From contig SCRE01000005.1 of NCBI GenBank assembly GCA_004297935.1, positions 62,001 to 126,000 of the forward strand: 64,000 nt of DNA, in the 5' to 3' direction. The translations under genes and the position numbers were made by a program. Under the pieces are notes generated by a model. The model ran no database searches and had not been told where the DNA came from. It saw nothing but the letters and a program-made list of their open reading frames with translations. Each line of letters opens with the position of its first letter. Position 1 is the first letter of the stretch. The stretch is from Microbacteriaceae bacterium. GTDB lineage: Bacteria > Actinomycetota > Actinomycetes > Actinomycetales > Microbacteriaceae. This document shows, piece by piece, positions 1-64,000 of this stretch.

Positions 1-3000
1 GCGGGGTGGGATCATCCCCGCCTGCGCGGGGAGCACTAAAGGGCGTCCGCCGTCGAGTAGCGGCGCTCGGGATCATCCCCGCCTGCGCGGGGAGCACACC
101 GCGTACGGTCCGGACGGGGTTGACGCTCTGGGATCATCCCCGCCTGCGCGGGGAGCACCAATCACGATGACGGTTCCGGTCATAGATTTAGGGATCATCC
201 CCGCCTGCGCGGGGAGCACGTACTCCACCAGCAGCGCACTCAAGCGTTCGCGTGGATCATCCCCGCCTGCGCGGGGAGCACCCTGCCCATCGAAGACGAA
301 GGCCGGGTTATCTGGGATCATCCCCGCCTGCGCGGGGAGCACCTTCCGTTGACGATGCTCGCCGGATGGGTCGCGGGATCATCCCCGCCTGCGCGGGGAG
401 CACGGCCCAGTCACAGATATCCCCTAGCTCGATCTGGGATCATCCCCGCCTGCGCGGGGAGCACAACATGCCCTGACGCAAAGCGATATAGCGGGTGGGA
501 TCATCCCCGCCTGCGCGGGGAGCACCGTGCGACGTTCATATTCCGCACGATAGTCACGGGATCATCCCCGCCTGCGCGGGGAGCACACCCCACAGTGACA
601 ACGCTTTTTTGATGGATTGGGATCATCCCCGCCTGCGCGGGGAGCACCCACGCCAATCAGGCATGTGGGGCGGCTATTCGGGATCATCCCCGCCTGCGCG
701 GGGAGCACGCGTACACCACCGAGTCGGCAGGGAGTCCGGCGGGATCATCCCCGCCTGCGCGGGGAGCACCGGTGACTGGGAGTCGGAGTGGCCCTTTACT
801 GGGGATCATCCCCGCCTGCGCGGGGAGCACAAGTTGCCCCTTCTGGGCCGGCTCACGTTGGCGGGATCATCCCCGCCTGCGCGGGGAGCACTCGGAACGG
901 CAACACAACCCGGAACGGATCACGGGATCATCCCCGCCTGCGCGGGGAGCACTCACCGCGCTTATGTCGCCGGATGCCGTGACTGGGATCATCCCCGCCT
1001 GCGCGGGGAGCACCCCTTTTTCATCACGTACACTATCCCAGTTATGGGATCATCCCCGCCTGCGCGGGGAGCACACGATGACCGCGGACGGCACACCAGT
1101 GCAGGTGGGATCATCCCCGCCTGCGCGGGGAGCACAGGGACGAGGAGAGTTGGCCTCCGCCAACAGTGGGATCATCCCCGCCTGCGCGGGGAGCACACGT
1201 TGGGCGCCTACGATACGACCACGGCGACGGGATCATCCCCGCCTGCGCGGGGAGCACGGTCGCCGCCATTGATCCGGTCCCCCCACGACGGGATCATCCC
1301 CGCCTGCGCGGGGAGCACGCCGCTGAAATAGTGCGCAAGAATAGCCTGTGGGGATCATCCCCGCCTGCGCGGGGAGCACTTCTATCGAAGATACAGCCGA
1401 TCCTGAAGCAAGGGATCATCCCCGCCTGCGCGGGGAGCACCCGTCGTCACGTGCTTTGAGAATTCTCCTTTTGGGATCATCCCCGCCTGCGCGGGGAGCA
1501 CCAATCTCGTGACAATCCATGCTGGTGTGCGATGGGATCATCCCCGCCTGCGCGGGGAGCACCTATGACAGCTCCTATTCGGTGTGGCCCCAATGGGATC
1601 ATCCCCGCCTGCGCGGGGAGCACCGACCAGTACAAGACCACTCCGGCTGACCCTAGGGATCATCCCCGCCTGCGCGGGGAGCACTTACGCGGTTCACGCG
1701 CAAGCACTCAGCGTCGGTGGATCATCCCCGCCTGCGCGGGGAGCACTGCGCCTTCAGCTGAGCAGTCTTCTTCAACGCGGGATCATCCCCGCCTGCGCGG
1801 GGAGCACTACCTGGATTCGAAGACGGCTCTCGAACAGACGGGATCATCCCCGCCTGCGCGGGGAGCACCGCTCTCGTCGTACACGCGCTTGGAGCGGACA
1901 GGGATCATCCCCGCCTGCGCGGGGAGCACGATGTCCGCGCCGTCGCCGAGGCGATCGAAGCAGGATCATCCCCGCCTGCGCGGGGAGCACCTGACGTGCC
2001 GGCGTCGTGCTGGGCTGCTTCATGGGATCATCCCCGCCTGCGCGGGGAGCACCGATCATCTGGGGTGTCGCATGACCGACAAACGGGATCATCCCCGCCT
2101 GCGCGGGGAGCACCGCAGCTTCTTCACCACGACACCATGCTGAACGGGATCATCCCCGCCTGCGCGGGGAGCACGTCACGTCGAACGATCCGACGCACCT
2201 GTACCAGGGATCATCCCCGCCTGCGCGGGGAGCACTTCTTTACCGAAGCTAAGAAGATCGACCAAGCGGGATCATCCCCGCCTGCGCGGGGAGCACACCG
2301 CAGCGAACGTGACCGCGACCGTCTCACCGGGATCATCCCCGCCTGCGCGGGGAGCACTCCTCGGCTTGCTGCTCAAGGTTCCTCCCACTGGGATCATCCC
2401 CGCCTGCGCGGGGAGCACAAGATGAAGGTTCGGGGTGCGCGCCGGCGCAGGGGATCATCCCCGCCTGCGCGGGGAGCACTTCCCGCAAACACTGCACGTC
2501 CAGCGGTCGGCAGGATCATCCCCGCCTGCGCGGGGAGCACGTGATGATAACTCTTGCCCGCAATACTCGCTAAGGATCATCCCCGCCTGCGCGGGGAGCA
2601 CCAACCCAGGGTAACGTGTGCGGGGTTGAGAGAGGGATCATCCCCGCCTGCGCGGGGAGCACATCGGCATTACCGAAACAATGTATACCGGCAGTGCATC
2701 ATCCCCGCCTGCGCGGGGAGCACATATTCAAACCGATGAATGAGGCATAGCCGCCGGGATCATCCCCGCCTGCGCGGGGAGCACCGAACTCGGCAGACAG
2801 GACAAGAGACTACGTGTAGGATCATCCCCGCCTGCGCGGGGAGCACTTGATCTGGAGCGGGAATCCGGAAGGCATGACCGGGATCATCCCCGCCTGCGCG
2901 GGGAGCACACCTTAAGCGCTTTTGCCGCCTTGTGCAGCTGGGGATCATCCCCGCCTGCGCGGGGAGCACTATCCCCGAGCCGGGTCAGCGAGATTTCATC

Positions 3001-6000
3001 GGGGATCATCCCCGCCTGCGCGGGGAGCACTCACCGAGGCAATGTATACCCTCAATGCGCCTAGGATCATCCCCGCCTGCGCGGGGAGCACGTTGACCAC
3101 ATAAGTAATGCCCCTCATTCTCTGGGATCATCCCCGCCTGCGCGGGGAGCACCATTTCCGTAATCTGTACCCGTGCGTTTATCAGGGATCATCCCCGCCT
3201 GCGCGGGGAGCACGTGAGTGGGCCACGGTTGCCGATGCTGACCGTGGGATCATCCCCGCCTGCGCGGGGAGCACATACCACCGTTGGAACCGGTCAGGAT
3301 GAAACTGGGATCATCCCCGCCTGCGCGGGGAGCACGGGTTGCGGATGAGGAGAGGCGGTCGGCATGAGGGATCATCCCCGCCTGCGCGGGGAGCACTTGT
3401 TCGCATCGTTCAAGACGATGGTGGACGAGGGATCATCCCCGCCTGCGCGGGGAGCACAAGTACCCATCCAACACGGATGCCACGGGTTTGGGATCATCCC
3501 CGCCTGCGCGGGGAGCACGTACGAATTAGGGAAAGCACCCCGCTAATACGGGGATCATCCCCGCCTGCGCGGGGAGCACACAGCGCGGAAGACGCGACCG
3601 GCGCGGCATACGGGATCATCCCCGCCTGCGCGGGGAGCACGGTGCGTCGGGCTGGAAAGCGACCGCGGCCGCGGGATCATCCCCGCCTGCGCGGGGAGCA
3701 CTGACGTGGCGGGTGTGTGTGGAATTCTCCTAGGGGATCATCCCCGCCTGCGCGGGGAGCACATCGCCTCGGCATCCTCGAATCGGCGCACGTCGGGATC
3801 ATCCCCGCCTGCGCGGGGAGCACACGCCCGCATAATCGGGGTAGCGGATGCCGACGGGATCATCCCCGCCTGCGCGGGGAGCACGTCAGAGCATGATGTG
3901 CCCGGCGTGAATTATAGGGATCATCCCCGCCTGCGCGGGGAGCACCGAGTCGGTCTCGACCGCGATAACAGACTCCGGGGATCATCCCCGCCTGCGCGGG
4001 GAGCACCACGCACAATCTGTTGCGACATAGATGGTCGAGGGATCATCCCCGCCTGCGCGGGGAGCACTTGGCGGTGATGGTCTGGCTTGCTGTCATCGTG
4101 GGATCATCCCCGCCTGCGCGGGGAGCACGGCACAGGCCATGACATTCGCGCGACGCAAAAGGGATCATCCCCGCCTGCGCGGGGAGCACCACCGAAGCGG
4201 ATGGCGTCGGAGATCGGCTGGGGGATCATCCCCGCCTGCGCGGGGAGCACTTCAGCTTGGTCCCGGTCCCGCACAATGGTGCGGGATCATCCCCGCCTGC
4301 GCGGGGAGCACAGCGTCACCCAAGTGGAATGCAAACGGGTACCGGGATCATCCCCGCCTGCGCGGGGAGCACCAGGTGTGGTTGTAAGGTGCTAGGTGCT
4401 AGGTGGGATCATCCCCGCCTGCGCGGGGAGCACTCGAACTTCGGTGAATCATCGATCAGCGGCGGGGGATCATCCCCGCCTGCGCGGGGAGCACGCGTGC
4501 TCCCAGAAGTCGTTGGCGGATCGCGCGGGATCATCCCCGCCTGCGCGGGGAGCACAGATCGATGCCGAGTTTCGGTGCCCCATCTATGGGATCATCCCCG
4601 CCTGCGCGGGGAGCACCCGATCGGCAGCACAAGCGGTTCGCGAACGTCGGGATCATCCCCGCCTGCGCGGGGAGCACCATCCAGCAACTCCGTCAACCGT
4701 GCCGTCGACGGGATCATCCCCGCCTGCGCGGGGAGCACCAGCGTGTGAATCTTCTATGTTGGGCATGTGTGGGATCATCCCCGCCTGCGCGGGGAGCACT
4801 GGCGTCGTCGGGGCACGTCGGAGATGACCCTGGGATCATCCCCGCCTGCGCGGGGAGCACCCTATACGGGGCGTGCGTTGCGGCAGACGTCCGGGATCAT
4901 CCCCGCCTGCGCGGGGAGCACTCGTATCCGGTATCTTCCCCGGTATCAAGCATAGGATCATCCCCGCCTGCGCGGGGAGCACCCCTCATGGCCAACCTCA
5001 ACACACTTGCCAATGGGATCATCCCCGCCTGCGCGGGGAGCACCCGAAGTCGGTTCGCTTGTCCGCTGGCGCGACGGGATCATCCCCGCCTGCGCGGGGA
5101 GCACTCAATCCGGCTCACCATCAAAGCCTGTGTGGAGGGATCATCCCCGCCTGCGCGGGGAGCACGACAGGCCGTAGTCGCGAATCAGCACAGGAATGGG
5201 ATCATCCCCGCCTGCGCGGGGAGCACTCGGTGATGACGAATACGCCGTTGTCGAGTGCGGGATCATCCCCGCCTGCGCGGGGAGCACATAGGTGACGATG
5301 ATGACATCCCCCACTGTCGGGGATCATCCCCGCCTGCGCGGGGAGCACGTATTGAACCGGTGGGTGCTGCTCGAACCCGCGGGATCATCCCCGCCTGCGC
5401 GGGGAGCACAGACCTGCCGCGGGGAGTTCGGTCAGTTTCGTGGGATCATCCCCGCCTGCGCGGGGAGCACACCAGAATGCCATGAGCTGACCTATTTGGC
5501 GAGGGATCATCCCCGCCTGCGCGGGGAGCACTTCGCGTCCACGACGACGCGACCGTTGGGTGTGGGATCATCCCCGCCTGCGCGGGGAGCACGTGTGATT
5601 ACCCCACCCACACAGCGCGAGAGCGGGATCATCCCCGCCTGCGCGGGGAGCACCAGACAGGTTCCACCGATGCGGGCACGCGCGCGGGATCATCCCCGCC
5701 TGCGCGGGGAGCACCGCAACGTCTTCGTTGGTATCTATCGCCATGCGGGATCATCCCCGCCTGCGCGGGGAGCACCGATATTCGCGGACGGCTGACCACC
5801 CCGGCACCGGGATCATCCCCGCCTGCGCGGGGAGCACCGGGCGTGATCGGGTCCGCGTACGGGATTGATGGGATCATCCCCGCCTGCGCGGGGAGCACCA
5901 CACGGTTGCATGCCGGATCACCGTGAGTTCGGGATCATCCCCGCCTGCGCGGGGAGCACTCCGGATACTTCAACGGGGCAAAGGCGGGATCGGGATCATC

Positions 6001-9000
6001 CCCGCCTGCGCGGGGAGCACCTCGTTGGGCAGGGCGCGGCGCGGGTGTTCGGGGGATCATCCCCGCCTGCGCGGGGAGCACTTCCGGCAATCACTTCGAG
6101 AAGCGTTTTGACTGGGATCATCCCCGCCTGCGCGGGGAGCACCCGTCAATCCGCAACCGGACAGGCCCCGATTCGGGATCATCCCCGCCTGCGCGGGGAG
6201 CACACGCGATTGCGAAGCACGTCATGGACTCACCCGGGATCATCCCCGCCTGCGCGGGGAGCACACGCCGCGATGTCAGCGACAGCACCCGTGCGAGGGA
6301 TCATCCCCGCCTGCGCGGGGAGCACGATCTATTTAGATATCGCGGACGACGATCTGCGGGATCATCCCCGCCTGCGCGGGGAGCACCCCAGTCGATCGCG
6401 ACCGCTAACACGGATGTTGGGATCATCCCCGCCTGCGCGGGGAGCACCTCTTGCCAAGTGCGCCACTCGTTGAGTGCCCGGGATCATCCCCGCCTGCGCG
6501 GGGAGCACCGCAACGTCCTCGTTGGTATCTATCGCCATGCGGGATCATCCCCGCCTGCGCGGGGAGCACCAACTCGACCTCGGGCTGCCGGTAAAATTCG
6601 CGGGATCATCCCCGCCTGCGCGGGGAGCACCCACCGCCATAGATGATATGAATCGCACCTTTAGGATCATCCCCGCCTGCGCGGGGAGCACCGCTCGAAT
6701 AGGCGCATAGCCGCTATACATCTGGGATCATCCCCGCCTGCGCGGGGAGCACGATACCGGTATAATCGGGGTAGCGGATGCCGACGGATCATCCCCGCCT
6801 GCGCGGGGAGCACCGGTATTCGATCAATTATCTGCCGCATAAATGGGGATCATCCCCGCCTGCGCGGGGAGCACTGATCCATTTGCGCAGCAACTCGAGT
6901 GCACTGGGGATCATCCCCGCCTGCGCGGGGAGCACCGCGTTCAAAGGGACCGAACCTCAGGCTCCTCGGGATCATCCCCGCCTGCGCGGGGAGCACCAGC
7001 TTTTAGGACGTCATCCCACATGACCGGTGGGATCATCCCCGCCTGCGCGGGGAGCACAGGCAGTCGATCGTGACCTGCGTGCCAAGGTTGGGATCATCCC
7101 CGCCTGCGCGGGGAGCACTTCGGTCTGCCCCCCGGCGCGATATGGATTGTGGGATCATCCCCGCCTGCGCGGGGAGCACTCGTCTGATCGGCAATCTCTC
7201 GGGTTGCTTCTGGGATCATCCCCGCCTGCGCGGGGAGCACTGTGCCCGCAGCCGGCGTCAGGCTACTTCTGGGGGATCATTCCCGCCTGCGCGGGGAGCA
7301 CTCCGCCCCGTACGCAGCGACCACCTGAGGGTCGGGATCATCCCCGCCTGCGCGGGGAGCACCCCCGCAGCGAACCCGCCCGCAACGCGAATGCGGGATC
7401 ATCCCCGCCTGCGCGGGGAGCACCTCCTCACCATCGGCCAGGTCGGTGTCGGTGAGGGATCATCCCCGCCTGCGCGGGGAGCACCGGCGCCCGCACCGGG
7501 AGCAACTGAACCTGTCGGGATCATCCCCGCCTGCGCGGGGAGCACCGCAACGTCCTCGTTGGTATCTATCGCCATGCGGGATCATCCCCGCCTGCGCGGG
7601 GAGCACTTCGGCGTGTGAATCAGTGATATTGGACATGAGGGATCATCCCCGCCTGCGCGGGGAGCACCTCGGCACCTACCCGCAAGATCAAGTCGAGACA
7701 GGATCATCCCCGCCTGCGCGGGGAGCACTCGTATTCGGTGCGATGGGGAAGGGGGTGGCTGGGATCATCCCCGCCTGCGCGGGGAGCACGGTGATGACCT
7801 GGGCGTTGAGAATCTGATTCGGGGATCATCCCCGCCTGCGCGGGGAGCACTATCGGTCGTCGGATTATGCGAACCCGTCGATGGGATCATCCCCGCCTGC
7901 GCGGGGAGCACCGGGAAGCCGTGCTTCCATCCTTCGCTGATCAGGGATCATCCCCGCCTGCGCGGGGAGCACTCTCCTTCTGACTCGACCGGTACAGCTC
8001 GTACGGGATCATCCCCGCCTGCGCGGGGAGCACACCGGTCGGTGATTTGATCGGCGGTGTCGACCGGGATCATCCCCGCCTGCGCGGGGAGCACCCCGCC
8101 CGCACCGACCAATGCCGGGGCCGGTCGGGATCATCCCCGCCTGCGCGGGGAGCACCTGCTGTCCGTCGATAACCCGTTCAGTCGATCGGGATCATCCCCG
8201 CCTGCGCGGGGAGCACTCCCCAGGCTGTACGAGGATCGGGTTGGCATCGGGATCATCCCCGCCTGCGCGGGGAGCACAGGAGATGGCGGCGAAGATCGAC
8301 CCGGCACTCGGGATCATCCCCGCCTGCGCGGGGAGCACGCTCCGGTCTCCGTCTGCGACTCAGGTGTCTGGGGATCATCCCCGCCTGCGCGGGGAGCACG
8401 CATACCAGAGGTTCCGTGCACTGGGCCGGTCGGGATCATCCCCGCCTGCGCGGGGAGCACACATCACCGGTGAACCTGAAACCGTCGACATGGGGATCAT
8501 CCCCGCCTGCGCGGGGAGCACTCGGTGTTGCCGGCGCGGCCGCCGTGGTCGGTGTGGATCATCCCCGCCTGCGCGGGGAGCACTTGGGGATGCGGTGTGA
8601 CATATGGTCTTTGATGGGATCATCCCCGCCTGCGCGGGGAGCACTGCACCGTCTCGGATTGGGCGATGCGCATAGCGGGATCATCCCCGCCTGCGCGGGG
8701 AGCACGGCCTAACTCATTGAGGAAGTAAGTCGTTCCTGGGATCATCCCCGCCTGCGCGGGGAGCACGTTCGGTGGCCGTCAGGCGGCGTCAGACGTATGG
8801 GATCATCCCCGCCTGCGCGGGGAGCACTCCCCGCCCCAAACTGCGGAACCGGCAGGAGATGGGATCATCCCCGCCTGCGCGGGGAGCACTAGTTGTATCC
8901 GGTGAACTCGACTTGCGTCGTGGGATCATCCCCGCCTGCGCGGGGAGCACTCGATGACATGTTCACGCCCCTGACGCGGCACGGGATCATCCCCGCCTGC

Positions 9001-9622
9001 GCGGGGAGCACAAATCGTCTTGTTCGAGAACAACGCCGATATCGGGATCATCCCCGCCTGCGCGGGGAGCACCGCGAATTGTAGGCCTGAGATGATCGGG
9101 TCTCGGGATCATCCCCGCCTGCGCGGGGAGCACTTGGGCGGTTTGCGCGATCTTCACGACTTTTTGGGATCATCCCCGCCTGCGCGGGGAGCACGACACA
9201 GTCGGGGCGTTTGATGCGAGAGGCGTGGGATCATCCCCGCCTGCGCGGGGAGCACCAGTTGAAGTCGTACGATCCGCCGTAGATGATGGGATCATCCCCG
9301 CCTGCGCGGGGAGCACCAACGGGGTCATCATCCACGGCCTGTATGAGGGGGATCATCCCCGCCTGCGCGGGGAGCACGCTCGAACGGTTCCGCAGCGTTC
9401 ACACTCGGCGGGATCATCCCCGCCTGCGCGGGGAGCACCGGTACGGCATGACCATACTCGAAACCGAAACGGGATCATCCCCGCCTGCGCGGGGAGCACA
9501 TTGTTGCTTGCGTCGCGGTAACGCCGATAACAGGGATCATCCCCGCCTGCGCGGGGAGCACGAACCTCAGCCGCGCGCTGAACTGGCACAGCATGGATCA
9601 TCCCCGCCTGCGCGGGGAGCAC
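1..9622 (-). CRISPR. Very large type I-E CRISPR array (about 158 repeats)
   Basis: The repeat is 29 nt, with 32-nt spacers and a 61-nt period. The first complete repeat in the window ends at 36 and the last spans about 9594-9622. Dividing the span by the period gives about 157 spacers, and positions 1-7 look like the end of another spacer, so the array continues to the left. Read on the minus strand the repeat begins GTGCTCCCC and ends GATGATCCC, with the hairpin core CCCCGCGCAGGCGGGG (6-bp stem, GCAG loop). This is the classical type I-E, Cas6e-processed arrangement, so pre-crRNA should run leftward from a leader at the right end. Repeats are almost invariant; clear internal changes are seen only near 2695-2697 and at 7281. 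The last repeat base (minus strand) is the main variable position. No cas gene lies in the window. Repeating peptide ORFs across this region are artefacts of the 61-nt period. Confidence 0.99.
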
Positions 9623-9780
9623 CCTTCTTGACCTGGAGTTTTTCCAAACTGTGGTCCGGAATGGCTTTACTTTAGCGCACAGCACAAGGGCGGGGCCATC
9701 TGCCGATCTGTTGGAGGAGCGAGTGGCTTGAGATGAGTGCGTGCGGATTTCGAGGCCGCTGCTCGTGCCTCGTGGTCTCC
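9623..9780 (-). promoter_or_regulatory. Probable CRISPR leader
   Basis: This 158-bp stretch joins the last CRISPR repeat to the end of the glycosylase gene and has no credible ORF. Repeat orientation puts the leader here. Read on the minus strand, the 25 bases next to the first repeat are A-rich (TTGGAAAAACTCCAGG then TCAAGAAGG), which resembles leader-repeat junctions of actinobacterial type I-E arrays as I remember them. A TAAAGT hexamer lies further upstream. The upstream glycosylase gene is on the same strand, so read-through into the array is possible. Confidence 0.7.
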
Positions 9781-10425
9781 TCAAGCGGAGGTGCATGGTG
9801 TAAAGAGAGAGATGCCCGCAGCACGCGCGGCCTTGCGGTAGGCGGCTGCCAGCGATGTCACGCTCTCATGCGCATTCAGTCCACTCGGATTGGGCACGAC
9901 CCACAATTCGGCGCCGGCCAGATCGTCGGGCTGTCTGCCGACGGCCGCCCGCGGCTGTTCGAACGCGGTGCGGAACGCCGTGATCCCCAGCATCGCGACC
10001 ACACGCGGTCGGATCCGTCGAACTTTCTCGGCCAGCGCCATCGCGCCCTCGCGTAACTGCGCGATGCTGAGCTCATCGGCACGCGCCGTCGCAAATGCGA
10101 CCAGGGTTGTCATCCCGACGCCCCGTGCGTGCAGATGGGTCACGTCATCCGGCCGGAAACCATCGGATGCGTCCACGACGCGATCCGTGATCCCCGCCTG
10201 ATACAGTGCTGGGTAGAAGCGATTTCCGCGCCGCCCGAAGTCGGCCTGCACCGCCACGCTCCGCAGCCCCGGATTGATTCCAACGAACAGCAGGCGCATA
10301 TCGGGTCCGACGAAATCAGGCAGGGATTTGCCTCGGAACTGATCGAGTTGCCCGCGAGTGAACGGCATTTCAGCAGCGTACTGCGTGCGCACCCGCGTCT
10401 GGCTGCGCGCACCCGCTGCGGTCAC
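9781..10425 (-). CDS. mug: G/U (G/T) mismatch-specific DNA glycosylase
   Basis: The protein is 214 aa and belongs to the Mug/TDG branch of the uracil-DNA glycosylase superfamily. It would remove uracil or thymine mispaired with guanine in base excision repair. The two signature motifs are visible: GINPG at about residues 49-53 (catalytic-Asn motif) and NPSGLNAH at about 179-186 (loop that inserts into DNA). The start is GTG at 10425, with GAAGG a few bases upstream. An internal ATG about 19 codons in (MPFTRG) is a possible alternative, because the first 20 residues look unconserved. The gene lies directly upstream of the CRISPR leader on the same strand and has no obvious partner gene. Confidence 0.9.
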
Positions 10426-10494
10426 CTGCCTTCGGCTCCGCGCCCCTCAAGGTGTAAACCGGGAAATGGAACTGACAAAGGATTGGATTTAAAC

Positions 10495-10968
10495 ATGGAA
10501 GAGTCACGTCCGCCACTACCGCCCTTCACGCGTGAGAGCGCGATCGAGAAGGTCCGTCTCGCGGAGAACGCCTGGAACACGCGCGATCCGGAACGCGTCG
10601 CCGGTGGCTATTCAATCGACAGCCGGTGGCGCAATCGCGATCAGTTCGTCGTGGGCCGGCCCGCGATCATCGAGTTCCTGCGCAGCAAGTGGGAGCGTGA
10701 ACTCGACTATCGACTGATCAAGGAGATGTGGCTGTTCGGCGGCAATCGTATTGCCGTGCGGTTCGCATACGAGTCGCACGACGACTCCGGGCAATGGTTC
10801 CGATCGTTCGGCAACGAGTACTGGGAATTCAATCCCGACGGCCGGATGCAGGTCCGTCACGCGAGCATCAACGACGTGCGGATCGCGGAATCCGAGCGCA
10901 AATTCCATTGGGATGTCTCTGGCCCCCGTCCGAAGGACCACCCCGAACTGCGCGACCTCAACTTGTAG
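10495..10968 (+). CDS. DUF1348 / NTF2-like (SnoaL-fold) protein
   Basis: The protein is 157 aa. Its sequence pattern ([20 protein letters not shown] near the N-terminus, then [29 protein letters not shown]-like strands and [14 protein letters not shown]) is that of the DUF1348 family, small cone-shaped nuclear-transport-factor-2-like proteins. No enzymatic role can be assigned. The start is the ATG at 10495, preceded by AAAGGA; the longer open frame reaching back to 10129 overlaps the divergent glycosylase gene and is not used. An 8-codon ORF (10466-10492) sits immediately upstream and may be chance. Confidence 0.85.
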
Positions 10969-11061
10969 CCACGCCCACGGCGCCGGACGGTAGCGCTTTC
11001 CCCTCGACTCGACGGCGCATCCGTGTTCTCAGCCGCAGAGTGCACAGCGCGGCCCAGTCAG

Positions 11062-11217
11062 CCGCAGCGGAGCCGCCCGATACAACGGGGCGGACCCGTC
11101 GTCACGTCGTGTATCGACAGCAGCCCGGCCCGGTACCTGACCGTGAGGGGCATCGTGCCGGCAACCGTCATCCTCGGCACCCAGTGGGGCGACGAGGGCA
11201 AAGGCAAAGCGACCGAC
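11062..11217 (+). repeat. Truncated duplicate of the purA promoter and first 21 codons
   Basis: This segment is a diverged copy of 12196-12356. Both carry GGAGCCGCCCGATACAA, GGGGCGGACCCGTCGTCACG, the leader CCTGACCGTGAGG and then the first PurA codons. The copy has a 5-nt deletion in the leader (CCCGGTACC against CCGGCCAGGTACC) and scattered substitutions, including GTG instead of ATG. The matching sequence ends sharply after codons for KGKATD. The duplication carries the putative -10 region (GATACAA) of purA, so it may still be a working promoter. Confidence 0.9.
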
Positions 11218-11307
11218 TGGCAGCAGTCCTCGATGCTCGCCGGAGAGCTGGTGCTCGTGCTCGAAGACGATCTCCGGAACGTATCGCCCGGCGCGGCCGC
11301 CTCGTAG
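11155..11307 (+). pseudogene. purA: purA N-terminal fragment running into foreign sequence
   Basis: From GTG 11155 the frame encodes the first 21 residues of adenylosuccinate synthetase, including the P-loop-like [11 protein letters not shown], then switches to unrelated sequence after ATD and stops at 11305-11307. The product would be about 50 aa and cannot be an enzyme, because all IMP/Asp binding and catalytic regions are missing. Intact purA lies 1.1 kb downstream. The junction falls directly against remains of an antitoxin gene, so this is a recombination scar rather than a functional gene. Confidence 0.85.
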
Positions 11308-11395
11308 TCCGGGAGCATGGAAAGGCAGAATCGAGATCTCGCACGACTTCGACGAGTTCACCTCTGACGACGCACGCGATTGGCACGGCGAGTGA
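11218..11395 (+). pseudogene. Remnant of a VapB/Phd-type antitoxin
   Basis: The frame that stops at TGA 11393-11395 reads PGAWKGRIEISHDFDEF and then TSDDARDWHGE. This is the typical C-terminal tail of Phd/YefM-like antitoxins paired with PIN toxins (general pattern PGxWKGxIxIxxDFDE). Upstream, AGELVLVLED, which resembles the usual GEELVLV strand, is in a different frame, so there is at least one frameshift. The N-terminal DNA-binding half is absent and is replaced by the purA duplicate. The stop overlaps the downstream PIN gene start, as in an intact toxin-antitoxin operon. The assignment rests on sequence pattern only. Confidence 0.65.
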
Positions 11396-11763
11396 GAGCC
11401 CTGGTCGACACGCACATTCTGCTCTGGTGGCTCGGCGACGACGCCCGACTTGATTCGTCATATCGAGAGCTGATCTCGAATTCGGACAACGAGTTGTTCG
11501 TCTCATCCGTCACGATCGCGGAGATCTCGATCAAGGCATCGCTCGGTAAGCTGACCGTGCCCCATGACATCGTCCAAACCGCGGCATCCGAGGGGTTCGC
11601 CTCGTTGCCGTTCACTGCGGCGCATGCCGAGGTGCTGCGGGATCTTCCGTGGCATCATCGCGACGCCTTCGGTCGGATGCTCGTTGCTCAGTCGATGGCA
11701 GAGCGGATGCCGTTCGCCACGGCCGACCTCCGGATCCGCGAGTACGACGTCGATTGTCTGTGA
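11392..11763 (+). CDS. PIN-domain ribonuclease toxin (VapC-like)
   Basis: The protein is about 123 aa and is a complete PIN domain. The conserved acidic residues are in place: Asp6 in VDTHILLWW, Glu44 in SVTIAEISIK, Asp91 in HHRDAFGRMLVAQ and Asp112 in FATADLRI. The pattern fits the Sll0205-like subgroup of VapC toxins, Mg-dependent RNases that cleave tRNA or other RNA. I chose the GTG at 11392 because it overlaps the antitoxin stop (GTGA); a TTG at 11380 is the alternative. The cognate antitoxin upstream is truncated and frameshifted, so the toxin appears orphaned while its catalytic residues remain intact. Inactivation at the expression level or neutralisation by another antitoxin is possible. 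Confidence 0.85.
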   Translation: MRALVDTHILLWWLGDDARLDSSYRELISNSDNELFVSSVTIAEISIKASLGKLTVPHDIVQTAASEGFASLPFTAAHAEVLRDLPWHHRDAFGRMLVAQSMAERMPFATADLRIREYDVDCL

Positions 11764-12293
11764 ACTCTCACCTTCGGTAGCCGTGATTCGGCGCGTGGAA
11801 CCCGCAGAATAGGATGCGCGGCATCCCTATGAGGATTCTCGTAACCGGTCGGACAGAAGATCGTGCTGGCAGTATCACTCGTCTGAATAACCGTGAAGGA
11901 AGCGCTCATAGCCGGGCATGCAATGGCGCTCGGCATCCCGCTCATCGCACAGGGCAAAGGGTCTGGTAGATTCCCGGTGTCGCGACGCGCTCTCCTGACG
12001 CTTCAATCTGAATCCGTGCGTGTGCAGCTCACGCCGCCACACCGCCGCGCGGGTAGTACCGCCTCGGGGGCCGGTATCCGACAGTTCGGCGCCTGTCATT
12101 ACCTTGGGCGCAGCACCGCCGAGAACTGTCGCCTTCGACCCCAACCGGGACTTCGGCTCCTCCCACCGGACCACCCCGGAGATGTAGCCCGCCGCCCGCA
12201 GCGGAGCCGCCCGATACAATGGGGCGGACCCGTCGTCACGTCGTGCATCGGCAGCGGCCCGGTCCGGCCAGGTACCTGACCGTGAGGAGCATC
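11764..12293 (+). other. 530-bp intergenic region with possible PIN remnant and purA promoter
   Basis: No complete gene is supported. A frame from GTG 11893 reads VKEALIAGHAMALGIPLIA, which resembles the distal part of another VapC/PIN domain (general pattern IAAHALALGxxLV), but it then degenerates; I treat it as a possible fragment. The last 100 bp (from 12196) are the intact counterpart of the duplicated purA promoter region, with GATACAAT at 12213-12220 as likely -10 and GTGAGGAG as ribosome-binding site. Confidence 0.45.
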
Positions 12294-13580
12294 ATGCCGG
12301 CAATCGTCATCATCGGCGCCCAGTGGGGCGACGAGGGCAAAGGCAAAGCGACCGACCTTCTGGGCAGTCGCATCGATTACGTCGTCAAGTTCAACGGTGG
12401 CAACAATGCCGGCCACACGGTCGTGATCGGCGCCGAAAAGTATGCGCTGAACCTGCTACCCTCCGGCATCCTGACCCCCGGCGTCACCCCGGTGATCGCC
12501 AACGGCGTCGTCGTCGACATCGAAGTGCTCTTCAAAGAACTGGATGCGCTCATCGCACGCGGCGTGGACGTCTCCCGTCTCAAGGTCTCCTCCAACGCGC
12601 ACGTGATCACGCAATATCACCGCACCCTCGACAAGGTCACCGAGCGATTCCTCGGCAAACGCCAGATTGGAACGACCGGCCGCGGCATCGGGCCGGCCTA
12701 CGCCGACAAGATCAATCGCGTCGGCATCCGCATCCAGGACCTGTTCGACGAGAACATCCTGCGGCAGAAGGTGGAGGGCGCACTCGACCAGAAGAACCAC
12801 TTGCTCGTCAAGCTGTATAACCGGCGCGCGTTCACGGTCGACGAGATCGTCGATGACCTGCTCTGCTCAGCGGAACGGCTGCGCCCGATGGTCGCAGACA
12901 CCAGCCTGCTGATCAACCACGCACTGGACGCCGACAAGAATGTGCTGTTCGAGGCCGGTCAAGCCACGATGCTGGATGTCGACCACGGCACCTACCCGTT
13001 CGTCACCTCCTCGTCGTCGACGGCCGGCGGCGCGGCAATCGGCGCCGGCATCGGACCGGCGCGCATCAGTCGCGTGATCGGCATCGTCAAGGCTTACACC
13101 ACCCGCGTCGGTTCCGGCCCGTTCCCGACGGAATTGTTCGACGAGCAGGGCGAGTGGTTGCGCCAGGTCGGCGCCGAGTTCGGAACGGTCACCGGCCGCC
13201 CGCGCCGCACGGGCTGGTATGACGCGCTCATCGCCCGCTACGCGACGCGCATCAACGGCGTCACCGACTTCGTGCTCACCAAACTCGACACGCTCACCGG
13301 GCTGGAGCGGATCCCGGTATGCGTCGCATATGACGTTGAAGGCATACGTTATGACGAGATGCCCTCCTCGCAGAGTGACTTCCACCACGCGGTTCCGATC
13401 TACCAGGAATTCCCCGGCTGGGAGGAAGACATCACCGGCGCGCGCCGGTTCGAAGACCTCCCTCAGAATGCCCAGGACTACGTCGTCGCCCTTGAGGAAC
13501 TGAGCGGATCCCGCATTTCTGCGATCGGCGTCGGCCCTGGGCGAGAGGCGATCGTGGTGCGGCACGACCTGATCGGATAG
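12294..13580 (+). CDS. purA: Adenylosuccinate synthetase
   Basis: The protein is 428 aa, the usual family length. It catalyses IMP + aspartate + GTP to adenylosuccinate, the first AMP-specific step of purine synthesis. Visible motifs are the N-terminal [12 protein letters not shown]-loop with catalytic Asp, [10 protein letters not shown], the [14 protein letters not shown] segment, [22 protein letters not shown] and the C-terminal GVGPGRE. The start is ATG 12294, preceded by GAGGAG; an in-frame GTG at 12219 would add residues that belong to the promoter copy. Other purine genes are scattered over the next 35 kb. Part of this gene's 5' region has been duplicated upstream at 11062-11217. Confidence 0.97.
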
Positions 13581-13601
13581 CCGTTCAGCTCGGTGGTTGC
13601 C

Positions 13602-13731
13602 TTTCGAGACGGCCGCGGGCGGCCTGCTGCAGGAACCGGAGCGCGGTCGGGCTCGGGGATCGCGCAGCGATCCGCGACCCTAGCACCGAGCGGGCTTGCG
13701 CGCGAGAGTTTAGGCCCGCGGCCGTCTCGAA
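13602..13731. repeat. 130-bp palindromic intergenic element after purA
   Basis: The outer arms TTTCGAGACGGCCGCGGGC (from about 13602) and its near-exact complement (to about 13731) enclose a perfect inner hairpin GGATCGC-GCA-GCGATCC at 13657-13673. The element fills the space between the converging purA and isomerase genes and could act as a terminator. Its TCTCGAAACC edge resembles the dispersed palindromes elsewhere in the window. Confidence 0.7.
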
Positions 13732-13741
13732 ACCGCGGTGG

Positions 13742-14350
13742 TCAGACGATACTGAAACGTTCGGGCAGATCGGCGCGCCCGGTCATCGCGAGCAGGAGTT
13801 CCTCGCCGCGCCCCGCGTCGGCCGCGATGCCGGCCGCCAGCCTGGCACACTCTCGCACCGCACCCTCCGGGAACGTCGCGCGAATGCCGGTCGCCCGCTC
13901 GATATCCATCGTGTGCACCACCAGTTCGAACAGTCGCGTGCGCAGGTATTCCTGTAGCAGCATATTACCGCCGCGCACAGCGATCCGGCGATCCAGTCGC
14001 TGCTCGCCGAGTCGCACGAGCACGCGTTTGTTAGCCGCCGCGATCGCCGGCACAGGGTCGGCGCCGAGCGCAATCCCGCTCTCGATGCCGCGCCGGGCCA
14101 CGGCCGCGGAGGCCGCAGCATCCGGAGTCACATGTGCGTAGTACTGTTCAGCAGTCGCGATACTGATGGTGGCCGGCTCATCGAGCGCAAGGTAGTCGAT
14201 CACGGTCTGCACCGCGCGCGAGGTGTGGCCGACGAGTGAGCGCACCGTCCAGACGCCGAGACCGGGCAGTTCCCATTGCTCGTCACGGATGCGCGCCACG
14301 ACGTCGGCGAACGCCTTCGCCGTGCCACCGTAGAGTTCGATCGTGCTCAC
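13742..14350 (-). CDS. Maleylpyruvate-isomerase / mycothiol-binding (DinB-like) family protein
   Basis: The protein is about 202 aa from GTG 14350 (MSTIELYGG...). It matches the actinobacterial mycothiol-dependent maleylpyruvate isomerase N-terminal-domain family (the TIGR03086-like proteins): an early GLGVWTVRSLVGHTSR segment with the conserved His, and a later RLFELVVHTMDIERATG segment. Members are metal-binding four-helix bundles that use mycothiol in isomerase, dechlorination or detoxification reactions; the substrate here is unknown. A longer open frame to 14464 runs into intergenic repeats and is not used. The gene converges on purA. Confidence 0.8.
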   Translation of the reverse strand: MSTIELYGGTAKAFADVVARIRDEQWELPGLGVWTVRSLVGHTSRAVQTVIDYLALDEPATISIATAEQYYAHVTPDAAASAAVARRGIESGIALGADPVPAIAAANKRVLVRLGEQRLDRRIAVRGGNMLLQEYLRTRLFELVVHTMDIERATGIRATFPEGAVRECARLAAGIAADAGRGEELLLAMTGRADLPERFSIV

Positions 14351-14788
14351 GACACCATGCTCGCACGGCACGGGCGGCCGGCACAGAGGTATTCCGGCGG
14401 CCCGGTTGAGCGGGCCTCCCGCGTCGGCTGCTCCGGGCCGCCGGTAGCGCTGATTGAGGAGCATCGCGAGCGAAGCGAGCGGAGCTGTCTCGAAACCTGC
14501 ACACCGGGCGGTGCAGGGTCGTGGTCTCGAGACGCGTATTCGCTGCGCTCATGCGCTCCTCAACCACCGATCTTTGTTGAGGAGCACCGCGAGGGGAGCG
14601 AGCCGTGCGTCGTCTCTTCGAGACGGTCGCGGGCTTCAATTCAACCCTCGCTCGCAGGCTCGGTCGGCGCTGACTGGGTGGCGGATCGCTGCGCTATCCC
14701 GCGAGCTCGACCGCGCTCCGGTTCCTGAGGAGGCTGCCCGCGGCCGGCTCGAAGGGCAGCCGCACGCGAGGGCTGACAGACTGGGGGC
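14351..14788. other. 438-bp gap containing two degenerate palindromic repeats
   Basis: There is no convincing gene between the divergent isomerase and lactonase genes. Two related segments (about 14455-14575 and 14576-14640) carry TTGAGGAGCAC/T-CGCGAG, GAGCGAAGCGAGCGG, TGTCTCGAAACC, GGTCTCGAGACGCG and CTTCGAGACGG. These are variants of the dispersed TCTCGATAC/GGTCGAGTAG palindrome family found at several other sites. The lactonase promoter must lie near the right end of the gap. Confidence 0.6.
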
Positions 14789-15916
14789 ATGACGAATGCT
14801 GCCGGCGTCGCGCTGGCCGAGCTGTGGAGCGGTTCCTACACCGCGGACTCGAACGGGCACGGCACCGGCATCGGTCTTGTGCACACGGCGGACGACGGAA
14901 CACTCGGCCCGGTGCGGTCCGCCGTCGTGACCGACTCGCCCTCGTTCATCGCACGGCACCCGAGTCTTCCCGTCGTCTACGCGGTCAGCGAAGTCGCCCA
15001 GACGATTCAGGCGTTTGCGGTCGCGGAAGCCGTGGTCCGATCTGATGTCGTGCTCGTGCCGCTCGGAGAGCCATGGCTCGCAGGCGCGGCGGTCTGCCAT
15101 GTGACGATCGACCCGACTGGTCAGTACGCGATCGCCGCCTGCTGGGGCGACGGCAAGGTGCTCGCCTACGAGCTGGACGGATCCGGTCGCATCACCGCGC
15201 GCCACGAAACCGACCCGGCAGTCGATCCATACGCCGACCCGATACAGCCGGGCGGCGAGCCGACCTGGCCGAACGGCGAGGCAACACGGCCGGGCGGCGA
15301 GCGGCACAGCCGGGCGCACGCATCCGTCGTGCTGCCGGACGGTCGGGTGCTCACCACCAACCTCGGCTACGACCTGGTACGCGTCTGGCGCTATGTGCCC
15401 GGGCGCGGTCTTGTCGCCGATCACGACGTGACGCTTCCGCGCGGCAGCGGGCCGCGGCATCCGGCGTTGCATCCGAGCGGGCATGTCTACATCGTCACGG
15501 AGTATTCGGTTGAGGCCGTGGTGTTGCAACCGGATGCCGCCGGCCGCTACTCGGTCGTTCAGGTCACGCCGGTGATCTCCGGCGGCCCCGCGTCGACGCC
15601 GGCGGGCGTGCCGATCACCGGCGCGCACATCTCGATCGACGAGTCGGGCGAACACGTACACGTGACCGTGCGCGCTGCCAACCGTGTTGCCGTGCTGGCT
15701 GTGCGCGACGGTGGAGCACGACTCGGACCGCTCGCCGAGGTCGACTGCGGCGGCAATTGGCCACGCCACCATCTGCAGCGCGGATCGCTGCTGCACGTCG
15801 CGAACCAGCTCTCCGACACGATCACGACCTTCCGACTGGATGCCGCGGGCGTGCCCTCCGTGCTGCTCCAGACCCGGCCGACCGGCTCCCCCACCTGCCT
15901 GATCGAGCGGCGCTGA
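14789..15916 (+). CDS. Lactonase-family seven-bladed beta-propeller protein
   Basis: The protein is 375 aa and of the 6-phosphogluconolactonase (Pgl, YbhE) type, a cytosolic beta-propeller built from repeated strands such as GSYT near residue 16, HPSLPVVYAVSE, HVTIDPTGQYAIAACWGDGKV, RHPALHPSGHVYIVTE and GAHISIDESGEHVHVTVRAANRV. Family members hydrolyse sugar lactones, but the actual substrate cannot be read from sequence. A Pro/Gly/Glu-rich insert around residues 150-172 (QPGGEPTWPNGEATRPGGE) is built from imperfect 27-nt repeats and probably forms a surface loop. The start is ATG 14789. It is a single gene, divergent from the isomerase. Confidence 0.82.
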   Translation: MTNAAGVALAELWSGSYTADSNGHGTGIGLVHTADDGTLGPVRSAVVTDSPSFIARHPSLPVVYAVSEVAQTIQAFAVAEAVVRSDVVLVPLGEPWLAGAAVCHVTIDPTGQYAIAACWGDGKVLAYELDGSGRITARHETDPAVDPYADPIQPGGEPTWPNGEATRPGGERHSRAHASVVLPDGRVLTTNLGYDLVRVWRYVPGRGLVADHDVTLPRGSGPRHPALHPSGHVYIVTEYSVEAVVLQPDAAGRYSVVQVTPVISGGPASTPAGVPITGAHISIDESGEHVHVTVRAANRVAVLAVRDGGARLGPLAEVDCGGNWPRHHLQRGSLLHVANQLSDTITTFRLDAAGVPSVLLQTRPTGSPTCLIERR

Positions 15917-15972
15917 TGGCGCCGCACCGTTGACGTGATCGGGCGGCGGTCGGCGACGGAGTGTCGGCGCTG

Positions 15973-16060
15973 AACCGCACATTTGGCGTAAGACCGGAAT
16001 GGCAGTCGGTTGTCAGTCCGGTCTTCCGTGCAAAAGCCGGTCCGGCGTCGACGCTCTGCG
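15973..16060. repeat. Dispersed intergenic repeat, family B (copy 1)
   Basis: This roughly 85-bp segment carries AAGACCGGAATGGCAG, CAGTCCGGTCTTCCGTGC and AAAAGCCGGTCC. On the opposite strand it is similar over most of its length to 52446-52536, and shares the GACCGGNTTTTGCACG core with shorter copies near 26547 and 60441. It has internal inverted symmetry (GACCGG/CCGGTC) and no coding potential. Confidence 0.55.
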
Positions 16061-16170
16061 AGCGTCGCGGACGACAGATGTCGGCTGCCCGCGCGGACGA
16101 CTCACGCGGGTACCGCACGCGGGCGGCCTGCGCGGGCGGCACACACGGGACAGTGCCTTGGCGTAGCAGA

Positions 16171-16189
16171 TTAGGTATGCCTAAACTAA
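16171..16189 (+). promoter_or_regulatory. DtxR/IdeR-type iron box
   Basis: TTAGGTATGCCTAAACTAA is an excellent match to the 19-bp DtxR/IdeR operator consensus (TTAGGTTAGCCTAACCTAA). It lies 5 nt before the proposed ATG of the methyltransferase gene, so an Fe-loaded repressor bound here would block initiation. It predicts iron-repressed expression of that gene. Confidence 0.75.
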
Positions 16190-16194
16190 GTTCT

Positions 16195-17058
16195 ATGAGC
16201 GCTCCGGCTTCGCATAACACTCGGCAGACCGCTGTCACCGCGGCGCGAGGCAAGGCACCCCGGCTCGGGGAGGGCGTTCCGCTCGCACGGATGCCCGCCC
16301 ACTGGATGCTCGGTCGGCTCGGCAAGAAGGTCATGCGACCCGGTGGGCTGACGCCGTCACTGCACATGCTCGACGCGCTGCAGATCGGTCCGGAGGACGA
16401 CGTTGTCGACATGTGGCCCGGACTGGGTGTGACAACCCAGCGCACCCTCGCGGCGCATCCGCACAGCTATACGGCGATCGAACGCGGCGTTGCCGAGGCT
16501 GCGCGCGTTCAACGGATGCTTGCACACGCCCACGAGACCGGTGCGGATCGGCGTTGCCTGGTCGAGCCCACGCACAAGACGAGCCTGGCCGATGGCGCAG
16601 CGAGCGTCGTCTACGGCGAGGCCATGCTCACGCTGGAGCCGGCCAAGCGCAAGCTGGCGACCGTTGCCGAGGCCGCGCGCCTGCTGCGTCCGGGCGGGCG
16701 GTACGGCATCCACGAGCTGCTGCTCACGCCGAAGACGCTGGCCGAGGCGGCGAAGGACGAGATCGAGACGACGCTGACCAAGGTGCTGCACGTGCTGGCA
16801 CGGCCTCTGACGACCGACGAATGGCGAGGGCAGTTGGAAGGCGGCGGTTTCGAGGTCGATTTCGAAGAGACCGGCGAGATGCTGCTGCTGGACATCTCCA
16901 CCTTCCTCTCCGACGAGGGTCTGTGGGGCTCGACGGTGTTCACGGCGCGTTGCCTCGCGCATCCGTCTGTGCTGCCGCGAATCACCGAGATGTGGAACGT
17001 GTTCCGCCGCTACCGCGACAACATCGGTGCAATCGTCATGACCGCGCATCGTGTGTGA
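16195..17058 (+). CDS. SAM-dependent methyltransferase, probably iron-regulated
   Basis: The protein is about 287 aa from ATG 16195. It has a class I Rossmann methyltransferase core: VVDMWPGLGVTTQRTL (motif I variant), then YTAIERG (acidic end of strand 2), ASVVYGEAMLTLEP (motif IV area) and LLRPGGRYGIHELLL (typical UbiE-like post-motif strand). The substrate is unknown. The open frame runs back to 15961, but that part overlaps an intergenic repeat and the iron box; a second ATG at 16177 lies inside the box. The site next to the start suggests a role in iron limitation, for example siderophore or haem metabolism; that is inference. Confidence 0.75.
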   Translation: MSAPASHNTRQTAVTAARGKAPRLGEGVPLARMPAHWMLGRLGKKVMRPGGLTPSLHMLDALQIGPEDDVVDMWPGLGVTTQRTLAAHPHSYTAIERGVAEAARVQRMLAHAHETGADRRCLVEPTHKTSLADGAASVVYGEAMLTLEPAKRKLATVAEAARLLRPGGRYGIHELLLTPKTLAEAAKDEIETTLTKVLHVLARPLTTDEWRGQLEGGGFEVDFEETGEMLLLDISTFLSDEGLWGSTVFTARCLAHPSVLPRITEMWNVFRRYRDNIGAIVMTAHRV

Positions 17059-17144
17059 CCAGCGCGACCGGTTTCGACCAGCGCGACCGGCTCTGAGCAG
17101 CACGATCGCCGCGTCGCAAACGCTCTGACGAGTAGTGTCTCACT

Positions 17145-17513
17145 ATGGCTTTGCACGACAACCCCACGCCCCGGCCTGAGCGGAATCACTCCGGGGCGAA
17201 CGACACCGAGGCGGCGCTTGCTCAGTTGCGCAGCATCCGTGAGAGCATCGACAACATCGATGCGGCGCTGGTGCACATGCTGGCCGAGCGGTTCAAGTTC
17301 ACCCAATTCGTCGGAACACTGAAGGCCGAGCACGGTCTGCCGCCGGCGGACCCGGAGCGTGAGCGCGAGCAGATCCATCGCCTTCGCCAGCTCGCCGAGG
17401 CCAGCCACCTTGACCCGGAGTTCGCCGAGAAGTGGTTCAATTTCGTGGTCGCCGAGGTGATCCACCACCACGTCGAGGCGGCGGAGCGCACGGTGGGTGG
17501 TAGCCAGGCGTGA
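17145..17513 (+). CDS. Chorismate mutase (AroQ type)
   Basis: The protein is 122 aa: a short variable N-terminus followed by an all-helical AroQ-class chorismate mutase domain. Helix 1 carries LRSIRESIDNIDAALVHMLAERFK (conserved Arg, Asp and the AlpaERF-x-x-t end); Lys in TLKAEHGLPPADPERE and the final helix EFAEKWFNFVVAEVIHHH complete the domain. It converts chorismate to prephenate for Phe/Tyr synthesis. A monofunctional stand-alone form of this length is common in actinobacteria. The start is ATG 17145. The gene converges with purL. Confidence 0.88.
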   Translation: MALHDNPTPRPERNHSGANDTEAALAQLRSIRESIDNIDAALVHMLAERFKFTQFVGTLKAEHGLPPADPEREREQIHRLRQLAEASHLDPEFAEKWFNFVVAEVIHHHVEAAERTVGGSQA

Positions 17514-17632
17514 GTCGTCGGTGGAACCCGGCAGCTCCGTCGGGGCCGCCGGCACGGCCATGATCGTGGCCGGCGCTTGGGCGTCGCCTAGCGCCCGATG
17601 GTGTCAGCGCCGATGGTGTCGCGCCGATGTTG

Positions 17633-19978
17633 TCAGTGCCCGACGACCGGGCCGAAGTGCTCGGCGAGCGTCGCGCGGTGGGTGGCGCGGAGTTCCTCGA
17701 TGCCGACGGTGAAGGCGTCCTGGATCTCGAGCACCGGCTGCGTGCCGATCTCGACATCCGTGACGCCGATGCGCAGCACCGGGCAGTCGCGACCCTCGCA
17801 CAGCCCGCGGAACTTCACGTCGTCCTCCCGCGGCACAGACACGATCACCCGTCCGGTCGACTCCGAGAACAGGGCGGTCGCGGCATCGACGCCGTCGCGC
17901 TCCATGATCTCGCCGAGCCAGATGCGGGCGCCGACGCCGAAGCGCAGCACGGACTCCGCGACGGCCTGTGCGAGCCCGCCATCCGCCAGGTCGTGTGCGG
18001 AGACGATCAATGCCTCCATCGCGCCGGCATGCAGCAACCCGGCGAGTTTCTTCTCCTCGGCCAGGTCCACCACCGGCGGATGCCCGCCCAAGTGACCGTG
18101 GACCGTGCCGGCCCACGCGGATCCGTCCAGCTCCTCCCGGGTGATGCCGAGCAGGTAGATGTTGTCGCCGGCGTCCTGCCAGCCGCTCGGGATGCGGCGG
18201 TCGACGTGGTCGATCACGCCGAGCACGCCGACGACCGGTGTCGGGAAGATCGGCGTGTCGCCGGTCTGGTTGTAGAACGACACGTTGCCGCCGGTGACCG
18301 GGATCTCCAGCTCCAGGCATCCGTCTGACAGACCCTCGACGGCCTGGCCGAACTGCCACATCACCTCGGGGTTCTCGGGGCTGCCGAAGTTGAGGCAATC
18401 GGTGACGGCGACGGGCACCGCGCCGGTGACTGCGACGTTGCGGTACGCCTCGGCGAGCGCCAGCCGGGCGCCCTGTTTCGGGTCGAGCTGGCAGTAGCGG
18501 CCGTTGGCATCCGTCGCGATCGCGAAGCCGAGACCGGATGCCTCGTCCACGCGGATCATCCCACCGTCGTCGGGGAACGCGAGCGCCGTGTTGCCGCCGA
18601 CGTAGTAGTCGTACTGGTTGGTCACCCAACTCTTGTCCGCCAGGTTCGGGCTGCCGAGCAGCGCGAGGAACTGTTCGCGCAGTGCATCCCGGTCGTCGTC
18701 CGCTGGCCGTTCCAAGGCGGATGCGGAGTCTGCCTGCAGCGCGTCGATCCAGCTCGGGTAGGCGACGGGCCTGTCGTACACCGGGCCGTCGACCGCCACC
18801 GTCCGCGGGTCGACGTTCACGATCTCGACACCGCGCCAGTTGATGACGAGCCGCCCCGTGTCGGTGACCTCGCCGAGAACGCTGGTTTCGACATCCCATT
18901 TGGCGGTGATCGTGAGAAACGCGTCGAGCTTCTCCGGCGTGACGACGGCCATCATGCGCTCCTGCGACTCCGACATGAGGATCTCCTCGGCTGTCAAGGT
19001 CGGGTCGCGCAGCAGCACGGAGTCGAGTTCGATGAACATGCCGCCGTCGCCGTTGGCGGCGAGCTCGCTGGTGGCACAGCTGATGCCGGCGGCGCCGAGG
19101 TCCTGGATGCCTTCGACGACCTTGTCGCGGAACAGCTCGAGGCAGCACTCGATGAGCACCTTCTCCGCGAACGGGTCGCCGACCTGCACCGCCGGACGCT
19201 TGGTCGGACCGCCGTCGGCGAACGTGTCGGATGCGAGAATGGATGCCCCGCCGATGCCATCTCCGCCGGTGCGGGCTCCGAACAGCACGATCTTGTTGCC
19301 GACGCCGGATGCGTTCGCCCGGTGCAGGTCGTCGTGCCGCAGCACACCGACACTGAGCGCGTTGACGAGCGGATTGCCCTGATACACCGGGTCGAAGTAG
19401 GTCTCGCCGCCGATGTTCGGCAGGCCAAGGCAGTTGCTGTAGAACGAGATGCCGCCGACGACCCCATGAACGACGCGGGCCGTGTCGGGGTCGTCGATCT
19501 TGCCGAAGCGCAACTGGTCCATGACGGCGACAGGGCGTGCTCCCATCGAGATGATGTCGCGCACGATGCCGCCGACCCCGGTCGCCGCGCCCTGAAACGG
19601 CTCGATGTAGCTCGGGTGGTTGTGGCTCTCGACTTTGAACGTGACGGCCCAGCCTTCACCGATGTCCACGACGCCCGCGTTCTCGCCCATGCCGACCATG
19701 AGGTTCTTCTTCATGTTCTCGGTGAGCTTCTGCCCGAACTGGCGCAGGTACTTCTTGGAACTCTTGTACGAGCAGTGCTCGCTCCACATCACCGAGTACA
19801 TGGCGAGTTCGCCGCTGGTCGGGCGGCGACCGAGGATCGCCTTGATCTGCGCGTACTCGTCCGGCTTCAGGCCGAGTGCGGCGTACGGCTGCTGAATGTC
19901 GGGCGTGGCGATCGCGTTCGCGACGCTGTCCGGCACGTTCTCATCGGAAGTGGGGGCGGATGCTGCGACTTCACTCAC
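17633..19978 (-). CDS. purL: Phosphoribosylformylglycinamidine synthase, large subunit (PurL)
   Basis: The protein is about 781 aa and is the small-type PurL that works with PurQ and PurS. It uses ATP and ammonia to convert FGAR to FGAM, the fourth purine step. The family signature [20 protein letters not shown] is clear near residue 100, followed by [25 protein letters not shown] and the C-terminal AIR-synthase-like repeat (GGVSFYN-type segments, here [16 protein letters not shown]). I chose GTG 19978 ([11 protein letters not shown]...), which has GAGGAG upstream; the open frame to 20074 reaches into intergenic DNA. The partner subunits purQ and purS lie 7 kb away, also on the minus strand. 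Confidence 0.96.
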
Positions 19979-20333
19979 GCGGCGGGACTCCTCGAATCGT
20001 GGGCGCGCGGCCAGATGCGCCGGACCCTTCAAGTCTACCGAGGCTCGCCCAGCCAGCCGGCTCACCGTATTCACGACGAACCGAAGGTCTAAGCCGTCAT
20101 CGGGGTCGTCACCGGCGCTGGTTCCGGCTGTTCATCCTGCATTCGGGTGAACGAAACTGAGAGAATAGGGGAGCCGAAAATCGAGCTGCGAGGAGCATCC
20201 GCAATGGAGAAGCGCAAACACCGAACCCGCTTGTCGTCTGTTCGTTCTTGGCGGTTCATGTGACGGTCGCGGCCCTGACCTGGCGGTTCCCTACCGATAG
20301 TGTCGAGACACGCACATCCACAAAGGGAAGCCG
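19979..20333. other. 355-bp gap between divergent purL and DUF4190 gene
   Basis: This gap holds the purL upstream region and the DUF4190 promoter. The only coding candidate is a 19-codon ORF (20204-20263). No riboswitch, tRNA or strong hairpin was recognised by eye. Confidence 0.4.
20204..20263 (+). CDS. Candidate 19-aa basic small protein or leader peptide
   Basis: An ATG preceded by GAGGAG at about 8 nt encodes MEKRKHRTRLSSVRSWRFM and then stops 70 bp before the DUF4190 gene. The product is strongly basic. The only support is the good ribosome-binding site and position, so this may be fortuitous. If real it could be an upstream ORF affecting the next gene. Confidence 0.25.
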   Translation: MEKRKHRTRLSSVRSWRFM

Positions 20334-20828
20334 ATGACCGATTCATCAGAACTGCCGCAGCAACCGCATCCGACAGAACCGCCGTCGGTAGCGCAGCAAG
20401 CTCCCGCGCCGCCGGTTCCCGCCCAGCAACTTCCCGCGCCGCAACAGCAGCCGCAGTACGCGCGACCGCAGCAGTACCAGCCGCAAGTGCAGCCTGTTGT
20501 TCCGCAGGCGTACTACGCGGTGCCGCAATACGCCGTGCCAGTCGTGGCATACGCCCCGCCGCAGCCGAAGGGACTGAGTGTCACGTCGATGGTGCTCGGG
20601 CTCGTCTCGATCGTCTTCGGCTTCACCCTGCTTGCGCCGATCGGCGCCGTCGTCTTCGGTGCGATCGGACTCAAGAAGGAGCCGGCTGGACGTGGCATGT
20701 CGATCACCGGGATCGTGCTCGGCGGCTTGTGCCTGTTGCTCTGGGCGGCACTGGTCGTCGTCTGGATCATCGCAATCGCCGGGATCCTCGGTGTGGCCGC
20801 GACGCTGCCGGCGACGTCCAACTACTGA
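20334..20828 (+). CDS. DUF4190-domain membrane protein with Pro/Gln-rich N-terminus
   Basis: The protein is 164 aa. Residues 1-78 are low-complexity and rich in Pro, Gln and Ala (for example QQLPAPQQQPQYARPQQY). They are followed by two hydrophobic helices (about 80-110 and 120-155) separated by GLKKEPAGRGMSITGIVLGG, the typical DUF4190 pattern. Such proteins are small actinobacterial membrane proteins of unknown function, whose disordered cytoplasmic tail may bind partners. The start ATG 20334 has AAAGGGAAG just upstream. Confidence 0.8.
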   Translation: MTDSSELPQQPHPTEPPSVAQQAPAPPVPAQQLPAPQQQPQYARPQQYQPQVQPVVPQAYYAVPQYAVPVVAYAPPQPKGLSVTSMVLGLVSIVFGFTLLAPIGAVVFGAIGLKKEPAGRGMSITGIVLGGLCLLLWAALVVVWIIAIAGILGVAATLPATSNY

Positions 20829-20912
20829 CCGGTCGGCGGCGCTGTCGCGTATTCTGACACGAGCGATCGAACATGCGGGTGCACGGGCCGTCCACGGGTC
20901 GGCGCGAGCGCT

Positions 20913-21308
20913 TCAGCCGAGGGTGTAGAGCTCGAGCGCGATGTTGTCGGGATCGCGGAAGGCCAAGAGCGACCCGGTCGAACCCTGTTTCACGGGGGAA
21001 CGCTTCACGCCGACAGCATCCAGGTGTTCGGCCCACTGGTCGAGGGCGGTGCGGTCTACGACAGCGAAGCTCAGGTGATCCAACCCTGCTCGACGCTCTG
21101 AGAACGCCCCGGGGACGGCCTGGTCACCGTGACTGTCGAGCACGAGCTCAAAGCCGGCGCGGGTCATCATCACCCGGGTGATCTCATTCACCTGAAGCTG
21201 TCGTTGGATCTCGAATCCGAGCACATCGCGGTACCACGTGGCGGCGGTGGGCGCGTCGCTCACGGTCAGGGTCACGTGGTGGATGCCGGAAATCTCTGGA
21301 ACGCTCAT
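20913..21308 (-). CDS. Glyoxalase/VOC-family protein
   Basis: The protein is 131 aa from ATG 21308. One vicinal-oxygen-chelate domain is visible: ISGIHHVTLTVSDAPTAATWYRDVLGFE (metal-ligand His in HHVTL), LDHLSFAV (second His) and FRDPDNIALELY (Glu ligand near the C-terminus). All metal-ligand positions of a lactoylglutathione-lyase-like fold are kept, so it is likely an active metalloenzyme. The substrate is unknown. The next minus-strand gene is the DUF3817 membrane protein 83 bp upstream; the two may be cotranscribed. Confidence 0.85.
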   Translation of the reverse strand: MSVPEISGIHHVTLTVSDAPTAATWYRDVLGFEIQRQLQVNEITRVMMTRAGFELVLDSHGDQAVPGAFSERRAGLDHLSFAVVDRTALDQWAEHLDAVGVKRSPVKQGSTGSLLAFRDPDNIALELYTLG

Positions 21309-21391
21309 GTTCCTGATCGTAGTGTCATCCGACGGCAGGATGGCGGCGTAGATTGCGCGGGCCCCGGGTCGCGCGGGCATTCCGCTCGGGT

Positions 21392-21961
21392 TCAGGACTG
21401 CGCGCTCCACCCGCCGGGAGGGCCGACCAGCAGGAATGCGGTCATGATCACGATGATGCTGATGACGAACAGTGTGACCAGAACGCCGGGGTGACGCAGG
21501 AACCAGCGCAGCAGGGCGCGAACCCGGGTGTGGTCGCGCGGGTCGTCGGTCGCCTCGCGGTGCCAATCGCCGGCAAGCTTGTCGCGCCTGTCGAGCCACA
21601 CGTCGAACGGGATCGTCGCGTACGGCAGGATCGCGGTCAGCACGGCTCCGACGATCAGCTTCACGCTCCAGCGCTGGTTGACGCCGACCAGCACGGCAGT
21701 AAGCGCGTAGGTGATGAAGACGAAACCGTGAATCGAACCACCGATCAGCACCGGCAGGGCGCCGAGCCCGCCGACGTACTTGAGCAGCATGCCGGCGATC
21801 AGCAGTGTCCAGGTGATCGCTTCGGCGATCGCGACCACACGGAAGAACCGGTGCGGTGTGATGTCGGAAGATGCGTGGCCGGAAGAGATGAGGCCGGAAG
21901 CGGAAGGCACAGCGGCGGCCGCCACCGTGGCAGTGTCGGGTGTGGTCAGGGGAGTGGTCAT
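21392..21961 (-). CDS. DUF3817 integral membrane protein
   Basis: The protein is 189 aa. After a Ser/Thr/Ala-rich N-terminus it has the DUF3817 block (FFRVVAIAEAITWTLLIAGML, GGSIHGFVFITYAL, LPYATIPFDVWLDRR), with three membrane spans and a further C-terminal span (LVTLFVISIIVIMTAFLLV). The function of the family is unknown. The extra C-terminal helix after a long charged linker is longer than the minimal domain. The start is ATG 21961. Confidence 0.82.
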   Translation of the reverse strand: MTTPLTTPDTATVAAAAVPSASGLISSGHASSDITPHRFFRVVAIAEAITWTLLIAGMLLKYVGGLGALPVLIGGSIHGFVFITYALTAVLVGVNQRWSVKLIVGAVLTAILPYATIPFDVWLDRRDKLAGDWHREATDDPRDHTRVRALLRWFLRHPGVLVTLFVISIIVIMTAFLLVGPPGGWSAQS

Positions 21962-22074
21962 GCTTCAAGCCTGCGCGCTGCGGCGGCGAAGCACATCGAC
22001 CGAAAGTTTGAATCCGGATGCGTGTGCGCCGGTCGCGTGCGCACGCATCCAGCCGGGCCATGCCCGAGCATGAC

Positions 22075-23493
22075 TCAGGCGATGATCGCCCAGGGATTCT
22101 CGATCAGGCGGGTGAGCGTCTGCAGGAATTGCGCGGCAAGCGCCCCGTCGACGATGCGGTGATCGGCGGACAGCGTGTAGCGCATCCGGTAGCGCGGCAG
22201 GATCTCGTCGCCGACGACCGTCGGCTCCCGCTTGGTGCCGCCGACCGCGAGGATCGCGCCCTCCGGCGGGTTGATGATCGCCGTGAACTGCTCCACGCCG
22301 AACATGCCGAGGTTGGAGATGGTGAAGGTGCCGCCGGAGATCTGCTCGAGCGACAGCTTCTTGTCGTTCGCGAGCGCAACGAGCTGCTTGGTCTCGGCGC
22401 CGAGCTGCGTGACGGTCTTGGTGTCGGCATCCGTGATCACCGGAACGACCAGGCCGTTCTCGGATGCGACCGCGACACCGATGTTGACCCGGTGGTGTAC
22501 CTGCATGGTGTCACTGGTGTCGTCGATATACGACGCATTGACCAGCGGATGCTCACGCAACGCAAGCGCGCTCGCCCGGATCAGCAGGTCGTTGACACTG
22601 ACCTTCGGCCGGCCGGATGCCGTCAGCTGCGTGTTCAGGTCGGCGCGCAGCTGCATGAGCGCCTCCGCGTCTGCCACGGCCGTCACGAAGAAGTGCGGGA
22701 TGGTGCGTGCGCTCTCGCCGAGACGGCGCGCGATCACGCGGCGCGTCTTCGTCATCGCGACGGACTCGGATGCGCGCTTCTCGTCGGCGCTCGTGGGCGC
22801 GGGCATGGCGGCGGGCGCGCCGCCTGCCTGCGCGGCGCCGGCCGAAGAACGTGTCGCGGCCGCAGGGGCCGGGGGCGCTGCCGGCGCGGCGGGTGCCCCG
22901 GCAGCGGAGGCGGCCTGCGCAGCAGCCTGCGCGGCCTCGGCTCCAGGGGCCAGCAGCCCATCGAGGTCCGTGCGGATGATCCGACCGCCTGGGCCGGTTC
23001 CGCGCACCTTCGACAGGTCGAGGTTGTTGTCTCGCGCGAGCTTGCGCACGTAGGGCGAGGCGAACCGACGCTCGCCGTCGGCAACGTCCTCCACTGGTCG
23101 ACCGTCTTCCGTTGGTCGAGTAACGAGCGACGAAGGAGCACGTGTATCGAGACCTGGCTCTGTGGTCTCTTGGTCTCGATACGCTTCGCTATTCGACCGC
23201 CGAGTGGCGTCGGCGGTCGGCGTCGCGGCAACCGGGGTCGCAGGGGCAGCGGCATCCGTACCGTCGTCGATCAGCGCGATCGGCGTGCCGATCGACACGT
23301 TCTCGCCCTCGGCGACGAGGATCTTCGACATGGTGCCGGCTTCGTACGCCTCGTACTCCATAGTGGCCTTGTCGGTCTCGATCTCGACAAGGATGTCGCC
23401 GACCTCGACCCTGTCGCCCGGCTGCTTGTGCCAGGTGGCGATCGCGCCCTCCTCCATGGTGTCGGAGAGCCGTGGCATGGTGATTTCGATCAT
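22075..23493 (-). CDS. pdhC: Dihydrolipoamide acetyltransferase, E2 of pyruvate dehydrogenase
   Basis: The protein is 472 aa. It has one N-terminal lipoyl domain (lipoyl Lys42 in ETDKATMEYEA), a linker, a peripheral-subunit-binding domain at about 144-178 (ASPYVRKLARDNNLDLSKV), an Ala/Pro-rich linker, and a catalytic acetyltransferase domain ending with DHRIVDG at about 444-450. It transfers the acetyl group to CoA and forms the core of the complex. It is third in the pdhABC operon, 21 bp after pdhB. The first linker (residues about 96-134) is encoded by a dispersed palindromic repeat that keeps the frame open. Confidence 0.95.
   Translation of the reverse strand: MIEITMPRLSDTMEEGAIATWHKQPGDRVEVGDILVEIETDKATMEYEAYEAGTMSKILVAEGENVSIGTPIALIDDGTDAAAPATPVAATPTADATRRSNSEAYRDQETTEPGLDTRAPSSLVTRPTEDGRPVEDVADGERRFASPYVRKLARDNNLDLSKVRGTGPGGRIIRTDLDGLLAPGAEAAQAAAQAASAAGAPAAPAAPPAPAAATRSSAGAAQAGGAPAAMPAPTSADEKRASESVAMTKTRRVIARRLGESARTIPHFFVTAVADAEALMQLRADLNTQLTASGRPKVSVNDLLIRASALALREHPLVNASYIDDTSDTMQVHHRVNIGVAVASENGLVVPVITDADTKTVTQLGAETKQLVALANDKKLSLEQISGGTFTISNLGMFGVEQFTAIINPPEGAILAVGGTKREPTVVGDEILPRYRMRYTLSADHRIVDGALAAQFLQTLTRLIENPWAIIA
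23093..23206. repeat. Dispersed palindromic repeat (family A) inside pdhC
   Basis: The segment reads GTTGGTCGAGTAACGAGCG, then GTGTATCGAGACCTGG, then TTGGTCTCGATACGCTTCG and CTATTCGACCGCC. This is the family-A intergenic palindrome seen at 43009-43112, 45650-45762 and 60325-60435. Here it lies wholly within the E2 coding sequence, in the flexible linker, with no stop codon in the reading frame. Confidence 0.85.
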
Positions 23494-23514
23494 GATTGTT
23501 CGCCCGTCTGTGAT

Positions 23515-24516
23515 CTAGCGGCGGCTGCGGTACCCGACCGCGTCGAGAGTCTGGCGGATGGCGCCGATCACGTCATCCGCGGAAGGCAGCGCGGCCGTCT
23601 CCAGCGGTTTCGAATACGGCATCGGCACCTCGGCCATGGCAACGCGCCGAACCGGCGCATCCAGATAGTCGAACGCGCCATCCGAGATCGTCGCGGCGAT
23701 CTCGGCGCCGATTCCGTAGGTGAGCCAGTCGTCTTCGAGGATCACGGCGGAGTGCGTCTTCTTGACGGACTCGATGATCGTCTCACGGTCGAGCGGGCGC
23801 AGACTGCGCAGGTCGATGACCTCGATGTCCAGGCCGTCCGACTCGGCGAGCTGCTGGGCGACCTGGTCGGCGACGTGCGCCATCCGGGAATACCCGATCA
23901 GGGTCAGGTCCTTGCCGGTGCGGGTGACGGCTGCCTTGCCGATCTCGGCCGGGATGTCCTCGTCGGGAACCTCGCCCTTGGTGTTGTACAGGGCCAGGTT
24001 CTCCAGGAACAGCACCGGGTCGTCGTCGCGGATTGCCGCGAGCATCAGCGCCTTCGCATCGGCCGGGGTGCTGGGTGCGACGACCTTCATGCCGGGCACG
24101 AACGCGTAGTACAGTTCGATGTTCTGCGAGTGCGTGGCGCCGAGCTGCTGCCCGCCGCCGCCGGGGGTGCGGATGACCATGGGCACCTTGGCCTGGCCGC
24201 CGAACATTCCATAGATTTTGGCAGCGTGGTTCACGATCTGGTCGATGGCGATCAGTGAGAAGTTGATCGTCATGATCTCGACGACCGGGCGCAAGCCCAG
24301 CATCGCCGCGCCGATGGCGGCACCGGTGAAGCCTTCCTCGGCGATCGGGGTGTCGCGTACGCGCTTCTCGCCGAATTCTGCGAGCAGACCGGCGGTGATC
24401 TTGTACGAGCCCTCGAAGATGCCGATCTCCTCGCCGATCAGGAAGACATCCTGATCGCGCAGCATCTCGGAGCGCAGCGTGTCGTGCAGTGCCTGACGGT
24501 AGGTCTTGATGCTCAT
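23515..24516 (-). CDS. pdhB: Pyruvate dehydrogenase E1 component, beta subunit
   Basis: The protein is 333 aa, the normal length for the alpha2beta2-type E1 beta subunit. Recognisable blocks are VFLIGEEIGIFEGSYKITAGLL, DTPIAEEGFTGAAIGAAMLGLRPVVEIMT, the FNFSL/AIDQIVNHAAK segment, GGGGQQLGATHSQNIE, and EVIDLRSLRPLDRETI in the C-terminal transketolase domain. With E1 alpha it decarboxylates pyruvate using thiamine diphosphate. The start codon overlaps the end of pdhA by 4 nt (ATGA), indicating translational coupling. A branched-chain 2-oxoacid dehydrogenase is a less likely alternative. Confidence 0.94.
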   Translation of the reverse strand: MSIKTYRQALHDTLRSEMLRDQDVFLIGEEIGIFEGSYKITAGLLAEFGEKRVRDTPIAEEGFTGAAIGAAMLGLRPVVEIMTINFSLIAIDQIVNHAAKIYGMFGGQAKVPMVIRTPGGGGQQLGATHSQNIELYYAFVPGMKVVAPSTPADAKALMLAAIRDDDPVLFLENLALYNTKGEVPDEDIPAEIGKAAVTRTGKDLTLIGYSRMAHVADQVAQQLAESDGLDIEVIDLRSLRPLDRETIIESVKKTHSAVILEDDWLTYGIGAEIAATISDGAFDYLDAPVRRVAMAEVPMPYSKPLETAALPSADDVIGAIRQTLDAVGYRSRR

Positions 24517-25676
24517 CGGGCGGCTCCTTGCGCGGGTGTTTGTGCGGGCGCGGAAGCCGCGGCCGATACGGCCGCCGCAGCCGGTGTCGGTGCAGGGTCG
24601 AACAGCGCCTGTCCAGGCAGCCTGCGGGAGTCGTTGGGAACCGGGGTCGCATACGTGTAGTCGAACAGGGTGGAGACATCCGGGAAGGGGCTCGCCTCGG
24701 CGAACGCCGCGGCCTCGACGACGATCGCCGTCTCTTCCGCGTCGATCTGCTTCACTGAGGCTTCGTCGAGCACGCCGCTCGCGACGAGTTTTGCGGCGAA
24801 GGTGTGCACCGGGTCGTGTTCCTTCAGGGCCTCGACTTCTTCGGTCGAGCGGTATTTTGCGGGGTCGACGACCGAGTGGCCCTTGAGGCGTTCCGTCATC
24901 ACCTCGAGCAGGAACGGCTTGCCGCTGCGCGCCGTCGCGACCGCGCGCAGCGCAGCTTCGTAAACCGACTCGGGGTCGAGCCCGTCGACGCGTTCGGATG
25001 CCATTCGATACGACGCTGCTCGCTTGTACAGTTCCGGCTCGCCCGAGGCCGCGTCGACGGTGGTGCCCATGCCGAGTCCGTTGTTGATGATCACGTAGAC
25101 GATCGGCAGGTTCCAGATCGCAGCAAGGTTGAGCGACTCGTGGAACGCGCCGATGTTGGTGGTGCCGTCACCCATGGTGCACAGCACCACGTCGTCGCCG
25201 TCGCGGTAGTCGATCGCCAGGGCCGCACCGGTGGCAAGCGGCAGCTGGCCGCCGACGATGCCGTAGCCGCCGAGCAGACGCTGGGTGATGTCGAACATGT
25301 GCATCGATCCGCCCCAGCCCTTGGAGACGCCGTCGATGCGGCCGAACAGTTCGGCCATCACGCGCTTCGGCTCGATTCCCTTGCTGATCGCATAGCCGTG
25401 TTCGCGATAGTTGGTGAACAGGTAGTCGCTGGGGCGCAGCGCCGACAACAGCCCGACGACCGCAGCTTCTTCGCCGAGGTTGAGGTGGCAGTAGCCGCCG
25501 ATCAGTGCCTGCGTGTATGCGCGGGCCGCGCGTTCCTCGAAGCGACGGATGAGGACCATCTGTCGATAGAAGCCGATCAGACGGTCGTGGTCTTGAGCCG
25601 ACCGCGCTTGCGCCTTCGGGCGGGACGGTGCGGCCGCGCGGGCCGTTGTCTTCCGCGTCCGCGTTTGAGCGGTCAT
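24513..25676 (-). CDS. pdhA: Pyruvate dehydrogenase E1 component, alpha subunit
   Basis: The protein is about 387 aa from ATG 25676 (GAAGGGAGC upstream); an open frame to 25739 extends into the promoter. The thiamine-diphosphate motif is visible as GDGTTNIGAFHESLNLAAIWNLPIVYVIINN, and GGSMHMFDITQRLLGGYGIVGGQLPLATGAALA is typical of PdhA rather than branched-chain E1. A Lys/Arg/Ala-rich tail precedes the domain (residues 1-30), and a Pro/Ala tail follows it (about the last 25). It is the first gene of pdhABC, divergent from a TetR regulator. Confidence 0.94.
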   Translation of the reverse strand: MTAQTRTRKTTARAAAPSRPKAQARSAQDHDRLIGFYRQMVLIRRFEERAARAYTQALIGGYCHLNLGEEAAVVGLLSALRPSDYLFTNYREHGYAISKGIEPKRVMAELFGRIDGVSKGWGGSMHMFDITQRLLGGYGIVGGQLPLATGAALAIDYRDGDDVVLCTMGDGTTNIGAFHESLNLAAIWNLPIVYVIINNGLGMGTTVDAASGEPELYKRAASYRMASERVDGLDPESVYEAALRAVATARSGKPFLLEVMTERLKGHSVVDPAKYRSTEEVEALKEHDPVHTFAAKLVASGVLDEASVKQIDAEETAIVVEAAAFAEASPFPDVSTLFDYTYATPVPNDSRRLPGQALFDPAPTPAAAAVSAAASAPAQTPAQGAAR

Positions 25677-25725
25677 CGGTGCTCCCTTCGTCGACCTTCG
25701 TGGGGTCGGACGTCTTGTGCGTATC

Positions 25726-25777
25726 GTCATTAATGACACTAGCGAGTATCATTGTATCGCAGGGGTGGTAACCCTGC
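25726..25777. promoter_or_regulatory. Candidate operators between pdhA and the TetR gene
   Basis: Three overlapping symmetries lie here. One is the perfect palindrome GTCATTAATGAC (25726-25737). The second is the inverted repeat AATGA...TCATT (25732-25753). The third is a hairpin-like GCAGGG-GTGGTAA-CCCTGC (25759-25777). On the pdhA strand TACAAT (about 25751-25756) is a plausible -10. Binding by the divergent TetR protein is a reasonable guess only. Confidence 0.5.
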
Positions 25778-25793
25778 ACTGCCCTCCAGTATG

Positions 25794-25863
25794 CCCAGTG
25801 TTGGTTGCGCAGTGTTGGTCGCCCAGGCTTGTTAGCTCAGTCTTGTTTGCCCGGTCTTGTCCG
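25794..25863 (+). repeat. Five 14-nt tandem repeats before the TetR gene
   Basis: The units are CCCAGTGTTGGTTG, CGCAGTGTTGGTCG, CCCAGGCTTGTTAG, CTCAGTCTTGTTTG and CCCGGTCTTGTCCG, each exactly 14 nt. They fill the space between the putative operators and the ribosome-binding site of the TetR gene. Expansion by replication slippage is the likely origin. Confidence 0.9.
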
Positions 25864-25879
25864 ACGAGGAGGGCCCGCA

Positions 25880-26485
25880 ATGCCTACATTTGCCGACGTC
25901 AGTGCGCAACGCAAGCGCGGCCGTCCGACGGCGGACGAGCGAGTGCAGCGGCGGGCGCAGATTCTCGACATGGCGTTGCCCGTCTTTCTGGAGAGCGGAT
26001 TCGGCAACACCACCGTCGATCGACTCGCCGCCGCCGCGCACGTCACGAAGCGCACGATCTACAGCTATTTCGGTGACAAGGACGGTGTGTTCACGGAGAT
26101 GGTGCGCAGCCTGGCGACGACCGTCAGTGACCACGCGCCGGACAACGAGTCGCTCGAGTCTCTGGCCGCCCGCATCGTCTTTCGATTGGATTCGGCCGAA
26201 CTGATCGGCCTGCATCGGCTGGTCATCGCGGAATCCAGCCGATTCCCGGAGCTCGCCGTGGCCCTGCACGACAACGGCGAGGTCCAGCACATCGCACGGC
26301 TCCGCGAACAGATCCGCCGCGAGTATGGAGCGGATGCCGGCTATCGCGCATCCGACCTGTTCACGCTGCTCGTCGGTGAGGACCATCGTAAGCGCCTGCT
26401 CGGCCTGCTGCCGGCCGTGACGGCGGATGCCGCGCGCGCTCATGCGCACGCTGTGCTCGCGTCGTTCGGGCTCACGCGTTCGTAG
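25880..26485 (+). CDS. TetR/AcrR-family transcriptional regulator
   Basis: The protein is about 201 aa from ATG 25880 (AGGAGGG upstream). The N-terminal DNA-binding domain (about residues 15-70) has the TetR pattern RRAQILDMALPVFLESGFGNTTVDRLAAAAHVTKRTIYSYFGDKDGVF. The C-terminal ligand domain is of the TetR_C_7/AefR-like kind by general feel (FPELAVALHDNGEV). It is transcribed away from pdhABC across a 200-bp region with palindromes, so control of pdh or of itself is plausible. The effector is unknown. Confidence 0.88.
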   Translation: MPTFADVSAQRKRGRPTADERVQRRAQILDMALPVFLESGFGNTTVDRLAAAAHVTKRTIYSYFGDKDGVFTEMVRSLATTVSDHAPDNESLESLAARIVFRLDSAELIGLHRLVIAESSRFPELAVALHDNGEVQHIARLREQIRREYGADAGYRASDLFTLLVGEDHRKRLLGLLPAVTADAARAHAHAVLASFGLTRS

Positions 26486-26705
26486 GGCGCTGTGTGGTCG
26501 CTGCGCGGAGCCGAAGAGCCGATGCTTGCGCTGGACCGGACTTTGCACGGAAAGCCGGATAAAACCACGAGTGCGTCCGGGTTGCCGCAAAAAGTCCGGT
26601 CTACCGTCAAAGGTCTACCGTCAAAGGTTCGCCGTCGGGGGTCCGCCGTCTGGGTCCGCTGTCGCACCGGTTACCGCCCTGCGGCACGGGTGGGAGCAGG
26701 AACGG
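26486..26705. repeat. 220-bp gap with a family-B repeat fragment and 14-nt tandem repeats
   Basis: About 26547-26597 carries GGACCGGACTTTGCACGG and AAAGTCCGG, a short copy of dispersed family B. It is followed by 14-nt tandem units at 26598-26653: GGTCTACCGTCAAA twice, then GGTTCGCCGTCGGG and GGTCCGCCGTCTGG. No gene is seen. The gap separates the converging TetR and purQ genes. Confidence 0.7.
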
Positions 26706-27401
26706 TCACGCGGCGGCGAGGGCCGCGATCGCGGAGGTGAAGAGGGTCAGGCCGTCGACGCCGGAGCGCATGGCGGCATCCGTGTCGGGTCCGAACCCGG
26801 GCTCGGTGGCGTGCTCGGGGTGCGGCATCAGCCCGAGCACGTTACCGCGGCCGTTGGCCACGCCGGCGATGTCGTTCAGCGAGCCATTCGGGTTGACGCT
26901 GAGGTAACGGAAGGCCACCCGGCCCTCGCCCTCGAGGCGCTCCAACTCCTCAGCGGATGCGACGAAGCCGCCCTCGCCGTTCTTCAGCGGGATGACGATC
27001 TCGTCGCCCGCATCGAACCCGTTCGTCCAGGCGGTGGACGTGTTCTCGACGCGCAGCTTCTGATCGCGGCGGATGAAGGTGCCGTGATCGTTTCGGATCA
27101 ATCCGCCGGGCAACAGATGCGCCTCGGTGAGCATCTGGAAACCGTTGCAGATGCCGAGCACAGGCATGCCCTTGTTCGCCGCGTCCACGACCTCGGTCAT
27201 GATCGGCGACAGGCTTGCGATCGCGCCGCAGCGCAGGTAGTCGCCGTAGCTGAAGCCGCCCGGCAGCACGAGCGCGTCCACGCCCTGCAGGTCGTGCTCG
27301 CCGTGCCAGAGTGCGACGGGTTCCGCGCCGGCGGCGCCAATGGCGCGCAGCGCGTCCCGGTCATCGAGCGAACCGGGAAAGGTGACGACACCGATCTTCA
27401 T
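26706..27401 (-). CDS. purQ: Phosphoribosylformylglycinamidine synthase, glutaminase subunit PurQ
   Basis: The protein is 231 aa and is a class I glutamine amidotransferase that supplies ammonia to PurL. The catalytic triad is visible: the nucleophile Cys in [20 protein letters not shown], and His/Glu in [12 protein letters not shown] near the C-terminus. It begins [17 protein letters not shown], typical of PurQ. The start overlaps the purS stop by 4 nt (ATGA), so the two are translationally coupled. The large subunit purL lies apart at 17.6-20 kb. Confidence 0.96.
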
Positions 27402-27658
27402 CGAGCGGCCGCCTCGTCGACAGCTCGGATCGACACCACATCCTCGATCACGCCGTTGGAGAGCACGTCCTCGGCGATCTGACGGACGGATGCCAGCAGA
27501 GCGTCATCGATCACGGCATCCGTCGTCAGCTCGAAGCGCTTGCCGACGCGCACGTCGAAGTGCCCCCTGCCTGTGCGCGCGAGCGCACCCGCGACCGCCT
27601 TGCCCTGCGGGTCGAGCAGGTCGGCCTTCGGCATGACTTCGACAACGATGGTGGGCAC
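27398..27658 (-). CDS. purS: Phosphoribosylformylglycinamidine synthase subunit PurS
   Basis: The protein is 86 aa. It begins [22 protein letters not shown] and contains [12 protein letters not shown] near the C-terminus, the normal PurS pattern and size. PurS dimers bridge PurL and PurQ in the FGAM synthase complex and help channel ammonia. The start is GTG 27658 with AAGGGAG upstream. It forms a two-gene operon with purQ. Confidence 0.95.
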
Positions 27659-27730
27659 GTGAGGCTCCCTTACGTGGAAAGCGGCGGGTTGCCTCGATTC
27701 TACCGGCGCGCCGCCCCCGCAAGAGTCAGC

Positions 27731-29056
27731 TCACGCCAGCCCGGACTGCTTGAGCAGCACACCGCGCAGTGTGTCGCGCACGGCGGCCATGCCGCGGTAG
27801 GTCTCCTCGAAGCTCGTGCTCAATGGCGACAGACCGATGCGCAGGCCGCCCGGATCACGGTAGTCGGGCAGCACATCCTGTTGCCAGAGCAGTACGTTGA
27901 CCTCGCGCATGGCAGGATGGTTGATCGTCACGTGTCCGCCGCGTCGTGCGGCATCGCGCGGGCTGGCGATCGTCGCACCGAGCGGCGCGAGCCATTCCTC
28001 GGCGAGCGTGATCGCGTACTCGGTCAGCGCCACCGACTTCGCCCGCACCGCGTCGATGCCGCGGTCGGCGATCATCGTGAGCGTGTCCTGCATCGCGAGC
28101 ATCCCGATCAGGGACGGTGTGCCGCTGATGAACCGGCGGATGCCCGCGGCCGGAAGATATTCCGGCCCCATCGCGAACGCGTCTTCGCTGCCGAGCCAAC
28201 CCTGGATGGGCTGGGTGAGCGTCTCCTGCAGGTCGGCGCGCACGTAGCCGAACGCCGGCGAGCCCGGCCCGCCGTTCAGATACTTGTAGGTGCAGCCGAC
28301 GGCGAGGTCGGCGCCCCACGCGTCGAGTTCGACCGGAACGGACCCGACGGAGTGGCACAGATCCCAGAGCACGAGTGCGCCGGCGTCGTGAGTGATCCGC
28401 GTGATCTCCGCAGCATCCGCCAGGAATCCGGACCGGTAAGCGACGTGACTGAGCACGACGAGCGCGGTCTGCGGACCGACGGCGGCTGCAACCTGCTCCG
28501 GTGTCACGCCGGCGGCCCGGTCGGATTCGATCCAGCGCAGAGTCATGCTGGTTTCGGCGGCGATCCCGGCCAGCACGTAGCGGTCGGTCGGAAAGTTGTC
28601 GGTGTCGAGCAGGATCTCGGGGCGACCGGGGCCGGGCTCGGGTCGCGTGTATTCGTCTGGGGACGCCCTGTGGGGTTGGGATCTCGCGACGGCCGCGCGG
28701 GCGAGTTTGTAGAGCAACACCGTCGTCGAATCGCCGACGAAGGTCTGCCCGGCAGCCGCGCCGAGCACGACCCGCCCGAGCATGTCGCCGATCGTGAGAG
28801 GCAGCTGCATCCATTCTTCGTCCCAACCGCGGATGAGCCGATCGCCCCAGCCCTCCGTCAGGAACTTCTGGATGCGTTCGATGCTCGCGATTGTCGGCCG
28901 CCCGAGTGAATTGCCGTCGAAATACACCAACGGGTCATCGGTGCCGTAGAACTGCCTGCGGAAGTGCGCGAGGCCGTCGCTACGGTCCGCGCGGCGCGCG
29001 AACGCGAGGTGCGGGTCGAGGCCGCCGCCGGCATCCGTCGGTGTGCTGTTCGTCAT
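27731..29056 (-). CDS. kynU: Kynureninase
   Basis: The protein is 441 aa and is a PLP-dependent hydrolase that converts kynurenine to anthranilate and alanine. Visible features are FDGNSLGRP near residue 46, the WDLCHSVGSVPVELD segment with the PLP-binding Asp, and the Schiff-base Lys258 in GCTYKYLNGGPG. The C-terminal GLRIGLSPLSTSFEETY is also typical. It is the last gene of a coupled kyn operon; its start overlaps the preceding amidohydrolase stop by 4 nt. Confidence 0.95.
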   Translation of the reverse strand: MTNSTPTDAGGGLDPHLAFARRADRSDGLAHFRRQFYGTDDPLVYFDGNSLGRPTIASIERIQKFLTEGWGDRLIRGWDEEWMQLPLTIGDMLGRVVLGAAAGQTFVGDSTTVLLYKLARAAVARSQPHRASPDEYTRPEPGPGRPEILLDTDNFPTDRYVLAGIAAETSMTLRWIESDRAAGVTPEQVAAAVGPQTALVVLSHVAYRSGFLADAAEITRITHDAGALVLWDLCHSVGSVPVELDAWGADLAVGCTYKYLNGGPGSPAFGYVRADLQETLTQPIQGWLGSEDAFAMGPEYLPAAGIRRFISGTPSLIGMLAMQDTLTMIADRGIDAVRAKSVALTEYAITLAEEWLAPLGATIASPRDAARRGGHVTINHPAMREVNVLLWQQDVLPDYRDPGGLRIGLSPLSTSFEETYRGMAAVRDTLRGVLLKQSGLA

Positions 29057-30081
29057 GCGAGCGTCTCCCTTAGATCGTCAATGGTGCAACCGCGCGCTGC
29101 GGCAAGCCAGCGGGCAGAGTCTTCGGCCGAGCGCGGCGGGAGTCCGGGCGCCCACGCGAATCGGGGTCCGAACACGGCCGGTTCGTCCGGGCCGGCGATC
29201 GACCGCACGAGCGTGTCGCTGTCGAGCCCCGCGCCGGCCATTGCGATCAGCTCGCGCTCGTTCACCCCGACCGGGAGAGGCCCATTGCCGAGATCGGTGC
29301 CGTACAACACCGGTCCACCCGCGGCTGCGAAGCGGTGCAGGTTGCCACTGGCCGTCTCGGACTCGCGCGTGTTCGTGCCCCAGCCGTGGATGTCGAGGGT
29401 CGAGATCCAACGCATGCGCCGCGCCATCCGCTCGATCAGCGTGTCATCGAGCCACTCGCTGAACGGAGTGTGCGCAAAGACGTCGACGCCCGCCGCGAAC
29501 GCTCGGGCGGCCTGGTCGGGACCCTCGGCGTGCGCGACGACGGGCAGCTCGTGCACGCGCGCGGCGGCAACAATCGCGGCGAGCAGAGCGTCGCTCGGCA
29601 CCGGCCCGGCGACCGAATTGAGGGTGACCTTGATGACGGATGCACCGAGTGCCGCCTGTGCGGAAACCGCACCGGCGGCATCGGTCGGCTCCGCGAGCTC
29701 GATTGCGGCGCCGGGTACCGCCCAGGTCGCGCCGGACGGGTAGCCGCCGAGGCAGGTCAGGAAGCCGCCGGCGATGCGCAGGGCCGGGTGCGCGTCGCCA
29801 AGCGTGCGCAACCATCCGCCCGCCGTCTGCGGCTCCCAGCCCAGATCCGTGACGTCGGTCAGCCCGCCGGGCAGCAGAGCGGACCTGTCGATCAAGCCGA
29901 GGTGCACGTGGTGGTCGGTGAGGTGCGCAAAGAGAGTGCCGTGGATGTAGGCGTCTGCCTCGCTGGGCGGGGACGGCGCGCCAACCGGAGTGAGCCGCCC
30001 GCCCGAGGCGCGAAAGAGCGTGGGCCCGCGCCATCCGTTCGACCAGAACTCGTCGACTGCGATGAGCAGCCCATCGGTCAT
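29053..30081 (-). CDS. Amidohydrolase-family protein in the kyn operon; candidate formylkynurenine hydrolase
   Basis: The protein is 342 aa. Metal-dependent amidohydrolase features are visible: LTDHHVHLG (HxH pair after strand 1), VVAHAEG, DVFAHTPFSEW (further His ligands) and YGTDLGNG (conserved Asp after strand 8). The substrate is not given by sequence. Four-nt overlaps at both ends lock it between kynA and kynU, the genes for the steps before and after N-formylkynurenine hydrolysis. No classical KynB or alpha/beta-hydrolase formamidase is present here. I therefore infer that it is the formamidase, or acts on a close derivative; this is not proven. Confidence 0.75.
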   Translation of the reverse strand: MTDGLLIAVDEFWSNGWRGPTLFRASGGRLTPVGAPSPPSEADAYIHGTLFAHLTDHHVHLGLIDRSALLPGGLTDVTDLGWEPQTAGGWLRTLGDAHPALRIAGGFLTCLGGYPSGATWAVPGAAIELAEPTDAAGAVSAQAALGASVIKVTLNSVAGPVPSDALLAAIVAAARVHELPVVAHAEGPDQAARAFAAGVDVFAHTPFSEWLDDTLIERMARRMRWISTLDIHGWGTNTRESETASGNLHRFAAAGGPVLYGTDLGNGPLPVGVNERELIAMAGAGLDSDTLVRSIAGPDEPAVFGPRFAWAPGLPPRSAEDSARWLAAARGCTIDDLRETLA

Positions 30082-30938
30082 GACGGCGCGCCGATCTCGG
30101 TGCGGACGGCGAACAGCTCAGGAAAGAATGTGAGTTCGAGCGCCTTCTGCAGGAAGGTGACACCGCTCGACCCGCCTGTTCCGGTCTTCATACCGATGGT
30201 GCGCTGCACGGTCTTCACATGGCGGAAGCGCCAGAGCTGGAAGTTGTCTTCGAGGTCGACGAACTCCTCACACGCCTCGTAGGCGGCCCAGTTGTCGTGC
30301 GAGTTCTCGTAGATCACGCGGAACGTCTCGACGAGCTCTGCGTTGTTCCGATAGGCCTGAGTCACGTCGCGATCGAGCACCTCGGCGGGGATCGCGTAAC
30401 CGGCACGGTGCAGGTAGCGCAGGAACTCGTCGTACAGACTGGGCTGCTCGAGCAGGCTGGAGAGCAGGGCGTGTGCCGGCGGATTGCTCTCGAACACGCG
30501 CAGCATCCGGGCATCCTTGTTGCCGAGCACGAACTCGACGGCACGGTACTGCCAGGACTGGAATCCGGATGAGTTGCCCAGGAATCCGCGGAACTCCGCG
30601 TATTCAGTGGGCGTGAGCGTCGCGAGAACGGACCACTGGTCGGTCAGGATCTTCTGAATGTGCTTGACGCGGGCGACCCGTTTGAGTGCGACCTTGAGGT
30701 CGTCTGCCCGGAACAGGTCGCGGGCGGATGCAAGCTCGTGCAGCACGAGCTTGAGCCACAGTTCCGTGGTCTGGTGCTGCACGATGAACAGCAACTCGTC
30801 GTGGTGCTCAGGCTCGCTCACCGGATTCTGTGCGCTGAGCAGAGTCGTCAGATCCAGATAGGAACCGTAACTCATCCGCTCGCGGAAGTCGGTGACCAGG
30901 GTGTCGTCGAAATCGCGGATGTTGTCTCCTGCTGCCAC
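30078..30938 (-). CDS. kynA: Tryptophan 2,3-dioxygenase
   Basis: The protein is about 286 aa from GTG 30938, which has a strong AAGGAGG 6 nt upstream; the open frame extends to 31139 but overlaps the divergent promoter. It is a haem enzyme that opens the indole ring of tryptophan to N-formylkynurenine. Typical segments are MSYGSYLDLTTLLSAQ, HHDELLFIVQHQTTELWLKL, QYRAVEFVLGNK, the haem-ligand His in FRHVKTVQRTIG, and KTGTGGSSGVTFLQKAL. It is first in the kynA-amidohydrolase-kynU operon, divergent from the PadR-MFS unit. Confidence 0.95.
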   Translation of the reverse strand: MAAGDNIRDFDDTLVTDFRERMSYGSYLDLTTLLSAQNPVSEPEHHDELLFIVQHQTTELWLKLVLHELASARDLFRADDLKVALKRVARVKHIQKILTDQWSVLATLTPTEYAEFRGFLGNSSGFQSWQYRAVEFVLGNKDARMLRVFESNPPAHALLSSLLEQPSLYDEFLRYLHRAGYAIPAEVLDRDVTQAYRNNAELVETFRVIYENSHDNWAAYEACEEFVDLEDNFQLWRFRHVKTVQRTIGMKTGTGGSSGVTFLQKALELTFFPELFAVRTEIGAPS

Positions 30939-31032
30939 GAAATGCCTCCTTGCGCTCGTGTCGTGATCTCCACCGTAGTTGTGCGAGGGGCGGTGTCGGT
31001 GATGTCCATGAGAATCGACCCGCTGTGTTCGG

Positions 31033-31073
31033 TTGACGAGCTCACGCCCGAGAGGTATATTCCATAAGGAATA
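31033..31073 (+). promoter_or_regulatory. Promoter and overlapping operator of the PadR-MFS unit
   Basis: The -35 is TTGACG (31033-31038) and the -10 is TATATT (31056-31061), with a 17-bp spacer, an excellent sigma70-type match. The inverted repeat TATTCC-ATAA-GGAATA (31058-31073) overlaps the -10 and the predicted start of transcription. This is the expected position for repression, probably by the PadR protein encoded next. Confidence 0.7.
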
Positions 31074-31110
31074 ATCTGTGTCGAATAGGCAACTGTGGGA
31101 GGAGGCGCGC

Positions 31111-31668
31111 ATGGTCACAGCGATCACCCCGTTGGGCATCGCGTCGCTTGCGCTCCTCGCAGAGCGCCCGATGCATCCCTACGAGATGTATCAGACGCTG
31201 ATCAAACGCGCAGAGGATCGCGTTGTGAAGGTGCGCCCGGGTTCGCTCTACCACACCGTGGATCGACTTGTGGCGCACGGGCTGGTGCGGGCGACCGGAA
31301 CCGAACGCGAGGGCAACCGCCCGGAACGGACGACGTATGAGATCACAGAATCCGGTCAGCTGAGGCTCACCGAGCGCGTTGCAGAGATGCTTGCCACCCC
31401 GGTGAATCACTACCCCGAGTTCCCGCTCGCAATCGGTGAGGCACACAATCTGCCGCGGGAGACAGTCATCGACCTGCTGGTGCGGCGCCTGGTGCATTTG
31501 CGGGCGGATGCCGAGGTTCTCGCTGCGGGCGTGCACGCAGTCACGCACAAGGATCTCCCTCGCAAATACTGGCTCGACATCACCTATCAAGACGCCATTC
31601 TTCAGGCAGAACTCGCCTGGATAGAAGGCTTGGTCGTCGAACTCAAAGCCGGCGACATCGACTGGTAA
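31111..31668 (+). CDS. PadR-family transcriptional regulator
   Basis: The protein is about 185 aa from ATG 31111, preceded by GGAGGAGG; a GTG at 31078 is a less likely start because it almost coincides with the predicted transcription start. The winged-helix PadR domain is clear: ITPLGIASLALLAERPMHPYEMYQTL, then KVRPGSLYHTVDRLVAHGLVRATG and TTYEITESGQLRL. A helical C-terminal dimerisation part follows (Vir_C-like). The MFS exporter starts 55 bp downstream on the same strand. The pair is a standard drug-responsive repressor-pump arrangement. Confidence 0.9.
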   Translation: MVTAITPLGIASLALLAERPMHPYEMYQTLIKRAEDRVVKVRPGSLYHTVDRLVAHGLVRATGTEREGNRPERTTYEITESGQLRLTERVAEMLATPVNHYPEFPLAIGEAHNLPRETVIDLLVRRLVHLRADAEVLAAGVHAVTHKDLPRKYWLDITYQDAILQAELAWIEGLVVELKAGDIDW

Positions 31669-31723
31669 CCGCGCACCGCGGCACCGTCGTCCACCATTCG
31701 TCACGAACTCAAGGATTTACACA

Positions 31724-33469
31724 ATGGACAAAGTCACTCGGCCGTGGCCGGCGCTCTGGGCGCTGTGCGTCGGGTTCTTCATGATCCTGGTCGACTCGAC
31801 CATCGTCTCGGTCGCCAACCCGAAGATCATGGAGGGGCTGAACACCGACATCAACACGGTGATCTGGGTCACCAGCGCCTACCTGCTCGCCTACGCGGTG
31901 CCGCTGTTGATCACCGGGCGGTTGGGCGACCGTTTCGGACCGAAGAACCTCTATGTGATCGGATTGGTGGTGTTCACCCTGTCTTCCGCGTGGTGCGGAA
32001 TGATGGGACTGCCCGGCGGAACGGTCGAGATGCTCATCGTCGCTCGGGTGTTCCAAGGGCTCGGTGCTTCGCTGATGACGCCACAGACGATGGCTGTGAT
32101 CACCCGCATCTTCCCACCGGAGCGTCGCGGTCAGGCCATGGGCCTGTGGGGTGCGGTGGCCGGAGTGGCGACTCTGGTCGGCCCGATCCTCGGCGGGGTT
32201 CTCGTCGATGGATTCGGCTGGGAATGGATCTTCTTCATCAACGTGCCGGTGGGGATCGTCGCCTTTGTGATGGCGTGGCGGCTCGTGCCGAGCCTGGCAA
32301 AGCGTCCGCACAGGTTCGACGTCCTCGGCGTGGTCCTGAGCGGACTCGGCATGTTCCTGCTCGTGTTCGGCATCCAGGAAGGCCAAACGTACAACTGGGG
32401 CACGATCGTCGGCCCGGTCTCGGTGTGGTCGCTCATCATCGCCGGGATCGCCTGCATGGCCGCGTTCGTCGTCTGGCAGCATTACACCAAGGGCGAGCCG
32501 CTGTTGCCGCTGAAACTGTTCCGTGACCGTAACTTCTCCTTGGCGAATGCCGCAATCGCCACCGTCGGTTTCACGATCACCAGCATGTCGTTGCCGCTCG
32601 TGTTCTTCTTCCAGCTGGTTCTCGGGTTCTCGCCGACGCAGTCGGCCCTGATGCTGGTGCCGATGGCGCTGATCTCGGGTGCGCTCGCGGCGCCCGTCGG
32701 CAAGTTGGTGGACCGGGTCAACCCGCGCTATCTCGCCTTGACCGGGTTGCTGCTTCTTTCCATTGCACTGTTCTGGTACTCGGCCTGGCTCGACACGGAT
32801 GTCAACCTGTGGTGGCGACTGCTGCTGCCCAGTGCGGTGATGGGCGTGGCCAACGCATTCGTCTGGTCTCCCATCTCGACCGTCGTGACCTACAACCTGC
32901 CACAGGCCGACGCCGGTGCGGGATCGGGTGTCTACAACGCCACCCGTCAGGTCGGGGCCGTGCTCGGCAGCGCGTCGATCGCCACGCTGATCGTCGCGCG
33001 CCTCGGCGCCAATGGGCTGAAAGCCTCCGCGACGGGCGGCGAACTGGGCGGGTCGCTGCCAGCGCAGTTGCAGGCCGGGTTCACCGCGGCGATGGCCCAA
33101 TCCTTGCTGCTTCCCGCAGCGCTCGCGCTCGTCGGAGCGGTGATCGTGATCTTCTTCGCAAAGCCGAAGAAGAATGAAGCCTGGGCGCACGCGCTCACCA
33201 CGCAGGGTGTGCGGACGGCCGCTGCTGCCTCTGCGGCGGAGGCGGCCGCGAAGGCTGAGAGCGCAGCTGGTGCGGGCGCGGCTGGTGTGGAGGCGGCGGA
33301 TGCGGACGCGGCTGGTGCGGGCGCGGAGAGCGTCGACGTTCCGGTTGGCAGGGCAACTGCTCGAGACGGGCACGGTTCGCATGCCGCGCCGGTTACCGTC
33401 GACGCCGTGCCGGCTGCCGTGACGCATGGAACCCACGGCTCGCACGCGGCCCCGACGGACGTCGATTGA
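31724..33469 (+). CDS. MFS multidrug exporter, DHA2 (EmrB/QacA) family
   Basis: The protein is 581 aa with about 14 membrane helices. The signature loop TGRLGDRFGPKNLY (motif A) follows helix 2, and GRAVAGVATLVGPILGGVLVD-like motif C (here WGAVAGVATLVGPILGGVL) marks it as a drug:H+ antiporter. The last ~95 residues are unusual: a long Ala/Gly/Glu-rich stretch (TAAAASAAEAAAKAESAAGAG) followed by two HGSHAAP repeats, predicted disordered and cytoplasmic. This tail is encoded by repetitive GC-rich DNA. The gene is probably controlled by the upstream PadR regulator. Confidence 0.92.
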   Translation: MDKVTRPWPALWALCVGFFMILVDSTIVSVANPKIMEGLNTDINTVIWVTSAYLLAYAVPLLITGRLGDRFGPKNLYVIGLVVFTLSSAWCGMMGLPGGTVEMLIVARVFQGLGASLMTPQTMAVITRIFPPERRGQAMGLWGAVAGVATLVGPILGGVLVDGFGWEWIFFINVPVGIVAFVMAWRLVPSLAKRPHRFDVLGVVLSGLGMFLLVFGIQEGQTYNWGTIVGPVSVWSLIIAGIACMAAFVVWQHYTKGEPLLPLKLFRDRNFSLANAAIATVGFTITSMSLPLVFFFQLVLGFSPTQSALMLVPMALISGALAAPVGKLVDRVNPRYLALTGLLLLSIALFWYSAWLDTDVNLWWRLLLPSAVMGVANAFVWSPISTVVTYNLPQADAGAGSGVYNATRQVGAVLGSASIATLIVARLGANGLKASATGGELGGSLPAQLQAGFTAAMAQSLLLPAALALVGAVIVIFFAKPKKNEAWAHALTTQGVRTAAAASAAEAAAKAESAAGAGAAGVEAADADAAGAGAESVDVPVGRATARDGHGSHAAPVTVDAVPAAVTHGTHGSHAAPTDVD

Positions 33470-33579
33470 CGTCTCCGTTGGCGGGGGTCGGCCGGGGTAT
33501 TTGAGGGCATTCGGGACTACTGCTCCTGGGTGGGCGTCGCTCGGGGATGGCTCCCAGATAAAGAAGACCGATTATTGCA

Positions 33580-33617
33580 ATGCCAGTTTTCCCTCAACGC
33601 TGAGGCAAAACTGGCAT
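33580..33617. terminator. 17-bp hairpin between converging MFS and ArsR genes
   Basis: The arms ATGCCAGTTTTCCCTCA and TGAGGCAAAACTGGCAT pair over 17 bp with one mismatch and an ACGC loop. The site lies between two genes that converge, where a bidirectional terminator is expected, although there is no clear T-run outside the stem. The unusual length could also point to a small mobile or regulatory palindrome. Confidence 0.55.
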
Positions 33618-33673
33618 GAGAGAAACGAGGATCCACTTTCTGCGCGGAGCCCGTTCGGCGCAGCGGTGTGGTC

Positions 33674-34216
33674 TCAGCGCGGTGTCCACGGATCATGGCG
33701 AGCGCGCTTGCCGCGCGATCGTCGCGCTGCCACTCGGTGGGGTCGGACACCCGACCCGGCATCATCGTGGCCCGTACCGTAAGCGTCCGTACTGTCAGCG
33801 TTCGCACTATCGGAGCCTGCGCTTGCAAGGAGTGCGCTGTACGGATCGGCACCGCGCAGGCCGATGCTGCCCGACGCTGCCCAACCCGGGTCAGGCAGCG
33901 GCAGGATGCGTGGGCCGCGCCCATACCGGGAGCCGTAGCGCTGTTCCCAGAGAGTTTTCAGATCTTCGACCGTCGCATCGAGACTCTCGAGTAACTCGGG
34001 ATTCAGTCGGTAGACGCGACTGGATTCGTCGACTTCTACGAGTACAGCGTCTTCGCGTCTGAGGATGCGCAGATGGTGCGAGACGGCGGCACGAGTGACG
34101 CTGAACTCGCCGCATCCGACGGAAATCAGTTCACCGGCAGTGTGCTCGCCGAGCGCGAGCACCTCGACGAGACGGCGCCGGAGCGGCTCGGCGAGCAGTT
34201 CGAACGGATGCATCAT
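33674..34216 (-). CDS. ArsR-family winged-helix regulator with long acidic tail
   Basis: The protein is about 180 aa from the ATG pair at 34214-34216 (MMHPFELLAEPLRRRLVEVLALGEHTAGEL). The winged helix (residues 1-85) contains VTRAAVSHHLRILRREDAVLVEVDESSRVYRLNPELLE, typical of ArsR/HTH_5 proteins. There are no metal-binding Cys pairs of the classical type, so a metal-sensing role is not supported. The C-terminal 90 residues are low complexity (SAGSDSANADSTDAYGTG and then Arg-rich), encoded partly by 15-nt repeats. An open frame extends to 34267 but has no good start. Confidence 0.75.
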   Translation of the reverse strand: MMHPFELLAEPLRRRLVEVLALGEHTAGELISVGCGEFSVTRAAVSHHLRILRREDAVLVEVDESSRVYRLNPELLESLDATVEDLKTLWEQRYGSRYGRGPRILPLPDPGWAASGSIGLRGADPYSALLASAGSDSANADSTDAYGTGHDDAGSGVRPHRVAARRSRGKRARHDPWTPR

Positions 34217-34432
34217 GATGGTCGAGGTTACCCGCTGCCGCTGCCGGGCCTCAGAAGTTATCCACACGGCCGGAGTTCCCCGCGTCCACGGTCGCCCCAG
34301 CGTCGCAGGCCGGCCCGCGTCCCCGACGTCACACCGTGTCGCCCGGCAACACGCGCCGCGCCACCGGTCGGCCGGACCATCAGACGACGTCGCCTGGCGC
34401 TCGCGCGACCGACCCCGCGCCCCGCACTGCCG

Positions 34433-35341
34433 CTACCGGGCGACGCGTACGCGGATCAGGTTCGCCCAGGGGTCGTCGAAACTGAGTGATGCGCCATCGT
34501 CACGGGTCTGTACACGGTAGTGTGCCATCCGCTCGCCGAGGGCGCCGAGGTCATCCGACGACGGCACGACGATGTCGATGCGGCCGAGCCCGAGCGCGGG
34601 AGCACGACGACCCGCGCCGGCGCTGTTCCAGGTGTTCATCGCCATGTGATGGTGATAGCCGCCCGCGCTGACGAACAGCGCGGAGCCACCCATCGATGCC
34701 GTGGCGTCGAAGCCGAGCTGGTCGACGTAGAACGCCTTCGCAGATGCCGTGTCACCGACCGACAGATGCACGTGGCCGACGACTGCGCCGCCGATCACCG
34801 GATCCGCGACGGCCTCCTCGGTCAGATGTTCGTTCAGGAACCCGTTCGGGTCGAGGTAGAGCGTGCTCATCTCGATCTGGCCGTGAGCCCAACTCCACTG
34901 CGTGCGGGTGCGGTCCCAATACAGTTCCACGCCGTTGTTCTCCGGATCGGTGAAGTAGAACGCCTCGCTTACGAGGTGGTCGGCGCTGCCGGTGAACGTT
35001 CCCGGCTCTTTCGTCGCAACCGAGTAGACGGCAGCGGCCAGTGCGGTCTCGGTCTCGAACAGGATCGCCGTGTGGAAGAGCCCTGCACTTCGGGGCGCCG
35101 CTGCGTGCAGCTCCGGTGCGTACTGCAGGAAGACGACGGGTGTCGTTCCGCGGCCGAGAACCGCGGTGTCGGCATCCTGGCTGAGAAGTTGCAGAGTGAC
35201 GGCGTCGCGGTAATACCCGATCATCCGATCGAGATCGCCGACCTTGAGCAGCACCGCGCCCATCGCGGTGTCTGCCGCGAGGCGGTCGTCCTTCAGGAGG
35301 TTACTGGTCGGCTGTTCGGTCATGCCGGATGCAACGTTCAT
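34433..35341 (-). CDS. Two-domain VOC protein (catechol 2,3-dioxygenase-like)
   Basis: The protein is about 302 aa from ATG 35341; ATG 35323 (MTEQPTS...) is an alternative. Two vicinal-oxygen-chelate modules are visible: GAVLLKVGDLDRMIGYYRDAVTLQLL with FYFTDPENNGVELYWDR, then VVGHVHLSVGDTASAKAFYVDQLGF with GGYHHHMAMNTWNS. His (GHVHL), His (HHHMA) and Glu (GVELYW) can serve as metal ligands. Extradiol-dioxygenase-like and CatE/YfiE-like proteins have this layout; the substrate is not known. It lies 180 bp downstream of purC across a tandem repeat. Confidence 0.82.
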   Translation of the reverse strand: MNVASGMTEQPTSNLLKDDRLAADTAMGAVLLKVGDLDRMIGYYRDAVTLQLLSQDADTAVLGRGTTPVVFLQYAPELHAAAPRSAGLFHTAILFETETALAAAVYSVATKEPGTFTGSADHLVSEAFYFTDPENNGVELYWDRTRTQWSWAHGQIEMSTLYLDPNGFLNEHLTEEAVADPVIGGAVVGHVHLSVGDTASAKAFYVDQLGFDATASMGGSALFVSAGGYHHHMAMNTWNSAGAGRRAPALGLGRIDIVVPSSDDLGALGERMAHYRVQTRDDGASLSFDDPWANLIRVRVAR

Positions 35342-35358
35342 GCGCACGTATCTATTTC

Positions 35359-35442
35359 CGCACCGGCTCTGGTTTCGCACCGGCTCTGGTTTCGCACCGG
35401 CTCTGGTTTCGCACCGGCTTGGCTCCGCACCGGCTCTGGCTC
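35359..35442. repeat. Five 17-nt tandem repeats between purC and the VOC gene
   Basis: Three exact copies of CGCACCGGCTCTGGTTT (35359-35409) are followed by the variants CGCACCGGCTTGGCTC (16 nt) and CGCACCGGCTCTGGCTC. They lie in the 5' region of the downstream minus-strand VOC gene and are not in a credible reading frame. Confidence 0.92.
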
Positions 35443-35520
35443 CGCATTCGACTCGCGCCGAGCCGGCGTCGGGCCCAGCCGGCGTCGCGCTGAGCTCGCC
35501 CTGTGCGGCGGCCGCGTGAT

Positions 35521-36441
35521 TCAGTCCGCGGTCAGCCGCTCCAGCAGCTCGCGATATCGCGCGGCGGTCTGTTCGACGATCGTCGCAGGCAGCGCCGGCG
35601 GCGTGCCGGACCGATCCCAGTGTGCCGCCAACCAATCGCGCACGATCTGCTTGTCGAAGCTGGCCATGCGCTCTTCGGGGGTTGCCCCGGATGCGTAGGT
35701 GCGAGCATCCCAGTAGCGGCTCGAGTCGCTCGTGAGCACCTCATCCGCCAGGGTCAGTTCGCCGGTGGCGGGGTCGGCGCCGAACTCGAACTTCGTGTCG
35801 GCGAGGATGACACCGCGCGCTTGCGCGATCGCTGCCGCCCTGCTGTAGATCTCGAGCGAGCGGTCGCGGAGCTGCCCCGCAGCATCCGCTCCGACGAGTT
35901 CGACCGTGCGCTCGAACGAGATGTTCTCGTCGTGCCGGCCCATCGGCGCTTTCCACGCCGGGGTGTAGATCGGCGTGGGCAGGCGATCGCCGTTGCACAG
36001 GCCGGAGGGCAACGGCACACCGCACACGCTCTGCGTCTGCCGGTACTCGGCCCAGCCGCTGCCGGCGAGATAGCCGCGCACAACGCACTCGATCGGATAC
36101 ATTTCGAGCGATTTGACGAGCATCGCCCGCCCCGCCACGGCAGCCGGGATCTCCTCGACGATGTGCCCGTCACGCAGGGTGTGGTCGGGGATCAGATGAT
36201 TCGGAATGCCGGTCAGTCGATCGAACCACCACAGCGAGAGCGTGGTGAGCAATTCGCCCTTACCGGTGATGCCGGGCTCGAGCACGAAATCGAACGCGCT
36301 CACACGATCGCTGGCGACCACGAGCAGTGCAGGTGCGCTCTCGACCGTGGATGCTGCCGGGCTGTGTCGATCGGGGACATACAGGTCGCGCACCTTGCCG
36401 GAGTAGGCATGGGTCCAGCCATCGAGAATGGGGAAGGTCAC
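35521..36441 (-). CDS. purC: SAICAR synthetase (phosphoribosylaminoimidazole-succinocarboxamide synthase)
   Basis: The protein is 306 aa. It joins aspartate to CAIR using ATP. Typical segments are YSGKVRDLY at the N-terminus, LLVVASDRVSAFDFVLEPGITGKGELLTTLSLWWF, ECVVRGYLAGSGWAEY, the ISFER segment, VILADTKFEFG and LADEVLTSDSSRYW. It has the longer actinobacterial/eukaryote-like form rather than the 240-aa form. The start is GTG 36441. It is isolated from the other purine genes by unrelated neighbours. Confidence 0.96.
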   Translation of the reverse strand: MTFPILDGWTHAYSGKVRDLYVPDRHSPAASTVESAPALLVVASDRVSAFDFVLEPGITGKGELLTTLSLWWFDRLTGIPNHLIPDHTLRDGHIVEEIPAAVAGRAMLVKSLEMYPIECVVRGYLAGSGWAEYRQTQSVCGVPLPSGLCNGDRLPTPIYTPAWKAPMGRHDENISFERTVELVGADAAGQLRDRSLEIYSRAAAIAQARGVILADTKFEFGADPATGELTLADEVLTSDSSRYWDARTYASGATPEERMASFDKQIVRDWLAAHWDRSGTPPALPATIVEQTAARYRELLERLTAD

Positions 36442-36602
36442 AAGGCAATGCTAACGGGGCGTGAACACCGGGCGCGTGCTGCACAATTGTTGTCGGAGTC
36501 ATCGAATCACGGAGCCATCACGCGAACAGCGACCTATCGCGGACAGCGACGGTCCTGGACGGTGACAGCTGCGAGCAGCGACACGAACGAACGGGCGGAC
36601 AC

Positions 36603-37913
36603 GTGTGCGATGAGACCAACTGGGCCGGGAACTACCGGTATCAGGCCGAGCGGATTCTGCATCCGGCGAGCGTCGCCGAACTTCAGGATGCGATTTCCCG
36701 CGCCGATCACCTCCGCGCGCTGGGCACGCGGCACTCGTTCAATGGCCTTCCGGACACCACCGGAACCCTCGTCAGCGTCGACCGGTTGCCGCAGACGGTC
36801 ACGATCGACGCTGAGAGTCGCATCGCTACCGTTCCGGCAGCCATGCGCTACGGCGACCTCGGCATCCAGTTGCATGAGCAGGGTTGGGCGCTCGGCAATC
36901 TGGCATCACTCCCGCACATCTCCGTTGCCGGAGCGATTGCGACCGGCACGCACGGGTCCGGTGATCGCAACGGCAACCTTTCCTCTGCGGTGGCAGGCAT
37001 CGCGTTCGTCAACGGTTCCGGCGAGCTCGTGATGCTGCGGCGCGGCGACCCGGACTTTGCCGGAGCGGTCGTCGGCGTCGGCGCGCTCGGCGTCACAACG
37101 GAGGTGACCCTGGACATTCGGCCGACGTTCAAGGTCAGCCAGCGGGTGTACACCGAGTTGCCGTGGGATCGCGTGCTCAGCGACTTCGAGGCGATCACCG
37201 ATAGTGCATACAGTGTGAGCCTGTTCACGACCTGGCGGGGCGAGACGGTCTCGCAACTGTGGTGCAAGAGCGTGATCGGAGCGCACGCTGCCGCCGGGTC
37301 CGGTTCTGCATCGGCCTCCGCGGCGGGCTCACGAGCGGCATCCGCATCCGAAGATGACGGGTATGTCTTCGGGGCGCGGGCTGCGACGGAGCCGGTGCAC
37401 ATGCTGCCCGGTATGTCGCCGGAGAACTGCACGCAGCAGCTGGGTGTTCCGGGGCCGTGGCATGAGCGGTTGCCGCATTTCCGGCTGGCGTTCACGCCGA
37501 GCAACGGCGAAGAGATCCAGAGCGAGTATCTGCTGGACCGTCGCCATGCCACAGCAGCGATCGAGGCGTTGCGACCGCTCGGCGAGCTGATTGCGCCGGT
37601 GCTGCAGATCACCGAGATCCGCACGATGGCGGCGGATGACCTGTGGCTCAGCCCGGCTTTCGGCGTCGACACGGTCGCATTCCACTTCACCTGGGTTCGC
37701 GATCAAGCCGGCGTCGAAGCGGCTCTCCCGGCCATCGAAGCCGCGCTGGCGCCGTTCGCGGCGCGCCCGCACTGGGGCAAGGTGTTCCTCGATCCGAGCG
37801 GCGTGGTGCGTTCGTTGTATCCGCGGATCGCGGACTTCCGGCGACTCGCCGAGCGGCACGATCCACGCGGCGTTTTTCGCAACGCGTTCCTCGAGCGGCA
37901 CGTGTTCGCTTAG
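36603..37913 (+). CDS. FAD-linked alditol (xylitol/sorbitol) oxidase-like oxidoreductase
   Basis: The protein is 436 aa from GTG 36603. It begins NWAGNYRYQAERILHPASVAELQDAI, then ALGTRHSFNGLPDT, where His44 corresponds to the histidine that covalently holds FAD in alditol oxidase. LPHISVAGAIATGTHGSG is the conserved FAD pyrophosphate-binding segment. The C-terminal domain includes DLWLSPAFGVDTVAFHFTW and HWGKVF, as in AldO/D-arabinono-lactone oxidases. Substrates are probably polyols, oxidised with oxygen to give aldoses and peroxide. A Ser/Ala-rich insert lies around residues 228-255. Its last 4 nt overlap the converging membrane protein gene. Confidence 0.88.
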   Translation: MCDETNWAGNYRYQAERILHPASVAELQDAISRADHLRALGTRHSFNGLPDTTGTLVSVDRLPQTVTIDAESRIATVPAAMRYGDLGIQLHEQGWALGNLASLPHISVAGAIATGTHGSGDRNGNLSSAVAGIAFVNGSGELVMLRRGDPDFAGAVVGVGALGVTTEVTLDIRPTFKVSQRVYTELPWDRVLSDFEAITDSAYSVSLFTTWRGETVSQLWCKSVIGAHAAAGSGSASASAAGSRAASASEDDGYVFGARAATEPVHMLPGMSPENCTQQLGVPGPWHERLPHFRLAFTPSNGEEIQSEYLLDRRHATAAIEALRPLGELIAPVLQITEIRTMAADDLWLSPAFGVDTVAFHFTWVRDQAGVEAALPAIEAALAPFAARPHWGKVFLDPSGVVRSLYPRIADFRRLAERHDPRGVFRNAFLERHVFA

Positions 37914-38653
37914 TCCGGGCCGTTCGCCGCCCCGCTGCCTGTCATGACCGCGCGATCGGTCACCGCCGCCGTGCCGGCCGGCGGCGTGTTGCCTGCGGTC
38001 GCCGCGTTCCCCGTCGCCTGCGCCCCGCCTGCCGGTTGCGTGTCGCCGGGGCCGAGAATCACCTCGGTCACTCGGGAGACCAACTGCCGGAAGATGTCCT
38101 GCTTGTACCCGACGATGAAGGCGACCACGAACAGGATCGCGCTGCCCGAGATCGACACGTCGATCGTGCCGGTCTTGCCCCCGCCGACTGTCCCCAAAAA
38201 GAAGACGACGATGAGGGCACCCACGGTGCCGAACGCAGCGCCCATCGGCAGACGAGCGAGATACCACGCGTTCCACCGGCGGGATGCCGCCGATGCCGGA
38301 TGCGCGCCGAAGTTATGCCAGTGATCCGTGACGCCGGCGATGGCGACGCACACGCCGCCGAGCGCACCGCCCCACGGCACGCTGATCGGCAGCACCCCCG
38401 CAATCGGACTCGAGATTGTGCCGCGTATGCCCCACCAGTCCGCCAGATACGCGGCACAGAGCAACCCGAGTACCGTGAACTCGCCGAGCAGGAAGATCAA
38501 CATCGAACTCGGGCGAATCCGTGACACCCAGTCTGCTGGCGAATCGACGACCTTGACCGCACTCGCGTGCGCGCTCGCGGCCGCGCTCGCGGCCTCGGAC
38601 AGCGTGCTCGCCGTCGTCCCGATATTGCCCAGTGGCGTACTTGTCGCACTCAT
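37910..38653 (-). CDS. Integral membrane protein of unknown function
   Basis: The protein is 247 aa. A Ser/Ala-rich cytoplasmic N-terminus (about 40 residues) is followed by four hydrophobic segments: SSMLIFLLGEFTVLGLLCAAYLA, GGALGGVCVAIAGV, MGAAFGTVGALIVVFFLGTV and SGSAILFVVAFIVGYKQDIF. A Gly/Ala/Thr-rich tail ends the protein. The YKQDIFRQLVSRV segment after the last helix is seen in some actinobacterial membrane proteins, but I do not recognise a function. Three 14-nt tandem repeats lie just upstream of its ATG. Confidence 0.7.
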   Translation of the reverse strand: MSATSTPLGNIGTTASTLSEAASAAASAHASAVKVVDSPADWVSRIRPSSMLIFLLGEFTVLGLLCAAYLADWWGIRGTISSPIAGVLPISVPWGGALGGVCVAIAGVTDHWHNFGAHPASAASRRWNAWYLARLPMGAAFGTVGALIVVFFLGTVGGGKTGTIDVSISGSAILFVVAFIVGYKQDIFRQLVSRVTEVILGPGDTQPAGGAQATGNAATAGNTPPAGTAAVTDRAVMTGSGAANGPD

Positions 38654-38666
38654 GGCGTCTCCAGCC

Positions 38667-38708
38667 GTTGTGCAGAAAGCGTTGTGCAGAAAGCGTTGTG
38701 CAGAAATC
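38667..38708. repeat. Three 14-nt tandem repeats upstream of the membrane protein gene
   Basis: GTTGTGCAGAAAGC occurs twice exactly (38667-38680, 38681-38694), and a third copy (38695-38708) differs by one base. The repeats lie 14 bp upstream of the minus-strand start codon, so they would be in its 5' leader or promoter. Confidence 0.9.
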
Positions 38709-38901
38709 TAATACCAGAATTCACGTACCGCTACGCCGAATTTTCCGGGTGCTTCCGCGGGAATTCGCTCGTGGGCGGGCGCACGAACGGCGTTGCAGTG
38801 GATCGCCGTCAGATTCAGAACGTATTGCCCACCTTCCGGCCGGGTGCGGCATACGCGGGCCAGCCGGGGTCGCCGGTCGTGATGAAGCGCACCGCCGCGC
38901 C

Positions 38902-39063
38902 ATGCTCAACGTGCTGTTCGGCATCGCCCACCCGCTCGGCTTGCTGCCGATCGAACTGCCCTCGTCGATGGATGCCGTGCTCGGCTCTCGCCCAGACGTC
39001 CCGTTCGACACCGCGTCGCCGCTGTTCGCGTTCGGGCACAGCCTGCGCTACGTGAGCGAGTAG
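38902..39063 (+). pseudogene. C-terminal remnant of a glycoside hydrolase family 3 protein
   Basis: The frame reads MLNVLFGIAHPLGLLPIELP, later PFDTASPLFAFGHSLRYVSE and stops. This matches the end of GH3 beta-glucosidases (usual pattern LxDVLFGxxxPxGRLPxxxP...PLFxFGxGLxY). No upstream GH3 catalytic domain exists in any frame, so only about 54 residues survive. The remaining DNA between 38654 and 38901 has no recognisable gene. It converges with the TetR gene at 39088. Confidence 0.6.
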
Positions 39064-39087
39064 TCAGGAGCTCAGCGTGGGATGGTC

Positions 39088-39807
39088 CTATTCTTCGTCG
39101 CGCTCGGCTCCCCCGGCGGTGCCGATCCGTGCTGCGGCGCTTCGGGCCGCGACGCTTCGGGTCGCGGAGTCGAGGATCAGCTCGATGCCCATCCGGAAGA
39201 TGTCCTCATCGCGAAGGTCGCGAAGCTCTGCCGCGACAGAGGCGATATGTGCATGCTTCAGCGGGTCGACCAGCAGCGGGCCCTCCAACCAGGAGTCCTC
39301 CGTCGAATCAGGCGAGCTGGCCCGCCCGCGCGAGATGCCGGCCGCCTCCGAGAGCACGTACGACGCGAAGAGTGCATAATGGCTCGCCAGGTCACCACCC
39401 TCGAGACCGGCCTCGGCGAACGCGGCGAGAATGAACTCGATCGTCGCGGTTTCTGCCGGACCGTTCGTGGCAAGCACGGTCGCTTCGACGGCGATCGCGG
39501 GATGCGCCACGAAGGTCGCGAGCGTGGCGTGCGCGAGGCTGCGCAGGCGTTCGCGCCACGGCGCGCCTTCTGGGAGCCGACTCAGCGAGGATGCCTGCAA
39601 CTCGTCGAGCAGTGCCCGCATCAGGTCGTCCTTGCTCTGAAAGTGCCGGTAGACGGCGGTCGGGTCGACCCCGAGCTCTGTGCCGAGTGCGCGCACTGAG
39701 ATGGCAGCGATTCCGGGCCGCGACGCGATCTCGAGGCCCGCGGCCACGATCGTGGCGCGGTCCAAGCGCTTCGAGTTCAGTTCCCGCGGTGATGTTCGTC
39801 CGTTCAC
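39088..39807 (-). CDS. TetR-family regulator
   Basis: The protein is about 239 aa from GTG 39807; an ATG at 39855 would add 16 residues and overlap the divergent promoter. The DNA-binding domain is clear: LDRATIVAAGLEIASRPGIAAISVRALGTELGVDPTAVYRHFQSKDDLMRALLDEL. The C-terminal domain resembles TetR_C_1-like ligand pockets only loosely. It is divergent from the YtcJ-type amidohydrolase, with a promoter and an inverted repeat between them, so it probably controls that gene. Confidence 0.85.
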   Translation of the reverse strand: MNGRTSPRELNSKRLDRATIVAAGLEIASRPGIAAISVRALGTELGVDPTAVYRHFQSKDDLMRALLDELQASSLSRLPEGAPWRERLRSLAHATLATFVAHPAIAVEATVLATNGPAETATIEFILAAFAEAGLEGGDLASHYALFASYVLSEAAGISRGRASSPDSTEDSWLEGPLLVDPLKHAHIASVAAELRDLRDEDIFRMGIELILDSATRSVAARSAAARIGTAGGAERDEE

Positions 39808-39848
39808 ACCCTCACCATACCGAATCGAAAACAGCGATGTCATCGGCG

Positions 39849-39886
39849 TTGACAATGGTGTTGGAAATCGCTTAGCATCACCAACA
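39849..39886 (+). promoter_or_regulatory. Amidohydrolase promoter with inverted-repeat operator
   Basis: The -35 is TTGACA (39849-39854) and the -10 is TAGCAT (39873-39878), with an 18-bp spacer. TGTTGG (39859-39864) and its complement CCAACA (39881-39886) form an inverted repeat around the -10. This would suit a TetR-type repressor encoded by the divergent gene. Confidence 0.6.
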
Positions 39887-39914
39887 ACCGTTCGGCGATG
39901 AGGGGAGCCGCACC

Positions 39915-41567
39915 GTGGCAGCAGCAGATGTGATCGTGACCGGAGGCCGTGTGTTCACAGGCACCGGACGCCCATTGAGCGGGCACGCGGTGGTGATCTC
40001 CGATGGCCGGATCGTCGATGTCGTCGCGGAGGACGCGGTCAGTGACTATCGCGGACCGTCGACGCGAGTCGTCGACGTCGCGGGGCGCCTCGTCGCCCCG
40101 GGGTTCCAGGACGCGCACATCCATCCGGTCGGCGGCGGCGTCGAGCTCATGCAGTGCTCCCTCGCCGAGGCGGAAGACGCGGCCGACACGCTGAACCGGA
40201 TCGGTGCGTACGCGACCGAGAACCCGGAGGGGTGGATCCTCGGCGGCGGATGGTCGATGGACCACTTTCCCGGCGGCGCCCCGAGCCGTCGACTGCTCGA
40301 TGAAATCGTCCGCGATCGTCCGGTTCTGCTGAGCAGCCGAGACCACCACAGCGTCTGGGCCAGCAGTGCGGCGATTCGGGCCGCCGGCATCGATGCGTCG
40401 ACGCCGGATCCGGTCGACGGCTGCATCGAGCGCGAAGCGGACGGGTTCCCGGCCGGCACCTTCCACGAGGGCGCAGCCGAGCTGTTCGCTGACGCGAGAC
40501 CAGCGATCGACGACGACCTCGCCTACGCAGGATTGCTTCGCGCCCAAGAGGGGTTGCTGAAACTCGGCATCACGGGTTGGCAGGACGCAATGGTCGGGGA
40601 GGGCTTCGCCGGAATGCCCGGCAACCTGCCTGCCTACCGCCGTGCCCTCGCGGAGAACACGCTGGTCGCACACGTCGTCGGCGCGCAATGGTGGGTTCGA
40701 GACGCCGGTGCGGAGCAGATCGCCGGCATGATCGAACGCCGCGCCGAGTTCGCCGCGATCGACGACGACCGCTTGCGGCTCGGCACCGTGAAGATCATGG
40801 TCGACGGCGTCGCCGAGAACTTCACCGCGGCGATGAAGACCCCGTATCTTGACGCACACGGCCACGAGACGGAGAACTCCGGGCTGTCGTTCATCGACCC
40901 GCAGCGCCTGAGGGAGTACGTGACCGAATTGGATCGTGAAGGATTCCAGGTGCACTTCCACGCGCTCGGCGACCGCGCAGTGCAGGAGGCGCTGGATGCG
41001 GTCGAGGCGGCACGCGAGGCGAACGGCGCATCCGACGGTCGTCACCACCTCGCACATCTGCAGGTGGTCGCCGAGGACGACGCGGCACGGTTCGCGCCGC
41101 TGGGTGCCGTCGCCAATCTGCAGACCCTCTGGGCCTGCCACGAGGCGCAGCTCGACGAGCTCACCCTGCCCTTCCTGCAGCCCGAGCTCGAGGCGCGACA
41201 GTACCCGTTCGGCGATCTGCAGCGCGCTGGCGCACGATTCGCGGCCGGAAGCGACTGGCCGGTCTCCAGCGCCGACCCGATCGCGGCTATCCACATCGCG
41301 GTCAATCGCGTGAGCCCCGGTGGGGATGACGCGCCCCTCGGCGGTGCGGGCCAGCGGCTCGACATCGAGACGGCATTCGCCGCGTACACCTCCGGCTCGG
41401 CGTATGTGAATCACCGCGAGACCGACACGGGCTACCTCACACCCGGCTATCGTGCCGATTTCGTGGTGATCGAACCCGACCCGTTCACCGTGCCCGCTGA
41501 AGACATCTACAAGAGCGTCGTCGTCTCGACCTGGATCGGCGGTGCTCCGGTCTACGTCCGCAACTGA
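39915..41567 (+). CDS. YtcJ-type metal-dependent amidohydrolase
   Basis: The protein is 550 aa from GTG 39915 (GAGGGGAG upstream). It is an amidohydrolase family 3 protein: DVIVTGGRVFTGTG, then LVAPGFQDAHIHPVGGG (HxH ligands), the long YtcJ-specific middle with DHHSVWASSAA, VHFHALGDRAVQEALDAVE, HHLAHLQVV, and FAAGSDWPVSSADP with the catalytic Asp. Members hydrolyse amide or formyl bonds of varied small molecules; the substrate is unknown. There is no signal peptide, so it is cytosolic. It is probably regulated by the divergent TetR protein. Confidence 0.9.
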   Translation: MAAADVIVTGGRVFTGTGRPLSGHAVVISDGRIVDVVAEDAVSDYRGPSTRVVDVAGRLVAPGFQDAHIHPVGGGVELMQCSLAEAEDAADTLNRIGAYATENPEGWILGGGWSMDHFPGGAPSRRLLDEIVRDRPVLLSSRDHHSVWASSAAIRAAGIDASTPDPVDGCIEREADGFPAGTFHEGAAELFADARPAIDDDLAYAGLLRAQEGLLKLGITGWQDAMVGEGFAGMPGNLPAYRRALAENTLVAHVVGAQWWVRDAGAEQIAGMIERRAEFAAIDDDRLRLGTVKIMVDGVAENFTAAMKTPYLDAHGHETENSGLSFIDPQRLREYVTELDREGFQVHFHALGDRAVQEALDAVEAAREANGASDGRHHLAHLQVVAEDDAARFAPLGAVANLQTLWACHEAQLDELTLPFLQPELEARQYPFGDLQRAGARFAAGSDWPVSSADPIAAIHIAVNRVSPGGDDAPLGGAGQRLDIETAFAAYTSGSAYVNHRETDTGYLTPGYRADFVVIEPDPFTVPAEDIYKSVVVSTWIGGAPVYVRN

Positions 41568-41643
41568 AACTGACCAGATTCGCACACGATAGGAGTTTGC
41601 AATGCCCCATCCTCGAACCCGACGCCCTTGAAGGCGCCCAGGC

Positions 41644-42918
41644 TCAATCGAACGCGGGCGGCCGGCTGTCGAGGACCCGCGACGCGATGTCGGTGCGGAA
41701 TTGCCCGCCGGTCAGGCGGATGCGGCCGATCGCCTCGTACGCGCGCTCGCGGGCCTCGGCGAACGTCGTTCCGAGCGCGACAACGTTCAGCACGCGGCCG
41801 CCGGTGGCGATCAGCGCGCCGTCGTCGGCGATCGCGGTCGCCGCGTGGAGCAGCTGCACCTCGGGGACGGCCGCCGCGGCATCCGCCCCCTCGATCACGC
41901 GCCCGGTCACCGGGGCCGTCGGATAGCCCTCACTGGCCAGCACGACGGTGACGGCTGCATCCATGGCGAACTCGGGCCGTGGCATCCCGGCCAGTTCACC
42001 GGTTGCAGCGGCGAAGAGCAGCCTGGAGAGTGGCGTGACCAGCCGAGGCAGCACCACCTGGGTTTCCGGGTCGCCGAAGCGCGCGTTGAATTCGATCACG
42101 CGGATGCCGTTCGGCGTCAGGATCAATCCGCAGTAGAGCAGCCCGACGAACGGTGTCTGCTCCTCGGCGAGCTGACGGATCGTCGGCAGCGCGACGGATT
42201 GGATGACCTCGTCGACGAACGTTTCGGGTAGCCACGGCAGCGGAGAGTATGCGCCCATGCCGCCGGTGTTCGGTCCGGTGTCACCGTTGCCGAGCCGCTT
42301 GTAGTCCTGGGCTGGGGCGAGCGGCAGCACCGCGTGACCGTCGCTGAGCAGGAAGAGGGACACCTCTTCGCCGTCGAGGAACTCTTCGATCAGCACGCTG
42401 CCATGTTCCAACCAGAATTCCGCGTGGGCGAATGCGGCAGCGCGGTCATCGGTGACGAGCACGCCCTTGCCCGCTGCGAGGCCGTCGGCCTTGACGACGT
42501 ACGGCGCTCCGAAGCTGTCGAGAGCACCGCCTACTTCCGCCAGCGTCGCAACCCGCACCGCGCGGCCGGTCGGCACGCCCGCGTCATCCATGATGTGCTT
42601 GGCGAACGACTTCGAACCCTCCAATTGCGCTGCCGCCTTGCCCGGGCCGAACACCGGGATCCCGTGGATGCGCAGTGCGTCGGCGACACCGGCGACCAGC
42701 GGGGCCTCTGGACCGATCACGACGAGTTCGATGCTGTGCTCGTTTGCGTAGTTTGTGACGGCACCGGGGTTGTTCGCGTCGAGTGCCACGGTGTGCACTT
42801 CCGCCGCTAGCCCTGCGTTTCCGGGCGCCGCGGTGATCTCGTGACCGGCATTCTCCGACAGCAGTGCCTTGACGATGGCGTGCTCGCGGGCGCCGGAGCC
42901 GAGAACGAGAATCTTCAC
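41644..42918 (-). CDS. purD: Phosphoribosylamine-glycine ligase (GARS)
   Basis: The protein is 424 aa and catalyses the second step of purine synthesis. It begins MKILVLGSGAREHAIVKAL. The ATP-grasp region includes PYVVKADGLAAGKGVLV, EEFLDGEEVSLFLLSDG, GDTGPNTGGMGAYSP and VIEFNARFGDPETQ. All are standard PurD signatures, and the length is normal. The neighbouring purF and purM are separated from it by unrelated small genes and by inverted repeats. Confidence 0.96.
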   Translation of the reverse strand: MKILVLGSGAREHAIVKALLSENAGHEITAAPGNAGLAAEVHTVALDANNPGAVTNYANEHSIELVVIGPEAPLVAGVADALRIHGIPVFGPGKAAAQLEGSKSFAKHIMDDAGVPTGRAVRVATLAEVGGALDSFGAPYVVKADGLAAGKGVLVTDDRAAAFAHAEFWLEHGSVLIEEFLDGEEVSLFLLSDGHAVLPLAPAQDYKRLGNGDTGPNTGGMGAYSPLPWLPETFVDEVIQSVALPTIRQLAEEQTPFVGLLYCGLILTPNGIRVIEFNARFGDPETQVVLPRLVTPLSRLLFAAATGELAGMPRPEFAMDAAVTVVLASEGYPTAPVTGRVIEGADAAAAVPEVQLLHAATAIADDGALIATGGRVLNVVALGTTFAEARERAYEAIGRIRLTGGQFRTDIASRVLDSRPPAFD

Positions 42919-42977
42919 GGATCAATGGTAGTTGCAAGCGCGGCGTTGGGCGATTGGTGTCGGGGGAACCGGTGTCG

Positions 42978-43112
42978 CAGGGCTTTTTCACGGTCGGCGA
43001 TGGTCAACTTGGTGGTCGAGTAGCGAGGTACGAGCGTATCGAGACCCGTATCGAGATCTCATTGCGGGGTCTCGATATGCCTGCTCGCTGCGCTCGCGGG
43101 CTACTCGACCAA
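42978..43112. repeat. Left copy of a long inverted repeat flanking the purF segment (family A)
   Basis: From CAGGGCTTTTTC (42978) through GGTGGTCGAGTAGCGAGG, CGTATCGAGACCC, GGGGTCTCGATATGC, GCTCGCTGCGCTCGC and GGCTACTCGACCAA (43112), this is nearly identical to the reverse complement of 45650-45796. The element itself is palindromic at its ends (GGTCGAGTAG / CTACTCGACC). Confidence 0.88.
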
Positions 43113-43198
43113 CGGGGTGATGCAACTCGATGACTGTGAAAAGACCCTGCCGGTGTCCGGGGATTCCGGGAGGATGTGGATTCTGGGAGGATAGGGAC

Positions 43199-43636
43199 GT
43201 GGCACGGGCGCGGATCTTGGATGACATCGGCGAGGGTGCGGTGATGGCGGCGGTGCGAGCATCCGCTGCCTGGGCCGGTCGCGCAGGAGCCGGTGAGGTG
43301 ACCGACCTGGCGGTCGACGCCGGCTCGAACGCGGGCGTGTCGCGCGACACGCTGGCGACGGCCGTGCGCTACTTGCTGCAACTGCTCGCAGAAAAGGCAC
43401 CCGGCAACACGGTCGAGCTGCGTGTGCCGCCGTTCGGCGCGGTGCAGTGCATCGAGGGTCCGCGGCACACCCGTGGCACCCCGCCCAATGTCATTGAGAC
43501 GGATGCCGTAACTTGGCTCGCCCTGGCCACCGGAAGCGTCAGCTGGGCGGATGGGCTCGCCTCCGGACGTGTGCACGCGTCCGGTCAGCGTGCCGACCTG
43601 ACCGGTCGGCTGCCGGTGCTCGCTCAGCCGAAGTGA
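43199..43636 (+). CDS. Sterol-carrier-family (SCP-2-like) protein
   Basis: The protein is about 145 aa from GTG 43199 (GGGAGG upstream). The pattern NTVELRVPPFGAVQCIEGPRHTRGTPPNVIETD and WLALATGSVSWADGLASGRVHASGQRADL is that of the short actinobacterial SCP-2-like or mycothiol-enzyme C-terminal domain found near purine genes. It probably binds a hydrophobic or thiol ligand; no catalytic residues are evident. It lies with the next gene inside the segment bounded by the long inverted repeats. Confidence 0.8.
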   Translation: MARARILDDIGEGAVMAAVRASAAWAGRAGAGEVTDLAVDAGSNAGVSRDTLATAVRYLLQLLAEKAPGNTVELRVPPFGAVQCIEGPRHTRGTPPNVIETDAVTWLALATGSVSWADGLASGRVHASGQRADLTGRLPVLAQPK

Positions 43637-43650
43637 GGGACAATAGCAGC

Positions 43651-44103
43651 ATGACGGACACCGACAGCGGACGCCCAACAGACATCGACGCATCCGTGAA
43701 CATCGACGCATCCGTGAACGACGCGACCGGGCTCGACGCGACTGGGCGTGGCGATGTCGTGCGGGACGAGACGGTGACTGCTGAGACGGTGCGCGTCAAG
43801 CGCACGCCGCGCTACGGTCGGTTCATCCTGGTCGCGGTGATCGTGTGCGCTGCGGCCGCATTCATCCTGACCTACTCGTTCCCGCAGGGGCAGGGCTATG
43901 ATCGCGCATCGGTCTTCGGCTACATGTTGCTTGTGGCAATCGCCGCCGGCATCGTGCTCGGCGCAGTCGTCGCGCTTGTAGCCGACCGGATCAGTGGGCG
44001 TCGTGTGGCCACCGTTGTCGCCGATCGCATCGACGTGACCGAACGTGCGGGTGGCGATGCAGGCGCAGGAACAGAACCGCCCGCCCCACGCACCGACGCG
44101 TGA
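43651..44103 (+). CDS. Small two-helix membrane protein of unknown function
   Basis: The protein is 150 aa from ATG 43651, 14 bp after the SCP-2-like gene, so they are probably cotranscribed. There is an acidic N-terminus with a duplicated IDASVN segment (18-nt DNA repeat at about 43682-43718), then two membrane helices: FILVAVIVCAAAAFILTYSF and GYMLLVAIAAGIVLGAVVALVAD. A Gly/Ala/Pro tail follows. Similar proteins accompany purine genes in related actinobacteria as far as I recall, but no function is known. Confidence 0.75.
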   Translation: MTDTDSGRPTDIDASVNIDASVNDATGLDATGRGDVVRDETVTAETVRVKRTPRYGRFILVAVIVCAAAAFILTYSFPQGQGYDRASVFGYMLLVAIAAGIVLGAVVALVADRISGRRVATVVADRIDVTERAGGDAGAGTEPPAPRTDA

Positions 44104-44115
44104 CGGCAACTGCGC

Positions 44116-45573
44116 TCAGCTGAGCTGCGTGCGCTCCACCCACTCGAGGTATTCGGGGGTGACCGTTCCCGTGACGTAGTCGCCGGTAAAGCAGCACATC
44201 TCGAGGTCGGTCACCTCTGAGCCTTCGATGATGGCGGCCTGCATGTCGGCGACCTCCTGGTAGATCAGGTTGTCCGCACCGAGCTCGCGTGCGATCTCCG
44301 GGATCTTGCGGCCAGCCGCGATCAGCTCGGAGCGCGAGGGCATGTTGATGCCGTACACGTGCGGGTAGCGCACCGGCGGCGCTGCCGAGGTGAACGTCAC
44401 CTTGTTCGCTCCCGCGGCGCGGGCCATCTCGACGATCTGCTGCGACGTCGTGCCGCGCACGATCGAATCGTCGACGATCAGGATGTTCTTGCCCTTGAAC
44501 TCGGAACCCATCGCGTTGAGCTTCTGCCGCACGCTCTTCTTGCGCTGCGCCTGCCCCGGCATGATGAACGTGCGCCCGACGTAACGGTTCTTGTAGAAGC
44601 CCTCGCGGTATTCGATCCCGAGCTTCTGCGCGACCTGGGATGCGGCCGGGCGCGACGAGTCCGGAATCGGCATGACCACATCGACGTCGCCGAGCGGCGT
44701 GTACTGTGCGATCGTGTCGGCCAGGCGATTGCCGAGCCGCAGTCTGGCCTCGTACACCGAGATGCCGTTCATCACCGAGTCGGGCCTGGCCAGATACACG
44801 TACTCGAACGAGCACGGGATCAGTCGCGGATTGGCCGCGCACTGCTTCGAGTACAGTTCGCCACTTGTGGTGATGAAGATCGCCTCGCCCGGGGCGACAT
44901 CCCGCATCACCTCGTAGCCGAGCGCCTCCAGCACGAGCGATTCGGATGCGACGATCCACTCGTCTCCGAGCAGCCCGGCCGCGCGGCGGCCAAGAATCAG
45001 CGGGCGGATGCCGAACGGGTCGCGGAATGCGAGCATCCCATGCCCGGCGATCATCGCGATCGCGGCATAGGAACCCTCGACGCGTGCGTGCACCTGGGCG
45101 ATCGCGTTGAACACCTGATCGGGGTCGAGACCGAGCCCCGAAACCTGCGACTGCAGCTCCGTGGCCAGCACATTCAGCAGCATCTCGGTGTCGCTGGTTG
45201 AGTTGACATGCCTGCGATCGATGTGGAACAGGTCGTCGGCCAGTTCACGCGTGTTGGTCAGGTTGCCGTTGTGCACCAGGATGATGCCGTACGGCGCGTT
45301 CACATAGAACGGCTGCGCCTCCTGCTCGTTGGCGGCGTCGCCGTTCGTGACATAGCGCACATGGCCGAGGCCCATCGTTCCCAGGAGCGAACGCATGTCA
45401 CGGGTGCGGAACGCCTCACGCACCTGCCCCTTGGCCTTGTGCAGGTGGAACGTGTTGCCCTCGGCCGTGGCGATTCCGGTGGAATCCTGCCCGCGATGCT
45501 GCAGCAGGAGGAGGCTGTCGTAGAGCTGTTGGTTGACCGGCTCGGGAGAGACGATGCCGACGATGCCGCACAT
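44116..45573 (-). CDS. purF: Amidophosphoribosyltransferase
   Basis: The protein is 485 aa. It starts MCGIVGIVSPEPVNQQ, so Cys2 becomes the glutaminase nucleophile after Met removal with no propeptide. The glutaminase domain shows LGHVRYVTNGDAANEQEAQPF and HNGNLTN; the phosphoribosyltransferase domain shows ILIVDDSIVRGTTSQQIV (PRPP-binding loop). It makes phosphoribosylamine, the committed step of purine synthesis. Two Cys-containing segments near the C-terminus could be part of an Fe-S site, as in Bacillus PurF. The gene is divergent from purM and sits within a block bounded by near-identical inverted repeats. Confidence 0.96.
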   Translation of the reverse strand: MCGIVGIVSPEPVNQQLYDSLLLLQHRGQDSTGIATAEGNTFHLHKAKGQVREAFRTRDMRSLLGTMGLGHVRYVTNGDAANEQEAQPFYVNAPYGIILVHNGNLTNTRELADDLFHIDRRHVNSTSDTEMLLNVLATELQSQVSGLGLDPDQVFNAIAQVHARVEGSYAAIAMIAGHGMLAFRDPFGIRPLILGRRAAGLLGDEWIVASESLVLEALGYEVMRDVAPGEAIFITTSGELYSKQCAANPRLIPCSFEYVYLARPDSVMNGISVYEARLRLGNRLADTIAQYTPLGDVDVVMPIPDSSRPAASQVAQKLGIEYREGFYKNRYVGRTFIMPGQAQRKKSVRQKLNAMGSEFKGKNILIVDDSIVRGTTSQQIVEMARAAGANKVTFTSAAPPVRYPHVYGINMPSRSELIAAGRKIPEIARELGADNLIYQEVADMQAAIIEGSEVTDLEMCCFTGDYVTGTVTPEYLEWVERTQLS

Positions 45574-45649
45574 GCGTTAGCGGACTCCAGTGGGTGAGGG
45601 GAACGCCCGGAACCGAGCGCTTCTAGTTTCGCACACGTCATGCCCGCCG

Positions 45650-45796
45650 TTGGTCGAGTAGCCCGCGAGCGCAGCGAGCAGGCGTATCGAGACCCCGCAA
45701 TGAGGTCTCGATATGGGTCTCGACACGGGTCTCGATACGCTCGTACCTCGCTACTCGACCACCGAGTTGAACATCGCCGACTTCGAAAAAGCCCTG
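45650..45796. repeat. Right copy of the long inverted repeat flanking the purF segment
   Basis: It starts GTTGGTCGAGTAGCCCGCG, continues with CGCAGCGAGCAGGCGTATCG, CCCCGCAATGAGGTCTCGA, GGGTCTCGATACGCTCG and CTCGCTACTCGACCACC, and ends CGAAAAAGCCCTG. Its reverse complement matches 42978-43112 closely; an extra GGTCTCGACACG-type stretch makes this copy a little longer. It lies in the purF-purM intergenic region, where both promoters must be. Confidence 0.88.
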
Positions 45797-45832
45797 ATAC
45801 GAACCGCTTCGGGGCGCCGCTACCCTTGAGGC

Positions 45833-46975
45833 GTGACCGAAAACTCTTCTGCGCCTCGTCAATCGGCCTCGTACCGCGACGCCGGTGTCGACACCGCAGC
45901 CGGTGACCTCGCCGTCGAACTGATGAAGGACGCTGTTTCCGCAACACACGGCCCCGAGGTGCTCGGCGGCATCGGTGGATTCGCCGGGCTGTTCGACGCA
46001 TCCGCGTTGAAGGCGTACGACAGGCCGCTGCTGGCGACCTCCACAGACGGTGTCGGCACCAAGGTCGCGATCGCACAGGCGCTCGACAAGCACGACACGA
46101 TCGGCCAAGACCTCGTCGGAATGGTCGTCGACGACATCGTCGTGGTCGGAGCGAGGCCGCTGTTCATGACCGACTACATCGCCTGCGGCACGGTCGTGCC
46201 CGCGCGGATCGCGTCGATCGTCGCGGGCATCGCAGACGCCTGCTCGGCGACCGGCACCGCGCTGGTCGGCGGCGAAACGGCCGAGCACCCCGGGCTTCTC
46301 GGCCCCGACGACTACGACGTGGCCGGTGCGGCCGTCGGTGCCGTCGAAGCGGATGCCGTGCTCGGTGCCGGTCGCGTGCGTGACGGTGACATCGTGCTCG
46401 CCCTCGAATCGTCGGGCATCCACTCGAACGGATTCTCGCTCGTGCGGCACATACTGGCCGCCTGCGGCGTCGGCTTCACCGACCGGCTCGCCGAGTTCGG
46501 CGGCGATACCAGCAGTGGCACCGTCGGGGAGGTGCTGCTGACGCCGACGCGGCTCTACACCTCCTCGCTGTTGCGGGTGCTGGGCGACGCGCCGCTCGGC
46601 GCATCCGTTCATTCGCTGTCGCACGTGACCGGCGGCGGGATAGCGGCGAACCTGGCCCGCGTGCTGCCGATCGGCTCGTGGGTCGAGGTCGACCGCTCGA
46701 CCTGGTCGCCGCCACCGGTTTTCCGGGTGCTGAGCGACCTGGCCGGCACGGCACTCGAGAGTGCCGAGGGCACCTGGAACCTCGGCATCGGCTTCTTCGC
46801 TGTCGTCGCAGCGAATGCCGCCGGCGCCATCGCCGCGGCGCTCGCCGCCGACGGCATCCCGACCTGGCAGGTCGGCACCGTGTCGATGTCGAGGCGGGAT
46901 CTCACCGGCTTCGAGCAGGGCGCGAAAGGTGTCGACGGCGGCGCCGTCCGGCTGATCGGCGGCTATCGCGACTGA
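45833..46975 (+). CDS. purM: Phosphoribosylformylglycinamidine cyclo-ligase (AIR synthetase)
   Basis: The protein is 380 aa from GTG 45833. It converts FGAM to AIR with ATP. Standard blocks are SYRDAGVDTAAGDLAVELMK, LLATSTDGVGTKVAIAQALDKHDTIGQDLVGMVVDDIVVVGARPLFMTDYI, GTALVGGETAEHPG, ALESSGIHSNGFSLVR and HVTGGGIAANLARVLP. It is divergent from purF across the right inverted repeat, which leaves fewer than 40 bp of unique sequence upstream of its start. Confidence 0.96.
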   Translation: MTENSSAPRQSASYRDAGVDTAAGDLAVELMKDAVSATHGPEVLGGIGGFAGLFDASALKAYDRPLLATSTDGVGTKVAIAQALDKHDTIGQDLVGMVVDDIVVVGARPLFMTDYIACGTVVPARIASIVAGIADACSATGTALVGGETAEHPGLLGPDDYDVAGAAVGAVEADAVLGAGRVRDGDIVLALESSGIHSNGFSLVRHILAACGVGFTDRLAEFGGDTSSGTVGEVLLTPTRLYTSSLLRVLGDAPLGASVHSLSHVTGGGIAANLARVLPIGSWVEVDRSTWSPPPVFRVLSDLAGTALESAEGTWNLGIGFFAVVAANAAGAIAAALAADGIPTWQVGTVSMSRRDLTGFEQGAKGVDGGAVRLIGGYRD

Positions 46976-47203
46976 GAGGTCTTCGCGTGCGGCCTGATTG
47001 CCGGTGGCTGCCACCCGTCCGAGGTTCGCCGGCCGCCACGGCCCGTCGCTGAGCGCCGCCGCGGCCGGGACGGCCACGCATCGGTGCCTCTTTGACACGG
47101 TTCGCGCCAGTAGCAGGTTCACCGCGGATTCCGTTGAAACCGGCGCCGTGATGGGAAACTGGAGCAGTGAGACCGTGAGCGTGTTCCGAGAGGGGTGGTC
47201 ATC
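46976..47203. other. 228-bp intergenic region, purM to phosphoesterase
   Basis: Nothing beyond the expected promoter of the next gene is seen. No hairpin or small ORF is supported. Confidence 0.4.
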
Positions 47204-48517
47204 ATGCCGGCAACCGGCCTGTCCGCTGTGGAGCATCTGGTCGTCGTGATGCTGGAGAATCGTTCGCTCGACCACATGCTCGGATACCTGTACGCCGACT
47301 CCGGCAACGTGTCTGCCTCGGGGGATGTCTTCGACGGGCTGACCGGCACCGAGTCCTGCCCGGGGACCGACGGAAGCCTGGTCACCGTCTACCCGCTGAA
47401 CGAGTCGACGCCGAACCTCTACTTCATGCCCGGAGCCGATCCCGGCGAGGGGTACCGGGCGACGAACGACCAACTCTACGGAAGCCCGAGCGCACCGACC
47501 ACGGGTGCGATCCCGCCGATGACCGGTTTCGTGACCAATTTCGCCTCCGCCATCGCGCAGGACCGTGCGGACGGCTGGTACGTCGTGCCGGGTACGACAG
47601 AGCAGCTGATCATGGGCTGTCACACCCCGGAGACGTTGCCCGTGCTCTCGGCGATGGCGAAGGGTTTCGCGGTCTGCGACCGGTGGTTCGGTTCCGTGCC
47701 GACACAGACGATACCCAACCGGGCGTTCCTCGCCGCCGGCACCAGCCAGGGTCGCATGGACGACAAAGCCAAACGGTTCACCGCGCCCAGTATTTTCGGA
47801 AGGCTGACCAGGAACAACATCAGCTGGAAGATCTACGGCGACACGGCGTCACCGCTCACCAAGCTGGACTTCGACGACACCCGATCCGCCCCGGCGGCGC
47901 ATTTCGGCCGGTTCGCCGACTTCGAGGCGGATGCTGCGGCAGGCCGACTTCCCGCGTACGCGTTCCTCGAGCCGTCGTGGTCGGCGGCCGGCAACAGTGA
48001 GCATCCCAACTACAACGTCGCCCTCGGCGAGCAGTTTCTCCTGGGCATCTACCGCGCGCTTCGGAACGGGGTGGACTGGGACTCCACCCTGCTGATCGTC
48101 ACCTACGACGAGCACGGCGGATGCTACGACCACGTCGCCCCACCATGGGGCGCGACCCCGCCCGACGCCGCACCCGGCGAATTCGGCTTCGACTTCACCC
48201 GATTCGGGCCGCGAGTGCCGACGGTGCTGATCAGCCCCCTCATCCCGGTCGGCACCGTCTTCCGGCCGGCTGGAACCGTTCCGCTGGATCACACCAGTGT
48301 GCTGGCCACGATTGAACGTCGTTGGGGTCTGCCGGCACTGACCCGTCGCGATGCTGCGGCACCGGATGTCGGCGGGGCGTTGACCCTCGCCACCTCACGC
48401 ACGGATGACCCGCTCTCCGGCGTGCTGGCGCCGACCGCCCCGGCGACGCCGCCGGCGTTGGCCGCCCAACCCGCCCATTTGCAACAGGTGCACGACGCAC
48501 TGCTCGCACAACCGTGA
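47204..48517 (+). CDS. Phospholipase C / acid-phosphatase-type phosphoesterase without signal peptide
   Basis: The protein is 437 aa from ATG 47204 (GAGAGGGG upstream; GTG 47195 is an alternative). It belongs to the PLC/AcpA phosphoesterase family: VEHLVVVMLENRSLDHMLGYL with metal ligands at the N-terminus, FGSVPTQTIPNRAFLAAGTS around the nucleophile region, YAFLEPSW, and VTYDEHGGCYDHVAPP with further ligands. It hydrolyses phosphate mono- or diesters. Most family members are exported, often by Tat; here the protein starts directly at the catalytic domain with no hydrophobic leader, so a cytosolic location is predicted. Confidence 0.85.
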   Translation: MPATGLSAVEHLVVVMLENRSLDHMLGYLYADSGNVSASGDVFDGLTGTESCPGTDGSLVTVYPLNESTPNLYFMPGADPGEGYRATNDQLYGSPSAPTTGAIPPMTGFVTNFASAIAQDRADGWYVVPGTTEQLIMGCHTPETLPVLSAMAKGFAVCDRWFGSVPTQTIPNRAFLAAGTSQGRMDDKAKRFTAPSIFGRLTRNNISWKIYGDTASPLTKLDFDDTRSAPAAHFGRFADFEADAAAGRLPAYAFLEPSWSAAGNSEHPNYNVALGEQFLLGIYRALRNGVDWDSTLLIVTYDEHGGCYDHVAPPWGATPPDAAPGEFGFDFTRFGPRVPTVLISPLIPVGTVFRPAGTVPLDHTSVLATIERRWGLPALTRRDAAAPDVGGALTLATSRTDDPLSGVLAPTAPATPPALAAQPAHLQQVHDALLAQP

Positions 48518-48523
48518 CAAGGC

Positions 48524-48538
48524 CGGCCGCTGCGGCCG
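48524..48538. terminator. Short GC hairpin between converging phosphoesterase and regulator genes
   Basis: CGGCCGCTGCGGCCG can fold with GGCCG/CGGCC arms and a CTG loop in the 46-bp gap between the two gene ends. There is no T-run, so it is a weak candidate. Confidence 0.3.
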
Positions 48539-48563
48539 AGGACCACGCGTGCGCCGTCGGTCG

Positions 48564-49181
48564 TCACAGGAGCCAACCGTGTTCGGCGGCGGTCGTGGCG
48601 GCATCCGATCGGTTGCGGGTGCCTGTCTTGCCGATCGCGCTGGACAGGTGATTGCGCACGGTGCCGGCCGTCAGGTGCAGCTCTTGGGCGATGTCGGCGA
48701 CCGAACCGCCACGCTGCGCCGCCCGCAGGACATCGGTCTCGCGCTCGGTCAGCGGTGACGTTCCCGACGCGAGCGACTCGGCGGCCAGGGCGGGATCGAC
48801 GACCCGCAAACCCTGCGCGACCCGACGTACCGCGTCGGCCAGTTGGCCGGCCGGTGTGTCCTTGACGATGAACCCGCTCGCCCCGGCCTCCATCGCCCGG
48901 CGCAGGTAGCCCGGTCGGCCGAACGTGGTGACGATCAACGATCGGCACTGCGGATGCTGCTGCCGCAGCTGCCGCGCCACCGCCAGCCCGTCCAGCCCCG
49001 GCATCTCGACATCGAGCAGTGCGACCTGCGCGTCGTGCGCACGTGCGGCCTCGAGAACCTCGTCGCCGCGACCGACCTGCGCGACGACGTGCAGGTCCGG
49101 CTCGAGTTCGAGCAGCGCTGCGAGCGCGCCGCGCACCAGCGCTTGATCGTCGGCGAGCAGGATCCGAATCGATGTGCTCAC
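48564..49181 (-). CDS. NarL/FixJ-type response regulator (DesR-like)
   Basis: The protein is 205 aa. The receiver domain has acidic residues DD at 11-12 (ILLADDQALVRG), the phosphoacceptor Asp57 in VALLDVEMPGLDG, and Lys in FIVKDTPAGQLADAV. The C-terminal LuxR-type helix-turn-helix is LTERETDVLRAAQRGGSVADIAQELHLTAGTVRNHLSSAIGKTGTRNRSDA. Its start overlaps the histidine kinase stop by 4 nt. Its likely target is the ABC exporter encoded upstream in the same cluster. Confidence 0.93.
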   Translation of the reverse strand: MSTSIRILLADDQALVRGALAALLELEPDLHVVAQVGRGDEVLEAARAHDAQVALLDVEMPGLDGLAVARQLRQQHPQCRSLIVTTFGRPGYLRRAMEAGASGFIVKDTPAGQLADAVRRVAQGLRVVDPALAAESLASGTSPLTERETDVLRAAQRGGSVADIAQELHLTAGTVRNHLSSAIGKTGTRNRSDAATTAAEHGWLL

Positions 49182-50407
49182 GCCGCCCCCCTGACAGCGA
49201 CCCGCACCCCACCGCGTTCGCTACGGGTCACGGTCAGCTCGGCGCCGGCTTTGCCCGCTCGCTCGCGCAACCCGAGCAGGCCCACGCCGGCCTGCGGGAT
49301 CGGGCCGCCCGCCGCGTCCGCCGCCGCGTCCGCCAGGCCGCATCCGTCGTCTTCAACGGTGAGTTCCGTACGCGTCACATGCACCCAGCAATTGTGCGCA
49401 CCGGAATGCCGGACCACGTTGGTGACCGCCTCACGGAGCACCCATCCGAAAAGCTCGAGCAGATCGGCGGCAGGATCGGCGGCAGCAAAGTCTGCGTTTG
49501 GCGGCAGGTGCGGCTCGATGTCCGCTGCCGCAAGCGCCGCTTGCGCGGCTCCGAGCTCGGTCGACAGCGTCATCTCGCGATAGCCGGCCACGGCTGCGCG
49601 CAGATCGGCCAGCGCCGCGCGGGAGAGCCGTTCGATGTCGGCGATCTCCGCTTCGGCGCGCACGGGATCGATCGGAACCAGTCGTCGGGCCAGCTCCGAC
49701 TTCACCGTGACGACGGTCAGCGAATGGCCGAGCACATCATGCATGTCGCGGGAGAACCGGGCACGCTCCTCGACCACGGCCAGCCGCGCTACCTCGCCCT
49801 GCGCCTGCCTCAGCTCGCGCATGGCCTTGATCTGCTGATTGATGCCGAACATCATCACGGCAACCGAGAAGATGATCGGGGCGGCGATCACTGTGGAATC
49901 GGCGAAGCCGGTCACGAATCCATAGATCAGCGGCACGGCCACCAACACCGTGACGATCGGGATGAAGAGGATCAATTCTTCGCACAGCGTCGCGGCGACC
50001 GCGCCGACCAGAATCCACAGCCACAGCGCGTCCGCACCGATCAACGGCAAGAACAGGCCGGTGTAGGTCCAGTACATGCCGAGGATGCCCACCCGGATTC
50101 TGCGGCCCTCCGACCAGCCCATGGGGGGCAGGAAGATGAATCCGATGTAGAAGGGGATCAGCAGCGCCGTGGCGATGATCTGCTGCGTCAACCCGTAGGC
50201 GTTTGGGCTGCTCCAGATCGAGATGATCATGATCACCTGATAGATCAGGCCGAACCCCGCACCCCGATACCAGCCGCGAGCGTTGCGGTTGCGGATGTTC
50301 GCCGTCGCGCGCGTCCACCAGGCTCGGAACGGCGAGCCTGGTGTCGTGGGTTGCACCGCCACATCCGTGTCAGTCACATCCGCGTCAGTCACATCCATGT
50401 CAGTCAC
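49178..50407 (-). CDS. Sensor histidine kinase (DesK/HisKA_3 type)
   Basis: The protein is about 409 aa from GTG 50407 (AGAGGA upstream); a TTG at 50464 is the other option. There are about five membrane helices (residues about 35-200), then a HisKA_3 dimerisation helix with ERARFSRDMHDVLGHSLTVV (phospho-accepting His), and an ATPase domain with REAVTNVVRHSGAHNCWVHV and VEDDGCGLADA, LGLRERA. The first residues after the start, VTDMDVTDADVTDTD, come from three 15-nt DNA repeats. It is paired with the downstream response regulator. Confidence 0.92.
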   Translation of the reverse strand: MTDMDVTDADVTDTDVAVQPTTPGSPFRAWWTRATANIRNRNARGWYRGAGFGLIYQVIMIISIWSSPNAYGLTQQIIATALLIPFYIGFIFLPPMGWSEGRRIRVGILGMYWTYTGLFLPLIGADALWLWILVGAVAATLCEELILFIPIVTVLVAVPLIYGFVTGFADSTVIAAPIIFSVAVMMFGINQQIKAMRELRQAQGEVARLAVVEERARFSRDMHDVLGHSLTVVTVKSELARRLVPIDPVRAEAEIADIERLSRAALADLRAAVAGYREMTLSTELGAAQAALAAADIEPHLPPNADFAAADPAADLLELFGWVLREAVTNVVRHSGAHNCWVHVTRTELTVEDDGCGLADAAADAAGGPIPQAGVGLLGLRERAGKAGAELTVTRSERGGVRVAVRGAA

Positions 50408-50484
50408 TGTAGCTTTGTCCTCTTTCGCTTGTCCGGTTGCGTCAGGTGCCGGTTGCCCAGGCAATCCTCGGCACTGATTCGATC

Positions 50485-50545
50485 ATTAATGGTTCGCAAA
50501 GTGTCTTTACCGCGTGATCGGCAGAGCACTTTGCGCACCATTAAT
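50485..50545. promoter_or_regulatory. 19-bp inverted repeat upstream of the histidine kinase gene
   Basis: The arms ATTAATGGTTCGCAAAGTG (50485-50503) and its complement (50527-50545) match at 18 of 19 positions with a 23-nt spacer. The site lies between the ABC permease stop and the kinase start, all on the minus strand. It may be a terminator for the exporter, an operator for the response regulator, or a tiny mobile element. Confidence 0.6.
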
Positions 50546-50574
50546 TCGGATCATTCGGGCCGACGGTGCGGGCG

Positions 50575-51411
50575 TCAACTGCGGGCGGCGTCGCGCTTGT
50601 AGCGCCAGGAGATGAGCACCGCCAGCGCGATGGTCCAGCCGAGCAGGATCAGCACCGGTTCGAGTGCGTTGCCGCTGACGCTTGCCCCCATCTGACCGAG
50701 GCGATTGAGCCAGTATGACGGAACGGCTTGAGCCACGTTCGAGACCCAGCTCGGCATGATCTGCAGCGGAATCCACAGGCCGCCGAGGATCGCCAAGCCG
50801 AAGAACACGATCAGGAACAGCGGCTGCGCATACGACGGCTTGGCGAACTGGCCGATCAGCACCGCGATCAGGGCGAACGGGACGACCCCGATCCAAAGCC
50901 CGAGCGTAGCCATGGTCCAGCCCAGGAACGAGAGCTTCGCGCCCAGCACGACCACCGCCACGACGATCAGCAGCACGATCGAGACGAGTGCGACCGCCAG
51001 GGCGGACACCACCTTCGAAAGCAGGTAGCCGGCGCCGGTCAGCGGGGTGAGTCGCAACTGGCGATTCCAACCGAGCGAACGCTCCGTGACGATGTTGAAC
51101 GCCTGCCCGAGCGCGGCCATCATGCCGCCATAACCGGCCATCTGGATCGTCGTCACGACGACCCACGGCAGCCCGGTCACCCTGTCGATGACGCCGCCCG
51201 ATCCGTAGGCGCTTCCGAACACCAGCAGCATGAGCAGTGGAACGGCGAAGGTGAAGATCAGTCCGCGCAGGTTGCGCAGTTGCCGGGCCGACTCCAGCCC
51301 GAGGTAGCGCACCGGGGTCGAAAGGAGCGCGCCGGGGATCCCGCGACGTCGGCGCCGAGGAAGCTGTGTGTGCGAGGTTTCACCGTTCGAGGCTGCACTG
51401 GTCGAGATCAT
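50575..51411 (-). CDS. ABC-2-type transporter permease
   Basis: The protein is 278 aa from ATG 51411. After a basic N-terminus there are six hydrophobic segments, including LIFTFAVPLLMLLVFGSAYG, VVSALAVALVSIVLLIVVAVVVLG and LFLIVFFGLAILGGLWIPLQIMPSWV. The ILGGLWIPLQIMPSW region is the conserved ABC2_membrane motif (DrrB/YhfI-like exporters). It is coupled to the ATPase gene by a 4-nt overlap. The substrate is unknown; drug, peptide or lipid export is typical. Confidence 0.9.
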   Translation of the reverse strand: MISTSAASNGETSHTQLPRRRRRGIPGALLSTPVRYLGLESARQLRNLRGLIFTFAVPLLMLLVFGSAYGSGGVIDRVTGLPWVVVTTIQMAGYGGMMAALGQAFNIVTERSLGWNRQLRLTPLTGAGYLLSKVVSALAVALVSIVLLIVVAVVVLGAKLSFLGWTMATLGLWIGVVPFALIAVLIGQFAKPSYAQPLFLIVFFGLAILGGLWIPLQIMPSWVSNVAQAVPSYWLNRLGQMGASVSGNALEPVLILLGWTIALAVLISWRYKRDAARS

Positions 51412-52328
51412 GCTCTTGCTCCAATACCTGCGGTTTCGGTGAGGGCGAGGAAGGCATCGTCCATGTTGTGAGCGGTGACCTCGATATCGTGTACGTCTGC
51501 GTGCTCCGACAACAGCGCCCGCAACGCGGCATCCGGATTGTTGCTGACGATGGTGAACTGCCCGCCACGGTGCTCGACGCTGGTCACGCCGGGCAGACGC
51601 TGCAGCTCGGCGGCGACATCCGCCGTCCATTCGAAGTCGAAACAAGCTCGGATGCGACGCCCCGACACGACCGACTTCACCTCGGCAGGCGTGCCGTCTG
51701 CGACGATCTGCCCGGCGCTGAGCATGATGATTCGGTCGGCGTAGGTGTCTGCCTCGTCGAGGTAGTGCGTCGCGAACACGACCGTGCGGCCCTCGTCGGT
51801 GAACTCCCGCATGGACTGCCAGAACACGCGCCGTGCTTCGACATCCATTGCGGCGGTCGGCTCGTCGAGGATCAGCAGGTCGGGGTTGGAGACCACGGCG
51901 ACCGCGAAGCGCGCCCGTTGCATCTGCCCACCGGAGAGCTTGCTGACCTTCTGCTTGGCGATCTCGGTGCAGCGCGCGCGTTCGAGCGCCTCCGCGACGG
52001 TGAGCGGATGCCTGTGCACACTCGCGACGAGCGCGACCGCTCGCGAGACGGTCAGCTCCGGCAGCAGTGCACCGCCCTGCAGCATGGCGCCGACGCGGCC
52101 GGCTGTGACGGCCTCGCGCGGATCGGCGCCGAAGAGGGTTGCCGCCCCTGCGGTCGGCGCCGCGAGTCCGAGCGCAAGGTCGATGGTGGTGGATTTGCCG
52201 GCACCGTTCGGTCCGAGCAGGGCGACGACCTCACCGGTGCCGATGGTGACGTCGATGCCGTCGACCGCGGTGAGCGAGCCGAAGCGTTTGCGTAGGCCGG
52301 TGAGTTGTATTGCTGGTGTTCGATTCAC
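51408..52328 (-). CDS. ABC transporter ATP-binding protein
   Basis: The protein is 306 aa from GTG 52328. The nucleotide-binding domain has Walker A GPNGAGKST (about residues 39-47), signature KLSGGQMQRARFA, Walker B PDLLILDEPTAAMD and the His-loop VVFATHYLDEAD. A C-terminal DrrA-type extension (residues about 215-306) follows. With the downstream permease and the adjacent DesKR-like two-component system it forms a sensed export module. Confidence 0.93.
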   Translation of the reverse strand: MNRTPAIQLTGLRKRFGSLTAVDGIDVTIGTGEVVALLGPNGAGKSTTIDLALGLAAPTAGAATLFGADPREAVTAGRVGAMLQGGALLPELTVSRAVALVASVHRHPLTVAEALERARCTEIAKQKVSKLSGGQMQRARFAVAVVSNPDLLILDEPTAAMDVEARRVFWQSMREFTDEGRTVVFATHYLDEADTYADRIIMLSAGQIVADGTPAEVKSVVSGRRIRACFDFEWTADVAAELQRLPGVTSVEHRGGQFTIVSNNPDAALRALLSEHADVHDIEVTAHNMDDAFLALTETAGIGARA

Positions 52329-52445
52329 CTTTTCAGGGTGCCGCTTCGGGTGTGCCTCGTCCCGGGCCGCCTGTCAGGGAGTTGCCGTGACATTTGTCAC
52401 GCCCAGTCCACCCAGTCGGCCCGTGGCGTTCGCAGGGCGTCGACG

Positions 52446-52536
52446 CTAGACCGGATTTTGCACGTGAACCCAGACCGGCAACCGGCTGCCAGACCGGTCT
52501 TGCGCCACATGCCCGGCGCAGCGCCAACGCTCCGTC
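52446..52536. repeat. Dispersed intergenic repeat, family B (copy 2)
   Basis: It carries GACCGGATTTTGCACGTGAA, CCCAGACCGGCAACCGGC and TGCCAGACCGGTCTTGCGCC, and aligns with the reverse complement of 15973-16060. It lies between the ABC ATPase promoter and the GntR gene end and has no coding potential. Confidence 0.6.
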
Positions 52537-52572
52537 GACGCTCGTCCGCTTGAGCCAGATTCGACCGCTTGG

Positions 52573-53310
52573 CTAGTGCTCGCCGACGATCGTCAGCCCG
52601 CGCGCCTTGAAACGGGTGCGGTCGGCATTCAGCGACGCGACGAGGCGCTCCGTCGTGTTCCGGATGTGTGCGACGACCGCGCGAGTACCGGCATCCGCGT
52701 CGCGGGCCTCAAGCGCGGCCAGGATCTGCTGATGCTCACCGCGAACCTGCGCACGCGACTGCGCCGTGCGCAGGTCCAGCCAGCGCGTGCGTGCGAGCCG
52801 GGTGACGACGTCTTGAACACCGGCGACCAAGAACGGATTGCCGGAGAGTCGCGCCAGCTCGACATGGACATTCGGACCCTTCGCCCCATGCTCGACATCA
52901 TCGTCGACCGACAGCGAACGGAGCAACTCGAGCACAGCAGCGAGATCCGCATCGGATGCCCGCCGACACGCGAGCCGCACGGCCGCCGCCTCGACCGCTT
53001 CACGATATTCGGATGCCGCGCGCACCTCGTCGAGATCGATCGGCGCGACGATCCAGCCGCGACCGTCGCGACGCACCAGACCCTCGGTGTCGAGGCGCAG
53101 CAGTGCGGCGCGCACCGGCGTGCGAGATGCCGAGAACTCGCTCTCGAGGCCGCGCTCGGTGAGCCGTTCCCCCGGCGTCAGGTCGAGTTCGAGGACCGCC
53201 GTGCGCAGGCGTGCATAGATCGACGCTGTCTGCGAGATCGGTCCTGTCGCAACTGTCGTGGCGGCTGGGGGTGTCGGGCCGGCCGGCGTCTCGATCGGTG
53301 TTTCGGGCAT
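52573..53310 (-). CDS. GntR-family regulator (FCD/VanR type)
   Basis: The protein is 245 aa. A Pro/Thr-rich N-terminus precedes the winged helix: ASIYARLRTAVLELDLTPGERLTERGLESEFSASRTPVRAALLRLDTEGLVRRDGRGWIV. The C-terminal helical FCD ligand domain includes YREAVEAAAVRLACRRAS, HVELARLSGNPFLV and EHQQILAALEARDADAG, retaining the metal-ligand Asp/His positions. Such regulators usually control sugar-acid or amino-acid catabolism. No target gene is adjacent in an obvious way. Confidence 0.88.
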   Translation of the reverse strand: MPETPIETPAGPTPPAATTVATGPISQTASIYARLRTAVLELDLTPGERLTERGLESEFSASRTPVRAALLRLDTEGLVRRDGRGWIVAPIDLDEVRAASEYREAVEAAAVRLACRRASDADLAAVLELLRSLSVDDDVEHGAKGPNVHVELARLSGNPFLVAGVQDVVTRLARTRWLDLRTAQSRAQVRGEHQQILAALEARDADAGTRAVVAHIRNTTERLVASLNADRTRFKARGLTIVGEH

Positions 53311-53511
53311 GTCAGCACCGTAGCATTCGGGATGCCGAGTTGGTGTCCCGAATGGTGCGTTTCGACGGCGTCGCCGGATAGCGCCTGCTCGTCACCGCGA
53401 GCGGAATGATCCGGCTGCTGTGATCGGAGCCATGGTGCGATCATGGAATAATGGTTCCGCCGGAGAACAGTGCACCGGGACCTCGTCCACGGGCCTGTCG
53501 CATCCAGCGCG

Positions 53512-53718
53512 TTACGCGCGCTTGGACTGGTCGTGCGTCTCGTATTCGTCGTTCGCGTCGCTGTCGGGCTCGTAGTCAGCCCACTTCGAGTAGTCGGCAT
53601 CGTTGTGGGAGTGCCCGGTCAACTCGCGCTCGAGCTCGTCGTAATTGACGTTCGGGCTGTAAGCCTTCAGTTCACGCGCGATCTTGGTGTGCTTAGCTTT
53701 TTGACGGCCGCGCCCCAT
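53512..53718 (-). CDS. DUF3073 small basic/acidic protein
   Basis: The protein is 68 aa from ATG 53718. MGRGRQKAKHTKIARELKAYSP and NVNYDELERELTG are the hallmark of DUF3073, a short actinobacterial family with a basic head and an acidic tail (DADYSKWADYEPDSDANDEY). The function is unknown. It is divergent from the flavin monooxygenase, with a small palindrome between them. Upstream of it (53719-53865) no other gene is seen. Confidence 0.88.
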   Translation of the reverse strand: MGRGRQKAKHTKIARELKAYSPNVNYDELERELTGHSHNDADYSKWADYEPDSDANDEYETHDQSKRA

Positions 53719-53789
53719 GCGAGACCCCCTTACGATGACAGGCCGGGCGAGCAATGAGTCGCACGGGATTGACGAACAGCAAGATAAGA

Positions 53790-53806
53790 AAACTAACGGC
53801 TAGTTT
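53790..53806. promoter_or_regulatory. Palindrome AAACTA-ACGGC-TAGTTT
   Basis: A perfect 6-bp inverted repeat lies in an A/T-rich stretch between the divergent DUF3073 and flavin monooxygenase genes. It could be an operator serving one or both promoters, but no regulator is suggested by the context. Confidence 0.4.
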
Positions 53807-53865
53807 AGCATGAGGGCCCGTAACAGCCTGCGAAGCCCGTGCAGCCGATTGTGAGGGAACGGGGC

Positions 53866-54939
53866 GTGTCTCCAACCGAAACCTCGACCCAGGTGGTAAT
53901 CGTGGGGGCCGGCCAAGCGGGGTTGGCCGTCGCCTACTATTTGCGGCGATTCGAGTTGGAGTCCGGGGTCGATTTCATCGTCTATGACCGCGGCCCGGGC
54001 ACGGGTGGCGCGTGGCAATTGCGTTGGGATGCGCTGCGGCTCGGGAGTGCGCATCACGTCAGCGATCTCCCTGGTATGGCCGAACTCGGCATCAGCTTCG
54101 AGCGGGCCGATCGCACGCTCCCGGCGAAGGACGTCGTCGCCGGCTACTACCGCCGGTACGAGGAGCATTTCGGCCTGAACGTGCAACGACCGGTCACGGT
54201 GCACACCGTCTTCAATCGCGGCGCCGACCTGGTGGTCGGTCACGATCGCGGCGAGACCGTGACGCGCATGCTGGTGAACGCGACCGGAACCTGGGGCGCC
54301 CCGTTCGTGCCCTATCTGCCCGGGAGCAATACATTCTCCGGCCGGCATGTGCACACCAGCGGCTATCGTTCCGCGGAAGAGTTCGCCGGGGAGCGCGTCG
54401 TCGTGGTCGGTGGGGGGACGAGCGCCGTCGGCTTCCTCTTGGAGCTGGAGGGAGTCGCGTCCGCTGTGACCTGGGCCACCCGCCGCCCGGTCGACTTCCG
54501 CAACGAGTCAGAGCTCACCATCGAGGGCGGTGTCGCCGCCGTGTCCATGCAGGATGCCGCTGCTCGTGCCGGCGAGGCGCTGCCCAGCATCGTGAGCGGC
54601 ACGGGCGTTCCGCGCACGCGGCGCATCGTCGCGGCGATCGATCGCGGGCTGCTGGTGGAGCGACCCATGTTCACTGCGATCGAACCGGGCGGGGTGCGCT
54701 GGTCGGACGGCTCGTTCACCGCGGCGGATGCGATCATCTGGGCCACCGGATTCCGCCCTGAATTGCGACACCTCGCGGCCCTGAAACTCCGCGAAAAGGC
54801 CGGTGGGCTCACCGTCGAGCAGGGGGCGGCCTGGCTGGATCCGCGGATCTTCCTTGCCGGCTACGGCCCAACGGCATCCACGATCGGCGCCAACCGTGCC
54901 GGCCGCGTGATCGCGCGGCAGATCATGGGCCAGCTGTAG
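53866..54939 (+). CDS. Flavin-containing monooxygenase-like FAD/NAD(P) oxidoreductase
   Basis: The protein is about 357 aa from GTG 53866; GTG 53839 is in frame. FAD-binding GxGxxG is visible as VVIVGAGQAGLAVAYYL at the N-terminus, and the NADP-binding one as VVVVGGGTSAVGFLLEL near residue 180. ATGTWGAPFVPYLPGSNTFSGRHVHTSGYRSAEEFAG resembles the FMO/Baeyer-Villiger family, and ATGFRPELRHL is the usual ATG motif near the end. The substrate is unknown. The protein is shorter than typical FMOs, closer to the CzcO/trimethylamine-like small group. Confidence 0.85.
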   Translation: MSPTETSTQVVIVGAGQAGLAVAYYLRRFELESGVDFIVYDRGPGTGGAWQLRWDALRLGSAHHVSDLPGMAELGISFERADRTLPAKDVVAGYYRRYEEHFGLNVQRPVTVHTVFNRGADLVVGHDRGETVTRMLVNATGTWGAPFVPYLPGSNTFSGRHVHTSGYRSAEEFAGERVVVVGGGTSAVGFLLELEGVASAVTWATRRPVDFRNESELTIEGGVAAVSMQDAAARAGEALPSIVSGTGVPRTRRIVAAIDRGLLVERPMFTAIEPGGVRWSDGSFTAADAIIWATGFRPELRHLAALKLREKAGGLTVEQGAAWLDPRIFLAGYGPTASTIGANRAGRVIARQIMGQL

Positions 54940-54978
54940 TCCACGTTCACGTGGAGTCTCCGTGGACGTCCTCCGGTG

Positions 54979-57111
54979 TCAGTTCCGCGAGCGCGAGGCC
55001 CGCTTGCGAGCGTGCCGCGTTGTCGCCGACTTGCCGGGCTCGGGCGCCTCGGGGTTCAGCGTCGTGGTTTTGGCCGCGACCGTCGAAGCGGGCGCCAACG
55101 GTCGGCGCACCGGAGGCCTGATCGGCTCGCCACGGCGATCCTGTCCGGGCAGTGGGCGGGATCGGCGACCATAGATCAACTCCGACGAGTCCAGCAGCCA
55201 CGGCACGAGCGCGATCGTCACGCCATGGCACATCATCAACTGCTTGCTGATCCGTCTTGCGCGGTGATTGTGCAGTAGGCTCTCCCACCAGTGCCCGACG
55301 ATGTACTGCGGCAGATAGACCGTGACGACCTCTGAACCGTGTTCCTCGCGCCGCTTCTTGAGGTATTTGACCAGCGGATAACCGAAATCTCGATAGGGCG
55401 ACGCGATGACGGTGAGCGGAACATGGATGTTCATGGTGCGCCACTGCTCCCGCAGCTTGTCGGTCGCCTCTTCGTCGATCGACACGGTGATCGCCTCGAT
55501 GCTCTCGTGCCGGGCGGCGATCGCGTAGTCGAGGGCCTTCAAAGCCGGCTTCTGCATCTTGCCGACCAGCACGATGGCGTGGTCGCCAGTACTGCCGAAC
55601 GTCGTTGTCGAGTCCACCTCGACCTCTTTCTCGACGTCGCGGTAGTAGCGATTCACCCCCAGCATGAGCATGAACAGGATCGGCATGAAGATGAACACCA
55701 GATACGCGCCGTGGGTGAACTTCGTGATCGTGACGACCACCAGCACGCTGAACGTCAGAATGGCTCCGAACGCGTTGATGCAGAGGCTGCGGATGATGCT
55801 GCCGCGGTTTCGCGCGCCGGCCTTCAGCAGCGATACCCAGTGTTTGACCATGCCGCTCTGGCCCAGCGTGAACGAGACGAACACGCCGATGATATACAGC
55901 TGGATCAGCTGGGTGAGGTTGGCCTGGTACACCACCAGCAGGATGATCGCTGCCAGGCCCAGCAGGATCATTCCGTTCGAGTAGACCAGGCGGTCCCCGC
56001 GGGTGGACAACGCCTTGGGCGCATACGAGTCCTTCGCCAGCACCGAACCGAGCAGCGGGAATCCGTTGAACGCCGTGTTCGCGGCCAGGAGCAGCACGAC
56101 CGCCGTCGCCGCCTGAACGAGGAAGAACAGCACGGTGTTGTCGCCGAACGTCGCGGAGGCGATCTGTGCGATCAGACTGCGCTGCGGCGAGGTCGCGCAC
56201 TGACTCCAGCCGATCAGGTCGCACGGGTTCTCGGCGTAGTGCACGCCGGTGACCAGCGCCATCGCGGTCAACCCGGCGAAGAGCGTGACGGCAACCCCGC
56301 CCAGCATCAGCAGTGTGGTGCGGGCGTTCTTGATCTTCGGAAGTCGGAACGCGGGCACCCCGTTGGCGACCGCCTCGACGCCGGTCAGGGCGCTGCATCC
56401 GCTTGAGAACGAGCGCAGCAGCAACAGCACCATCGCGGCCTGCGTGAGGCTCTGTGCTCGCATCGCGTAGCCCGCGGATTCCGCAACCGGCGGATGACCC
56501 AGCATCGTTTCGATCAGTCCCGTCACGATCATCAGCGCGATGCTGCCGATGAAGACATAGGTCGGAATCGCGAACGTCTTGCTCGACTCGCGGATACCGC
56601 GCAGATTGACTGCGGCAATGAGCACGACGAAAGCCACGGCCAGTTCGGTGCGCCACGGGCTGAGCACCGGCAACGCCGAGATGATGTTGTCGACACCGCT
56701 GGCGACGGACACCGCGACGGTCATCACGTAGTCCACCAGCAGGGCGGATGCGACGACCAGGCCGGCCTTCTCGCCGAGATTCTTGTGCGCGACCTCGTAG
56801 TCGCCGCCGCCCGACGGGTAGGCCTTGACCAACTGCCGGTATGACGCCACCACGGTCATGAGCAGCACGATGACCGCCACGGCGACCCACGGCGCCAAAC
56901 TGAGGAACGCCAGCCCGCCGACCAGCAGGATCATCATCATCTCTTGCGGGCCGTAGGCCACAGATGACAGCGCGTCGCTGGCGAAAATGGGTAGCGCAAG
57001 CCGTTTGGGCAGCAATTGGCCCTCGAGCTTCTCGCTGGGAAGCGGGTCTCCGATCAACCAGCGTTTGGCCGATCGCCCATCGATGGTGGGGGACTTCCCC
57101 TCATTTGTCAC
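54979..57111 (-). CDS. KimA-like APC-superfamily transporter (potassium or amino acid uptake)
   Basis: The protein is about 710 aa with 12 membrane helices in the first ~460 residues, then a soluble C-terminal domain. LPIFASDALSSVAYGPQEMM in helix 1 is typical of the YdaO/KimA group of K+:H+ symporters. The cytosolic part contains YRDVEKEVEVDSTTTFGSTGDHAIVLVGKMQKPALKALDYAIA, as in KimA-type dimerisation domains. A Lys/Arg-rich tail ends it. A promoter upstream suggests GTG 57111 as a leaderless start; a GTG at 57123 lies inside the -10. In Bacillus this family is controlled by c-di-AMP. Confidence 0.85.
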   Translation of the reverse strand: MTNEGKSPTIDGRSAKRWLIGDPLPSEKLEGQLLPKRLALPIFASDALSSVAYGPQEMMMILLVGGLAFLSLAPWVAVAVIVLLMTVVASYRQLVKAYPSGGGDYEVAHKNLGEKAGLVVASALLVDYVMTVAVSVASGVDNIISALPVLSPWRTELAVAFVVLIAAVNLRGIRESSKTFAIPTYVFIGSIALMIVTGLIETMLGHPPVAESAGYAMRAQSLTQAAMVLLLLRSFSSGCSALTGVEAVANGVPAFRLPKIKNARTTLLMLGGVAVTLFAGLTAMALVTGVHYAENPCDLIGWSQCATSPQRSLIAQIASATFGDNTVLFFLVQAATAVVLLLAANTAFNGFPLLGSVLAKDSYAPKALSTRGDRLVYSNGMILLGLAAIILLVVYQANLTQLIQLYIIGVFVSFTLGQSGMVKHWVSLLKAGARNRGSIIRSLCINAFGAILTFSVLVVVTITKFTHGAYLVFIFMPILFMLMLGVNRYYRDVEKEVEVDSTTTFGSTGDHAIVLVGKMQKPALKALDYAIAARHESIEAITVSIDEEATDKLREQWRTMNIHVPLTVIASPYRDFGYPLVKYLKKRREEHGSEVVTVYLPQYIVGHWWESLLHNHRARRISKQLMMCHGVTIALVPWLLDSSELIYGRRSRPLPGQDRRGEPIRPPVRRPLAPASTVAAKTTTLNPEAPEPGKSATTRHARKRASRSRN

Positions 57112-57119
57112 GAGGCACG

Positions 57120-57147
57120 ACACTACACTCTGCTAATCCGCTGTCAA
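57120..57147 (-). promoter_or_regulatory. Promoter for the KimA-like gene, predicted leaderless
   Basis: On the minus strand TTGACA (57147-57142) and TAGTGT (57125-57120) are 16 bp apart. Transcription would begin around 57112-57113, essentially at the GTG codon 57111. No ydaO-type riboswitch is recognisable in this very short upstream region. Confidence 0.5.
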
Positions 57148-57298
57148 GTTGGCGTGTCCCCGTGTCTGTATGCGCACTGTGAGTGTGCTGAATTTGGAGG
57201 GCGATCGCGCCTCCGCCGACCGACCCACGGGCCCTTCGGCAGGCCGGCTTCGTGATCTTTTTTCGGCCGGGCAGCTCACACCGGCGTACCGTGGATAC

Positions 57299-57565
57299 AT
57301 GGCACACGCAAGGAGCCATATCGATCCACACCAGCTGGCAGAGCACGCCGCCGAATGGCTGGACGGCAAGCTGTTCCGAGTACTCGGACCGCCGCCGCTC
57401 GGCCCATACGACGATGACGTCGCAACGCCATCCGTGCAGGCCTCGTGCCCGCTCTGCGGCAAGTCGATGTCGCGGCACACGGCCGAACACGAAGGGGCGC
57501 ACACGTTCCTTCACTGCCCGGATCCCGGTGTGACCGATGTGGCAGAGTCCGGCCGTGCGGCCTGA
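57299..57565 (+). CDS. Small conserved-looking Cys/His protein of unknown function
   Basis: The protein is 88 aa from ATG 57299 (MAHARSHIDPHQLAEHAAEW). WLDGKLFRVLGPPPLGPYDDD is a distinctive central segment. The C-terminal half has CPLCGKSMSRH followed by H-x3-H-x2-FLHCP, which could bind one zinc ion. An in-frame GTG at 57149 overlaps the divergent promoter and is not used. I do not recognise a family. It converges with the PadR gene across short direct repeats (57660-57710). Confidence 0.6.
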   Translation: MAHARSHIDPHQLAEHAAEWLDGKLFRVLGPPPLGPYDDDVATPSVQASCPLCGKSMSRHTAEHEGAHTFLHCPDPGVTDVAESGRAA

Positions 57566-57764
57566 GCGCCTCGCGGCCTGACACAGTCCGACAAGACGCT
57601 CCCGGAGGCCAACGAAGGACGGGGGTGCAGGAGGGTATTGCTGCGCATCCGCCCGTCAACAGTCCGCTGGGTCGACAGTCCCGCTGGGTCGACAGTCCGC
57701 CGAGTTGCCCCGCATGACCCTTCGTGGGGCAACTCACAGCACGTGCCGTGGGTCGGCAGGCCGG

Positions 57765-58388
57765 CTAGCCGGCGGCCAGCAACGCGAGGATGTCCGTTCG
57801 CGCCTCAGCAAGCCGAACGCGCAACTGCGCGACGGCTTGCGGCGAGATCGCACCGTGCGCCGCCCGCTTTCGAAGGTCGACGCGCAGTTGCTGGCGGAAC
57901 TCGTTGATGATGAGTTCCGCTTCGCGCGCCGCACCGCGTGACTCACTGCCTGGGTCTGACGAGGCAAAGGTCGCGGACGCGGTGCGCTTCGCCTCCCGTT
58001 TCGTTTCTCGGGCTGCGGATGCGAGGTCGGCGCGGAGGCTCTTCATCGCCCGGTTGACACCGGCGCGAACCTCGTCGGCGAGGCGTCGCACCGAATCGGT
58101 GACCTCGTTCTCGATTGCGGAGAGCTCGCCCGCGCGGGCAGTGAGTTCGGCGTGACCGGCATCCGTGATCTGGTACACGGTCTTGCGGCCATCCGTCGTC
58201 TTGGTCACGAGGCCATCATCCTCGAGTTTCGCCAAGCGTGGGTAAATCGTGCCCGCGCTCGGCGAATAGGTGCCGCCGAATCGGTCGCTCAGCGCCTGGA
58301 TGAGGTCGTAGCCGTGCTTCGGTGACTCGGCGATCAGGCTCAGCAGGTACAGTCGCAGGCTGCCGTGGGAGAAGACGGCGGGAGTCAT
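57765..58388 (-). CDS. PadR-family regulator
   Basis: The protein is 207 aa. The winged helix (residues 1-85) shows HGSLRLYLLSLIAESPKHGYDLIQALSDRFGGTYSPSAGTIYPRLAKLEDDGLVTKTTDGRKTVYQITDAGHAEL, a textbook PadR domain. A long charged helical C-terminus rich in Arg/Ala follows (Vir_C-like). The start overlaps the DUF4097 stop by 4 nt, so it is the second gene of a coupled pair and probably controls that operon through the inverted repeat upstream. Confidence 0.92.
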   Translation of the reverse strand: MTPAVFSHGSLRLYLLSLIAESPKHGYDLIQALSDRFGGTYSPSAGTIYPRLAKLEDDGLVTKTTDGRKTVYQITDAGHAELTARAGELSAIENEVTDSVRRLADEVRAGVNRAMKSLRADLASAARETKREAKRTASATFASSDPGSESRGAAREAELIINEFRQQLRVDLRKRAAHGAISPQAVAQLRVRLAEARTDILALLAAG

Positions 58389-59227
58389 GCCGAGGCCTCG
58401 TTCTTGTCGGGTCGTGCGCCTGCCGAGGGGCGTCGCACAACCGAGATGTCGCCGGACACCGTGTTACCGGACACGTCGACCCACTGCCCCTCGAGCGAGC
58501 CGGTCTGCTGCGTGAAGCTCTTGTCCGGTGCGCGCCGCACGACGGTGTCGTCGACGCGTAGTCGCCCCGTGATCGCGTTCACACGGTAGCGCGCGCTGAC
58601 GCCCTCGTCGAGACGGATCGTGACGTCCCCCGAAACGGTGTTGGTCGAGATCCGGTCGGGAGTGCCGCTGACATCGAGGTAGATGTTGGCGCTCACGCTA
58701 TCCGCGTTGAACGCGTGAAGCCGGCCGGATGCGGTGAGGTCGCCGGAGACGGTGTGAGCGGTGATCGTGCCGACGTGGTCGCGCACGGACAGCTCGCCGC
58801 CGACGGCGTTGAGGTCCAAATCGCCGGAGAGGCCGTCGACCGTGATCTCGCCGGACACCGTGCTGAGTTTGGCGTCCGTCGTCAAACCGGAGATCAGCGC
58901 ATCCGCGGAGACGACGCCGAGCTTGACCGCGACATCTCGGGGAACCAGCACGCTGACATCGGCGCTCGCCTTGCCGCTCCAGGCGCGGAAGACGTCGAGG
59001 AAGTTGTCCCAGCGCAGTTGCGGGTGATCGATCTCGAGCACGTCGCCGTCGATCGAGATCTTCAGTTCCTTGCCGCTCACGGAGTGCACCTCAACGCGTG
59101 CTCCGGGCTCATCGTGGCCGATGATGTCGATCTGGCCGCCGATCAGGCCGACCTTCATCTTGCGCACGCGCTCGATGTCGATCGTCTTCGTCTGGCCGGG
59201 GTTCACCAGCCATTTTTCCAGTGTCAT
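58385..59227 (-). CDS. DUF4097-family beta-helix protein
   Basis: The protein is 280 aa. Repeated strands with the TVSG/VSGD signature are visible (LSTVSGEITVDGLSGDLDL, AHTVSGDLTASG, TNTVSGDVTIRLDEG, GNTVSGDISVV), forming the right-handed beta-helix typical of DUF4097/DUF4098. There is no signal peptide or membrane helix, so it is cytosolic. PadR-DUF4097 pairs are common in actinobacteria and linked to envelope-stress-type regulation, but the role is not established. The N-terminal segment EKWLVNPGQTKTIDIERVRKMKVGLIGGQIDI is also family-typical. Confidence 0.88.
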   Translation of the reverse strand: MTLEKWLVNPGQTKTIDIERVRKMKVGLIGGQIDIIGHDEPGARVEVHSVSGKELKISIDGDVLEIDHPQLRWDNFLDVFRAWSGKASADVSVLVPRDVAVKLGVVSADALISGLTTDAKLSTVSGEITVDGLSGDLDLNAVGGELSVRDHVGTITAHTVSGDLTASGRLHAFNADSVSANIYLDVSGTPDRISTNTVSGDVTIRLDEGVSARYRVNAITGRLRVDDTVVRRAPDKSFTQQTGSLEGQWVDVSGNTVSGDISVVRRPSAGARPDKNEASA

Positions 59228-59283
59228 CAGTTTCTCCTTGGGTGGGCATCCAGTCAGTCGGCGAACGGATGCGAAGCGTTTGT

Positions 59284-59325
59284 TCGAGATATGGCTCGTT
59301 GTATTGAAAACACGATATATCTCGA
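59284..59325. promoter_or_regulatory. Inverted repeat TCGAGATAT...ATATCTCGA upstream of DUF4097-PadR
   Basis: Nine-bp perfect arms (59284-59292 and 59317-59325) are separated by 24 nt, in an A/T-rich island 57-98 bp upstream of the DUF4097 start. The site is a candidate operator for the PadR protein. Confidence 0.55.
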
Positions 59326-59438
59326 GTCTGAGATCTGCAAGACAATTCTCGATTCGCTTTTTCGATGTTCCGCGTCGGGGATGCCTGGGCCCTGGGCCCC
59401 GCGCGAGGCGCAGTCGGTAGTCCGTCTCGCAAGATTGC

Positions 59439-59469
59439 TTGACATTGACGCTGCGTCAACTTGTATTGT
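59439..59469 (+). promoter_or_regulatory. MerR-type promoter with 19-bp spacer and palindromic operator
   Basis: TTGACA (59439-59444) and TATTGT (59464-59469) are exactly 19 bp apart, the over-long spacing recognised by MerR-family activators. The palindrome TTGACGCTGCGTCAA fills the spacer. It drives the MerR gene that follows, so autoregulation is expected. Confidence 0.85.
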
Positions 59470-59519
59470 GAATAGCACCACGAGAACACCACCAGAGCAC
59501 CACGAGAATGGAGGCGGGC

Positions 59520-60332
59520 ATGGGCACCGATGGCGCGCCGGACTGGTCTATCCAGGAGATCGCGCGTCTGGCCGGAACGACCAGCAGAACCCTGCGTCAC
59601 TACGGCGACGTCGGGCTGCTCTCGCCGAGTCGCATCGGCAGCAATGGCTACCGCTATTACGACCGCAGTGCCCTCGTGCGCCTGCAGCGCATCCTGCTGC
59701 TGCGGGATCTCGGTCTCGGCCTACCGGCGGTCGCCGGCGTTCTCGCGAACGAGACGGACACGCCGCACGCACTGCGCGGCCACTTGGAATGGTTACGCGC
59801 GGAGCAGGGACGGCTGGCGCGACAGATCGCATCCGTCGAGGTGACGATCGCGGACCTGGAGGGTCCGCCCGATGGGAGACACGATGGGAAACACGATGGG
59901 AAAGGAGGCGAACGACCGATGGCACACGACATGCTCGACGGGTTCGATCACACGCAATACAGGGACGAGGTCGAGCAGCGCTGGGGCGCCGACGCCTACG
60001 CGAAGAGCGACGCCTGGTGGCGTTCGAAGACGGATGCCGAGAAGAAGCGATTCCAGCAGGCACACGTCGACATCGCCCGCGACTACGCAACCGCGCGGGC
60101 GGCGGGAAGGGACGTCGCGAGTGAGGAGGTGCAGGCCATCGTGCGGCGACACGTCGACTGGTTGAACCTGTCGGCGCCCGTTACCGGTGGCCCGATCACC
60201 CGCCAGCGGTTGCTCGGCTACGGCGACATGTACGTCAGCGACCCGCGCTTCGCGGCGAACTATGGCGGCATCGAGGGTGCGGAGTACGTGCGGGCCGCTA
60301 TCGCGGTCTACGCGGCGGCGTTGGTCGAGTAG
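59520..60332 (+). CDS. TipA-like MerR-family regulator
   Basis: The protein is about 270 aa from ATG 59520 (GGAGG 5 nt upstream; the ATG at 59508 overlaps that site). The N-terminal MerR helix-turn-helix is WSIQEIARLAGTTSRTLRHYGDVGLLSPSRIGSNGYRYYDRSALVRLQRILLLRDLGLGL. A coiled-coil follows. The C-terminal half (MLDGFDHTQYRDEVEQRWGADAYAKSDAWW...VSDPRFAANYGG) is a TipAS antibiotic-binding domain, as in TipA/Mta. It should activate its own promoter when it binds a thiopeptide-like or other drug. The last three codons and stop (LVE then TAG) are formed by the edge of a family-A palindrome. Confidence 0.93.
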   Translation: MGTDGAPDWSIQEIARLAGTTSRTLRHYGDVGLLSPSRIGSNGYRYYDRSALVRLQRILLLRDLGLGLPAVAGVLANETDTPHALRGHLEWLRAEQGRLARQIASVEVTIADLEGPPDGRHDGKHDGKGGERPMAHDMLDGFDHTQYRDEVEQRWGADAYAKSDAWWRSKTDAEKKRFQQAHVDIARDYATARAAGRDVASEEVQAIVRRHVDWLNLSAPVTGGPITRQRLLGYGDMYVSDPRFAANYGGIEGAEYVRAAIAVYAAALVE

Positions 60333-60435
60333 GTCGCTCTGCGACCGTATCGAGACCCGCGCAGGTCGCTATCGGGAGTCTCGATACGCCCGCTCGATAT
60401 GCCCGCTCGCTGCGCTCACGGGCTACTCGACCGGC
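60325..60435. repeat. Family-A palindromic repeat overlapping the MerR gene end
   Basis: It starts GTTGGTCGAGTAGGTCGC, continues CGTATCGAGACCC, GAGTCTCGATACGCCCGC and GCTCGCTGCGCTCACGG, and ends GCTACTCGACCGGC. The first 8 bases are coding. A short family-B-like segment (AAAACCGGAAGAG ... AAAGTCCGGTCGAGCG) follows at about 60441-60510 and runs into the end of the YczE gene. Confidence 0.85.
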
Positions 60436-60487
60436 AGGGCTTTGCTCGCAAAACCGGAAGAGTCTGGGAAAGCGTCCGATCCACCGC

Positions 60488-61345
60488 TCAAAGTCCGGTC
60501 GAGCGTGAGGGGTCGCGGCGCTCGTGTGTCGTCGCGGTGGGTGGGCGATCCGCCGGCACGGCGGCATCCGGGAGCCGAATGGCGAATGGCGGCATCGCCC
60601 AGTGGATCAGCGTGCCGATCAGGAGTGCGAAGGCGAGCGTGCCGAAGCCGACGTTGCCGCCGAGGATCCAGCCGATGACCAGCACGGTGACCTCGATCGC
60701 CGTGCGCACCAGCCAGATCGGTCTGCCCGTTCGGGCGTGCAACCCCGTCATCAGCCCGTCGCGCGGGCCTGGTCCCAGCTGAGCGCCGATGTAGAGCCCC
60801 GTGGCCAGCGCGAGCAGCGCGAGGCCTCCGGCGAACAGCAGAATCCGCAGCCACAGCTGATCCGGGGCGGGAATGATCGCGAGCCCTAATTGTGCGCTCG
60901 GACCGATCAGGAGCGCATTGAGGATCGTGCCGAGCCCGGGCACCTGCCGCAACGGAATCCAGAGCAGCAGAACGGCGAGACCGATGATGTTGGTCAAGAG
61001 TCCGAACGGAATGCCCGAGCGGATCGACAGACCCTGTGTCAGCACGTCCCATGGGTCCAGGCCGACGCCTGCCTGCACCATCGCGCTGATCGCGATGCCA
61101 TACAGGAAGAGCCCGATCAGCAATTGCGTCAGGCGGCGCCCGAAGCGATGACGGATGCCGCTGCCCCAAACGTTCTGCAGCGTCGCGTTCTGCAGCGTCC
61201 CGTTTTGCGGCGTCGCCGTCTTGCGCGGTCGCGCCGCGCGCGCGCCCGGTCGCAGGATCGCGGTCTTCTGCGCTCCTGTCTTCTGAACGCTTGTCTTCTG
61301 CACGCCTGCCTGTCGCGCTCCCGGCCTGACCACTTCTGTCACCAT
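60488..61345 (-). CDS. YczE-family membrane protein
   Basis: The protein is about 285 aa from ATG 61345. The first ~65 residues are a basic low-complexity region with repeated VQKT and TLQN units, encoded by 15-nt tandem repeats. They are followed by five or more membrane helices: RLTQLLIGLFLYGIAISAMVQAGVGLDPWDVLTQGLS, GLLTNIIGLAVLLLW, ILLFAGGLALLALATGLYIGAQLGPGPRDGLMTGL and EVTVLVIGWILGGNVGFGTL. The G-x-GPRDGLMTGL segment is typical of YczE/YitT-like proteins. It is divergent from a MocR regulator, the usual yczR-yczE arrangement. The function is unknown. Confidence 0.85.
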   Translation of the reverse strand: MVTEVVRPGARQAGVQKTSVQKTGAQKTAILRPGARAARPRKTATPQNGTLQNATLQNVWGSGIRHRFGRRLTQLLIGLFLYGIAISAMVQAGVGLDPWDVLTQGLSIRSGIPFGLLTNIIGLAVLLLWIPLRQVPGLGTILNALLIGPSAQLGLAIIPAPDQLWLRILLFAGGLALLALATGLYIGAQLGPGPRDGLMTGLHARTGRPIWLVRTAIEVTVLVIGWILGGNVGFGTLAFALLIGTLIHWAMPPFAIRLPDAAVPADRPPTATTHERRDPSRSTGL

Positions 61346-61361
61346 GCAATCCAATACGAAA

Positions 61362-61403
61362 AGTGGATCTTGATCAAGATGCCAATTCACCTAGAGTGGA
61401 CTT
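61362..61403. promoter_or_regulatory. Operator region of the yczR/yczE-type pair
   Basis: The direct repeats AGTGGATCTT (61362-61371) and AGTGGACTT (61395-61403) are 33 bp apart, three helical turns. Between them lies the perfect palindrome ATCTTGATCAAGAT (61367-61380). MocR proteins commonly bind such spaced direct repeats. A TAGAGT hexamer at 61392-61397 would place the start of transcription at the ATG 61404, giving a leaderless mRNA. Confidence 0.65.
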
Positions 61404-62873
61404 ATGTCTGTCGATCAACTCACTGCGCGCGCACTCGAGGCTCTCCTGGGCGAGTGGCGCGGCCCGGGGCCTGCTTATGAGGCGCTGGCCGATCGCATCC
61501 GTTTGCTCGTGCTCGACGGGCGGGTCGCGATCGGGGTGCGGCTGCCCGCCGAGCGCGATCTGGCCGAGCGGATAGTGCTCAGCCGTACCACGGTCGCTGC
61601 AGCGTATCGTCGCCTGCGCGAACGCGGGTTCGCCAGCAGTCTGCGCGGCTCGGGCACGCTCACCAGACTTCCGTCGAGTGCCCCGTTGCAACTGGCCGGC
61701 TTTGACGATGCGCTGCTCGACTTCCGCAAGGCCGCTCCACCGGCCGCACGCGCGCTTGCCGCTGCTGCGCGCGCAGCGACGGAAGACCTGCCCGCCTTCT
61801 TGGGCGACTCCGGCTATGACCCGGTCGGATTGCCCGTGCTGCGCGAGGCCATCGCGCGGCGGTATGCGCAACGCGGTCTGCCCACGGCGGCGGGGCAGAT
61901 TCTCGTCACGGTCGGCGCGCAGCAGGCCATCGCGCTTGTCGCGCGCACGCTGCTCAATCGTGGCGATCGAGCGCTGATCGAGACGCCGACGTATCCGCAC
62001 GCGTACGAGGCGTTGCGGGATGCCGGCGGCCGACTCGTCGGAGTGCCCGTCCTGGCCGACTTCGGCCCGGCGACGCCGGGTGCCGGAACCACGCTCGACG
62101 GCTGGGATATGGCCGCTTTGGAGGCGTCGATCCGTCGCACGAGCCCCGTGCTTGCCTACGTGATGCCCGACTTCCAGAACCCAACCGGCCGCAGCATGTC
62201 CGAGGAACTGCGCGTCCGATTGCTCGACGTCGCCGCCGGCCAGGGTACGGTCGTCGTCGCCGACGAGACGACGGCAGAGCTCGACATCGATCGGGCCGGT
62301 CGCTTTCTGCCCCTGGCCGCATACGCGACCGGAAACCACAGCAGTGTCGTGTTGATCGGCTCGGCCAGCAAGAGCCTGTGGGGCGGGCTGCGGATCGGCT
62401 GGATTCGCGCCGAAGCACCAATGATCCGGCGGCTCGCCGCCGTGCGCAGCGGAACCGACCTCGGCACTCCGATCCTTGAACAACTGATCGTCGCGCGACT
62501 GCTGCCGGACGCCGAGCAGATCCGTGCGGAACGGGCGGTGCAGCTCGCGGCGGGGCGCGACGCGGTCGAGAGCAGGCTGGCGCGCGCGTTTCCCGACTGG
62601 CACGTGCCGCGCGTGCATGGCGGTCTGGCGGCCTGGATCAACATCGATGTGCCGATGAGTTCTGCCCTCGCGTTGGCTGCGCGCAATCACGGTCTGCTGA
62701 TCACAGCCGGTCCGCGCTTCGGCATCGACGGGGCGTTTGAGCGCTTCCTCCGGATGCCGATCACCGGGAGCGTCGATGAGGTGCAGCGGGCGGTCGCCGC
62801 GCTGACACGGGCCTGGCCAGGGCTTGCGCAGCATCCGTTGCCCGATCCGGAGTACTTGGCAGCCGTGGTGTGA
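61404..62873 (+). CDS. MocR-type (GntR-aminotransferase) regulator, YczR-like
   Basis: The protein is 489 aa. An N-terminal GntR winged helix (ALADRIRLLVLDGRVAIGVRLPAERDLAERIVLSRTTVAAAYRRLRERGF, residues about 27-76) is fused to a fold-type I aminotransferase domain. The PLP-binding Lys323 lies in GSASKSLWGGLRIGW; YVMPDFQNPTGRSM and DETTAELD are also standard. MocR proteins sense PLP or an amino compound and regulate a divergent gene, here yczE-like. The start ATG 61404 has no ribosome-binding site but fits a leaderless transcript. Confidence 0.93.
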   Translation: MSVDQLTARALEALLGEWRGPGPAYEALADRIRLLVLDGRVAIGVRLPAERDLAERIVLSRTTVAAAYRRLRERGFASSLRGSGTLTRLPSSAPLQLAGFDDALLDFRKAAPPAARALAAAARAATEDLPAFLGDSGYDPVGLPVLREAIARRYAQRGLPTAAGQILVTVGAQQAIALVARTLLNRGDRALIETPTYPHAYEALRDAGGRLVGVPVLADFGPATPGAGTTLDGWDMAALEASIRRTSPVLAYVMPDFQNPTGRSMSEELRVRLLDVAAGQGTVVVADETTAELDIDRAGRFLPLAAYATGNHSSVVLIGSASKSLWGGLRIGWIRAEAPMIRRLAAVRSGTDLGTPILEQLIVARLLPDAEQIRAERAVQLAAGRDAVESRLARAFPDWHVPRVHGGLAAWINIDVPMSSALALAARNHGLLITAGPRFGIDGAFERFLRMPITGSVDEVQRAVAALTRAWPGLAQHPLPDPEYLAAVV

Positions 62874-62886
62874 GCACGGCAGTGTC

Positions 62887-62942
62887 GCTGTGGCATAAGT
62901 GCTGCGGCATAAGTGCTGTGGCATAAGTGCTGCGGCGTCGGT
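62887..62942. repeat. Four 14-nt tandem repeats upstream of the RND gene
   Basis: The units are GCTGTGGCATAAGT, GCTGCGGCATAAGT, GCTGTGGCATAAGT and the diverged GCTGCGGCGTCGGT. They begin 14 bp after the stop of the MocR gene and lie in the 199-bp gap before the exporter. Confidence 0.9.
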
Positions 62943-63072
62943 GCAGGCACTGCAATGTTAGGCTCGCAACAACTGACGGCGCAGCCGACGCCATCCGTGG
63001 GTCCGTTGCGCACGGATTCGCTGCCCGTGGCATCCGCAGCCCGAGGCATGCGTCGCTTCCGAGGAGACCTCT

Positions 63073-64000
63073 GTGCACTTACTTGCCGTTCTGAGCATGA
63101 AGAACCGCGCGCTGATCGCCCTCGTGACGATCGTCGCGGCCGTCTTCGGCGGGTTCGCGCTCACCGGGCTCAAGCAGGAGCTGGCGCCATCGATTCAGTT
63201 CCCGCAGTTGGCGATCGTCACAAGCTACCCCGGTGCGTCGCCCGAGGTCGTCAACAACGATGTCAGCACACCGGTCGAGAAGGCGATCCAGGGTGTGCCC
63301 GATCTCGACAGCAGCTCCGCGGTGAGCAGCACGAACCAATCGCTGATCACGGCGAAGTTCAGCTATGGCACCGACCTGGCGACCGCCGAGCAGAAGCTCG
63401 ACCAGGCGATCAATCGCATCCAGTCGACCCTGCCGAGCGGGGTGACGCCGCAGGTATTCAGCGGGAGCATAGACGACCTGCCGGTCATTCAGCTCGCGGT
63501 CACCAGCAACGAAGACACGAAGACGCTCGGCGCCGACATCACCAGGTTGGCGCTTCCGGACATCCAAAAGGTGGAGGGTGTGAACGGAGCGCAGTTGATC
63601 GGAGCGATCGGCCAGCGTGTGACGATCACTCCGGATGCCGCCAAACTGGCCGCCGCCGGCCTCACCACCGCGTCGATCAAGACCGCCCTCGCACAGAACG
63701 GCGTGCTGCTGCCCGCCGGTTCGATCACCGAAGGCGGAAAGACCTACACGGTGCAGGCCGGCGAGAAGCTCAGCACGGTCGCCGACATCGCGGCACTTCC
63801 GCTGATCGGGCTCGCGCCGGCGAGGGCAACGGCTGGGAGCACGGCCGCGGGCGCCGGGATGGGCGCCGGGTCGGCGGCGCCGAGGACGATCGGCGACGTC
63901 GCATCCGTCGCTGAAACGGATGACCCGACCACCACGATCTCGCGGGTGAACGGCAGGCCCGCGCTGACGATCGCGGTCACGAAGCTGCCGAGCGCGAACA
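63073..64000 (+). CDS. RND-family efflux transporter (AcrB/SwrC-like), 5' part
   Basis: Only the first ~309 codons are in the window. The start is GTG 63073 with GAGGAG upstream. It begins HLLAVLSMKNRALIALVTIVAAVFGGFALTGLKQELAPSIQFPQLAIVTSYPGASPEVVNNDVSTPVEKAI, the canonical first helix and periplasmic-type loop of AcrB/MdtB/SwrC proteins, followed by SFSYGTDLATAEQKLDQAINRIQSTLP and a porter-domain region. A Gly/Ala-rich insert (ATAGSTAAGAGMGAGSAA) at about 251-270 precedes TIGDVASV. It would export drugs, lipids or surfactants using the proton gradient. Confidence 0.92.
   Translation, partial: MHLLAVLSMKNRALIALVTIVAAVFGGFALTGLKQELAPSIQFPQLAIVTSYPGASPEVVNNDVSTPVEKAIQGVPDLDSSSAVSSTNQSLITAKFSYGTDLATAEQKLDQAINRIQSTLPSGVTPQVFSGSIDDLPVIQLAVTSNEDTKTLGADITRLALPDIQKVEGVNGAQLIGAIGQRVTITPDAAKLAAAGLTTASIKTALAQNGVLLPAGSITEGGKTYTVQAGEKLSTVADIAALPLIGLAPARATAGSTAAGAGMGAGSAAPRTIGDVASVAETDDPTTTISRVNGRPALTIAVTKLPSAN

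Follow-up and report, generated by a model that had tools for sequence, protein, structure and literature searches.

The window, by which we mean the whole 64,000-nucleotide stretch of DNA analysed here, encodes components of the pyruvate dehydrogenase complex on its minus strand. The gene pdhC (22075–23493) is an ORF of 472 codons for the dihydrolipoamide acyltransferase (E2) of this complex, assigned by Pfam and NCBIfam; its best NCBIfam match, TIGR01349 (pyruvate dehydrogenase E2), has E=1.9e-120 and lies under the curated cut-off. Directly upstream on the same strand is an intact E1 beta gene (23515–24516; PRK09212, above the NCBIfam cut-off), and the E1 alpha gene (24513–25739; TIGR03182, above the cut-off) is likewise intact. 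Three Pfam domains were recognised in E2, namely the lipoyl domain (residues 3–75; 23269–23487; PF00364), the peripheral subunit (E3)-binding domain (residues 144–177; 22963–23064; PF02817) and the catalytic acyltransferase domain, 2-oxoacid_dh (residues 241–471; 22081–22773; PF00198), all read from the minus strand.

A repeat-derived segment in the E2 linker

Given the Pfam boundaries of the lipoyl and E3-binding domains, the 38 codons at 23093–23206 (minus strand; E2 residues 97–134) fall within the linker that joins the two. Read directly from the sequence, this segment holds two head-to-head units of a dispersed palindromic repeat of the form GGTCGAGTA-hairpin-TATCGAGACC. Unit 1 (GGTCGAGTAACGAGCGACGAAGGAGCACGTGTATCGAGACC) occupies 41 bp on the plus strand (23114–23154) and was recovered by a genome-wide pattern match (C35:85114–85154). 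A 17-bp spacer (23155–23171) separates it from unit 2 (GGTCTCGATACGCTTCGCTATTCGACC), which occupies 27 bp on the minus strand (23172–23198) and was located through half-site matches in the window. The initial annotation had placed a palindromic element here, coding in frame for about 38 residues of the E2 linker. Its position is correct, and the ORF and the Pfam domains both agree with this reading. The core of the insert covers E2 residues 99–127. A truncated extra half-site, GGTCGACC, lies at the edge of the insert (23096–23103), which makes 23093–23206 (114 bp) a fair outer bound; comparable extra half-sites also flank the repeat copy in CysN described below.

Both pdhC units have diverged and pair imperfectly, and they carry GTAA and ATAG where most units have GTAG. 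Compared with shuffled sequences, the DNA fold of the segment is somewhat stronger (z = −2.2), with modest stability. A general repeat finder applied to 22700–23700 alone reported no repeat; the other copies lie elsewhere in the genome.

The initial annotation attributed the open reading frame to an altered GAGTAG stop, an explanation that considers the wrong strand. As the gene lies on the minus strand, the GAGTAA at 23118–23123 is on the antisense, non-coding strand of pdhC, and the sense reading opposite GAGTAACG (23118–23125) is CTC GTT ACT CGA. The arm that could potentially end the ORF is the sense GGTCGAATAGC (GAATAGC) of the other unit, unit 2, which is read TCG AAT AGC and thus keeps its TAG out of frame. 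Modelling with AlphaFold, using the alignment of E2 relatives, predicted residues 79–143 with pLDDT values below 50 and without secondary structure, as would be expected for a flexible linker. E2 is presumably expressed at full length, in which case the tryptic peptides SNSEAYR, DQETTEPGLDTR and APSSLVTRPTEDGRPVEDVADGER would be expected from the insert.

To compare this linker across species, E2 relatives were sought in about 85,000 species genomes; the nearest came from Microbacterium sp. STN6 and several Cryobacterium species, which points to Microbacteriaceae as the probable host family. The insert residues are absent from all 16 aligned relatives, none of which carries a resembling sequence. 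Their linkers are unrelated low-complexity stretches of variable length in which alanine, proline and acidic residues abound. Nor was the pdhC linker found conserved in distant genera in a form dissimilar to the repeat, in line with the insertion proposed in the initial annotation. When 20 genomes were searched for the insert peptide, the genome of origin was the only one to contain it. Because the comparison set consists of other genera, with the nearest E2 at 72% identity, the insertion can be placed only after the split from that lineage. Moreover, the linkers of the closest relatives are equally long or longer without the repeat, so the insert need not have lengthened the pdhC linker on balance.

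A dispersed palindromic repeat family

Searching the whole genome (3.95 Mb, 41 contigs) with the 114-bp segment returned 41 places at E≤1e-3, with a best non-self match of 1.6e-15. The pattern GGTCGARTA-N12-40-TATCGAGACC gave 154 matches (79+75, some of them overlapping), whereas the reversed control gave none. These numbers and the best non-self match show a genuine repeat, well beyond what chance would produce. In most units the hairpin is preceded by GAGTAG, whose final G takes part in stem pairing, and there are additional palindromic arms farther out. For closer inspection we used 89 repeat clusters within 458 kb of fetched stretches, which are a sample of the clusters in the genome and not the full set. 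Most of these clusters lie outside coding ORFs, which bears out the earlier description of the element as dispersed and mostly intergenic. The window itself contains further copies, located by half-site matches and ORF scoring: dimers at 43014–43110, with no coding ORF that has coding flanks, and at 45652–45760, with no ORF coding on both flanks, and a copy of the family at 60323–60432, again with no coding ORF that has coding flanks.

The unit was found in nine of 40 genomes (its own and 39 relatives), all belonging to one family in which its distribution is patchy. The 154 matches in its own genome compare with 43, 42 and 26 in three other carriers and few in the rest. In G027, a carrier from another genus, inner stem pairing reaches 0.89, 0.83 and 0.72, against 0.49, 0.38 and 0.37 when the arms are reshuffled among units. 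In G028, a further carrier, two inner-stem positions pair at 0.93 against 0.52 after reshuffling, and stem covariation in the genome of origin is weaker and points in the same direction. Judged by these compensating changes, the hairpin of the repeat is maintained.

No mobilising enzyme was found when the genome and its relatives were searched for Y1_Tnp (PF01797), the domain of RAYT transposases. It was absent from the genome of origin and from all eight other carriers, and the sole match among 22 relatives was in a non-carrier; a Y1/RAYT transposase was therefore rejected as the mobiliser. No plasmid copies of the element were seen, an Rfam search gave no match, and among open-licence papers we found none on this repeat sequence or on REPs in Microbacteriaceae. 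About 16 MITE-like elements of 150–223 bp enclose repeat copies. They have terminal inverted repeats GGG(TC/CT)TTTTCACAGTC, with ends GGGTCTTTTCACAGTC / GGGCTTTTTCACAGTC, and occur at 42980–43147 of the window and at C4:98301, C10:50497, C10:327947, C18:87933, C41:42430 and other sites. No autonomous partner with such ends was seen; matches to the ends were single, or paired less than 225 bp apart around repeats. At the pdhC copy we looked for terminal inverted repeats of about 15–30 bp, the MITE criterion, and saw none, and MITE-like ends were thus rejected as the carrier of this copy.

In-frame copies in other genes

Searches with the E2 protein and the insert peptide also matched an ORF for the sulfate adenylyltransferase subunit CysN, and the stretches around the listed copies were fetched for this reason. 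ORFs were scored by a hexamer model trained on long ORFs. This model is coarse, so coding potential was demanded on both flanks, followed by a domain check. Nine genes among the 89 clusters carry an internal in-frame copy with coding flanks on both sides, and most of them have recognised domains on either side. Contrary to what the initial annotation implied, the pdhC case is hence not unique, as its own genome holds at least nine internal in-frame cases. A second E2 (C35:147981–149525) has the repeat in the same lipoyl/E3-binding linker. Further hosts of internal copies are HrpA, Lhr, SMC, a DUF3516 helicase and HsdM, a fused FAH hydrolase-like/RraA-like protein with the repeat between its two domains (L163:2648–4219), and a serine hydrolase of the beta-lactamase Pfam family (L136). 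CysN is a tenth case, with the repeat near its N-terminus. Since the CysN start codon shares bases with the CysD stop (TGATG) and no ATG, GTG or TTG occurs between this repeat and the P-loop, translation has to run through the repeat. Several units are also present at the C-terminal end of an ABC transporter ATPase.

Two kinds of candidate were set aside: CysD, which may start at a codon downstream of the repeat, and N-terminally extended ORFs at further copies (L169, L187 and L201 among them), whose start codons are probably wrong. In the upstream part of the CysD ORF (L137:15630–17036), where translation is uncertain, a short tandem array, GLDTGLDKGLDKGLDKGLDKGLDTGLDTGLDT, of GGTCTTGATAAG-type 12-mers adjoins the palindrome. 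A second hairpin module, approximately CTTCGAGACGGCCGC..GCGGCCTCCTCAGG, lies in frame beside the main repeat in four proteins, with the peptide RRPxAASSG: HrpA (L207), the DUF3516 helicase (L205), the second E2 (L131) and the serine hydrolase (L136).

Long ORFs account for 306,660 bases, about two-thirds of the sampled 458 kb. Copies inside genes are therefore far rarer than this share would predict, which fits a loss of most such insertions. In G027, two of 25 clusters are in frame within genes, one in E2 (L254:2060–3541; lipoyl domain 14–85, E3-binding domain 202–236, repeat at about 157–187) and one in TsaE (L260:2397–3110), while none of the 23 clusters of G028 is. The E2 lipoyl/E3-binding linker thus bears the repeat in three proteins from two genera.

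Comparing the host proteins with solved homologues reveals empty sites. When HrpA is aligned with E. coli HrpA (9ggr), residue 216 corresponds to chain residue 271 and residue 299 to chain residue 272, and the E. coli protein has nothing to match the 82 residues in which the repeats lie. Lhr has 54 residues where 7lhl, the M. smegmatis Lhr, has 10, and the alignment of HsdM with the type I methyltransferase 3khk leaves a gap in the latter at GRVASASERIETP. As the solved homologues of HrpA, Lhr and HsdM do not have these extra residues, they are, on the alignments, insertions. PDB alignments of the DUF3516 helicase stop short of its repeat region, and the best alignment of SMC begins after the repeat. 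Residues 97–167 of Lhr (L179) form a second insertion relative to the M. smegmatis protein and contain SDSERIETDSGSR, which looks like the repeat peptide SASERIETR in decayed form.

The frames in which the repeat can be read differ in their consequences. A forward unit has two open frames (GRVASASERIET and SSSERQRAYRD), and its third is closed by GAGTAG, read GTC GAG TAG. A reverse unit is open in all three frames (GLDTLAGARYST, SRYARWRSLLD and VSIRSLALATR). Within the in-gene repeat segments, all 11 GGTCTCGA half-sites, spread over eight genes, fall in codon phase 0; one more match, at Lhr residue 515, lies outside the repeats and was left out of this count. The hydrophobic frame VSIRSLALATR is unused in in-gene copies. 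Since the units of a dimer are linked and some copies are related, this bias is a clear tendency, weaker than the raw counts and carrying no precise probability, and it suggests that insertions favour coding phases giving soluble peptides.

Probable origin and tolerance of the insert

Taken as a whole, the pdhC segment is very probably a REP-like dimer that was inserted into the E2 linker, is translated, and is tolerated under a filter of length, phase and disorder. A head-to-head dimer would have entered between the lipoyl and E3-binding domains, presumably by transposition or copying, and would now be translated as about 38 extra residues of E2. The repetition of the copies, together with the empty sites in other genes, points to insertion. 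Survival would have depended on three joint conditions, namely a disordered linker as target, a length that keeps the frame, and an open phase that avoids GTC GAG TAG and gives a soluble peptide. The same filter probably acts genome-wide, so that most in-gene copies would be lost and the survivors would lie in frame in interdomain linkers or near the termini of otherwise conserved proteins.

The initial annotation left open whether the repeat is tolerated or recruited as a linker. Tolerance fits better and recruitment is unsupported, given the predicted disorder, the freely varying linkers of relatives and the same event in many unrelated proteins. The pdhC insert is thus probably a harmless, floppy and presumably neutral stretch of linker. 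Had the repeat instead been selected as a ready-made flexible linker that improves the reach of the swinging arm or the spacing of the domains, its presence in the same lipoyl/E3-binding linker of three E2s from two genera (pdhC, the second E2 and the G027 E2) would be accounted for, as would the phase bias towards soluble peptides. We consider this improbable, because the same repeat occupies seven other unrelated internal sites, the linkers of relatives are equally long without it, and purifying loss of harmful insertions predicts the phase bias and the linker location equally well. Similarly doubtful is the proposal of a portable linker cassette, whose arms would be kept translatable in several phases as a soluble disordered peptide and would be repeatedly favoured in interdomain linkers, chiefly in the swinging arm of E2, as in these three proteins.

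Less probable again is a role at the nucleic-acid level, in which an mRNA hairpin tunes pdhC translation or decay, or the DNA serves as a site for gyrase or a nucleoid protein, with translation being incidental. The covarying hairpin and the fold of the segment would suit such a role, and REPs have been reported to act as RNA and as gyrase sites (PMC3733652). However, Rfam had no match, the diverged and imperfectly paired pdhC units fold with only modest stability, and the insertions are spread over many unrelated genes without regulatory logic. That the gene is an E2 pseudogene, or the region misassembled, is very unlikely: the insertion is known from one draft genome, but no stop interrupts the 472 codons of the ORF, coding potential is seen on either side of the insert, the domains are complete, the upstream genes for E1 alpha and E1 beta are intact, and similar in-frame copies occur on several other contigs. 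A GC-rich, low-complexity linker might also merely resemble the repeat, as E2 linkers are of low complexity and evolve fast. Copy number and the reversed control refute such a coincidence, which the match of E=1.6e-15 to another copy and a dimer with both termini intact leave with almost no probability.

The preferred reading, a tolerated in-frame insertion, has precedents. The Rickettsia palindromic elements (RPE-1 and others), described by Ogata and colleagues, are in-frame palindromic repeats in protein genes (PMC10969869, PMC3767692). Like them, the present repeat consists of dispersed palindromes that lie in frame in unrelated genes and add tens of residues at tolerated sites. It falls into the same functional class, being dispersed, in frame in unrelated conserved genes and absent from homologues. 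This likeness is one of description; the units here end in GGTC/GACC. RPEs measure about 100–150 bp and occur in Rickettsia and Wolbachia, whereas the present units are 27–45 bp, often dimeric, and belong to an actinobacterial family. Nearly half of the R. conorii copies were reported in ORFs, compared with about 10% in genes here.

GTAG/CGTC-tagged REPs with intragenic copies were described by Di Nocera et al. 2013 in Proteobacteria, Cyanobacteria, Chloroflexi, the PVC group, Chlorobi, Bacteroidetes, Spirochaetes and Thermotogae. The text of that paper does not mention Actinobacteria, and its authors note that REP insertions may be neutral in flexible linkers (PMC3733652). Those REPs share with the present repeat short hairpins, head-to-head dimers and a mostly intergenic location with a minority of copies in frame. 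Their dimers encode 20–30 residues and many of their hosts are DNA/RNA enzymes and helicases, as here. GTAG adjoins the hairpin in most of our units, a feature that may or may not correspond to the unpaired GTAG tag at one end of the hairpin that marks the GTAG superfamily. Unlike theirs, the present hairpin lies between GGTCGA...TCGAGACC arms, and no RAYT-type transposase was found in the carriers. Enterobacterial RU/ERIC-like repeats are also found in genes (Delihas 2007; PMC2759123). Like these and other MITEs, the repeat is a small mobile element fused in frame to genes. RU/ERIC/MITE units are MITE-like and 100–170 bp long, whereas the pdhC copy is without terminal inverted repeats; some other copies, unlike that of pdhC, lie within 150–220 bp elements that have them. 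The mode of action is the same as that of RPEs and intragenic REPs, a likeness of action rather than demonstrated descent from any of those families.

In-frame insertions of palindromic repeats have mainly been known in Rickettsia and Proteobacteria; the present ones occur in an actinobacterial family. Rickettsia offers the best-known examples of selfish repeats turned protein, and there the small genome of a host-bound bacterium could be held responsible. For annotators, the present case is a warning that these proteins hold repeat-derived stretches, which are not conserved domains. With a 3.9 Mb actinobacterial genome, about ten proteins, clean empty sites and a phase filter, this family offers a new lineage in which to ask which insertions survive, and why.
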